This document shows, one piece after another, positions 1-40,843 of a stretch of 40,843 nucleotides of DNA (the first letter of the stretch is position 1; each line of letters starts with the position of its first letter). Source of the DNA: Methanosarcina sp. (GTDB lineage Archaea > Halobacteriota > Methanosarcinia > Methanosarcinales > Methanosarcinaceae); NCBI RefSeq assembly GCF_028693135.1, contig NZ_JAQUVZ010000033.1:1-40843 (forward strand), in the 5' to 3' direction. The notes beneath the pieces were generated by a model. It did not search any database, was not told the DNA's origin, and saw nothing but the letters and a program-made list of their open reading frames with translations. The position numbers and the translations under genes were made by a program.

Positions 1-2
1 TG

Positions 3-626
3 ACTGAAGGTGCAGGCGGAGGTACGATTTCTACAACTGCACTTTATTACGGGATGCATGATGTAGTTGAAGAGACCATTAACATCCGTTTTCTTGAAGC
101 CTGCGAAGCTCTCCTGCAGTCCGGGTTATACAAAAAGGTCCATGCCATGACCGACGTCACCAATGGCGGGATACGTGGAGACGCACGGGAAATCTCAAAG
201 ACTGCAAAAGTAAAAATGGTCTTTGAAGAAGAAAAAATGAGAGCCCTTGTTAATCCAAAAGTGCTTTCTATGCTTGAACTCCTTAAAATCGATTATCGCG
301 GAGTATCTCTTGATGCCCTGCTGGTTATTGTCCCCCCGGAATATGCCGGCGAGATTCTTGAAACCGTCCGGGCTGCAGGTGTCGAGATTGACATCATAGG
401 GCGTGTGGAAGAAGGAAACGGAGCTGAAGTTATCGTCAATGGAGAAACCCGGGACTTTTCCCCCAGGTTCAGAGAATCTGCATATACTCCTGTCAAAAAA
501 GTTCACGGGGAAGAGAACCCGCGAGATTTCGAGGAGATGAGAAATGCAATTGACAGGGCAGCAGAAGAAGCTATCAATAAAAAGCAGAGAGTTCTTGAAA
601 AAATAAGGGACAAAAAGAAAAGGTGA
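3..626 (+). CDS. AIR synthase-related protein (HypE/PurM-like), 3' part
   Basis: The reading frame is open from base 3, so the gene begins left of the window and only its C-terminal ~207 residues are present. The visible part starts with TEGAGGGTISTTALYYG and contains the motif MTDVTNGGIRGD, which resembles the region joining the two halves of the PurM/HypE/SelD/ThiL ATP-binding fold. The remainder fits the C-terminal AIR-synthase-like domain and ends in a lysine-rich helix. Methanogens carry a HypE-like family of unassigned substrate; a role in hydrogenase or cofactor maturation would be inference. The stop TGA overlaps a GTG that opens a repeat-encoded frame (see the next entry). Confidence 0.75.
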   Translation, partial: TEGAGGGTISTTALYYGMHDVVEETINIRFLEACEALLQSGLYKKVHAMTDVTNGGIRGDAREISKTAKVKMVFEEEKMRALVNPKVLSMLELLKIDYRGVSLDALLVIVPPEYAGEILETVRAAGVEIDIIGRVEEGNGAEVIVNGETRDFSPRFRESAYTPVKKVHGEENPRDFEEMRNAIDRAAEEAINKKQRVLEKIRDKKKR

Positions 627-636
627 ACTCTGGAAT

Positions 637-744
637 AGAAATAAGTAAAAAGAAACCGGGAATAGAAATCAATAAAAAGAAACCGGGAATAGAAATCAAT
701 AAAAAGAAACCGGGAATAGAAATCAATAAAAAGAAATCGGGGAA
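637..744 (+). repeat. 27-bp tandem repeat, four copies, directly 3' of the AIR-synthase-like gene
   Basis: Four head-to-tail copies of a 27-bp unit begin at 637, 664, 691 and 718; the inner copies are nearly identical and the outer ones diverge slightly. The array starts 11 bp after the stop codon. In one frame (GTG 623 to TAA 746-748) it is open for 41 codons and would encode repeats of the nonapeptide GIEINKKKP. Whether it is translated is unknown. Confidence 0.9.
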
Positions 745-767
745 CTAAACCTGGAAAAATAAAACGG

Positions 768-790
768 TTAAGCTTAACGATTAAGCTTAA
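768..790. repeat. Two copies of the palindrome TTAAGCTTAA
   Basis: The 10-bp palindrome TTAAGCTTAA occurs at 768-777 and again at 781-790, between the convergent AIR-synthase-like and nfeD genes. It may mark a 3'-end or termination structure for either gene, or bind a protein. No T-run hairpin clearer than this was seen here. Confidence 0.5.
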
Positions 791-835
791 TAGTGTCCAA
801 AAGACAAAAAGGAAAAGTAGAGAAGGAAGGAAAGA

Positions 836-2182
836 TTAAATTTTTCTTTTTACCAAAAGCACTTCCATCTCTTTTCCTATAATATCAACTTCTTCTTCAG
901 TTCCTATTTCTTCTTCGGACCTGGCTTTCCAGTATTCCCCTTTATAGCGGACATAACCTTGGCTTTTCGGTCCTATAGGGTCTATTGTCCGGGCAGTATC
1001 TCCGACAATGGCTCCAATAACGGGCCTTTTCGCCCTTGTTTCGGCGACTTTATAAATTGCAAAGACCAGAAAAAGCCCGAAAACGATTGTGGGAGTGATA
1101 ACTGTGAGTGTCAGCAGTCTCCTGAATTCCGGAGTGTAAATGTTCTCCCCTCCAAGCGGTACAAGGAAGATGCTCCCTATTACCAGGCTGATAAACCCGG
1201 CAAGCCCGAAAACCCCATATCCGGGGGAATTAAGTTCAAGGACAAGAAGCCCTATTCCGACAATGATAAGGAAAAATGCTGCTATATTAATGTCGAATCC
1301 TGTGCCTATCAGCCCGAGCACAATTGCAATAATGCCAAAAATTTCTGCTCCGGCCCCGGGGTTTGAAATCCCGAAGATGATCCCATAAAGCCCTATTGTC
1401 AGGAGAAGGGAGGAAAGGACCGGGTTTGAAATGAGGGTCAGGAAGGAAATGGGAAAGGGAGGTTCATAGGTCTCTATTCCTGCATTTGCGGTTTGCAGTT
1501 TTCTACCTTTTACAACCTGCCCGTCAACCTGATCCAGCAGGTCCGAAACGGAAGGAGCTCTATATTCGATTACTCCTTCTTCCAGAGCTTCTTCGTCGTT
1601 CAGGTTTCGGTTTTTGGTAATTACTTCTTCTGCAAAAGTCTCATTTCGCCCGTGTTTTCTTGCCGTCTCAGTTGAGAATTTAACGAGGGCATTTATAATT
1701 TTTTCATCCTCTATAGGTTTTGTCCCTTCTGCAGATATCTGCACCGGCTGAGCTGATCCTATCACTGTAAAGGGAGCCATTGCAGCAATATCAGTTCCCA
1801 TAAGGATGAGGGTCCCCGCAGACCAGGCTTTCCCGCTCTCAGGCACATACCCGATCACAGGAACGGTTGTGTTCTCAACTGCCTTTATGATTATTTGAGT
1901 CTCTTCCAGCCCTCCCCCTGGGGTATCCAGGGTAATTAAGAGAGCCTCAAAGTTCCCGGTCTCAGCTTTGTCTATTGCGTCAGCTATCAAATTGTCGGAA
2001 GCCGGGGTAATAGCTCCAGCTATTTCAAGTACAAGCACCTTCTCCTCTGGCCCTGCACTTGCAGGAAGCGTAAAGGCAGCTATGAGGATGAAGCACAGGA
2101 AAAAAATAGAAAGGAAATGGGATGCCCTTTCCATATGCATGTTTATCGATCCGTTCTCCTTTTTTATGTTTCTTCTGACCAT
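836..2182 (-). CDS. NfeD-type membrane serine protease (ClpP class), stomatin partner
   Basis: Long-form NfeD, up to 448 residues. An N-terminal hydrophobic signal/anchor ending near LPASA is followed by a ClpP-like protease domain with LDTPGGGLEET and the nucleophile region GKAWSAGTLILMG. Next come four or five membrane helices, and the C-terminal ~70 residues form the OB-fold NfeD domain. In characterised archaeal homologues the Ser/Lys dyad cleaves the C-terminal part of the partner stomatin. The upstream stomatin gene ends 8 bp before, so the two are one operon. The start is uncertain: ATG 2182 has a weak AAGG, and ATG 2140 lies downstream of GGAG but with a long spacer; both retain the signal segment. 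Confidence 0.85.
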   Translation of the reverse strand: MVRRNIKKENGSINMHMERASHFLSIFFLCFILIAAFTLPASAGPEEKVLVLEIAGAITPASDNLIADAIDKAETGNFEALLITLDTPGGGLEETQIIIKAVENTTVPVIGYVPESGKAWSAGTLILMGTDIAAMAPFTVIGSAQPVQISAEGTKPIEDEKIINALVKFSTETARKHGRNETFAEEVITKNRNLNDEEALEEGVIEYRAPSVSDLLDQVDGQVVKGRKLQTANAGIETYEPPFPISFLTLISNPVLSSLLLTIGLYGIIFGISNPGAGAEIFGIIAIVLGLIGTGFDINIAAFFLIIVGIGLLVLELNSPGYGVFGLAGFISLVIGSIFLVPLGGENIYTPEFRRLLTLTVITPTIVFGLFLVFAIYKVAETRAKRPVIGAIVGDTARTIDPIGPKSQGYVRYKGEYWKARSEEEIGTEEEVDIIGKEMEVLLVKRKI

Positions 2183-2190
2183 TCGCGCCT

Positions 2191-2976
2191 TTATTCCACT
2201 TTCTTTCCGGCAATGGCCTGTGAAAGAGCCGCGATATTCCCGGTTTGCATATCCTGGGACTGCTGTGTAACAACTATCAGGTTCTTTTCCTTGGCAATTT
2301 CGGCAAGGGTCTGGAGTTCCCTGAGTTTGATGGCTACCGGAAGTCCCTGATAGAGAGTAGCAGCTTCCTTCATTTTCTGAGCAGCCTGGAATTCTCCGTC
2401 CGCAAGGATGATCCTGGCCCGCTTTTCCCTTTCAGCCTCCGCCTGTTTTGCAATTGCCCTCTTCATGCTTTCAGGCAGGGCTACATCCCGGATAGTTACT
2501 CCTGTAACCTTGATTCCCCAGGGATCAGTATAGGCATCCAGAAGTTCCTGAATCTTCTTATTAATGTTTTCCCTTTCCGAAAGCAGCTCATCAAGTTCCA
2601 TCTGACCCAGCACATCTCTAAGCGTAGTCTGGGAAAGGGTTGAAGTTGCAAACATATAATTCTCAACCTGTGTAATTGCAGCTCCAGGTTCTACTACCTT
2701 GTAGTAGACAACAGCATCCACTTCAACTGTGACGTTATCTTTGGTGATAATTGCCTGTTTAGGAACGTCAATGGCAACAATTCTCAGGTCTATTTTCAGA
2801 GCTTTATCAATAAAAGGGATAATAAGGAAAATCCCTGGCCCCTTTACGCCACTCAGTCTACCAAGCCTGAATATAACTACACGTTCGTATTCATTAACCA
2901 TTTTTATAGACTGTGAGAGTATTAATATTACAACTATTAATACAGGAAACAATAATTCACTGATGAAATCTACCAT
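2191..2976 (-). CDS. Stomatin/prohibitin-family (slipin) membrane protein
   Basis: About 261 residues. One N-terminal membrane helix (FISELLFPVLIVVILILSQS) is followed by the SPFH domain (NEYERVVIFRLGRLSGVKGPG) and a long charged coiled coil rich in Ala, Glu and Arg. This layout is typical of stomatins, which oligomerise on the inner membrane face and partner with NfeD proteases. The start at ATG 2976 is chosen because GGAGGG lies 9 bases upstream; a longer TTG-start frame from 2997 would include the Shine-Dalgarno itself. It is the first gene of the stomatin-nfeD operon. Confidence 0.9.
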   Translation of the reverse strand: MVDFISELLFPVLIVVILILSQSIKMVNEYERVVIFRLGRLSGVKGPGIFLIIPFIDKALKIDLRIVAIDVPKQAIITKDNVTVEVDAVVYYKVVEPGAAITQVENYMFATSTLSQTTLRDVLGQMELDELLSERENINKKIQELLDAYTDPWGIKVTGVTIRDVALPESMKRAIAKQAEAEREKRARIILADGEFQAAQKMKEAATLYQGLPVAIKLRELQTLAEIAKEKNLIVVTQQSQDMQTGNIAALSQAIAGKKVE

Positions 2977-3559
2977 ACTTTTATTCCCTCCTATCAATTA
3001 ATATTAAAATTGGGCTTAATAATAATTAAGTGTTCTTTATCGGAAATTGTACAAAATAATTCCTGTGAAGTAAACAATCAGGATTTAAAAGTTTTGTATG
3101 ATGTTGCCTATTTAAAAGATCCGTGAATCTATATAAGTCCTCACTCTGGATTTTTCATGGATCACGGTTGACCTGGCTTTAAGATAACAAATCTGAAAGG
3201 TGACAGACACCACCTAAAAAGCCTGAAGGTTCTATATATCTTTAGACGTTGTGCAAAATGGCATGCTGACAAATACTTATATCTTGCATACCGAAGATAT
3301 TGAACTGAAAAACAGGGGATATGCAGGAAGATAACGAGTTCAGTATGCGCTGATTTTTCGGGCCAGGTGAAGGTCCTACAGTTACCAGTAGACTGAAACC
3401 CTACAGTTACCAGTAGACTGAAATCCTACAGTTACCAGTATAGACTGAAAGGCCGACAAAGAACATAATAAACGTTGGAGTTCAAAGCGAGATTTAGAAC
3501 TCTAAATAACTGTGAAAGTAAAAAACGCAGGTTCGTAAGAACCACTGGTGTTGATATTT
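2977..3559. promoter_or_regulatory. Divergent intergenic region between stomatin and the DHH gene
   Basis: About 580 bases without a convincing gene. AT-rich segments suited to the minus-strand stomatin promoter lie near 3000-3030. Plus-strand TATA-like stretches occur near 3130 (CTATATAAG), 3230 (CTATATATC) and 3275 (ACTTATATC). The last would give a 5' leader of about 250 nt for the DHH gene, containing the 25-bp repeats. Promoter choice is inferred from base composition only. Confidence 0.45.
3374..3450 (+). repeat. 25-bp tandem repeat, three copies, in the leader of the DHH gene
   Basis: Three consecutive copies with core CTACAGTTACCAGTAGACTG occupy 3374-3398, 3399-3423 and 3424-3450; the third carries a 2-bp TA insertion. 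The array lies 110-185 bp upstream of the start codon. It could be a protein-binding array or simple slippage expansion. Confidence 0.9.
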
Positions 3560-5692
3560 ATGAGTAAGGAATGTCCAGATTGCCACGGGCGTGGCTATGA
3601 GGTTATTTCAACTGAAGTCTGCCCTTTATGTAAGGGAAAAGGCAAGTCAAAATCAGTTGATTTCATGAAAATTTCGGAAACCGAAATTGACAGTTTATTG
3701 AAAAATGGTGCAGTATGTGAGAAATGCAAAGGAAAGGGGACAATCGAAGTTACCAGATCCTGTGAAACCTGCGAGGGACTTGGAAAGATCTATACCTGCA
3801 AGGTTTGTGGAGCAAGAATTAATGAATTACAGGATGCAGATGAAGAAATCTGCAGTTCCTGTTCACGTTCCCAGTATGTTTACGCTCTGGACGAATCCTG
3901 TGACCTCAAGGATGTGGAAGCAGGAAAACTTTATCACGGCATAGTAAGCAGCATCGCTTCCTTTGGAGTCTTTGTGGATCTGAACTCTCATGTAAGAGGG
4001 CTTATGCATTCCAGCAATGTTGGGGTCCAGCCGGAAGTTAGGGCTGCTGTGATCGTCCTGGTAAAAAGTATTAAAGCCGGAGGAAAGCTGGATCTTATCC
4101 CACAAACTCTTACAAAGTACGAAACCATTGAGGTTGAAAAAGAGCTCCTACTTAAGAGTTCATCCGAAATAGATACCAGCATGAAAGGCAGGCTCGTCCG
4201 GATAGAAGGAGAAGTCATCCAGGTAAAACAGACCAGCGGGCCTACTATTTTCACCATAGGTGATGAAGGGGGCTTTATTCCCTGTGCGGCTTTTGAGAGC
4301 GCAGGAAAGCGGTCTTACCCTCATATCGATGCAGGAATGATCGTATCGATTACCGGAGAAGTGACCCCGAGGGATGAGCAGGTCCAGATCGAAGTCATGA
4401 GCATGAAACTGCTGACCGGAGAAAAGGAAACTGCTGTCAAGTCCAGGGTCGAGAGGGTAATTGAGGAAAAAGCAACGCCTGCTGATATTCCTTTCCTGAT
4501 CGAAAGCGAGGTTATGGAAAAGCTCAAGCCCAGAATGCTTCATGTCGCCAAAGAGATAAAAAAGGCAATCTTACATTCAACACCTATTATCCTCAGGCAT
4601 CATGCCGATGCTGACGGAATAACTTCCGCAATCGCTATTGAGAGGGCAATTCTCCCCCTTATTACGGAAATCGGGGGAGCGGATGCGGAATACTATTTTT
4701 ACAAACGGGCTCCTTCAAAGGCTCCTTTTTACGAGCTTGCCGACATTACAAGGGATATTTCCTTTGCACTTGAAGATTGTGCCAGGCACGGGCAGAAAAT
4801 GCCTCTTGTGATCCTTGTAGACAATGGGTCAACAGAAGAGGATGTTCCCGCTATGCGGCAGGCACAGGTCTATGGCATCAATATGCTTGTCGTTGACCAC
4901 CATCATCCGGATGACATTGTTGATCAGTATCTTATAGGCCATGCAAACCCTGCTCATGTAGGAGGAGACTTTGGGGTTACTGCAGGAATGCTCTGTGCTG
5001 AAGTCGCACGTATGATCAATCCCAGTATCAGTGACACGATAAAGCACCTTCCTGCTGTTTCGGCATTAGGAGATCGTTCTGAGGCTCCCGAAGCTGGAAG
5101 GTATATCTCCCTTGTCTCAGACCGCTATACTCGTGAGGAATTAAAAGATATGGCTCTGGCACTGGATTACGAGCAATTCTGGCTTAGATTCAGCAGTGGA
5201 AAAGGGATTGTTGACGATATCCTGGATCTGGGCGACCACAAAATCCATCAAAATCTGGTATCCCTGCTTTGCGAGCAGGCAAACACCATGATACAGGAAC
5301 AGCTTGAGATATGTCTCTTTAACGTCAAGTCCCAGAACCTGTCGAATGGCACTATCATGAATGTGATAGATGTCGAAAACTATGCCCAGAAGTTTACCTT
5401 CCCGCCACCGGGCAAGACCTCTGGGGAAGTGCATGATGTACTCACCAAAAGGAACCCGGGAAAGCCTGTGGTCACCCTCGGCTACGGTCCGGATTTTGCG
5501 GTTATCCGCTCAAAAGGTCTGCTCCTGAACATCCCCCGGATTGTGAGGGAACTCAGGGAAGAGGTGAAAGGGGCCGGAGTCAACGGTGGTGGGCACCTTG
5601 TTGTAGGCAGCATAAAGTTCGTGGAAGGGATGAGAACTGAAGTGCTCTCAAAGCTTGCAGAAAAGATTGCAGCTACTGAAGTTGAGAATTAA
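3560..5692 (+). CDS. DHH-family phosphoesterase (RecJ-like) with DnaJ-type zinc knuckles and S1 domain
   Basis: About 710 residues. Residues 5-85 hold four CxxCxGxG knuckles (CPDCHGRG, CPLCKGKG, CEKCKGKG, CETCEGLG) and a further CxxC pair, like the zinc-binding part of DnaJ. Around residue 115 an S1/OB RNA-binding domain begins (GIVSSIASFGVFVDL), followed by a second OB-like segment. The DHH catalytic domain starts near residue 345 with HADADGI, has LVDNGS, and reaches VVDHHHPDD near 444. The C-terminal DHHA1 part ends in GVNGGGH. Metal-dependent single-strand nuclease or oligonucleotide phosphoesterase activity is expected. The start ATG 3560 follows GGTG by 9 bases; a GTG at 3548 is less likely. 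Confidence 0.88.
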   Translation: MSKECPDCHGRGYEVISTEVCPLCKGKGKSKSVDFMKISETEIDSLLKNGAVCEKCKGKGTIEVTRSCETCEGLGKIYTCKVCGARINELQDADEEICSSCSRSQYVYALDESCDLKDVEAGKLYHGIVSSIASFGVFVDLNSHVRGLMHSSNVGVQPEVRAAVIVLVKSIKAGGKLDLIPQTLTKYETIEVEKELLLKSSSEIDTSMKGRLVRIEGEVIQVKQTSGPTIFTIGDEGGFIPCAAFESAGKRSYPHIDAGMIVSITGEVTPRDEQVQIEVMSMKLLTGEKETAVKSRVERVIEEKATPADIPFLIESEVMEKLKPRMLHVAKEIKKAILHSTPIILRHHADADGITSAIAIERAILPLITEIGGADAEYYFYKRAPSKAPFYELADITRDISFALEDCARHGQKMPLVILVDNGSTEEDVPAMRQAQVYGINMLVVDHHHPDDIVDQYLIGHANPAHVGGDFGVTAGMLCAEVARMINPSISDTIKHLPAVSALGDRSEAPEAGRYISLVSDRYTREELKDMALALDYEQFWLRFSSGKGIVDDILDLGDHKIHQNLVSLLCEQANTMIQEQLEICLFNVKSQNLSNGTIMNVIDVENYAQKFTFPPPGKTSGEVHDVLTKRNPGKPVVTLGYGPDFAVIRSKGLLLNIPRIVRELREEVKGAGVNGGGHLVVGSIKFVEGMRTEVLSKLAEKIAATEVEN

Positions 5693-5693
5693 C

Positions 5694-5712
5694 AGGCTTT
5701 TTCAATAAGCCT
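5694..5712 (+). terminator. Hairpin terminator after the DHH gene
   Basis: AGGCTT (5694-5699) pairs with AAGCCT (5707-5712) across a 7-base loop, 2 bases after the stop codon. A pyrimidine-rich stretch follows. Confidence 0.55.
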
Positions 5713-5774
5713 TTAATCCTTCTCTTTCTCGGCGTCGGGGTAAAAAACTGGTTATAAGCAGCAATAGTTCAAAA

Positions 5775-5813
5775 GTGCCAGAAAAAAGTGCCAGTAAAAA
5801 GTGCCAGAAAAAA
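5775..5813. repeat. 13-bp tandem repeat, three copies
   Basis: Three copies of GTGCCAGWAAAAA run at 5775-5787, 5788-5800 and 5801-5813, between the convergent 3' ends of the DHH gene and gfcR. No function is evident. It is one of several short arrays lying next to gene ends in this window. Confidence 0.85.
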
Positions 5814-5928
5814 GTAAAACAAAACTAAAAAAAGAAATCTAAAAAGAATAAATTTTTGGAAACCCCCCATTATGAGAGGCTTTCCATATCAAAGAAAGTT
5901 ATTCCTGTTTTATCTTTTATTGTTATTT

Positions 5929-6543
5929 TTAGTCAACACGAACGATCCTTACCAGGGACTGGATCGGGACATTGGCGATTGTATCTGCACCTTTTTTGTC
6001 CACAAGAACAACTACGACTCTGGGTTTTGCATCCATTTCCCGCAGCTGCTCAATTACCTCCATGGTTGTCGAGCCTGTCGTGATGACGTCATCCACGATC
6101 ACACAGTTCTTGCCTACAACACTTCCAAAGTTCCTGCTGATGGTACCTTTCTGGCCTGGCTGGACAACATCCTGTCCTTTACGGGAATGATACAGAGCAA
6201 AGTCTACTCCCAGCTCATTTGCCATCATGCTTGCCAGAGGGACGCCACTTGCTGCAACACCAACTACCACGTCCACCTCAGCGTTTGTCTTTTCCAGGGT
6301 CTCAAGCACCATGTCGCAGAGTGCAAGTGAGATATAGTGAAGCCGTGTAGCACTCTTTCCTATGCTGCTCCAGTTTACGGATATGTCTTTTGGAGCGGGG
6401 ACTGCTCCTTCTTTTTTTGAGCGGGTTAAAAGCCATGTAACTGTTTCTCTTGAAACGTTAAGTTCATCGGCAATCTGGCCGGTCACAAGCCCATTGTTCT
6501 GCAGTTCCACAGCTTTCTGAATCAGGTCTTCTATGTTCTTCAT
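5929..6543 (-). CDS. gfcR: GfcR-type transcriptional regulator (HTH + PyrE-like phosphoribosyltransferase fold)
   Basis: 204 residues. The N-terminus carries a helix-turn-helix (residues ~15-42: [18 protein letters not shown]). The rest is an orotate-phosphoribosyltransferase-like domain with the PRPP-binding loop [13 protein letters not shown] at 147-159. Archaeal proteins with this architecture are often annotated as PyrE-like; the haloarchaeal GfcR is a transcription factor of central carbon metabolism. Whether this copy binds PRPP as an effector is inference from the intact loop. ATG 6543 is the only good start. The gene is convergent with the DHH gene and lies about 165 bp downstream of nob1 on the same strand. 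Confidence 0.82.
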
Positions 6544-6709
6544 GCCTCCATTCCCACCTAATATTTTTTTGTATGGCGGTATTTCCGGCCGATTTTTGCA
6601 GCTCTTCTTATGGATGCTGCCTGGAATTACTGCCTGAAAAACTATAATTCAAATATATCTTTTCTCAGTTAAAGACATTATTACACTATCAAGCGTTATA
6701 TCTTTTTCT

Positions 6710-7216
6710 TCAGTTTTCCTGAGATCCTTTTCTTTTAAGTCTTGTTTTTCTCTTTTTCTTCATGGGTGAACCGCAAATCGGGCATTCATCCCCTTTATCA
6801 AAAGTTTTTTTGCAACCAGTACACTGCTTTTGCCAGATAATGATATCCCGGATCTTTTTCTGGGCTATTGGTTTAACCTGAATCCCGAGCTGCACGGCAA
6901 CGTTCTGAACTGCATAATCATCTGTTAGCAGTATTGCCCTATCCCTGTGTTCAAGAGCTTTTGCAAGAATTTCCAGGTCAGTTTTTGAAAGCTCTTCTGA
7001 GTCCCGGGTCTGTTCAGCTTTTTTCCGAACTTCTTTTACCATTTCCGGTTCTGGCCATTCAACCCTTAGCCCTCCCTCTTTTGCAAGGTCAAAACGGAGC
7101 ACGGAATCTCTGCTTTTTAATTCGTCCACAACCGAAGGGACGGTGATCAGCAGCGAACTGTCCACGCTGCAGTTCCCCATTATAAAAACTGCTGAGTCTG
7201 CTATGTAAGAGGTCAT
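6710..7216 (-). CDS. nob1: Endoribonuclease Nob1 (PIN domain + zinc ribbon)
   Basis: 168 residues. A PIN nuclease domain opens with YIADSAVFI and carries further acidic residues at LSKTDLEILA and ILLTDDYAVQN. A zinc ribbon follows (CTGC, 10 residues, CPIC), then a very basic tail (KKKRKTRLKRKG). This is the layout of archaeal Nob1, which cuts the 3' end of 16S rRNA during small-subunit maturation. The length agrees with archaeal orthologues. ATG 7216 gives the complete PIN strand 1. Confidence 0.92.
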   Translation of the reverse strand: MTSYIADSAVFIMGNCSVDSSLLITVPSVVDELKSRDSVLRFDLAKEGGLRVEWPEPEMVKEVRKKAEQTRDSEELSKTDLEILAKALEHRDRAILLTDDYAVQNVAVQLGIQVKPIAQKKIRDIIIWQKQCTGCKKTFDKGDECPICGSPMKKKRKTRLKRKGSQEN

Positions 7217-7802
7217 TTTATTTCTCTTGGCATGAAAGTACTACGATTTGAAAAGTACTTTTATTTCTTTGTGCCTGTAATCTGAAGAATTTTATGTTTG
7301 TTTTCTCTTTTAGTATATAATCCATTGTCTCCCCGAATCCATCATCTCCCCGAGTTGATCCAGCAGAGTTGCGCCACCCGAATTGCGCCTCGGGAGTACG
7401 CGGTCCGTTTCGCTTCGCTCAAGCGGACTAACTTATGGACAAGTAATATTATATTTCGATCCGCTCAAGAGGGCTTAATATGGTTTTTAATTGATTTTAT
7501 AGTTCATAAAAAGCGTTTTGGCACAGTTATCTCGTGTATTTTCAATGATGACAGCACCTTGAGTGATCAGAAGTAATATTACGTTCTAAACTAAAATAGG
7601 TTGGTTCGATCAGCAGATAAAATTTATATATTCTCTTGATAATAGGATCGGCGACTGAAAGTAGAAGCAGAAGCAGAAGACTGAGTTTCAAATATGACAT
7701 AATGAACAGATTGTGTCTGTTATGTCATATTTGATCAATGTCTTGCCCACTATCGGGCTTGAACATGGAGGAATTTATATCTGAAATATGCAGGTTTTTG
7801 TT
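7217..7802. other. Non-coding interval with two hairpins
   Basis: About 585 bp between nob1 and the DUF169 gene, apparently without a gene. It holds a GC-rich hairpin at 7403-7428 (GTCCGTTT pairing with AAGCGGAC), the 11-mer AAGTAATATTA near 7440 and 7570, a GAAG-type simple repeat near 7660-7685, and a long inverted repeat at 7689-7733. One 92-codon frame (7298-7576) looks random in composition. Confidence 0.6.
7689..7733. repeat. Long inverted repeat (18-bp paired arms)
   Basis: CAAATATGACATA (7689-7701) and ACAGA (7706-7710) pair with TCTGT (7716-7720) and TATGTCATATTTG (7721-7733). The loop is TTGTG and the left arm has a 4-base bulge. The structure lies 70 bases after the DUF169 stop codon on the minus strand, so it could end or stabilise that transcript. 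It could also be a small mobile or RNA element. Confidence 0.8.
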
Positions 7803-8492
7803 TTATTCTGCACAGATTTTCTTGAGATCGGCAATTACTTCTGGAAGACGTTCAACAGGGATTCCCATGATCATTTCTTCATCTGCGATCTCAGTATAAG
7901 CTCTGCTACCGCTGCATCCCACAGTAATTCCAATCTTTCCGTCCCTGTAAGCCTGTACTACACCATCGGAGCAGATGCTCTGTTTGCCTGCGAAACTTAC
8001 TTCAAGCCTGCCTCCACTTTTGTACATGAAAGCTTGTGTGAGTAACATTATCTGCTTTGGGTTGCAGATTACCACCACAACATCGGGTTCGAAAGAAGTT
8101 TTTTCAAGGGGAGAGTACAAGATTGCTCTGGTACTGTTTGAAGGAAGCATGGGGGCATTTTCCACGGTACGCCGTGCAGAGTTTATATTGCTGAAATGCT
8201 TCAGCCCCTTGTAGTAGAATTCCCCGCTGCCTACTTTTGCTGGCATTGTGCCAAGGCCCATGGACGCAGATCCACCTTTGCACATCTGGTCTTCTCCAAG
8301 GGAATAGAACTCTTCGCCTGTCTTCCTTACATGATCAATCATCTGGCAGTGTCTCATGGTTTCGCCTACCTGTTTGATTCCTTCGGGAATTTCTCCTCCA
8401 GTCGGGATCAGTTTTACTGCAACTGGGGAAGTCTTGAGTTTAAGGCATTCAACCATTTCCTGTCCATAATTGTTGATTTCTTTTAAATCCAT
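7803..8492 (-). CDS. DUF169 family protein
   Basis: About 229 residues, matching DUF169 proteins found in methanogens and anaerobic bacteria. Visible conserved pieces are SPVAVKLIP near the N-terminus, MRHCQMI, DQMCKGG and TVGCSGSRAYTEIADEEM near the C-terminus. Two or three conserved cysteines suggest metal or cofactor binding, but no function is established. ATG 8492 is preferred over ATG 8498 because GGAG lies 8 bases upstream of the former and only 2 bases from the latter. The gene appears monocistronic. Confidence 0.8.
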   Translation of the reverse strand: MDLKEINNYGQEMVECLKLKTSPVAVKLIPTGGEIPEGIKQVGETMRHCQMIDHVRKTGEEFYSLGEDQMCKGGSASMGLGTMPAKVGSGEFYYKGLKHFSNINSARRTVENAPMLPSNSTRAILYSPLEKTSFEPDVVVVICNPKQIMLLTQAFMYKSGGRLEVSFAGKQSICSDGVVQAYRDGKIGITVGCSGSRAYTEIADEEMIMGIPVERLPEVIADLKKICAE

Positions 8493-8734
8493 TTTCATAA
8501 CTCCGTGTTTAATTTTTGAAAATCTAACTGAAAAAAAAATAGATCCATAAATAGATCCGTAAGATCTCTCTTTTATATATTTACGTTTGTTGAGTTTTGA
8601 CTAAACAATACTCAACCTTATTTAATATAAATATTATTAAGTTTTGACCTATCAAGATGGTTTATCGCAGTACTGTCGATTTTTTAATGAGTTTTGTTAG
8701 TTTCAACTCCTGCCTAAGACATAAAATTAAGCTC

Positions 8735-8897
8735 TAATTAAGGAAAACGTAATTAAGGAAAATACAATTAAAGAAAATCAAAATAAGGAAGATCCAATTA
8801 AAGAAAATACAAAAAGGAAGATCCAAATAAGGAAAATCAAAATAAGGAAAATCCAATTAAAGAAAATACAAAAAGGAAGATCCAAATAAGGAATCTT
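8735..8897. repeat. Compound tandem repeat: 15-bp x3 then 59-bp x2
   Basis: Three 15-bp units (core AATTAAGGAAAA) occupy 8735-8779. They are followed by a 59-bp block duplicated at 8780-8838 and 8839-8897 with few differences. The array abuts the stop codon of the minus-strand gene to its right. Read on the minus strand, it is open for 40 codons from a GTG overlapping that gene's TGA (8900 down to 8778), predicting a hydrophobic peptide. Expression is unknown. Confidence 0.88.
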
Positions 8898-9223
8898 CAC
8901 TCAAGTTTGTCAAAAATTATCTCCATTTTTCCCATTTCCCGGGCAAGGTTTTTAGAAATCAGGCCATTTTCGAGCCAGCAGGCATTCATTACAGTAGCCG
9001 GGACGAAGCAGGTAGGAGTGAGAGGAGCTTCAGCCATTTTCTGGGCAAGCATGGTCTCAGGGCCGCCCATAAGGTCTTTCATGTCCATATCGAATTGTGT
9101 GCCCCATTTCCTTAGTTTTTCACAGGTGGTTTTGATATGCACGTGTGTGTTTTTGCCTTCTTTTGTAGCAATAACTTTTGTTGTATGTCCACATATGGTA
9201 TTGAGCGAAATTTCAGTAACCAT
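8897..9223 (-). CDS. Small cysteine-containing conserved methanogen protein, unknown function
   Basis: About 108 residues. Visible pattern: ICGHTTKV near the N-terminus, TTCEKLRKWG in the middle, and PTCFVPATVMNACWLENGL near the C-terminus. This spacing matches a small family (possibly DUF6951) that I recall from methanogens and other anaerobes; no function is known. Four cysteines may bind metal. ATG 9223 is chosen because AGGAG lies 7 bases upstream; the longer frame to 9277 would add 18 residues with no ribosome-binding site. A TATA-like stretch (CATATATATG) near 9351-9362 would serve this gene. Confidence 0.7.
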   Translation of the reverse strand: MVTEISLNTICGHTTKVIATKEGKNTHVHIKTTCEKLRKWGTQFDMDMKDLMGGPETMLAQKMAEAPLTPTCFVPATVMNACWLENGLISKNLAREMGKMEIIFDKLE

Positions 9224-10153
<930 letters not shown>

Positions 10154-10168
10154 TTGAAGAGAGCCCTG

Positions 10169-10183
10169 ACCCCAACCCGGGGT
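10169..10183 (+). other. Small GC hairpin between rpS8e and the Lrp gene
   Basis: ACCCC (10169-10173) pairs with GGGGT (10179-10183) around AACCC. There is no T-run after it, so it is more likely an mRNA processing or stability element than a terminator. Confidence 0.4.
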
Positions 10184-10222
10184 TCTGTGCCAATTTCCCT
10201 AAACTTTGTGCCGGTGATCAAC

Positions 10223-10714
10223 ATGGACGAAATTATTCGACATATACTGGAAATTCTTGAAAATGATGCCCGAACAAGTCCGGAAGAAATTGCAACCCTG
10301 ACAGGAACGTCTGCACAGGAAATTTCCCAGACGATCGCAAAGCTTGAAGAAACAGGAGTTATTCGGCATTATAAGACTATAGTTGATTGGGACCTTGTTG
10401 GGGAAAACTATGTTTACGCCGTAATTGAGTTGAAGGTCACTCTCGAGCGTAACCAGGGCTATCAGGCAATTGCAGAAAGGATCTATAAGTTTCCGGAAGT
10501 CAGATCTGTCAGGCTTCTGTCCGGAAACTATGACATCTCCCTTACCGTCCGGGGAAAGTCAATGAAAGATGTAGCTTTTTTTGTGGCAGAAAAAATCGCC
10601 ACCCTTGACCAGATCCAGAGTACGTCCACGCATTTCGTGCTGAAGACCTATAAGGAAGATGGGGTAATCCTCCACGAACCCGAGTCAATTACAAGGCTCC
10701 CGATCTCGTTTTAA
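10223..10714 (+). CDS. Lrp/AsnC-family transcriptional regulator
   Basis: About 163 residues. The N-terminal winged helix (LEILENDARTSPEEIATLTG, then IAKLEETGVIRHYKTIVDW) is the standard AsnC-type DNA-binding unit. The C-terminal half is the RAM ligand/oligomerisation domain (VYAVIELKV, PEVRSVRLLSGNYDISL). ATG 10223 is used because the frame upstream of it offers only a non-ATG start and GGTG lies just before it. The neighbouring aminotransferase gene 83 bp downstream is a plausible target or operon partner, a pairing common in archaea. Confidence 0.92.
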   Translation: MDEIIRHILEILENDARTSPEEIATLTGTSAQEISQTIAKLEETGVIRHYKTIVDWDLVGENYVYAVIELKVTLERNQGYQAIAERIYKFPEVRSVRLLSGNYDISLTVRGKSMKDVAFFVAEKIATLDQIQSTSTHFVLKTYKEDGVILHEPESITRLPISF

Positions 10715-10797
10715 AGGGATGAACGTTTAAGACCTGATCCATCTTATTCCATGTTACATTTGATCATACATATAAATTTTTTTATAGAGGTGTTTGC

Positions 10798-11979
10798 TTG
10801 AGACCTCCATGCGATCCTTCAAAATTCATTGCGGAAGCTGTAAAGAGTATCCCGCCATCAGGAATAAGACGTTTTTTTGATCTGGTTTCCGGGCTTGAGG
10901 ATATAATCTCCCTTGGGGTAGGGGAACCTGATTTCATCACCCCCTGGCATATTCGTGAAATGTGCATCCATTCTCTTGAAAAAGGGCAGACATCATATAC
11001 CTCAAACTCCGGACTTCCGGAACTCAGAGACGAACTTGCAAAAACCTATTACAGGCGCTACGGCCTGGACTATAATCCTGCATCCGAAGTCCTGATTACC
11101 ACAGGAGTAAGCGAAGCTCTTGATATAGCAGTCAGGGCTGTGGTCAATCCCGGTGATGAGGTAATTGTGGTTCAGCCCTCCTACGTGGCATATGTCCCTT
11201 CAGTAGTTCTGGCAGGAGGCAAACCTGTTATTGTTTCTACTCACAGGAACGATGAGTTCAGCCTTACTGCAGAAGCTCTGAAACCTGCAATCACCAGCAA
11301 AACAAAGGCAATCATCCTCAATTTCCCTAACAACCCTACAGGTGCAATTATGGAACAGGAGGGAATGGAGGATATCGCTGATCTTGTTGTTGAGAACGAT
11401 TTATTTGTGATCTCAGACGAAGTTTATGAATGCCTGACTTATGAAGGCCGCCATGTTCCGTTCTCTTCTCTTGAAGGTATGAAGGACCGAACTGTCATGC
11501 TCAACGGCTTTTCCAAAGCTTATGCAATGACAGGACTCAGACTCGGCTTTGCAATGGGAGCTCCGGACATTATCCATTCAATGATGATGATCCACCAGTA
11601 CTCCATGTTATGTGCTCCTATAACTGCTCAGATAGGGGCAATCGAAGCTCTCCGCAATGGTAAAGGGGAAATGGAGCGGATGGTCCGGGAATATGACCGG
11701 CGCAGGCACTTTGTCGTAAAAGGCTTTAATAGCATAGGGCTTGAGTGCTTCAACCCTAAAGGCGCTTTTTATGCATTCCCTTATATCGGAGATACAGGCC
11801 TTTCCTCCTCGGATTTTGCAGAACGTCTCCTGAATGAAAAGAAGGTTGTTACAATTCCCGGAGATGTGTTTGGAGAAGCAGGTGAAGGTTTCCTGAGGTG
11901 CGCTTATGCAGCATCTCTGGATGACCTTAAAAAAGCAATCGATAGAATGGGAGATTTTGTAGACGGATTAAAACAATGA
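10798..11979 (+). CDS. Class I/II PLP-dependent aminotransferase (aspartate/aromatic type)
   Basis: 393 residues, normal for fold-type I aminotransferases. Motifs: LGVGEPDF near residue 40, NFPNNPTGA, SDEVYECLTY, and the PLP lysine in NGFSKAYAMTGLRLG (K240). The conserved Arg of the carboxylate site is in FLRCAYA. The start is TTG 10798 with GAGGTG 6 bases upstream; no in-frame ATG lies nearby, and the N-terminal residues are needed for the fold. Substrate (aspartate, aromatic amino acid or similar) cannot be settled from sequence. It follows an Lrp-family gene. Confidence 0.9.
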   Translation: MRPPCDPSKFIAEAVKSIPPSGIRRFFDLVSGLEDIISLGVGEPDFITPWHIREMCIHSLEKGQTSYTSNSGLPELRDELAKTYYRRYGLDYNPASEVLITTGVSEALDIAVRAVVNPGDEVIVVQPSYVAYVPSVVLAGGKPVIVSTHRNDEFSLTAEALKPAITSKTKAIILNFPNNPTGAIMEQEGMEDIADLVVENDLFVISDEVYECLTYEGRHVPFSSLEGMKDRTVMLNGFSKAYAMTGLRLGFAMGAPDIIHSMMMIHQYSMLCAPITAQIGAIEALRNGKGEMERMVREYDRRRHFVVKGFNSIGLECFNPKGAFYAFPYIGDTGLSSSDFAERLLNEKKVVTIPGDVFGEAGEGFLRCAYAASLDDLKKAIDRMGDFVDGLKQ

Positions 11980-11982
11980 ATT

Positions 11983-12018
11983 AGGCCGAATCTTTATTCG
12001 GTCTACTTGTATCACTTT
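11983..12018 (+). terminator. Hairpin with T-run after the aminotransferase
   Basis: AGGCCGAAT (11983-11991) pairs with ATTCGGTCT (11996-12004) across a CTTT loop with one G-U pair, 3 bases after the stop codon. CTTTTTTAC follows at about 12011-12019. The stem also lies between convergent genes. Confidence 0.7.
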
Positions 12019-12025
12019 TTTACAT

Positions 12026-12427
12026 TCAACTTTCCTCATCGTCCATCCGCATGACGAGGGCACTTACTTTATCATCCATTTTTTCAATCAGTTCGTTCAT
12101 CTGGTTGTACCATTCATCAACGTTTTTCTTTACCATCTGTTTCATTTCCTGGGGCTCGATAGCTACATATTCGTAGTAGTACCCCCCACTCTCGATGGAT
12201 CGTGTTTCCCTGTAAACAATTCCACAAGCTATAAGGTTCTGCAGGGAACGATATGCAGTGCTCCTTTCCCTGTTGAGGATATCTCCCAATTTTTCTGCTG
12301 TCAGGGGACCATGCATAAGCAGAGCCTTGTATGTATCCATGTCAAGGGCCTTAAGACCGAGTACACATTTTACCATGTCCTCACATCTGAAGCTTGCTCT
12401 GATCATCTCATGAATAGAATTAACCAT
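12026..12427 (-). CDS. TrmB-like winged-helix transcriptional regulator
   Basis: 133 residues. The central winged helix (GLKALDMDTYKALLMHGPLT, then LNRERSTAYRSLQNLIACGI) matches the TrmB-type DNA-binding domain. A wing (GGYYYEYVAIEP) and a C-terminal amphipathic helix for dimerisation follow. No sugar-binding domain is present, so it belongs to the short TrmB-like proteins. It is divergent from the DUF5591 gene; the direct repeats between the two are candidate operators. ATG 12427 fits, although no strong Shine-Dalgarno is evident. Confidence 0.8.
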   Translation of the reverse strand: MVNSIHEMIRASFRCEDMVKCVLGLKALDMDTYKALLMHGPLTAEKLGDILNRERSTAYRSLQNLIACGIVYRETRSIESGGYYYEYVAIEPQEMKQMVKKNVDEWYNQMNELIEKMDDKVSALVMRMDDEES

Positions 12428-12881
12428 AAAACCACTATTTGAGGACAGTTTGCCCTATTGTTTTTAAAATTTATTTTGAGCTCTTTGAGAATACCGGCAA
12501 GCACCTTCAATTATAGAAGGTTGATTGAGGATGCTTATAAAATAGAAAACCTTGTACCGGTCTCCAAATTTACATTTTAAAAGCATACTCCCCAATTGTG
12601 TTAAGTATCGTAAACCTTCAGCAGGAAACCCATTAAATCTTTAGATTTAGCGGGTAGTTAACTATGTAGGTAGTTAACTATGTAGTATTTAACTACCAAT
12701 ATTGTGAGTATGTATATAAACGTATTAATCTCACTTAAACTTTATTATTTTTATCCGGTAATATATAATGGGTATTCCATTATATCTTTTCTGGCTGTTT
12801 TCAAAAAATAATAAATCCAGAGTGATTCTGGTTTAGTTAATTATATATATAATTTCCTGACTCAATAAGCTCTGAGGTCTT
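12428..12881. promoter_or_regulatory. Divergent regulatory region with 16-bp direct repeats
   Basis: About 450 bp without a gene. Two adjacent copies of TAGTTAACTATGTAGK occupy 12655-12670 and 12671-12686. They are followed by ATTTAACTACC, which is close to the reverse complement of the repeat start. Each copy contains the palindromic core TAGTTAACTA. Downstream AT-rich stretches (near 12715-12740 and 12765-12790) could be promoters for the DUF5591 gene. The cluster looks like a regulator-binding site, possibly for the TrmB-like protein. Confidence 0.6.
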
Positions 12882-13565
12882 ATGAAGCCCATTATCCCTG
12901 AAGATGAACGTTCCGAAGAACCTCTTGATACAGAGAGAATAATTTACCATCCTGACATGATAAAAGCCAATGAATGGGTTCTCAATGAGTATGAAGCTCC
13001 TTTCAGGGAAGTCTGTATTTTTGTTCCCTGCGCCAAGAGAAAACCTTACCATGAAAGCCCATCCCATAAAAAATTTGACAGGATAATTTTTGGGATTGCA
13101 AAGCCCGAGGATGTACACATAGTGACCTTCGGCACCTGCGGAATTGCCCCAAGGGAACTTGATACTCAGTACCCTTTTATGAACTACACTTTCATGATGG
13201 GCAAATGCAATGTGACAAAGATCAAGAGAGACTTTATAAAAATAGAAAGTGAGAGGATTGCCGCTTATCTTGAAAAGACAAGGGCAAACCACAGGCACAG
13301 GATAGCATACTGTATAGGGGATTTTCGAACTGCAATGGAAAAAGCCCTGGAAATGGTTGACATCAAAGTGGATATTGTCCCGAGAGAATCCACAATTCAG
13401 AGGATGATCCAGCCCGATAAAGCCTTCATTTACAATAGCCTCTCATCTAAAGAGTACCTTCAAGACTTTTCCGATGCGATAACGACAGCCTTAAAACTCC
13501 CCGCAAGGGAAGTTGGCCTCCGGGAAGACATGTCTGTTGACGATACAGACTGGTACGTCCTGTGA
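12882..13565 (+). CDS. DUF5591 domain protein (related to part of archaeosine synthase)
   Basis: 227 residues. The segment CIFVPCAKRKPYHESPSHKKF and the downstream GTCGIAPRELDTQYPF are the hallmark motifs of the DUF5591 domain, which is also found in ArcS, the enzyme that completes archaeosine at tRNA position 15. Only this domain is present here, without a TGT-like or PUA domain. A tRNA- or nucleoside-modification role is inference. ATG 12882 opens the frame; the preceding 20 bases lack a strong Shine-Dalgarno (weak TGAGG). Confidence 0.72.
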   Translation: MKPIIPEDERSEEPLDTERIIYHPDMIKANEWVLNEYEAPFREVCIFVPCAKRKPYHESPSHKKFDRIIFGIAKPEDVHIVTFGTCGIAPRELDTQYPFMNYTFMMGKCNVTKIKRDFIKIESERIAAYLEKTRANHRHRIAYCIGDFRTAMEKALEMVDIKVDIVPRESTIQRMIQPDKAFIYNSLSSKEYLQDFSDAITTALKLPAREVGLREDMSVDDTDWYVL

Positions 13566-13591
13566 ACCAACCCCGCCTGTCGGGCTGATAC

Positions 13592-13606
13592 CCTCCGAGT
13601 AGGAGG
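13592..13606 (+). terminator. Hairpin after the DUF5591 gene
   Basis: CCTCC (13592-13596) pairs perfectly with GGAGG (13602-13606) around GAGTA, 27 bases after the stop; ACTTTCC follows. It sits between convergent genes, so it may act in either direction. The rest of 13607-13808 shows no gene. Confidence 0.45.
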
Positions 13607-13808
13607 ACTTTCCGTTGTGCCTCCGCGTTCCCGGAGTTAAAGCTGTCCTCTAGCCAATACGCCTGCAGGATAGATCTCTATTTAGAATCCTTAATGAAGT
13701 ATAAGCTCCGCTCCGAAAGGAACTAAGTCCTTTTTCGTATCAGGTCTTCCCTGTGTTTTATGCTTGACAGACAGACCGAAGGGTATCCCCCCTGCTCCCA
13801 CTGAAAGC

Positions 13809-13958
13809 TCAGAACTTCGATACGAAGGTCCTTGCCTGCCAGAGGGCAATAACTGCCAGGATAAGGATCAGGACCATCCACATGGTGTTCGCTCCCGGGA
13901 TAACGGAATTTACCCAGTAAGCATTGTAAGCTTCCATAGCAGCTGCCGTTTGTACCAT
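13809..13958 (-). CDS. 49-residue single-helix membrane protein at the end of the mtt operon
   Basis: Small protein with a polar N-terminus (MVQTAAAMEAYNAYW), one membrane helix (MWMVLILILAVIALW) and a short basic tail (QARTFVSKF). The start at ATG 13958 is favoured because GGAGG lies 8 bases upstream; longer frames to 13985 or 14000 would include that site. An upstream ATG at 13985 overlaps the preceding stop. It is the last gene of mttB-mttC-mttP-winged helix, so a role in amine uptake or permease assembly is inferred from position only. Confidence 0.68.
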   Translation of the reverse strand: MVQTAAAMEAYNAYWVNSVIPGANTMWMVLILILAVIALWQARTFVSKF

Positions 13959-13977
13959 ATTTTGTTCCTCCGTACCT

Positions 13978-14280
13978 TTAGACATACCTGATACAGGCAT
14001 CCGAGCCCCGGACCTTTCCGAAGTCGGTGATCACGTATTTGTGCAGCAGGAAATCTTTTTTGTAAATTCCCTTCTCATCGACTTTCTGTTCCACGTCTTT
14101 CAGCATCCCCCCGGATGCCAGTTCGATGATATCAAAGTTGATGCTGTCCCTGCCGTAGGCGCTTTTCATATCATATTCCTCCTGGATTTTTGAAACGATT
14201 TCGTAGTTCCAGTGTCCTTCCCCATCAAGGAATAGCTCCAGGATCCTGAACTTTATCGGACGGTTTTTGCCCACTTTCAC
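13978..14280 (-). CDS. Winged-helix-like small protein downstream of mttP
   Basis: About 98-100 residues. The segments IKFRILELFLDGEGHWNYEI and GRDSINFDIIELASGGML look like the helices of a winged-helix fold, and KDFLLHKYVITDFGKVR could be the wing. I do not recognise a family. The GTG at 14280 overlaps the mttP stop TGA, but GTG 14274 has better spacing (7 bases) from GAGGTG. Translational coupling to mttP is likely. It may be a regulator of methylamine genes or an accessory to the permease. Confidence 0.65.
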   Translation of the reverse strand: MKVGKNRPIKFRILELFLDGEGHWNYEIVSKIQEEYDMKSAYGRDSINFDIIELASGGMLKDVEQKVDEKGIYKKDFLLHKYVITDFGKVRGSDACIRYV

Positions 14281-15323
14281 TCACCTCTCAGGGTTTCAAG
14301 TGCGCTTGTTTCTTCCGTAAACATGACGAAGCTACCAATAACACAGAGGGTACCTCCGACAAGGATGGTCCACTGCGGGACATCTCCGAAGAAGAGGAAA
14401 ATGAAGATAATAGCAAACAAGCCGTAGAGGTTTCCAATACCCTGGCCTCTTCCGACCCCAATAAGCGGGAAGGACTTGTACCAGCAGACATAACAGAAAC
14501 CAAAAGTAATCCCTGCGAAAATCAGGACCAGCATGGTAAAGGGTTCAAATGCCTGGAGTGCAAAGGAATACATCGGATAGCCAACTATTGCCAGGATTGG
14601 CACGATAATGATCCACCAGATAATGTTTTCTCCCAGGAACCTGAGAGTCAGCCCAACGTCAGGCTCGGAAATATCGAGACCTTTGCCTGCGATTGCACCT
14701 TCAATGCCCCAGCCAGCAGCAGCCATCAAACCTCCAAGGTATCCGATCCACTGGACATTGCCTGAGGAAAGCTCAGTCAGAAGCCCGCCTCCGAAGATCG
14801 TGACACCTCCTACAATGATGACTCCTATACCGATTGCCGCTCTCCTGGAGATCTTTTCTCCGTACCAGTAGTAAGCAAGCACCGAGCCAACCACAGGGTA
14901 AAGAAGAGCTGCAACAGCTGCAAATGCTCCGCCTATAAAGCCCATAGCAATGAATGAACCGAGAATAGCCATCGGGCCTCCGAAAATCGAGGCCAGGAAG
15001 AACCACTTGGAACACGGATGGAATTCCTTAAGGGTCCTACCGAGTTCCCCGTATTTACCAAGCACCCCATTCCAGAGCATAAGCGCTAGCATGACCGTAA
15101 GTGCATTAAAGGCCGTAATCAGCACGGCAGTTATAATAAGAGCTGTGCCGTCCCCTCCGGTTTCGGCAATGGCGCTGTACATCTCATCGAACGGATTAAG
15201 CACCCACACAACAGTTCCCGGCAGGTACCAGATGCCCCAGAACACAGCACAAAAAAGTGCCCACATATACCCTTTGCTGATTTTTCGTTTGCTTTCCTGC
15301 GCTTTCAAAGCTTTCAGATCCAT
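14277..15323 (-). CDS. mttP: Trimethylamine permease MttP
   Basis: 348 residues, about ten hydrophobic helices of the drug/metabolite transporter (EamA-like) type, for example ALFCAVFWGIWYLPGTVVWV near the N-terminus and WTILVGGTLCVIGSFVMF near the C-terminus. Methanosarcina methylamine permease genes lie directly after mttC, as here. Substrate specificity for trimethylamine is inferred from operon position. ATG 15323 has GGGGGAG 5-6 bases upstream. A 98-bp spacer with a strong hairpin separates it from mttC, and its stop overlaps the next gene. Confidence 0.85.
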   Translation of the reverse strand: MDLKALKAQESKRKISKGYMWALFCAVFWGIWYLPGTVVWVLNPFDEMYSAIAETGGDGTALIITAVLITAFNALTVMLALMLWNGVLGKYGELGRTLKEFHPCSKWFFLASIFGGPMAILGSFIAMGFIGGAFAAVAALLYPVVGSVLAYYWYGEKISRRAAIGIGVIIVGGVTIFGGGLLTELSSGNVQWIGYLGGLMAAAGWGIEGAIAGKGLDISEPDVGLTLRFLGENIIWWIIIVPILAIVGYPMYSFALQAFEPFTMLVLIFAGITFGFCYVCWYKSFPLIGVGRGQGIGNLYGLFAIIFIFLFFGDVPQWTILVGGTLCVIGSFVMFTEETSALETLRGE

Positions 15324-15352
15324 ACCAACTCCCCCTTTGTTAGAGTTATTGG

Positions 15353-15410
15353 GCAGGTGTGCCGGGAGCCGGGCCTGTATAGCCTGCCCGGGACTCCCGG
15401 AAATGCCTGC
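15353..15410 (-). other. Large GC hairpin between mttC and mttP
   Basis: CCGGGAG+CCGGGC (15362-15374) pairs with GCCCGG+CTCCCGG (15386-15391 and 15394-15400), interrupted by a 2-base bulge, around an 11-base loop. An outer GCAGG/CCTGC pairing (15353-15357 with 15406-15410) may extend it. There is no T-run downstream on the minus strand. It therefore fits an mRNA processing or protection element better than a terminator. Confidence 0.75.
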
Positions 15411-15421
15411 TCTTCTGATTA

Positions 15422-16075
15422 TCAGCGCTTCAGGGCTGCCTTTACCTTGGTGACGGCATCTGTTGCACTTTCTCCGTAGATGTTTGCCCCTATCTTGTCA
15501 GCCCAGTCCTGGGTAACCGGAGCTCCTCCTACCATGGTCTTGATCTTATCGCGAATACCTGCTTCTTTGAGCTGTTCTTCGATCTGGATCTGGTTTATCA
15601 TGGTGGTGGTCATAAGGGCGGAAGATGCAACAATGTCGGGTTTGAGTTCCTTTGCCTTTTCAACGAAGACCTTGACGGCCACGTCTCTTCCGAGGTCCAC
15701 CACTTCAAAGCCCGCAATGTTGAGCATGGAGGCAACTATGTCCTTTCCGATGGAGTGGATGTCTCCTTCGATGGTCCCGATGACGACTGTTCCAAGCTTT
15801 GCGGTTTTGGATTTTCGCCTCTCCATCTCGGGGGTCAGAACGGCAACTCCTGCTTTCATTGCTTCTGCGGCTGCAAGCACGTGGGGCAGGAAAAGGGTCC
15901 CCTGCTCGAACTGTTCTCCGACTTCCAGCATGCCTGCAGTATAGCCGTGTTCGATGATTTCTACCGGGTCGATCTTGGCAGCAAGGGATTCATTTGCTGC
16001 TTCAGCTGCCATATCTTCATCAAACTCGGTGATCGAAGCTTTTGCTTTTGCTATAATCTCTTCTTTGCTTGCCAT
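15422..16075 (-). CDS. mttC: Trimethylamine corrinoid protein MttC
   Basis: 217 residues. An N-terminal helical cap (residues 1-90) is followed by a cobamide-binding Rossmann domain with the DxHxxG motif GDIHSIGKDIV (D105, H107, G110) and the later GGAPVTQDWADKIGA. The protein accepts the methyl group from trimethylamine via MttB and passes it on through MtbA to coenzyme M. ATG 16075 lies 2 bases after the mttB stop, with GGAGG inside the end of mttB. It resembles mtbC in this window along its whole length. Confidence 0.95.
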   Translation of the reverse strand: MASKEEIIAKAKASITEFDEDMAAEAANESLAAKIDPVEIIEHGYTAGMLEVGEQFEQGTLFLPHVLAAAEAMKAGVAVLTPEMERRKSKTAKLGTVVIGTIEGDIHSIGKDIVASMLNIAGFEVVDLGRDVAVKVFVEKAKELKPDIVASSALMTTTMINQIQIEEQLKEAGIRDKIKTMVGGAPVTQDWADKIGANIYGESATDAVTKVKAALKR

Positions 16076-16077
16076 TT

Positions 16078-17565
16078 TTATCCCTCCCTGAAGGTCCTGT
16101 CAGCCCTGTCAACAACTGCCTTCATGTCCTTGAGGATGTCTGCATCAATTGGTGGGACTTCGTGGTGCTTGAGGACATCCATCACCTTTTCGTTTGCTGC
16201 GGCCGCAAGGTCCTTTGAACCGGCTGCTGCCCAGTCACCGAACATGCGCCTGTCGATGAGCATGGGGTCGGACGGGTAGTTCACAAGCAGTCTCGTCTGC
16301 TTAAGGGCCAGGAAGTTGTTTCCGATTCCTACCTTCTGGATCGATTCGACTGCCAGGGTTTCGGTAGAAACCGGAATTCCCTGCATCGCTTTCTTGGTCA
16401 TTTTGATGATATCGTTGTCAATAACGAGCTGTTCCATGGAGAAGGTCATACCAAGCTCAAGCATCCCGGCGCCGTAGAGGGTGTTTGCCCCTGCGAGGGC
16501 GGGAAGGAGGCAGGTCATGGTCTTCTCGTGTCCAGCCTGGTTGTCAGGGATCTTTGCATCAGACTAGGTGCCTGCCACGAATGCGGGGAGGCCATAGAAC
16601 TGGGCGAGCTTTGCGACAGCAGCGCTTATCAGGCCGAGTTCGGGAGATCCGACAGGAGCAGTACCCTTCTTCAGGTCGAAGGTGGTGGTGGAACTTCCGT
16701 ACCATACTTTGGTTCCGGGAACTGTGAGTTGAGCGAGAGTAATACCGGAGAGGACTTCGGCATTGTGGGTCACAAGGGTCCCTGCAAGGTATACAGGAGA
16801 AGAACCCCCGGACATTGCCATACTCAAGACATTTACGGGGATGCCGAGGCGGGCACCCTTAATGATGACCTGACAGGCGTTGACACTCAGCTCAAGAGGG
16901 CTGGTCGGGCAGAGCAGCATGGAGAAGATCGGTTTTTTCCTTGCTTCTTCTTCATTGCCGCCGTAATAGGCTTTTGCGATGTCCCAGTAGTGTTCGACGT
17001 TTTCACCGACAGGGTCAATGTGGTGGAAGTGTTTTGCGGTGTTGGTAAGAGGGGTGAAGGTCTCATGGACGTCCTGGGCGCCTTTTCCGGCCCAGTCCCT
17101 GGCAGACACCGGGAGGGAGAAGTAGTCAATATTTTCGGCCCAGTCACAGAGCTTTGCAATGTCTGCAATGTCCTGCTCTACTGAGTCCACTGTGACGTAC
17201 TTCCCGTCCTTGTACCTGCACATCTTGACCCCTGTCCCGAAACAGGTCCAGTGCACCTTACCCCCTGACTCCTGTACGGTATTGTACTTCTTGTCGCGTC
17301 CCCAGAGCACGAACCTTGATGGTGCGAGCTGAAGGGCTCTTCTTACAAGATATTCGGGGATTTTCACGATCTGAGTCTTTTCGTCAACTTCACAGCCATT
17401 TTCCTTGAAGATCTTCCTTGCCTCAGGATCCGAAACCTGGATTCCGGGGTTCATCAGGACTTCCATTGTGGCGTAGTGGATGGCCTTTAGCTCATCACGG
17501 GTAAAAAGGTTCAGTTCCACGCCCTCAAGAGAATTAAATCCTGCAAATGCATTACATTGTGCCAT
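16078..17565 (-). CDS. mttB: Trimethylamine methyltransferase MttB with in-frame UAG (pyrrolysine)
   Basis: 495 residues when the amber codon at 16564-16566 is read through as pyrrolysine at position 334. The N-terminal part (333 codons from ATG 17565, [18 protein letters not shown]) and the C-terminal part (160 codons, beginning [15 protein letters not shown]) share one frame, and the total length equals known MttB proteins. MttB demethylates trimethylamine and methylates Co(I) of MttC; pyrrolysine sits in the active site of the TIM barrel. The UAG lies in the sequence context known for the family (after FVAGT). It starts the mttB-mttC-mttP unit after a ~500-bp leader. Confidence 0.96.
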
Positions 17566-18064
17566 TTTCAGTCTCCTTATTCTCGAATTTCTTCACTTTG
17601 TTTCTATTCGCTTTTCATCTGCATAGGGGAAAATCCACGTTTTTCCCGAAGGTCGGACTTCAACGGACTGTGAAGAGGGAATAACTTTTGTTTTACAGGG
17701 GAAGGGTTGAAAACCTGCTACAAAAGCCCCGTTTGACAAAACCTGTTAGCTTCCAGCTACAGGCCTAAAAGAAGGAAAACTCGGTGTCCCTCCACTCCCT
17801 TCTTTGAAACCCCTAGCTATAGTCTCCACTATCCGCTTTTCCGTAACTTTTCAAAAAGACAGCCGTTTTTTCCCAACGTGGTTGCAGGGAAAAAGCTGCT
17901 CCACTTTTCGGCAAAGTACTCCATACTTCCCGGATTAAGCCCCCCTTTGCTTCAATTTTTCCGGATTATTTGATATTACTCTGTCAATTTTATTTTATAA
18001 ATCCATATATATAATTTATATATAACTTATTATCTGATTTTTCGATAGATCTCCTCTTTCGTGC
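17566..18064 (-). promoter_or_regulatory. Promoter and long untranslated leader of mttB
   Basis: About 500 bp without a gene. On the minus strand a very AT-rich block at roughly 17985-18035 (TATATATAATTTATATATAAC on the plus strand) holds probable TATA elements. Transcription would start near 17970-18000 and give a leader of about 400 nt before mttB. The leader is much richer in G+C than the TATA block. No clear mtbB terminator was found upstream, so read-through from mtbB may also occur. Confidence 0.55.
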
Positions 18065-19471
18065 TTACCTCCCGGTCTGTTTTCTAAAGAGATCGCAGGA
18101 GTTTATCTTGACGCCGAGCAGCTTTTCGATGTTCATCTTTGCAGCAATGCCTTTGGCTGCGCCGGGCACGGAGGTGATGACGCCAATATCAAGCTCTTCA
18201 CGCAGTTCTCTCATGACATGTTCGTCTGAGAGATCCATTGTGCCAACGTTAAGCTTCTTTGCCACGTAATCTTTTGCGTCTTTTATCCTCATGTTCTTTG
18301 AGAACTGCATCCTTGCTACAAGGTCGCCAGCTGCTCTTATCCCAGTCATCCCGGAAGCCATTATGTGTGCGATCGGCATACCCAGAGGGTCGCCGACCCC
18401 GACCTATATGCCATCGACTCTGGCAATCTCAACCATTGCCTTGCTGGCCCTGGTAACGGCATCTACCGGAGGAGTTTCAAGCATCGGGATTCCGCCGACT
18501 CCCATACCCATGTCAACGTGACAGGGCAGGGTTGAGACCTTTACGGCTTCTTTAATGAAGGTCACGGAGCGAGCCAGATTCCAGGCTGAGGTCTTGCTGG
18601 TGTTGGTGTTGACCACGGGCCCGAAAACATTTGCCCCGGCTTTTGCAATCAGGGGTGCCTGCTGGTGCGGCCAGAGCCCTGCAAGGGTCACACCGTCGTA
18701 CTGCAGGTTACCATGCATCCCGAGCACCATTTCCCCTGCCATCCCGGCTTCTATGTACATGTTCGGGAACTCTTTCCTGAGGGCTTCAATTGCATGGAGG
18801 GTCCCATAGAAGTCTGCATCCCCGGCTGCAGCTGTGGTGTCGAAGTTGACCCCATCCGCCCCCGAGGCAAAGAGCTTCTGCATGATCCAGACCGTATCCC
18901 TGGTAAGGTGTTCAGCTGCGTGCTCCATGGCGTCCCAGGCTTCCTGAATCTTGAAAGCCTTCATGAGATCTCCAGGGTTTTCGAAGGGTCCGTCCGGTGT
19001 ATAATACAGGCCCATGTTTGGCATTGCCCCGTAGAAGAGCGGGATAATCATGTTCTGCTGGCAGACTTCCATTGCCTGGCACTCATTTGAAACCACGGGT
19101 TTTACAGGTTTGTAGCTGTAGTCAATGTGCCCGAGCTCCATAGTGTCGGCCCCAAAAGCCCTTTCGTGCACCATGCAGCCCACAAGCCTGCTGGAGGGAA
19201 TCCCAACACCGCTGTTGCCCTGGTCCCCATCAAGCCTGATTGTACCAATGTCGTGGGTTACGGGCACTTCCATGCCATGTTCCACGCTGACAGCTTTTCC
19301 GGGCATCATAAGGATTTCTGCAAGTTTCTCAAGCTCGTTTCCGTCCAGGGCAGAAATCTCCCCGAGATCTGCAGCATGTGCAGTTCCGGCTTCGATCTCG
19401 CTTAGAATTTTTTCTTTGGTAAGGAAGATCCTCTTTCCGTCTCCCATCCTCAGAGCGTATTCTGTTGCCAT
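18065..19471 (-). CDS. mtbB: Dimethylamine methyltransferase MtbB with in-frame UAG (pyrrolysine)
   Basis: 468 residues if the amber codon at 18404-18406 is translated as pyrrolysine at position 356, which agrees with known MtbB. The N-terminal 355 codons begin [19 protein letters not shown] and end EIARVDGI; after UAG the frame continues [18 protein letters not shown]. The enzyme transfers a methyl group from dimethylamine to the corrinoid of MtbC. Its start lies 6 bases after the mtbC stop, so mtbC and mtbB are co-translated. A small GC hairpin follows the UAG by 4 bases. Confidence 0.96.
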
Positions 19472-19477
19472 TTATTC

Positions 19478-20128
19478 TCACTTCCCAAGGAGCAGTTCCT
19501 TTGCCTTTGCCACGGCTTCACTGGCGTTTTCTGCGTAGCAGTCTGCCCCTATCTTGTCAGCCCAGGCCTGGGTTGCAGGAGCTCCTCCAACCATAACCTT
19601 TACTCTCTCCCTCATACCTTCTTCTTTGAGGAGTTCGATTACCCCTTTTTGACCGGGAAGAGTTGTGGTCATAAGAGCTGAAAGCCCTATCATATTTGCA
19701 TTGACTTCTTTTGCCTTCTCGACAAAGTTCTTGATCGGGACATCCCTGCCGATGTCATGAACTTCAAATCCTGCAGACTGGAGCATGGTGGAGACTATGG
19801 ACTTGCCTATGTCGTGCACATCCCCCTCTACAGTCCCGTTAACAATGACTCCCATTGTCTTTTTTTGGGCGCCTGCAGGCATGTCCGCCTCAAGGATCTT
19901 GACCCCTGCAGTCATTGCATCGGCGGCCATCATCACGTGGGGCAGGAAAAGTTTTCCCCTCTCAAAGAGGACCCCTACCTGGTTCATCCCGGCAGCAAGC
20001 CCCTTTTCAATGATCTCAGCCGGTTCCATCACTCCTTTTGCCTTTTCTACAGCAGCAAGTACTGCATCCTTCTTACAGGAAATGATCGCATCCGAAAGTT
20101 CCTGAATTAATTCTTCTTTGCTTGCCAT
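19478..20128 (-). CDS. mtbC: Dimethylamine corrinoid protein MtbC
   Basis: 216 residues, with the same layout as MttC: helical cap, then cobamide-binding domain with GDVHDIGKSIV (D103, H105, G108) and GGAPATQAWADKIGA. It is the methyl acceptor for MtbB and lies directly upstream of mtbB. ATG 20128 is preceded by an A/G-rich AAAAAGGGGG about 5 bases away. It is the first gene after a leader of roughly 400 nt. Confidence 0.94.
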   Translation of the reverse strand: MASKEELIQELSDAIISCKKDAVLAAVEKAKGVMEPAEIIEKGLAAGMNQVGVLFERGKLFLPHVMMAADAMTAGVKILEADMPAGAQKKTMGVIVNGTVEGDVHDIGKSIVSTMLQSAGFEVHDIGRDVPIKNFVEKAKEVNANMIGLSALMTTTLPGQKGVIELLKEEGMRERVKVMVGGAPATQAWADKIGADCYAENASEAVAKAKELLLGK

Positions 20129-20580
20129 TTATAACCCCCTTTTTCCAGATTTGTTTTGTACGAACAGTTAGGTTCTTCGTGCCGGAAGAATCCCAGTCTA
20201 TACATTTGAAAAAAAACCTCTCCTCCAGAAAACGAGTTTCATTTTTTCGTTTTTTCTGAGGGATCGAGATCTATTTTTATTACAGTTTCTGCCTTTTTCT
20301 GGATCCTGCTTTAACTTCCAGGTTTCTCCATCTACAGTTTCCACTATACAGCTGTACTCTTAAGCCCCTCCCCTGATTTATTTATCCTGTCTTTTAAATA
20401 TGGTAGTGACTGTAGTTGTTTTCTGAATCTGGATTTTGTCTCTACACTAGTCTCTTACACTGATCTCTATTTTTTCCTTCCAGACGTTATTGCGGAAAGC
20501 TATTGAAAAATCCCGTTTTTCCGGGCTATACCCCTTATTTAATATCGTTTGAATCTATATATTTATATCTTGTTAGATTT
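20129..20580 (-). promoter_or_regulatory. Promoter and long leader of mtbC-mtbB
   Basis: No gene is visible. On the minus strand a TATA-like stretch (TATAAATATATA, plus-strand positions 20556-20567) would start transcription near 20530, leaving an untranslated leader of about 400 nt. Long leaders are known for Methanosarcina methyltransferase operons; this one is inferred from sequence only. Confidence 0.55.
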
Positions 20581-20671
20581 ATTAAATAGTCCGTATTTTT
20601 AATTTATAGGAGGAAACCTGGTTTTCTTCTCTTTGGTGTGAATATATGCCGGGGATCAGGAACACTGCGGA

Positions 20672-20699
20672 TAAAAAAGTGAGAGAAAGTGATTCTCTC
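20672..20699 (-). terminator. Hairpin and T-run downstream of the suf/unknown-gene block
   Basis: GAGAGAA (20681-20687) pairs with TTCTCTC (20693-20699) around a 5-base loop. On the minus strand it is followed by ACTTTTTTATCC. It lies about 210 bases after the stop of the unknown gene at 20907 and just upstream of the mtbC promoter, so it would separate the two transcription units. Confidence 0.65.
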
Positions 20700-20906
20700 T
20701 GCTGGTTCTCAATGGCAAAGGAAACTCTTGCCCAGGAGCAAAAGGCTGGATAAATAGAACGTTTTGGAGAAATCGAAAGTTTTAATCAAAAGTGCGGACG
20801 TCTATAAAAAAGGAGTTTTGGAAAACTTATTACTGCTTCAAGTTCCTGAATTTGGAGAATGGAGAAAATGGTAAAGTCAGGAAAAAACTCTTTTAAGGCA
20901 GAGCCC

Positions 20907-21272
20907 TCAGTCCTCTTCAAGGCTCGTATTATCCCCCACTGAAAGCATAAGTTCCCCGTATAGCAGTTTCTCAAGGGTTTCAGCTACGTATCTTCTCTGC
21001 TGGTATCTCTGGATGTCTTCATGCATCCTTATATCCGAATCTACCTGGACTCTGAGCAGAGCAAAATGAAAGGCTTTTTCATTCTTTATCTGTGCAGTAT
21101 AAAAGGTTTCCAGCAGGTAAGGAAGTCTTCGGGGGTCTTCGATTGCTTCACTTAAAAGCAACATTTCTTCGGGAATATCCATCGTATGCGAACTTATGTC
21201 CTTTTTTCCTGTAATGAGTTGCAGGTTTCTTTCCGAATACTTTTTTTCAAGAATGATTACTTCACCATTCAT
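20907..21272 (-). CDS. Conserved-looking protein of unknown function downstream of sufB
   Basis: About 121 residues, acidic, largely helical, no membrane segment. It contains IPEEMLLLSEAIEDPRRLPY and DIRMHEDIQRYQQRRYVAET; I do not recognise the family. ATG 21272 is preferred because GGAGG lies 8 bases upstream; the frame could start at GTG 21281, but that overlaps the ribosome-binding site. It follows sufB by about 115 bp on the same strand and might be a late member of that transcript. Confidence 0.7.
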   Translation of the reverse strand: MNGEVIILEKKYSERNLQLITGKKDISSHTMDIPEEMLLLSEAIEDPRRLPYLLETFYTAQIKNEKAFHFALLRVQVDSDIRMHEDIQRYQQRRYVAETLEKLLYGELMLSVGDNTSLEED

Positions 21273-21388
21273 ACTTTCCACCTCCGTCCTTGTTGAGAGC
21301 TCTAAATTTTCCTGACAAATTGTTCTTGATTAGCTGAACTCAGTTCACAGGATGCCGGATTCTGAGAAATAAGGGATGAAGGCAGATT

Positions 21389-22351
21389 TTAAGCCAGCAT
21401 TCCCTTTACTATAATGTCTATTGCATCGTCTTCTTCAAGGCCGCGGGCCATGAGGGTTTCGACTTCCTTTTTGTCCACACAGCCGATAGCAGCCTCGTGA
21501 GTAACCTTTGCAAGGGGGTTGTCGACCCGGACAATTGGCACAGCTTCAGCCTTTGCGTTGCCCTGGATGACTTCCATGCAGTCCACGTGTCCGCGGGCTC
21601 TCGGGGCGTGGCCTTCGGTGATTCCCCTGAATATGGATTCTGCGTTGTCGGTTATGGCAAGCCGGCTTTTGATCACACTGCGGGCGTTTTCTCCATTAAG
21701 AGAGATCCTTTCAAATATCTTTATTATATCATCTGCTTTTCCGTAGACCTTGGTGACCATCTCGCAGATCGAATCTTTCCCGGCGTCCACACTGTAATCG
21801 AATTCCAGATACCCTACCCTTCCGGAGAGAAGGGAAAAGTTCGTGTAATAGCTGCCTCCTTCCTCTATCGTTACATGGGCTTTCGGAAGTACCTGAATTC
21901 CTCCATAGGGTCCGTGGAAATGGGTCTCGGTGTATTTCAGGGACGCGTTCTTCCCGATAAGCATCTCAGCCTCCATTTTGTGGATAACCTTTTCAGCGTT
22001 TGGGAAGGTGCAGTGGGCGATAAGTTCTACAGCCGAATCTTCTTCGGCTACGAAGTCCATTTTGATTTCCTGAAGCCCATCTTTAGGGACCATCCCGAAG
22101 CAGAGGTGGACAGGCAGGGGGATTTTATATCCTTTTTTGATGGTCAGTTTAATGTCCACGCCATGCTCGGTTTCGTTCTTCTCAAGCACTATTCCTTCTG
22201 TCCCATTTGCACTGAGCACTTTATTCCCGCTTACCACAAGGCTTGCAAGCCCATGGTCATGCAGGACTGCAGCGTCTCCTCCGGCTGCTGTATAAGCTGC
22301 GGTTATGTCTTCAGTTTCTCTGGAAAGCGCATTCAATTTAATCTGAGTCAT
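21389..22351 (-). CDS. sufB: SufB/SufD-family Fe-S cluster scaffold protein
   Basis: About 320 residues, short relative to bacterial SufB, as in the minimal archaeal SufC-SufB (SmsCB) system. The right-handed beta-helix core is followed by the conserved end HVDCMEVIQGNAKAEAVP, HEAAIGC and EEDDAIDIIVKGML. The cysteine in DCMEV and the His/Glu residues near KVTHEAAIG are the expected cluster-assembly residues. The start at ATG 22351 is one base after the sufC stop, with AGGTGG just upstream; a longer frame to 22387 overlaps sufC and is unlikely. It works with SufC in cluster assembly in the cytoplasm. Confidence 0.9.
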   Translation of the reverse strand: MTQIKLNALSRETEDITAAYTAAGGDAAVLHDHGLASLVVSGNKVLSANGTEGIVLEKNETEHGVDIKLTIKKGYKIPLPVHLCFGMVPKDGLQEIKMDFVAEEDSAVELIAHCTFPNAEKVIHKMEAEMLIGKNASLKYTETHFHGPYGGIQVLPKAHVTIEEGGSYYTNFSLLSGRVGYLEFDYSVDAGKDSICEMVTKVYGKADDIIKIFERISLNGENARSVIKSRLAITDNAESIFRGITEGHAPRARGHVDCMEVIQGNAKAEAVPIVRVDNPLAKVTHEAAIGCVDKKEVETLMARGLEEDDAIDIIVKGMLA

Positions 22352-22352
22352 T

Positions 22353-23102
22353 TCAGACCACCTGTGGGGGCGATACCCTATTATCACAGGGTATGCATCT
22401 GTTTTTGAAAAACTCGCTGATTTCCAGGGGGTCCCCGCTCCTGAGGATTGCCCCTTCGCACATCAGGGATGCTTTATCCGAGGCGGCTGCAATTTCTTCC
22501 CGGTGCGTAATTACAAGCACGGACGAGCCGTTTTCCTTGAGTGCCCGGATCAGAGAGACAATTTCTTTTAAGGAAACCACGTCAATTCCGGAGTCCGGTT
22601 CATCAAGGATTGCAAGTTTCGGCTTCATGGTAATGATAGAGGCAAGCTCAATTCGCTTTCTTTCGCCCCCACTCAACGCCTCGCCTACTTCTCTGTCAAG
22701 GTATTTTTCAGGTTTCAGGTCGACTTTCCTGAGGGCTTCCTTTATCTCCTCTTCCGTGATGCCTCCATTACCTTTTGCCCCTATCGCAAGGTAATCCCTG
22801 ACCTTTAACCCCTCAAAACGGGCGGGTTCCTGCCAGGCAAGGGTTATGCCTTTTTTTGCACGTTCGGTTATCGAAAGCGCCGCAATATCTTCCCCGTTAA
22901 AAATGATGCTGCCTTCTTCATATTCATAACCCTGGAGCCCCATAAGGGTGTAGGCAAGTGTACTTTTCCCTGCGCCGTTTGCGCCGATGATGCTGTGGAT
23001 TTCCCGGTCCCCTACTTCAAGGTTGACCCCACGCAGAAGTTTTTTCCCATCCCGGCTCAATATCAGGTTTTTTAAGGATAAAATATATGACACCTCTAGC
23101 AA
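22353..23102 (-). CDS. sufC: SufC Fe-S assembly ATPase
   Basis: Up to 249 residues. ABC ATPase with Walker A GANGAGKST, signature LSGGERKR, Walker B LAILDEPDSGID and a final HREE switch region. The sequence after Walker A (LMGLQGYEYEEGSI) is SufC-like. It forms a complex with SufB. The start is unclear: the annotated frame opens with TTG 23102, a GTG lies at 23093, and the best-placed Shine-Dalgarno (GAGGTG) points to an ATT at about 23084. It follows cobY by about 25 bp on the same strand. Confidence 0.9.
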   Translation of the reverse strand: MLEVSYILSLKNLILSRDGKKLLRGVNLEVGDREIHSIIGANGAGKSTLAYTLMGLQGYEYEEGSIIFNGEDIAALSITERAKKGITLAWQEPARFEGLKVRDYLAIGAKGNGGITEEEIKEALRKVDLKPEKYLDREVGEALSGGERKRIELASIITMKPKLAILDEPDSGIDVVSLKEIVSLIRALKENGSSVLVITHREEIAAASDKASLMCEGAILRSGDPLEISEFFKNRCIPCDNRVSPPQVV

Positions 23103-23126
23103 ATTTTTGTTTGAACACTGCAGAAT

Positions 23127-23738
23127 TTAGTTTGAGCACTGCAGCAAATCCTTGCAGCGCTGCAGGTCTTTAACGGTATTTACGTTTATTGCTAGTTTGG
23201 GATTATCAAGTATCAGATTAAAGTCTTCCTGTTCGCTTCGGATTTGAGAACTGTCAAGGATATTTACTCCCGCAGGCACGATGAGTTTTCCATCCTTGTT
23301 AAATACGGTATCCGGCCTGGTTCCTGCTCCCTTACATACATTGATAGGGACATATACGGAAAGTGCCGGCTTTCCTTCTTCCATGTATTTCCGGATTACC
23401 GAATCAATAAGCTCGGTATCTATCAGGGGAAGGTCGGACATAATAATCATTACTGGTCCCGTCGTTTCTGCAGTTTCCACTGCATGGATCATGTCCCCGA
23501 CATAGTTTCCTCCAAAGGTCCTGATTACCTTAACCTCGCCTTTATAGCGTTCCTGGATCATGATTTCAGTCTTTGGGGTAACAGGCGAGACTGCTACGAA
23601 CACTCTATCTATACTTTTTGTGGATCTAAGGGTATCTATCACATAGGTAATGAGTGGCTTTCCGAGTAATTCAACACAGGGCTTTTCCCCCATTCCAAGC
23701 CTCTGCCCGAACCCTCCTGCCATTACAATAGCGTCCAT
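23127..23738 (-). CDS. cobY: Adenosylcobinamide-phosphate guanylyltransferase CobY
   Basis: 203 residues. Nucleotidyltransferase fold with [20 protein letters not shown] at the N-terminus (GTP loop) and [11 protein letters not shown], the metal-binding aspartate region. CobY is the archaeal replacement for bacterial CobU and activates adenosylcobinamide phosphate with GTP. ATG 23738 has GGAGG 6 bases upstream and overlaps the cobS 3' end by 16 bp. It lies between cobS and sufC in one gene string. Confidence 0.93.
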
Positions 23739-24559
23739 TCCAGACCTCCGGTGTTTAATGAAAGATTGAGGATAACCGCAATAATAATCAGGGCAGTTAA
23801 CCTGCCAATTTCGTTAGCAGTACCTATTCCGTCGCCGTTTAAGCCTCCAAAGTGTGAATAACTTCGGTTCAGGAGCACCAGGGACGAGATACATGCTGCA
23901 AGGTAGGGAAGCAGCCCTATCAATCCAAATGGCAGGGAACATACAACTGCTCCAAAGACAAATCCTATGAGGAAATTTTTTAGGGTTGCCCCGTTTATGG
24001 TCATTTCCCCCAGGCCAGGATATGCCTGTTTTTCCGGCCGTGGGAGCGGTTTTCCAAAAGCTGCAATTGTTAACATTGACTGTTTGGCGCTGACTTCCGC
24101 TATAAACATGGACCCGAACATAAGAAGCGGAAGATTAGAACCAAAAGCAGTAATGCCTTCGTCCTGAACCGATCTTATGGAACCGTAAAAGGTGAGCAGT
24201 ACAAGCATGCCGAAAGCAACTCCTCCTGTCCCAAGGGTCGTGTCTTTCAATGCCTTGATTTTTTTCTCACGGGACCCGTGGGCCATAAAGCCGTCTCCCA
24301 TGTCAGTGACCCCGTCAAGGTGGTTAAAGCCTGTAAAGTAATATACAGATCCCATAATAAGAGCTGCCAGAACGGGACCCGGGAAAATCAACTGCCCTAC
24401 GTATGCAACTGCCCCTATGAGAAGCCCAAGTACGGCTCCCACGACAGGGTAGAAGTAGATCTTTTTCATGAGTTCATCGATCCCTTCCATACTGATTCCT
24501 ACAGGGATCGTGGATAGGAAGCCAAAACCCGACTTAAATGCAAGTAAATATGAATTCAT
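23723..24559 (-). CDS. cobS: Cobalamin-5'-phosphate synthase CobS
   Basis: 278 residues. Integral membrane protein with FLSTIPVG near the N-terminus, then [32 protein letters not shown]-type acidic loop ([11 protein letters not shown] seen) and [17 protein letters not shown] near the C-terminus. It joins GDP-cobinamide with alpha-ribazole phosphate at the membrane. About six or seven helices are visible. It begins 17 bp after cobZ. Confidence 0.95.
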
Positions 24560-24576
24560 AATGTATCGCCTGTTTT

Positions 24577-25119
24577 TTAGTCGTTTGTTTCAAACTCTGC
24601 CATACCTCTTGAATACATATTGGAGGAAACCCCTCCGATAAGCCCTCCTATCACGTCGTCCATGAAAGGCCCCAGATTTGCAAGGATTCCGGGTTTTAGT
24701 TTGTCATACCTGACAAACTCGAATGTCCCTTTAGAGCCGCTTATATAGTTTGCGATGCTGTTGCCCAGAACTTCATCAGCGATTATGAAACTCAGGTCTT
24801 TTTCATAAGAACTTTTGCTGAGGTTTGGAAGGTTTCCGGCTCTGCCTTCTCTCTCCAGCAGGACCCCGGAATAAATCAAAAGGCAGAGGTTCGGGTCCGA
24901 AAGAGCGAATTTTAGTTCCCTTTTAAACAGAGCTTCAGCTTTTTCCCTGGTCTCAAGTCCGGGGTGAGGGACATACATTTCGAGAGCTGTGTTCGAAAGG
25001 TCCTGGATACTTATTCCTTCTTCAGCCAGGACATCAAGGATATCGACGGTAGCTTTTCCCTCTATTTTTTCAGGCTGCCCTTTTTTCAGGTCCCTTTCCT
25101 CAATATCGGATAACTTCAT
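24577..25119 (-). CDS. cobZ: Alpha-ribazole phosphatase CobZ (PgpA-like fold)
   Basis: About 180 residues, resembling the phosphatidylglycerophosphatase A family and matching the Methanosarcina CobZ known to replace bacterial CobC. Visible features are [38 protein letters not shown] and a glycine-rich end [19 protein letters not shown]. It dephosphorylates alpha-ribazole phosphate, or the cobamide phosphate, in the nucleotide-loop pathway. ATG 25119 is preferred because GGAG lies 8 bases upstream; the GTG at 25128 overlaps that site. It is the first gene of cobZ-cobS-cobY. Confidence 0.87.
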
Positions 25120-25129
25120 ACTGATCACT

Positions 25130-25308
25130 CCGGGGTTGTTAAAACGGTTATTTTAGGATTTATTAAATTCTTAAAATTGTTGATCTTGAAATTAATTCTC
25201 TTAAGAAGATAAATATATTTTAAGCCTTTATATCGGTTACCTTAATGGATCTATAATGGATTTTACTGCTAATTAAGGGGTTCAGATTAATGGTGGTACA
25301 TTTATAGG
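25130..25308 (-). promoter_or_regulatory. Probable promoter of the cobZ-cobS-cobY string
   Basis: On the minus strand an AT-rich stretch at about 25205-25222 (AAAATATATTTATC) is a plausible TATA box, giving a leader of roughly 60 nt. No gene is visible. Confidence 0.45.
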
Positions 25309-26307
25309 TCACAGATACAGGTAAATTCCCGTTATCTGGATCACTGCCACAAACGCAACAAGTGAAAACCCTGAAGCAATTGCTATTAATTGGGATGCCC
25401 TTTTTATATCTTTTACTTCGGTAGGTGGGTATGAAGCTCCCAGCACATAAGTGTCGGGTTTTTCAAGTTTAACTCCCAGAGCCCCGGCAGTAGCAGCCAT
25501 TGGATAGCCGGAATTGGGGGACGGAGTCTTCATTCCATCTTCGATAGCTGTCTTTATGCTGTCAAGGGGATTGATTTTTCTTCCGTTTTTAGGGAATAAG
25601 GATACTGTAAAGGCTGCAGCAAGGATAAAGATAACTGAAAGCCGCGCAGGAATCCAGTTCAACACGTCATCGGACTTCGCTGAGAAGTATCCCAGTTCCC
25701 TGTAAGGCTCGGTTTTATACCCTACCATCGAGTCAAGGGTGCTTATGGCTTTAAAGGCGTATGCGGCCACAAGCCCGATTTCTCCGAAAAGTGCGTAATA
25801 GAAAATCGGGCTCAGGATGCCGTCCACATAATTCTCGGAAACTGATTCAATAACTGCAGAAGACATCTGAGTTTTTGTCAGTTTGGAGGTGTTCCGGCTT
25901 ACGTAGATAGGGAGCAGTTCCCTTACTTTTTCCAGCTGGTTTTCTTCAAGGTGTTTGTAAATCTTCCTGGCAGGGCTCAGCAAGCAGTTGATTGCAAAGG
26001 TGGCTTTCAGGAAATAGGCTTCTATAAAGAGTGCTAAAATGCCCGGAATTCCTGGAAAGGCTGCAAGAAGGGCTGCAATGTAGAGGACGAAATAGCCCAG
26101 TAAAGATGCGAAGAAAACACAGCAAAGAGCCATTGCCATACCATAGATTTTTCGATGGGTTTTTGGGGCTGCGTTTTTCAAAAAACTGATTAATTTTCCT
26201 ATCCAGACAACGGGATGAACTGCAGCAGGAGGTTCACCTAAAACAATGTCTATGACTGCAGCGAGCAGAAGTACCAGAGCAAGGTGCCCGCTGTCAGGGA
26301 TAATCAT
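25309..26307 (-). CDS. cbiB: Adenosylcobinamide-phosphate synthase CbiB
   Basis: 332 residues, multi-pass membrane protein. Characteristic motifs are DIVLGEPPAAVHPVVWIGK near the N-terminus, SSAVIESVSENYVDGILSP in the middle, and DSMVGYKTEPYRELGYFSAK. Also SPNSGYPMAATAGALGVKL. CbiB attaches the aminopropanol (phosphate) arm to adenosylcobyrate. Its ATG overlaps the cobD stop by 4 bases (26304-26307), so the two are translationally coupled. Confidence 0.95.
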   Translation of the reverse strand: MIIPDSGHLALVLLLAAVIDIVLGEPPAAVHPVVWIGKLISFLKNAAPKTHRKIYGMAMALCCVFFASLLGYFVLYIAALLAAFPGIPGILALFIEAYFLKATFAINCLLSPARKIYKHLEENQLEKVRELLPIYVSRNTSKLTKTQMSSAVIESVSENYVDGILSPIFYYALFGEIGLVAAYAFKAISTLDSMVGYKTEPYRELGYFSAKSDDVLNWIPARLSVIFILAAAFTVSLFPKNGRKINPLDSIKTAIEDGMKTPSPNSGYPMAATAGALGVKLEKPDTYVLGASYPPTEVKDIKRASQLIAIASGFSLVAFVAVIQITGIYLYL

Positions 26308-27794
26308 AAAATAGGCTCCATTACTTGTTTCCAGGCTACTTTTATAAGTTCGTCGGTGTCTCCTTCCTGCATAAGGCAGTCAAGGATCTTCTGGGCGATT
26401 TCGGTCTTATGGACAAGGTGGCAGTCAACGCAGCTCCAGACTCTGCCGCCTCTTGAGCTCTTGATCCATTTTCCTCCGGTTTTCTCGTTTTCACAGGGAT
26501 AAAACGGGCAGAAGCAGAAGGTGCAGTTCTGGCCTTCAAAATGGCAGGGGTAATATTCACATGTCTTCCTGCCTCCAATGCCTTCTTCACTGGCTTTTTC
26601 GATTACGTGCTGCAATTCGTTCTTTGCCTGTTCTCTGCCCCACTCGACGATAATGTCCCCGATTACAGCAATGAGCCTGTCGTTTTCTTCTCCGGTCCTG
26701 ACTGCAACTCTTATGTAATCTTTTCCAAGACCATGGAAAGAGACGCAGTCCCTGATAAGGACTCCACGGGCTGCAAGACGTGCAGCCAGTTCACTTGAGT
26801 TAAGCATGAATTTGCTGATGTTGACACAGATAAAGTTAACATTTACTTCCCCGGCTTCAAAGCCCCTTATCCTGTCAAGTTTGGCTTTGAGCTTTTCCCC
26901 TTCTTCCAGGATCATTTCCCTTGCTTTTTTCAGGTATGGGCTGTCAATCCCACCTTCTATATTGAGAAGTGCGGTTCCTGTGGTGTTTGCAATAGCTCCG
27001 AGGTTCCAGGACAGCCTTGCTGTGTTCAGGATCTCAGCCATATCCGGAGAAGCTATCCCGAATCCCATCCTGATCCCGGGGATCGCAAAGTCTTTTGTAA
27101 GGGAGCGCATGACAAAAACATAGTCGTTGTCTGCAGGAAGGTCTGCAACGCTCTTTGAAGGATCGGATAGCTCAATGAAAGCTTCGTCTACGTAAAGAAG
27201 CGTTTTATGCTCCCTGCAACGTTCTGCAAGAGCTTTAAGTTCTTCTCTGCTACGGAGTTTTCCCGTCGGGTTGTTCGGGTTACAGATAAAAAGGATCTTT
27301 GCTTTATCCAGCATCTCATCCGAGAGTGTATGTACCTCTTCCTGTGCAGGATGTACCGGCTCTGCTCCCATGATCCGGCACTGCATCTCATATTCTCCGA
27401 AAGTCGGCCATGGTAAAAGGACCTTGTCTCCTTTTTCTACCACAGATTCAACTACAAGCCTGACAATTTCCGTTGAACCATTGCCAGGAATGATATTATG
27501 TGGAGCTACCCCGAGTCCTACAAATCTGGCAGCAGCTTCCCTGAACGCCATATATCTATTGTCAGGATACTCTATGAACTTTTCAAGGCTGTTTTTAAGA
27601 ATCTCGCCAAAGTTTAATTCATTTTCCGGATAGTCAAAAGGGCTTCCCAGCGGGTTAAAGTTCGCACTGAAATCAAGAATTTCGCTTTCAGGAATCCCGT
27701 AAGTCTCAGACGTTTCTTGAATTAGCCCTCCATGAAGGCAGGGCTTTAGGGCCAGCAGATGCTTCCTCAGAGGTACATTTCTTTGCTCGGACAC
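26304..27794 (-). CDS. cobD: CobD: threonine-phosphate decarboxylase with C-terminal cysteine-rich kinase-type extension
   Basis: 496 residues. The first ~380 residues are a PLP-dependent aminotransferase-fold decarboxylase (FSANFNPLG, PGNGSTEIVRL, FICNPNNPTGKL, PLP lysine in RSLTKDFAIPGIRMG). The C-terminal ~100 residues contain about ten cysteines (CEYYPCHFEGQNCTFCFC, WSCVDCH). The M. mazei homologue is reported to be bifunctional, adding L-threonine kinase activity to the decarboxylase, with the C-terminal part important for kinase function. The product, aminopropanol phosphate, is used by CbiB encoded next. ATG 27794 follows GAGGTG-poor sequence, so the start is less certain. Confidence 0.93.
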   Translation of the reverse strand: MSEQRNVPLRKHLLALKPCLHGGLIQETSETYGIPESEILDFSANFNPLGSPFDYPENELNFGEILKNSLEKFIEYPDNRYMAFREAAARFVGLGVAPHNIIPGNGSTEIVRLVVESVVEKGDKVLLPWPTFGEYEMQCRIMGAEPVHPAQEEVHTLSDEMLDKAKILFICNPNNPTGKLRSREELKALAERCREHKTLLYVDEAFIELSDPSKSVADLPADNDYVFVMRSLTKDFAIPGIRMGFGIASPDMAEILNTARLSWNLGAIANTTGTALLNIEGGIDSPYLKKAREMILEEGEKLKAKLDRIRGFEAGEVNVNFICVNISKFMLNSSELAARLAARGVLIRDCVSFHGLGKDYIRVAVRTGEENDRLIAVIGDIIVEWGREQAKNELQHVIEKASEEGIGGRKTCEYYPCHFEGQNCTFCFCPFYPCENEKTGGKWIKSSRGGRVWSCVDCHLVHKTEIAQKILDCLMQEGDTDELIKVAWKQVMEPIL

Positions 27795-28263
27795 GGTGAT
27801 CGCAAATATTTAGTGTAATCATGTATATTAAGTTGTTTATTATATTAACCAGTGCAAACTTGCCTTTATTTGCTTTATGGTTATTTGATTGCGAAAACTC
27901 TACCTTTTGGAATCCATTCTACTTTATTTTACATAATAATTATATTATAATTGTCTTTATCCCTTTATATAATATGCTTTTCTAACTCAGATATGTACCC
28001 ATATTTTTTAACTTTGAAAGGCAAATAACGAAAAAGTAAAATAGCTTGTTTTTGACTACTCCATCCAGAATAGCTGAGAGGAACAGAGCAGCTTCCGTGC
28101 AACCGCAGAATATGTTGTAAATCTACAGATTAAGAATGGATATGGGCTATTTACAAGAGCTTTATATGCTGCTTATTAAATGTATATGAGTTATTTATCC
28201 GAATCAGCGATTATGTCTCAGCATAAATTCTCTAAATTCGATATATACCAGGTGTATTAAAAA
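27795..28263. promoter_or_regulatory. Divergent region between cobD and hisS
   Basis: About 470 bp without a gene. A minus-strand TATA-like stretch for cobD lies near 27838-27852. Plus-strand candidates for hisS lie near 28160-28185 (TTTATATGCTGCTTATTAAATG). A G+C-richer island at 28070-28120 (GAGAGGAACAGAGCAGCTTC and following) stands out from the surrounding AT-rich DNA and could be a transcribed leader or RNA. I see no known riboswitch. Confidence 0.45.
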
Positions 28264-29499
28264 ATGACAGTCAACAGGCCAAGAGGGACCCGGGACTTTT
28301 TACCCACAGATACTGCCCGGAGAAGGTACGTGGAAAGCGTTATGCGAAATGTTGTCCGTAACTGGGGCTACAGTGAGATCATTACGCCCACGTTTGAACA
28401 TCTGGACCTTTTCACCCTTAAGTCCGGAGAAGGTATTATAGGGGAGCTCTACAACTTCACGGACAAAGGAGGCAGGGATCTGACCCTCAGACCGGAACTT
28501 ACGGCTCCTGTCATGCGGATGTATGTAAATGAACTTCAGCCTTTCCCCAAGCCGTTGAAGTTATTCTACTTTGAAAACTGTTTCCGCTACGAACGTCCCC
28601 AGAAAGGTCGTTTCAGGGAATTCTGGCAGTTCGGGGTCGAACTCATCGGAAGCGGAAGACCCGACTCTGATGCTGAAGTTATTGCCCTTGCTGATGCCCT
28701 GTTAAAAGCTGCGGGCATTCAGGGCGACATGAAGATCGGAAACCTTGCAGTGATCCGTACCCTTTTAAAAGGGCTTGAACCTGAGATCGTAAGTAAGGTC
28801 ATGAGGCTTGTGGATAAGAAAGAGTATGCAGGCCTTGAAGCCCTGCTTGAGGAAATTGGAGCAGAAGAACAGTTGAAGTCCGACATCTTCCGCCTGATAC
28901 ACCTTGAAGGCAAGTACACCCTCCCGCAGGCAAAAGAAATAGTAGGGAACATCCCTGAGCTTGTAAGCTTTGAAAAGACCCTTAAACTTCTTGATGCATA
29001 CGGCGTCAATTACTCGCTTGATTTCGGGATTGCCCGCGGGCTTGACTATTACACAGGTATGGTTTTTGAGGTTTATGCCGAAGGTCTTGGCGCCCAGAAA
29101 CAGGTCTGCGGGGGAGGCTCTTACCAGCTTATAAAGCTTTTCGGAGGTGGAGATGTGCCTTCTACGGGCTTTGGGATAGGTTTTGACAGGATAATGGAGA
29201 TCTGTCCGCTCGTACCTCCTGCACTCAAAAATCTTGTGCTGGTCTCAAAACCCGAAACTCATCTGGAAGCTGCAAAACTTGCAACTACCCTGAGGAATTA
29301 CCTGCCTGTCCACATAGACCTCATGGAGCGTAATTTCAAAGCCCAGCTCACCTATGCAAATACCATCAATGCCGACTACGTGGTCATAGTCGGGGAAAAA
29401 GAACTCGAGGCAGGAAAACTGACCCTCAAGGATATGGTATCCGGAGAACAGGAGTTTTTGACACTGGAAGAAGTTATTGAAAAGGTTTCACGTAACTAA
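28264..29499 (+). CDS. hisS: Histidyl-tRNA synthetase
   Basis: 411 residues, class II synthetase. Motif 1 region [17 protein letters not shown], motif 2 [18 protein letters not shown], the histidine-specific [12 protein letters not shown], and motif 3 [10 protein letters not shown] are all present, followed by the anticodon-binding domain. It charges tRNA-His with histidine. ATG 28264 has GGTG about 9 bases upstream. T-rich DNA right after the stop (29507-29533) is a probable terminator. Confidence 0.97.
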
Positions 29500-29506
29500 A
29501 GTTGAA

Positions 29507-29533
29507 AGCTTTTTCTTTTTATTATCTTTTTAC
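29507..29533 (+). terminator. T-rich termination tract after hisS
   Basis: The tract GCTTTTTCTTTTTATTATC and following bases lies 8-35 bases after the hisS stop. Archaeal RNA polymerase commonly stops at such U-rich stretches. There is no strong stem. Confidence 0.5.
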
Positions 29534-29670
29534 CCTGAAATTGAATTGTTGGACAGCCTGTTTAGAGTGGGATGGCCCCCGCAATTTGATTTCATAAGGT
29601 TCTCTTTTTTAATTTTAGTTTGGTTTAGTTTTGTTATATTCCAATCTTACGTTTTTTAGGTAGTGGATAT

Positions 29671-29714
29671 AAAAGGATACATGGGACTACTTAAAAGGAT
29701 ACATGGGACTACTG
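29671..29714 (+). repeat. 22-bp tandem duplication upstream of tetR
   Basis: AAAAGGATACATGGGACTAC plus two bases is repeated back to back at 29671-29692 and 29693-29714, just upstream of the TATA-like ATCTTTAAAT of the tetR promoter. The position suits an activator or BRE-proximal element, but this is inference. Confidence 0.85.
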
Positions 29715-29739
29715 ATAAAAAATAATCACCATCTTTAAA

Positions 29740-29761
29740 TGTAAGTAATTACTTACTTACA
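29740..29761 (+). promoter_or_regulatory. TetR-type operator overlapping the tetR start region
   Basis: TGTAAGTAA (29740-29748) and TTACTTACA (29753-29761) are perfect 9-bp inverted arms separated by 4 bases. The site lies between the TATA-like ATCTTTAAAT (29731-29740) and ATG 29768. Autoregulation of the TetR gene and its ABC operon is the natural reading. Confidence 0.75.
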
Positions 29762-29767
29762 TTCTTA

Positions 29768-30379
29768 ATGAGTACAGAACAAAGAATCCTTGAAGCGGCT
29801 TTGAGGATATTCGCCAGCGAAGGATACACGGGTGCAACTACTCGCAGAATCGCGGAAGAGGCCAATGTTGCCGAAGTGACTCTGTTCCGAAAATTTAAAT
29901 CAAAAGAGAATTTGCTGAGAGAGGTCCTGCTCAAGAATAGGGCTGCATTTTCATCACTGGACCATTTATTTCAGCCAGAAAAAGATGCAGACATCGAGAC
30001 AGACCTTCGTACGCTGGGCAAAAATGTTTCAAAAGTCATGAGGGAAAATAAGGAGGATGGTAGACGCCGTATGTTAATGTTCATGTTGTTTGAAGAAGGA
30101 CGAAGGAGACCCGAAGTCGCTGAGATTCTGTCGTCTGTGTTTCAAATGAACATAACTCGCCTGAGCGAATACTTTGAGTTGCAAATAAAAAATGGAAAAA
30201 TGCGAAACATCAATCCTCGATCAGCATCAATAACTTTTATCAGTTATTTTGTCTACACTTCCTTAGTAAGAGGAGTATTCGGTGACAGTTTTGTGGGTGA
30301 AAACGATGAGGAGATTGAAAGGTTTATAGACATATTTACTAAAGGCATCCTGAAGGTCGATGATGTGAAGACCAGGTGA
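29768..30379 (+). CDS. TetR-family transcriptional regulator
   Basis: 203 residues. The N-terminal helix-turn-helix is typical ([49 protein letters not shown]). The C-terminal ~140 residues are helical and would bind a ligand. No Shine-Dalgarno precedes ATG 29768 and the TATA-like box is about 30 bases upstream, so the message may be leaderless. It precedes an ABC exporter by 4 bp and probably represses it. Confidence 0.92.
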
Positions 30380-30383
30380 GCAA

Positions 30384-31133
30384 ATGGAACCAATTATTGA
30401 GGTAAGGAATCTTGTAAAGAGATTTCATTCAAGAGGAAGGGAAATAACCGCAGTGAATGATGTCAGCTTCGATGTATTCAAAGGAGAAATTTTTGGAATG
30501 ATAGGCCCAAATGGAGCTGGCAAATCCACCACATTTTCAGTGCTGACAACATTATTAAAACCTACAAAAGGCAGTGTAAAAGTTGCAGGCTTTGATGTTG
30601 AAAAAGAGGATGACAGGATAAGACCAATCATTGGTATAGTCCCGCAGAAGCTCAGCCTTTACCCGCTTCTTACCGCCAGAGAGAACCTGGAACTCATGGG
30701 CAATCTGTACAATGTTCCAAAAAAGATCATGGAAGAGAGAATCGATTACTATCTGAAACTTGTGGGTCTGGAAGCCAGTGCCGACCGTTTTACGGGAGGC
30801 TTTTCGGGTGGCATGAAGCAGCGCCTCTCAGTAATCTCCGCAGTAATACACGACCCCGAAATTTTATTCTGGGACGAGCCTTCAACCGGTCTTGACCCCC
30901 AGACCAGAAATGTCATCTGGAAACTCGCTAAAAAATTCAACGGGGAAGGAAAAACCCTGATTTTTACAACCCATTACATGGAGGAGGCGGATAATCTCTG
31001 TGACAGGGTTGCTGTAATGGACTTAGGCAAAATGGTAGCTCTTGATGACCCAGAACGTTTGAAGGAAAATACTGGAAGTACAAATCTTGAGGAAGTGTTT
31101 GTACACTTTACAGGAGCAGAGGTACGTGATTAA
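30384..31133 (+). CDS. ABC transporter ATP-binding protein (ABC-2 exporter type)
   Basis: 249 residues. Walker A GPNGAGKST, Q-loop IVPQKLSLYPLLT, signature FSGGMKQRLS, Walker B EILFWDEPSTGLDPQ and H-loop TTHYMEEAD are intact. The sequence is typical of DrrA/NodI-like ATPases paired with ABC-2 permeases. It starts 4 bp after tetR, and its stop directly abuts the permease ATG, so the two are coupled. The exported substrate is unknown. Confidence 0.95.
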   Translation: MEPIIEVRNLVKRFHSRGREITAVNDVSFDVFKGEIFGMIGPNGAGKSTTFSVLTTLLKPTKGSVKVAGFDVEKEDDRIRPIIGIVPQKLSLYPLLTARENLELMGNLYNVPKKIMEERIDYYLKLVGLEASADRFTGGFSGGMKQRLSVISAVIHDPEILFWDEPSTGLDPQTRNVIWKLAKKFNGEGKTLIFTTHYMEEADNLCDRVAVMDLGKMVALDDPERLKENTGSTNLEEVFVHFTGAEVRD

Positions 31134-32240
31134 ATGACAATCGTGACTGAGCTAACGGATTCATTGATAATAGCGAAAAAGGAATTCAAAATACTTTCCA
31201 GAAAAAAAGCTCTTTTAATTCCTTTGATTTTATTCCCTATTATCATGATAGTCTTTTTTGGCTACGGTATGGGTGGCACAGTCAAAGAAGCTCCCATTCT
31301 CATAATCAATGACGATACGGGCAGAGCCTCAAGTTCCCTTGTTCAGGAAATCGGAAGCTATACCGCCAAATACGATGGAAGTCCAATGTTCTCGGTAACC
31401 TACACAAAGGACATGTCTCAGTCGGAAGCCGAGAGTAAAATAGATGCCGGAATGTACAAAGGCGTTCTGATAATTCCACCGGATTATAGCGATAATGTAG
31501 CGAAAAATGAGAACATGACTTTGACACTTCTGACTGATTCATCAGACGTTACAACAAGCAGCGTAATAATAAATTTTATGAGGCAGTTGTTGGCAAAAGC
31601 AGGATCAATCACCTTAAACGTGCCCAATATTTACGGAAATCTTGAATACCTGGACTTTCTCATACCAGGCGTTATAGCCCTTACTGTGTTTATGGGTTCT
31701 GTAGCAACCACGGGTTCTGCTATTGCAGGAGAAAAAGAAGATGGTACACTTGTCCGTATGTTAATGACGCCTGTCAGCAAGAGATCTGTGATTCTCGGGA
31801 AAACGATATACCAGCTAATATTGCAATTAGGCAGAGCTGTTATCCTGATACTTGCAGCATATTTTTTGCTGGGATTCAATATGAATGGTAGCTGGCTCCT
31901 AGTTTCTCTGGTGCTTGTTATTTTCACTCTTGGTGGCGTAGGGATGGGAATTGTCATGTCGACAATGGTAGAAGATATGGAATCTTTTTTTCAATTAAAC
32001 ATGCTTGTTACTATGCCAGCAATGTTTGTTACAGGTGTATTTTTTCCCCTGAGTTCGGTCCCTGACTGGATGCGTTATATAGCTTATTGCTTGCCTCTGA
32101 CTTATGCAATTGATGCTATGCGTACTATTATGATAAAGGGTCAGGGGTTGAACGCCGTATCTACTGATTTAATAATACTTTCACTGTTTGCAATTATTAC
32201 TTTCACTGCAGGTGTCCATCTTTTTAGGAGGGAAGCATAA
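31134..32240 (+). CDS. ABC-2 type transporter permease
   Basis: 368 residues. One N-terminal helix (KKALLIPLILFPIIMIVFFG) is followed by an extracellular loop of about 130 residues and five C-terminal helices, with the ABC-2 motif PLSSVPDWMRYIAYCLPLTYAIDAMRT near the end (PLTYAIDAMRT seen). This is the YhfP/LinearmycinR-like ABC-2 layout. It pairs with the ATPase encoded directly upstream; their genes abut. Confidence 0.92.
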   Translation: MTIVTELTDSLIIAKKEFKILSRKKALLIPLILFPIIMIVFFGYGMGGTVKEAPILIINDDTGRASSSLVQEIGSYTAKYDGSPMFSVTYTKDMSQSEAESKIDAGMYKGVLIIPPDYSDNVAKNENMTLTLLTDSSDVTTSSVIINFMRQLLAKAGSITLNVPNIYGNLEYLDFLIPGVIALTVFMGSVATTGSAIAGEKEDGTLVRMLMTPVSKRSVILGKTIYQLILQLGRAVILILAAYFLLGFNMNGSWLLVSLVLVIFTLGGVGMGIVMSTMVEDMESFFQLNMLVTMPAMFVTGVFFPLSSVPDWMRYIAYCLPLTYAIDAMRTIMIKGQGLNAVSTDLIILSLFAIITFTAGVHLFRREA

Positions 32241-32241
32241 A

Positions 32242-33228
32242 ATGAAAAAAATGATAATAATCTCTCTGCTATTAATTTCTATGATATCATGCGTAGCAGG
32301 CGCTTCTAATACGCCGGATAATTATAATATCCCTCAAAGCTTTGATCTTGGGAAAAACTATTATGATGTTTACGGTAGTCCTGATCTTAATGCTACCATT
32401 ATTGGCAGTAATGAATTCGAGAGGGATCAAACAGCTACTTTGAATATTGATTTAATGAACAAAGGCAAATTATTAGGATTTAAGAATGACAGGACTCCTT
32501 ATGATTCAGATGAAATCTATGCTGCCAGGACAGAAATGAAGCTGGAGAGCAATATAGTGGATGCCCTAAGTGTAGTCGCTTCTCTCTCAGTCGACCCGGG
32601 CAGTCCGGTTGAGGTAAAATCACTTAGCCAGCAAATAGGTACTATAAAAAGTGGAGAAAATGCACTGACGCCAGCAAAATTCGATATAAAAATAGATAAA
32701 AAGGCAAAGGCAGGAGAATACAACCTCTACTTGAATCTCTCTTATGACTACCAGAAGAATGCGCAAATAACAAATGCGGATTCTGTTGCTCAGACCTATG
32801 ATGTGAATCACTGGTATGGAATCATGAACCAGAACCAGATATTAAAGATTAAAGTAAAAAATCAGGCTGATTTTGAGATCGTAAACACTACAGGAAGTAT
32901 TTATGCCGGGGGGGAGGGCGTGGTCCAGATAGAGATTAAAAATACAGGTGAGGAAGAGGCAAGAAATGTTAAAGCTATAATTAATCCGTCTGACCCTCTA
33001 AGCACAACTGATAGTATGGCATTCTTATCTACTATAGCACCCGGAAGCACGGCTGTTGCAAAGATTAAAATTAAGGCAGATAGCGCAGCTGTACCTAAAA
33101 TGTATGGAATAGATACTGTAGTGAGATATGAAACCCCAGAAGGTGACATTAAATATTCCGATCCCCTCCAGGCTCCGGTAGAGGTGAAAGAATCAGGACT
33201 GTTCCAGAGATTCTTCGGATGGATTTAA
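32242..33228 (+). CDS. Secreted/surface protein with CARDB-like domain
   Basis: 328 residues from ATG 32242. An N-terminal signal peptide (MKKMIIISLLLISMISCVAG) is followed by beta-rich domains. The C-terminal ~110 residues (GEGVVQIEIKNTGEEEARNV, then SDPLQAPVEV) resemble CARDB/NPCBM-like adhesion domains common in Methanosarcina surface proteins. No C-terminal anchor is visible. The start is set by AGGAGG 9 bases upstream, within the permease 3' end, which puts it in the ABC operon. It may be a periplasmic-like partner of the exporter or its cargo. Confidence 0.75.
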   Translation: MKKMIIISLLLISMISCVAGASNTPDNYNIPQSFDLGKNYYDVYGSPDLNATIIGSNEFERDQTATLNIDLMNKGKLLGFKNDRTPYDSDEIYAARTEMKLESNIVDALSVVASLSVDPGSPVEVKSLSQQIGTIKSGENALTPAKFDIKIDKKAKAGEYNLYLNLSYDYQKNAQITNADSVAQTYDVNHWYGIMNQNQILKIKVKNQADFEIVNTTGSIYAGGEGVVQIEIKNTGEEEARNVKAIINPSDPLSTTDSMAFLSTIAPGSTAVAKIKIKADSAAVPKMYGIDTVVRYETPEGDIKYSDPLQAPVEVKESGLFQRFFGWI

Positions 33229-33280
33229 CGAAAAATAGCCCTCTGGTTTGCTCGTAAAATCTGAGTGAATAGATTTAAAC

Positions 33281-33324
33281 TTCGGTTAAGGAGTTTTCTT
33301 GCCTTTATAGCTCACTTAACCGAA
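33281..33324 (+). terminator. Inverted repeat after the ABC operon
   Basis: TTCGGTTAAG (33281-33290) pairs perfectly with CTTAACCGAA (33315-33324); GAG/CTC can extend it inward after a 1-base bulge. It lies 50-95 bases after the stop. The loop is large and no T-run follows, so a processing or regulatory role is also possible. The rest of 33229-33507 holds no gene I can support. Confidence 0.5.
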
Positions 33325-33525
33325 AACCTGCGAACTCCAATTTGATTTATAGTTCATATTGTGATTTTATATTTTTAAATTAATTTTTCTATTTACTGAA
33401 AGGACTTTTCATTATCTTATTTGTCATTTTTCCAAAAGAACAAGTTTTTTATAGGAAAACAGACGAAATTTTATTACAAATGCTTTCCAAAATTTTTCAT
33501 AGTTTGAGGGGGAGGGGAGGTAGTT

Positions 33526-34041
33526 ACGTCTAATAAGGCTCCAATTTTAGTCGGGTCGATTGAAACTGACGAGTCTGCTGTATGCGGGCTTCCTTTCAGG
33601 CTTACATTTACGGGTATTCTCTTTGCGGTACTTCTGCTTCTCTCTGCAGTCCATCTTTCTGGTTTTCTGGAGGAGGTAAAGGAACAGGAGACCCTGGATG
33701 AGGTTTCAAAACTAACAGCTTCTGCCGAACAGCTCTCCATACGCGGAGAAGGGAGTGAAATTGCCTTTGAGATAAGGATACCTCAAGGGGCATCTGTAGA
33801 CTTCGGGACTTTGCCTGGTCGGGAGGGGAACTGGCCTGAAGATGCGGATAATTATTGTATCACCACAGGAGGAAAGTCAACCTTTTATCCCGCAGTTGCT
33901 TCCTTTTCGAATCAGGAGCTTAACGGACCCTTCTCACTTAGACCGGGCAGGCACAGAGTACTCCTTTCAACAAAGATCGAGCCTGAGTCCGGAAGGCTTT
34001 TCGTACTGATCTCTGAAACCGAAACTGTGGATAAAACATGA
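33526..34041 (+). CDS. Pilin-like membrane-anchored protein without a canonical start codon
   Basis: The frame is open from 33508 to 34041, but the first ATG/GTG/TTG is TTG 33811, after the membrane helix. The protein clearly begins earlier: a short polar stretch is followed by LTFTGILFAVLLLLSAVHLS and a soluble beta-rich domain ending TETVDKT. A strong GGAGG ends at 33520 and points to ACG at 33526 (spacing 5), giving about 171 residues. Alternatively a +1 frameshift joins it to ATG 33480 (MLSKIFHSLRGRGG). I do not recognise the family; one N-terminal helix plus a soluble domain suggests a pseudopilin-like component. Its stop overlaps the next frame. Confidence 0.62.
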   Translation, partial: TSNKAPILVGSIETDESAVCGLPFRLTFTGILFAVLLLLSAVHLSGFLEEVKEQETLDEVSKLTASAEQLSIRGEGSEIAFEIRIPQGASVDFGTLPGREGNWPEDADNYCITTGGKSTFYPAVASFSNQELNGPFSLRPGRHRVLLSTKIEPESGRLFVLISETETVDKT

Positions 34042-34058
34042 GGCCAGGAGAACTCCGT

Positions 34059-34694
34059 ATGGTAAAGGATTTTTTAGGGGATGATTCGGCATGGGCTGAT
34101 TTTTTAATCTCAAAAGCGGCACTTATTCTTGCCAGCGTAATCCTCTTTGCAGCCCTTTTTCAACTGGCTGCCGGCTTTAAAGGTCTTGAGGCACAGGAAC
34201 AGCTCGATTTCCTTGCAAGGGATTTCAAAACCGTAGTAGATCAAGCTGGAGCAGAAAGTTTTCAGGAGGGGTATAAGGTGGGGAATCAGGTAGGGAATCA
34301 GGAGGAGCTTTCCTTTCGTTTTGATGAGAATGAAGTCTTTCTGGCGTCTCCCTTCGGGGAAAATATAGAGGTCTGCGTTTCAGGAGAGTATGTCCATTTG
34401 AAGGCAAAATACGACGAAAAAAGTTTCAGTGCTGTAAGGCCCTTTGCCTTCAGGGTCCTGCCTTTCAACGAGTCCGTACTCCGGGAAAAGCTGAATACAA
34501 AATTCGGGGCTAAGGGGAGTGAAGGCTCTCCCCTAACAGCTGATCTTCTGGAAATCAAGGCTTTTCTTCAAGTCTCCGGGACTGAGGAAGCGGTTTTAAA
34601 CGCAGGTGAAAGCATCTCCATAAAGAAAGAACTTATTTATGTGAAGGACAGTGAGGGGGTTTCTGCTTTTGGTTGTGTCCTTGTCTACCAATAA
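34059..34694 (+). CDS. Membrane-anchored protein of the pilin-like cluster (second gene)
   Basis: About 211 residues. The segment ADFLISKAALILASVILFAA is an N-terminal membrane helix, and the rest is a soluble domain. A 12-bp repeat within the gene gives VGNQVGNQ. ATG 34059 has AGGAG 8 bases upstream; ATG 34038 overlaps the previous stop (ATGA) and would add 7 residues. Function unknown; the topology resembles haloarchaeal pilus-operon proteins of the DUF728x type, but I could not confirm membership. Confidence 0.7.
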   Translation: MVKDFLGDDSAWADFLISKAALILASVILFAALFQLAAGFKGLEAQEQLDFLARDFKTVVDQAGAESFQEGYKVGNQVGNQEELSFRFDENEVFLASPFGENIEVCVSGEYVHLKAKYDEKSFSAVRPFAFRVLPFNESVLREKLNTKFGAKGSEGSPLTADLLEIKAFLQVSGTEEAVLNAGESISIKKELIYVKDSEGVSAFGCVLVYQ

Positions 34695-34704
34695 GGTTGG
34701 GTCT

Positions 34705-35262
34705 TTGTTTATCAATAATTTACTGGCAGCTGGAAGAAAATTTTGGGAAAAGTCTGACACTTCAATCCTCAGGGATGAAAGGGGAACCCTTGAACCCCAC
34801 TCCGACCTTCTTGCCACTGCTCTTGCTGTCATAGGCTTCGTGGTCTTTGCAGCTCTTCTCTCCAGGGCATACATGGGATATGAGGACAGCTCTTTTGCCC
34901 TTGAGAACTATGAAAGCGCTTCCCTTCTTGCAGGCACACTGACAGAAGCGCCTGCCTTTAGAGCCGAAAGTCCTGGGATACTTTCGGCCTCAGCTCTTGA
35001 TAAGCTTTCAGGCCCCGACGGACAGGATGAAAGAATGAAATTTTTTGCAGCCTTTTCCGGAAACTACCCATTTCTGGTTGAAATTAGGACAGGAGATGGG
35101 CGCTGGCAGTGGCTCATCGATCCTGAAATTGTCGAACCCGGGTATCTCATGGGAAAACAGGAAAAGGTTGCGGCTTCAGTACCGGTTGTTATCGAGTTGA
35201 ATCCCGCAGAATCGGTCCCCGGAACTCTTACTGTAGTGATGTATAAAACTCCGTGGATGTGA
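34705..35262 (+). CDS. Membrane-anchored protein of the pilin-like cluster (third gene)
   Basis: About 186 residues. ERGTLEPHSDLLATALAVIG opens a membrane helix (ATALAVIGFVVFAALLSRAY), followed by a mostly soluble region with WQWLIDPEIVEPGYLMG. The start is uncertain: TTG 34705 follows AAGGTTGGG by about 8 bases, while GTG 34651 would overlap the preceding gene by 44 bp. The TGA stop overlaps a GTG opening a repeat-encoded frame. Unknown function. Confidence 0.65.
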   Translation: MFINNLLAAGRKFWEKSDTSILRDERGTLEPHSDLLATALAVIGFVVFAALLSRAYMGYEDSSFALENYESASLLAGTLTEAPAFRAESPGILSASALDKLSGPDGQDERMKFFAAFSGNYPFLVEIRTGDGRWQWLIDPEIVEPGYLMGKQEKVAASVPVVIELNPAESVPGTLTVVMYKTPWM

Positions 35263-35273
35263 CAGGGGCAAAC

Positions 35274-35345
35274 ACAGGATCAAGCACAGAATCAAGCACA
35301 GGATCAAGCACAGGATCAAGCACAGGATCAAGCACAGAATCAAGC
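35274..35345 (+). repeat. 12-bp tandem repeat, six copies, after the third pilin-like gene
   Basis: Six units of ACAGRATCAAGC run from 35274 to 35345. From GTG 35259 (overlapping the TGA stop) the frame stays open to TGA 35382-35384, 41 codons, and encodes a Ser/Thr/Gly-rich tetrapeptide repeat (TGSS and TESS). Such repeats look like exported linker or glycosylation segments. A C-terminal extension of the upstream protein by frameshift is one possible reading. Confidence 0.88.
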
Positions 35346-35421
35346 AGGAGTAAACCTCGAAAGCAGGAATTGACCGACCCTTGACAGGAAATCCAATTCA
35401 GGACAGAAATAGGTGAAATAT

Positions 35422-36693
35422 ATGAAACCTTTGAGAATTTTTCAAAATTCCGGAGTGTCACAAAGTGTAAATAATTTAGAAGTAAAGGGAGAAGCTGTTA
35501 AGGAGTATTCTGTTTATATTAGGGAATCTTCAGCTTATTCTACAGTTTTTGATGCCCTATTTTTGCTTGTGTTAATTTCACTTTCCGGGATCCTTCTTAT
35601 GCCCTCCCTGCAGGCTGATGAACAGTATATTGCAGCCGGATATGTGACTTCTTCAGAACTGGACTCTTATCTGCTCGAATCCTTTCTTTCCTGCAAACTT
35701 GAGGACTTCGAGTACGAAATCTCTCCTCTTTCGGCACTTAACATTTCAGTCCCCGAAAACTCGGTTGTGGAAAGTCCTGCTCACACCCTTTTCGGAAAGG
35801 AACAGAAACACAGGACTTTGGCTGACCTGACAGCCGAATACCTGGCAATATCCCTTACCCTGTCAAACAACGGCTCAGCCGTTTCGCTCAATCCACTGGC
35901 TGAGGACTATTCCGACCAGGCTTCTGAAACTATAGCTGCTTATCTGGACAGAAAGGTTGCAGGGAGGTTTTCTTATCGCTTTGAAGCTTACTGGCATCCC
36001 GTGGAAGCCTTCCCTCTTGAGAGTGAACTTATAATCGGAGAAGAACCTCCTAAGGATGCTATCCGACAGAGTACAAAACTATCCATGCCTCTTTATGCAA
36101 GTGCGCCTTCTAAGGATGCCCTTCTCGCCTGTGTGAATGATTCCGTGCTTGAAGCTTCACATAACGCTTCTGAAGAAGAGGCTTCAACAGCCCTTTTCCA
36201 GGCTTTTAATGCTTCTCTTGATGCTGCAGCTCTTGAAGGAGAAGAGACAGCTATTGAGTTGCTTTTCCCGTCAGATTATTTGGGGTCGGTTTTCGGAGAG
36301 GAAGCAGATGAGTCTTTTGAGACCTTGCTTTACGGGGTTTCTGAAAACGCGGGCGAGGAAAATTCCCCCTCAACAGAAGACGAATTTAATGCCTATCTTT
36401 CGGAACTGCTTGAAACAGGGTTTGCACCCAATTCCGAAACTTATTCTGAAAATGCATCCACTACAGAAATCTCTCTACTTGAAGCCCTGCTGGCGGACCA
36501 TATCAAAGAAGAGATAAGGGCAGAACTCGAAGCTGAATTTTCAGGTGAGATTAACGAGACTGTTTGTGCCATACTCGAGGCTGAAGACCTCTCTGAGGCT
36601 CAGGCTCTAAGAGATACAGAGATAGAATCAATTTACAGGCAGATAAATCCCGGAGGGGCAAGAATAGTCCTTTACCTCTGGAAACCATTTTAA
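35422..36693 (+). CDS. Large membrane-anchored protein of the pilin-like cluster (fourth gene)
   Basis: About 423 residues. AYSTVFDALFLLVLISLSGI and the following residues form the membrane helix. The remainder is long, acidic, rich in Ser, Ala and Glu, with many potential N-glycosylation sites (NIS, NGS, NDS, NAS, NET). Unknown family; the STVFDALFLLV segment resembles N-termini of haloarchaeal pilus-associated DUF7284-like proteins by eye. ATG 35422 has AGGTG 6 bases upstream. It closes the four-gene run and is followed by a 12/13-bp repeat array. Confidence 0.7.
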   Translation: MKPLRIFQNSGVSQSVNNLEVKGEAVKEYSVYIRESSAYSTVFDALFLLVLISLSGILLMPSLQADEQYIAAGYVTSSELDSYLLESFLSCKLEDFEYEISPLSALNISVPENSVVESPAHTLFGKEQKHRTLADLTAEYLAISLTLSNNGSAVSLNPLAEDYSDQASETIAAYLDRKVAGRFSYRFEAYWHPVEAFPLESELIIGEEPPKDAIRQSTKLSMPLYASAPSKDALLACVNDSVLEASHNASEEEASTALFQAFNASLDAAALEGEETAIELLFPSDYLGSVFGEEADESFETLLYGVSENAGEENSPSTEDEFNAYLSELLETGFAPNSETYSENASTTEISLLEALLADHIKEEIRAELEAEFSGEINETVCAILEAEDLSEAQALRDTEIESIYRQINPGGARIVLYLWKPF

Positions 36694-36743
36694 GAGGAGA
36701 GTTAAGAGGGAGAGTTAAGAGGGAGAGTTAAGAGGAGAGTTAA
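36694..36743 (+). repeat. 12/13-bp tandem repeat, four copies, directly after the stop codon
   Basis: Units GAGGAGAGTTAA, GAGGGAGAGTTAA (twice) and GAGGAGAGTTAA occupy 36694-36743. Each ends in TTAA, the same four bases that form the end of the preceding gene (TTT TAA). Because units of 12 and 13 alternate, stop codons appear in different frames. Sequence looks like repeated duplication of a stop-codon-containing unit. Confidence 0.85.
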
Positions 36744-37053
36744 AGGGTAGAAGAGCCTGTTTCAGAAAATCTTTTCGCCGGAAAAGGCTCTGATCCTATT
36801 TTTATGTTTTTAATTTATTTCCTGGATTTCCCGACACAAAGTATATATTATATGGTGCAATCTCTAGTGATGTTTTTACCGAAACAATTACGCTTTTGCA
36901 GGAGTTCCTGGAAAAAGCCACGCAGCAGTTTGATGTGGCGGATTTAAAATCTCCCGATCGATGTGTTGGTCCGTTATAATCGGTAAAGATATAACCTCAG
37001 CCCGAAGAGCTTTTCTTTCGGGTATCGATCAATTAATATCAGGAGAATCAGAT
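36744..37053 (+). promoter_or_regulatory. Promoter and leader of rpS15
   Basis: About 310 bp without a gene. The TATA-like AAAGTATATATTATATGG at 36839-36856 would start transcription near 36880, leaving a leader of about 170 nt before rpS15. The leader contains CTTTTGCAGGAGTTCCTGGAAAAAG (imperfect hairpin near 36893-36917), which might be a ribosomal-protein autoregulatory structure; this is inference. Confidence 0.5.
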
Positions 37054-37512
37054 ATGGCAAAAATGCATACCAAAAGAAAAGGTAATTCAGGTTCCACCAG
37101 GCCTAACAGAACCGAGGCACCTGAGTGGTGCAAGATTGGAGCAGACGAAGTCACTTCAATTACACTGGACCTCTGGAAACAGGGTGTCTCCACATCCGAA
37201 ATCGGAATGATTTTAAGAGACCGCTATGGAGTCCCTGACGCCAAGCTTGTCACAGGCAAGAAGATCACAACAATCCTCAAGGAAAACAACGTTTATTCTA
37301 ACATTCCTGAAGACCTTACCAACCTCATCGTGAAGGCTCTGAAACTGAGGAAACACCTTTCGATTAACAAGAAAGACGTCCACAACAAGCGTTCCCTCAA
37401 CCTTACAGAATCCAAGGTCAGAAGGCTTGTTAAGTACTATAAACAGGAAAAGGTACTTCCGAGAGATTGGTTCTACAAGCCTGAAACCGCAGAAATGATG
37501 ATTACCAGATAA
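37054..37512 (+). CDS. rps15: 30S ribosomal protein S15 (archaeal type)
   Basis: 152 residues. It begins [18 protein letters not shown] and contains [20 protein letters not shown] and [20 protein letters not shown]. The C-terminal S15 core ends [20 protein letters not shown]. The N-terminal extension is the archaeal/eukaryotic (uS15) form. ATG 37054 has AGGAG 8 bases upstream; the frame extends further upstream (to 36961) without translation signals. It binds 16S rRNA in the small subunit platform. Confidence 0.97.
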
Positions 37513-37556
37513 ACCTGGAAATTTCCACTCAAGGGATTTTTCCATTTAAGGATTGA

Positions 37557-37595
37557 GTTTGCCTTTCCGGCAAACCTCCTTCTTTTCTTTTTAAG
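37557..37595 (+). terminator. Hairpin terminator after rpS15
   Basis: GTTTGCC (37557-37563) pairs perfectly with GGCAAAC (37569-37575) around TTTCC. It is followed by CTCCTTCTTTTCTTTTT. Located 45 bases after the stop. Confidence 0.8.
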
Positions 37596-37708
37596 AAGTT
37601 AAATCCTTCCTGTGCCTCTGATACGAGGCGTCAGAAAGCGCAACCCAGTGTTTTTTTGCCCACAGTTGTGCCGTTGTGCCGCTTTTTTATTACTGCATCT
37701 TTGCATCA

Positions 37709-38503
37709 TTATTTGCTTGCAGCGTAGCTTATTTTGCAGTCCCATACCGGGCTCCCCGGAACCACACACCGCATACCTGAAATTTCCCCGATAACGACTG
37801 GCAGGCCATATACCTCTTCGATTACCTGAGGGGTAATTACTTCTGCTCCTCCATAGGCGTGAACTTTCCCTCCCTTCAAGAGAATAAACCGGTCTGCATA
37901 TCTGAAAGCCTGGTTGAGGTCATGCATTGTCATCACAGCCGCAATCTTGTGCTGAAGGACTATCTGCCTGATAACTGCCAGGATCTCCACCTGGTTCCTC
38001 AGGTCGAGACTGCTTGTCGGTTCGTCAAGGAGAAGGACTTTGGGCTCCTGGACAAGGGAACGTGCTATTGCTACCTTCTGGAGTTCACCTCCGCTCATCT
38101 CGTCGATATAGGACAGGCGCAGGTTTTCCATAGAGAGTAACTTGAAGACCGAATCAACGATCTTGAGATCCTTTTCTGCGATATCCCATTTGATATGGGG
38201 CCGCCGCCCCAGCAGGACTGCATCAAAAGCCGTCAGCCTTCCTGTTTCTACGCGCTGCGGGACATATCCGATAAGGCGTGCAATTTCCATTGTCCCTAGG
38301 TCGGAAAGGTTTTCCCCGTCTATATGGACTGTTCCCCCTCTCGGGTTGAGGATCCTGTTCAGGCATTTTAACAAGGTAGTCTTGCCAACCCCATTGGGAC
38401 CCAGGATTGCGACAACTTCGCCTTCATCGATTGAAAAGGCGATTTCATGCAGGATCTTACGGTTACGATATAAAAACTGGAGTTCATCTACAGAAAGAAT
38501 CAT
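37709..38503 (-). CDS. ABC transporter ATP-binding protein (FecE/BtuD type)
   Basis: 264 residues. Walker A GPNGVGKTT, Q-loop GYVPQRVETGRLTAFDAV, signature MSGGELQKVAIA, Walker B VLLLDEPTSSLD and H-loop MHDLNQAF are complete. Typical of importers for iron-siderophores, haem or cobalamin. Its ATG overlaps the permease stop by 4 bases (38500-38503). Substrate cannot be read from this subunit. Confidence 0.92.
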   Translation of the reverse strand: MILSVDELQFLYRNRKILHEIAFSIDEGEVVAILGPNGVGKTTLLKCLNRILNPRGGTVHIDGENLSDLGTMEIARLIGYVPQRVETGRLTAFDAVLLGRRPHIKWDIAEKDLKIVDSVFKLLSMENLRLSYIDEMSGGELQKVAIARSLVQEPKVLLLDEPTSSLDLRNQVEILAVIRQIVLQHKIAAVMTMHDLNQAFRYADRFILLKGGKVHAYGGAEVITPQVIEEVYGLPVVIGEISGMRCVVPGSPVWDCKISYAASK

Positions 38504-39573
38504 CGTTTATACCCCCTAATAAGCAGGTAAATGAAAGTCGGTGCTCCCATGAAAGCAGTAAGGATAGAGACGGGAAGCACATATGGTGACACTATAAGCC
38601 TGGCTGCGGTGTCCGATACCAGAAGGAGAATTGCTCCAAGGAGGGTTGAGCCCGGGATCAGGAATCTCTGGTCATCCCCTATGATCCGTCTTACCATGTG
38701 CGGGCAGATCAACCCCACGAACCCTATAACACCAAGGAAAGAAACAATTACAGCCGAGACCAGTGCAGCAATAATCATGCCTATAAGCCTGATCTTTTCC
38801 ACATTGACACCGAGGCTTTTTGCAGTCTCATCCCCTGCGTCGATTGCGTTGTAATTCCAGCGGTTGGCAATGAAGAATATGACTGACAACAGGACAACCC
38901 CGGTCATGATCCCCAGTTCCATCCAGTTCTTCACTCTTCCAACATCGCCAAAGGTCCAGAAGACAACTGCTGCAAGCTGGGTATCGTCAGCAAAGTACTG
39001 CAAGAACATCGTCCCTGCGGTAAAGAGGGAAGACAGCGAAACGCCTGCAAGCACCATTACTTCGGGTGAGGATCCGCGGATCCGGGAGATGAGCAGGATC
39101 ACTCCTGTGGCGAGAAGACAGAAAATGAAAGCTACCATTGTGGTCAGGTAAGGGTTGTTGATGATGACGGCGTTTGCAACGCTCGATTGCATCTTTCCTG
39201 TCCCGAGAACAATTACCGAAAAGGCAGCTCCGAAAGCTCCGGCGTTTGAGATGCCGAGAGTAAACGGAGACCCCAGCGGGTTGCGCAGGATAGACTGCAT
39301 TACCACCCCTGCAACTGAGAGCCCGGCTCCTGCTACTATTGCAGCCAGGGCTTGAGGGAGGCGGATGTTCCAGATAATCGAATCCCATGCATCAGAGACA
39401 CTCTGCCCCATCAGGGTTTGTAATACCTCACGAGGAGGTATTGTCACCGCTCCTACCGAGATTGAATAGATAAACATAATGAAGAGGAGCAGGAACCCCC
39501 CCATAATCCAGAAGTACTTCCTCCGTACGTATACGAGGTAATCTTCGGGTACTGCTCCATCGGCAAAATGCAC
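38500..39573 (-). CDS. FecCD/BtuC-family ABC importer permease
   Basis: 357 residues, about ten helices. Motifs: GAGLSVAGVVMQSILRNPL and SPFTLGISNAGAFGAAFSV near the first third and GFVGLICPHMVRRIIGDDQR with VLPVSILTAFMGAPTFIYLL at the end. These are the hallmarks of the FecCD family. It lies between the binding protein and ATPase genes in one operon. ATG 39573; the upstream sequence has TACCTCGTA-like poor context, with GAGGGTATAAATAAGTGC about 20 bases before. Confidence 0.92.
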   Translation of the reverse strand: MHFADGAVPEDYLVYVRRKYFWIMGGFLLLFIMFIYSISVGAVTIPPREVLQTLMGQSVSDAWDSIIWNIRLPQALAAIVAGAGLSVAGVVMQSILRNPLGSPFTLGISNAGAFGAAFSVIVLGTGKMQSSVANAVIINNPYLTTMVAFIFCLLATGVILLISRIRGSSPEVMVLAGVSLSSLFTAGTMFLQYFADDTQLAAVVFWTFGDVGRVKNWMELGIMTGVVLLSVIFFIANRWNYNAIDAGDETAKSLGVNVEKIRLIGMIIAALVSAVIVSFLGVIGFVGLICPHMVRRIIGDDQRFLIPGSTLLGAILLLVSDTAARLIVSPYVLPVSILTAFMGAPTFIYLLIRGYKR

Positions 39574-39591
39574 TTATTTATACCCTCCATC

Positions 39592-40806
39592 TTACTGCAG
39601 AATCTGCTTGAAACCCGTATCATTGTACTGTCCGTTCAGGTCAGAGAACACAGGTTTGCCGACGAAGAATGTATAAATTTCGTCTGCTTTGGTTTCAGGA
39701 TCGATATCCTCAAATCGGTCCGGATAGAGTACCTTTCCTACAAAATAAGCGTTTGCAAGCACTGACTCATAGTTGGTGCTGTAGAAGTTGTAGGGGATTA
39801 CTCCGTAAACATTGCCATTCTTCACGGCTGAAAGCCCTTTGAGTGACGGATCGGTCTTGAGTTCTCCGATAGCTCCTTCGTTGCCCGCCTGGAGGGTACC
39901 AATGTCGATAAAGATATACTCGGGGTCCCAATTTACCAGGGCTTCTTTGGCAATATCCGCATGGTCTGCACCCATTCCGGCTGCAACGTTATTTGCATTC
40001 ACCCAGAGGAATGGCGAATAAGCCGGCTCTGTGGAAATTATCCCGTGAGCTCCTGCACTGCTTATTCCTCCGACATAGACTGTCTTTCTTTCGGATTCCG
40101 GAATGTCGGCAGTCCTGTTTTCGAGGTCTTCCATCGCAGCTTCGATATAAGCAATGACCTCTTCTGCTCTTTCCTGTTTACCCACTACCTCACCCATTAT
40201 CCGGAATGAACTGTACATTTCGGCTTTCTTCTCCTCATTATTCAAAGACCCGTAAGGGAATGAGATTACCGGAATGTTGGTTTTATCCTGAAGAGTGTCG
40301 GCTTCAGCGGCGCTTGTTGCCGGGGACTGGCCAGTTGTGCCGGCTCTCAAGATAACCTGAGGATTGATCACAATTATCTTTTCGGGGTCATCATTGCCCC
40401 TAAACTCGCCGATAAGGGGATAGTCCTTAAGCTGCGGGTTTGCAAGGGCATAAGGTCGGCCTTCTATCTCCGACTCCTTCGTTTCCAGGCTGTCAACTCC
40501 GACTACTCGGTCCTGAGCCTGCAGGTATACAAGGTATCGCAGGGATCCTGCCCCCGAGCAGACGACCTCTTCGACTTTCTCAGGTATGGTTACACTCCTG
40601 CCGAATCCATCTGTGATAACGGTCCCGGCAGACTCTGCTAATTCATCGGTTCCTGTGGTGATTCCTGCAGACTCTGCTGGAGTCACGCTTTCTTCGTCCT
40701 CAACGGGAGTGGATTTGCTAGTGCACCCTGAGCTTACAATCAGGGCAGCAATAAGCACTCCAATAAAAATAATTTTAGTTAATTTAATACAGGGGGAGAT
40801 TTTCAT
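39592..40806 (-). CDS. Iron-complex/corrinoid ABC transporter substrate-binding lipoprotein
   Basis: 404 residues. The N-terminal signal peptide ends in a lipobox (LIVSSGC), followed by a ~50-residue Ser/Thr/Glu linker and a two-lobe periplasmic-binding fold (VTDGFGRSVTIPEKVEEVVC, DDPEKIIVINPQVILRAG, WDPEYIFIDIGT). It belongs to the BtuF/FepB-type family; whether it binds iron chelates or corrinoids is not decidable here. The surrounding cobamide-using genes make corrinoid a reasonable guess. ATG 40806 has GAGGAAAG 4-5 bases upstream, inside a hairpin. Confidence 0.9.
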   Translation of the reverse strand: MKISPCIKLTKIIFIGVLIAALIVSSGCTSKSTPVEDEESVTPAESAGITTGTDELAESAGTVITDGFGRSVTIPEKVEEVVCSGAGSLRYLVYLQAQDRVVGVDSLETKESEIEGRPYALANPQLKDYPLIGEFRGNDDPEKIIVINPQVILRAGTTGQSPATSAAEADTLQDKTNIPVISFPYGSLNNEEKKAEMYSSFRIMGEVVGKQERAEEVIAYIEAAMEDLENRTADIPESERKTVYVGGISSAGAHGIISTEPAYSPFLWVNANNVAAGMGADHADIAKEALVNWDPEYIFIDIGTLQAGNEGAIGELKTDPSLKGLSAVKNGNVYGVIPYNFYSTNYESVLANAYFVGKVLYPDRFEDIDPETKADEIYTFFVGKPVFSDLNGQYNDTGFKQILQ

Positions 40807-40810
40807 GTTA

Positions 40811-40835
40811 CTTTCCTCTAGTTTACTAGAGAAAG
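40811..40835 (-). promoter_or_regulatory. Hairpin covering the ribosome-binding site of the binding-protein gene
   Basis: On the minus strand CTTTCTCTAGT pairs with ACTAGAGGAAAG (one bulged G) around a 2-base gap, effectively a TAAA loop, and ends 4 bases before the start codon. The 3' arm contains the Shine-Dalgarno GAGG. The structure would mask the ribosome-binding site, suggesting translational control of the importer. Confidence 0.65.
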
Positions 40836-40843
40836 AGTATTAC

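Follow-up and report, generated by a model that had tools for sequence, protein, structure and literature searches.

The window, viz. the whole stretch of 40,843 nucleotides of Methanosarcina sp. DNA that was analysed, carries on its minus strand an operon for methylamine use, whose features are collected in Table 1. The genes listed as mttB and mtbB are those which we take to be such from their context and from established knowledge of MttB and the dimethylamine methyltransferase. At the downstream end of the operon, the 49-residue one-helix open reading frame reported in the first-pass annotation of this DNA was confirmed on the minus strand (MVQTAAAMEAYNAYWVNSVIPGANTMWMVLILILAVIALWQARTFVSKF*). 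The same annotation described this gene as closing an mttB-mttC-mttP operon and as coupled to the gene preceding it. The position in the operon, on the same strand, is upheld, but the description left out the gene for a 100-aa protein lying directly before the microprotein. The predecessor is thus this 100-aa ORF and not mttP. Its start, a GTG, and the mttP stop overlap by 4 nt, whereas the microprotein start lies 19 nt past the stop of the 100-aa ORF, so that the latter two genes are closely spaced and not overlapping. Neither the 100-aa ORF nor the microprotein of the window was assigned to any family in Pfam and NCBIfam scans, an Rfam search of the region gave no match, and a terminator scan yielded a single weak match on the plus strand and none on the operon (minus) strand. 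Convergent to the operon, positions 12882-13565 encode a DUF5591 protein, which resembles part of the archaeosine synthase ArcS and is much shorter than the models.

Table 1. Features of the minus-strand operon, by position in the window (the span of the microprotein gene includes the stop codon)
Feature	Position	Strand	Basis
mtbC-like corrinoid protein, upstream of mtbB	19478..20128	-	
mtbB, presumed dimethylamine methyltransferase, in-frame UAG at 18404-18406	18065..19471	-	context and established knowledge
mttB, presumed trimethylamine methyltransferase, in-frame UAG (pyrrolysine) at 16564-16566	16078..17565	-	context and established knowledge of MttB
mttC, corrinoid protein	15422..16075	-	TIGR02370, 290 bits
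mttP, DMT/EamA permease, 348 aa, 10 modelled transmembrane helices, closest solved relative the choline importer LicB	14277..15323	-	
100-aa winged-helix protein (PadR-like fold), no Pfam/NCBIfam family	13978..14280	-	
Shine-Dalgarno GGAGG, 8 nt before the microprotein ATG (plus strand: CCTCC)	13967..13971	-	sequence
Microprotein gene, 49 aa	13809..13958	-	

The microprotein gene, its start and its anatomy

The start of the microprotein, which had been assigned on the basis of the GGAGG motif, is borne out by its relatives, as at least four of the five letters of GGAGG are found just upstream of the start in 93 of 100 of them. The longer start, about which the earlier annotation had cautioned, does exist in frame and would give a protein of 63 aa beginning at 14000. 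However, because the Shine-Dalgarno sequence stands at the 49-codon start in these 93 cases and the frame upstream of it is usually closed within 10 codons (0-10 codons upstream in 48 of 63 distinct relatives' sequences), the longer start is very probably not used in the source genome. The microprotein is encoded in 88 of the 112 Methanosarcinaceae genomes, and the source genome has a second copy of it (contig C84) which is 84% identical, with pS of 0.45 and pN of 0.097. For 717 pairs formed by 73 distinct microprotein genes the median dN/dS is 0.11, and the entropies of the three codon positions are 0.67, 0.40 and 1.28, the third positions being the most variable. The microprotein is thus a genuine coding gene under strong purifying selection.

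In the window microprotein, a variable N-terminal segment is followed by a Pro-Gly-Ala-Asn cap, a transmembrane helix at about residues 25-42 and the tail R43-TFVSKF. Across the family the total length ranges from 36 to 56 aa, with all of the variation being N-terminal, and the alignment is free of gaps from a Pro some 29 residues short of the C-terminal end onwards, showing the pattern Pro-x-[AG]-[DE], a hydrophobic stretch and A-L-[WY]-x-A-R-x-F-x-x-x-[FI]. Of 101 distinct sequences, 99 have the Arg in this pattern, and in 100 the stretch after this position is exactly six residues long, although the rule by which the sequences were collected would have let three to seven residues follow. 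Before the helix the microprotein is acidic (mean charge -1.6), whereas its last nine residues are basic (mean charge +1.7); under the positive-inside rule this points to a cytoplasmic C-terminus. A test for a conserved face or stripe along the helix was not significant (p = 0.42 and 0.29). The effective number of microprotein sequences is about 27. When 23 of the microproteins were compared with the curated Pfam and NCBIfam models, none scored above the cut-off, the matches of single members to PF14600 and DUF6358 being rejected as below it, and a PDB search with the microprotein profile gave only a chance match.

Linkage with the permease in archaea and bacteria

In the 112 Methanosarcinaceae genomes, all except one of the 113 microprotein matches have an MttP homologue upstream in the same orientation, at a distance of 187-648 nt (mostly 304-387), and no genome was found to have the microprotein without the permease. 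In the reverse direction, 112 of the 127 MttP-homologue matches are followed by the microprotein. These results support the earlier reading of this protein as permease-associated, which would have been contradicted by absence from other methylamine operons or by broken frames in relatives. The other 15 permease matches are fragments, distant paralogues, second permeases of tandem pairs, or the one true exception described below. The distant paralogues are counted here because their microprotein fell below the threshold of the first search, and on reading the loci most of the distant permeases (29-44% identical) do carry a microprotein, one example of which is MFHIEGIWAFAGADYVYLVLILLLDLLALYIGRTFTKKI. 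Among 160 full-length permeases of a broader collection, each with sufficient DNA downstream, an automatic rule placed both partner genes after 145, and several of the other 15 were positive on inspection.

The one true exception comes from plasmid pMETEV01 of Methanohalobium evestigatum (L067/L176), where an intact MttP between a recombinase and an IS630 transposase stands alone, with neither the winged-helix gene nor the microprotein. Further, in tandem MttP-like permeases (L071-L074) the gene order is permease 1, winged-helix gene, microprotein, permease 2, so that the second permease has the microprotein upstream and not downstream, and the two permeases may share one microprotein. One of these loci (L073) has two copies each of the winged-helix gene and the microprotein gene. 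Among disrupted loci, a permease with two stops precedes a microprotein frame-shifted right after the Arg (L081), the microprotein is intact behind a permease that is split (L080), and in a third case (L069) a permease fragment and part of the winged-helix gene are present. The expectation that the same microprotein would follow other mttP, mtbP and mtmP genes holds for distant DMT permeases adjoining mtbB- or mttB-type genes, but not for the MtmP of the source genome, a monomethylamine permease of the APC superfamily (468 aa). At this locus (L168:735-2647, contig C32 of the source genome), MtmP is followed by two small membrane-protein genes of 90 aa (with an overlapping start) and 78 aa, whose products matched no family and are unrelated to the microprotein. 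Small membrane proteins thus adjoin a second type of amine permease.

The occurrence of the microprotein is not limited to this family of methanogens, and the initial picture, which missed both the intervening 100-aa gene and the bacterial occurrences, was to this extent incomplete. In a scan of GTDB genomes, a Methanomassiliicoccus MAG and Pseudomonas sp. CC6-YY-74 proved to have the microprotein. A wider search with a profile built from 23 sequences was positive in the Methanomassiliicoccus class (12 of 200 genomes, the module being present in Methanomassiliicoccales), in one further family within the phylum of the window, in the Pseudomonas class (3 of 369 genomes) and in the Pseudomonas order (3 of 391); due to the sampling of genomes and the dependence on a short profile, these bacterial frequencies are lower bounds. 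A plasmid search with the Pseudomonas permease led additionally to Cupriavidus, Azoarcus and Paracoccus aminovorans. All of the eight bacterial loci (viz. Pseudomonas L064, L142, L143, L174 and L175, Azoarcus L171, Paracoccus L172 and Cupriavidus L173), which represent alpha-, beta- and gammaproteobacteria, contain the permease, the winged-helix gene and a microprotein of 36-37 aa, for example MSDFWGYAGADVLAIVIITALSLVALYHARTFVTKI. The gene for the 36-49-aa microprotein is absent from the annotation tables that were examined; two annotated plasmid records list the permease and the winged-helix gene and lack the microprotein, the gene table being known to be incomplete.

The genes beside the module differ between these organisms. 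In methanogens it adjoins mttBC and mtbBC or more distant homologues, whereas in Pseudomonas L064 and L174 a trimethylamine monooxygenase is found next to it (826 and 824 bits, respectively; equivalog cut-off 675). In one methanogen (L079, 5278-10337) genes for the choline TMA-lyase CutC (1673 bits against a cut-off of 1050) and for its activase (506 bits) come directly after the module. Behind the activase, at about 10478-10561, the microprotein C-terminus recurs in truncated form, which has the look of a scar left by a duplication. On plasmid IV of Paracoccus aminovorans (L172:1-9454), the module is preceded by genes for an aminomethyltransferase and an electron-transfer flavoprotein and by a heterodisulfide-reductase-like gene, which suggests a cluster for aerobic demethylation of methylated amines. 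The neighbours of the module thus all concern methylated amines, and as the enzymes vary while the permease and the microprotein stay together, it is the permease and not the enzyme that is the constant element. The MttP-type permease, the PadR-like winged-helix protein and the microprotein form one module across two domains of life.

Pairwise distances within this module are also correlated. Between permease and microprotein r is 0.914 over 108 modules, the best of 300 shuffles giving 0.19, and the distances of the winged-helix protein track those of the permease (r = 0.93) and of the microprotein (r = 0.86). However, these correlations (0.86-0.93) should not be interpreted as proof of either contact or common inheritance, as in part they reflect the latter as well as the former.

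Role of the microprotein beside the permease

MttP of the window matches the EamA domain PF00892 with 54.6 bits (gathering cut-off 28.2). Its AF2 model (pLDDT 87) has the DMT fold with all ten helices, and the best Foldseek matches of this model are LicB, SLC35B1, CST and YddG. The pneumococcal choline importer LicB (PDB 7b0k, 7paf), although about 60 residues shorter than MttP, is the closest by both profile (E 1.5e-17) and fold (TM 0.82 by target length), and this kinship supports the prediction of a methylated-amine substrate for MttP. That the microprotein provides a missing tenth helix was ruled out, as MttP alone models with ten; by this model the carrier appears complete without the microprotein, which would add an eleventh helix. 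For the 100-aa protein the model (pLDDT 91.5) shows a winged helix that most closely resembles the structures of PadR-type regulators (PDB 6abq, TM 0.67, E 7e-4; PDB 5x11, TM 0.65). The likeness to the PadR family is one of fold alone, since the window protein gave no match to PF03551 (PadR) above the gathering score and of 32 relatives one matched it, below the cut-off, at E 0.099.

Based on the recurrence of this three-gene unit in methanogens and in bacteria using methylated amines, the microprotein most likely belongs to the permease as a dedicated component, and we regard it as somewhat probable that it serves as a single-pass membrane subunit of the MttP-type (DMT) methylated-amine permease. 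From the features above we infer how contact, orientation and an effect on transport might be brought about. The microprotein would insert with its N-terminus outside and its C-terminus inside and would pack as an eleventh helix against the finished ten-helix permease; the short tail, which carries the near-invariant Arg and the fixed C-terminal end, would then dock on the cytoplasmic face of the permease, and in this position it could stabilise the permease or enable transport. However, a number of observations speak against a subunit. The need for one is not obvious, as LicB, which has no known small partner, and other DMT carriers in the PDB are not known to require a small subunit in order to function. 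The lone MttP of pMETEV01 and the tandem pairs, in which the microprotein precedes the second permease, also do not favour it, and the same is true of the helix lacking a significant conserved stripe and of a distance correlation that partly reflects shared ancestry. Further, MttP itself, although described as a trimethylamine transporter, is still unvalidated in this function (PMC11708041).

The main rival, which we consider possible but rather doubtful, is that the microprotein joins the PadR-like protein to the permease, so that the substrate or the transport state either controls the permease or frees the winged-helix protein for DNA. The M. mazei small protein sP36 provides a precedent for this (PMC10714827), and the location of the winged-helix gene, which in virtually all modules of both domains separates the permease from the microprotein, together with distances that track both of its neighbours, is in accordance with it, as is the pairing of the basic microprotein tail with an acidic winged-helix protein (mean charge -2.0). 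However, similarity to the PadR fold (TM 0.6-0.7) does not show DNA binding, and the co-conservation of three genes is equally well accounted for by a plain three-subunit complex. A tether of this kind and a subunit are not mutually exclusive. In its fullest form, which we view as unlikely, MttP, the PadR-like protein and the microprotein would constitute a membrane-bound sensor-transporter common to archaea and bacteria, in which the tether reads amine transport out as regulation.

Many small membrane proteins modulate transporters, and the microprotein could likewise be a negative modulator restraining the permease. This would explain why overexpression of M. mazei sORF_05, the counterpart considered below, slows growth when nitrogen is sufficient (PMC11456600). 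However, by its position the microprotein is co-transcribed with the permease and not separately controlled, and an overexpressed membrane peptide, without its partner and with a C-terminal tag, can be harmful for trivial reasons, which makes an inhibitor improbable. It is more improbable still that the microprotein acts elsewhere in the membrane (e.g. with the methyltransferases) and lies beside the permease only through operon history; the module does adjoin mttBC or mtbBC in most methanogens, but bacterial modules lacking MttB, which have Tmm or other aerobic genes instead, keep both permease and microprotein, and among these modules no loss of the microprotein accompanying the absence of MttB was seen. 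Lastly, that the ORF is spurious and without protein function, as its shortness and the absence of any Pfam or NCBIfam match might imply, is already refuted by the dN/dS of 0.11, the conserved start, a C-terminus conserved across two domains of life, and the ribosome profiling and western blot published for its counterpart (PMC11456600).

Of the steps of methylamine use, uptake is the one least well understood, MttP itself being no more than a putative trimethylamine carrier. If two such small partners are required, MttP expressed alone in a heterologous host could fail for that reason, and co-expression of all three genes is advisable. Tagging the C-terminus, as was done for sORF_05 (PMC11456600), would lengthen the very end which is conserved to the residue. 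The same three genes are found beside trimethylamine monooxygenase in Proteobacteria, which offers an experimentally easy system, and the modules in these bacteria point to an uncharacterised route of amine uptake in aerobic bacteria.

Comparison with known systems

Single-helix small subunits of transporters are exemplified by KdpF, AcrZ and MetS. In these cases, as proposed for the microprotein, a large transporter has a one-helix partner, but the transporter superfamilies differ, and none of the families of this type matched the microproteins in the Pfam and NCBIfam scans.

The closest known case is sORF_05 of M. mazei (MM_RS18880), a translated ORF that was detected by ribosome profiling and whose product is recovered largely with the membranes (PMC11456600; Tufail et al. 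2024). Its operon consists of the trimethylamine permease MM_1691, the hypothetical MM_1692 and then the small ORF, and its authors speculate that it is a subunit of the trimethylamine permease (PMC11456600). In the window, a putative trimethylamine permease and one hypothetical gene similarly precede the microprotein in a methylamine operon, and the two share genus, a single hydrophobic helix and a second genomic copy; the window gene is identified as the counterpart of sORF_05 by this operon position and not by sequence. The gene is therefore already published in M. mazei, and for the M. mazei locus tags no further paper was found in the open-access literature. However, the relatives described by Tufail et al. 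are from Methanosarcinaceae only, and their paper (PMC11456600) describes neither the copies in bacteria and Methanomassiliicoccales nor the constant length of the C-terminal end, nor what kind of protein MM_1692 encodes. These aspects, viz. the three-gene module, its wider occurrence, the fixed C-terminal end and the fold of the MM_1692-type protein, are what is added here.

A second comparison is provided by sP36 of M. mazei, which mediates the interaction between GlnK1 and AmtB1 (PMC10714827). Unlike the microprotein, sP36 is 61 aa long and shuttles between cytoplasm and membrane, and no sequence kinship between them is claimed. The parallel is a functional one, as here likewise, and in the same genus, a small protein is combined with a transporter and a small soluble protein.
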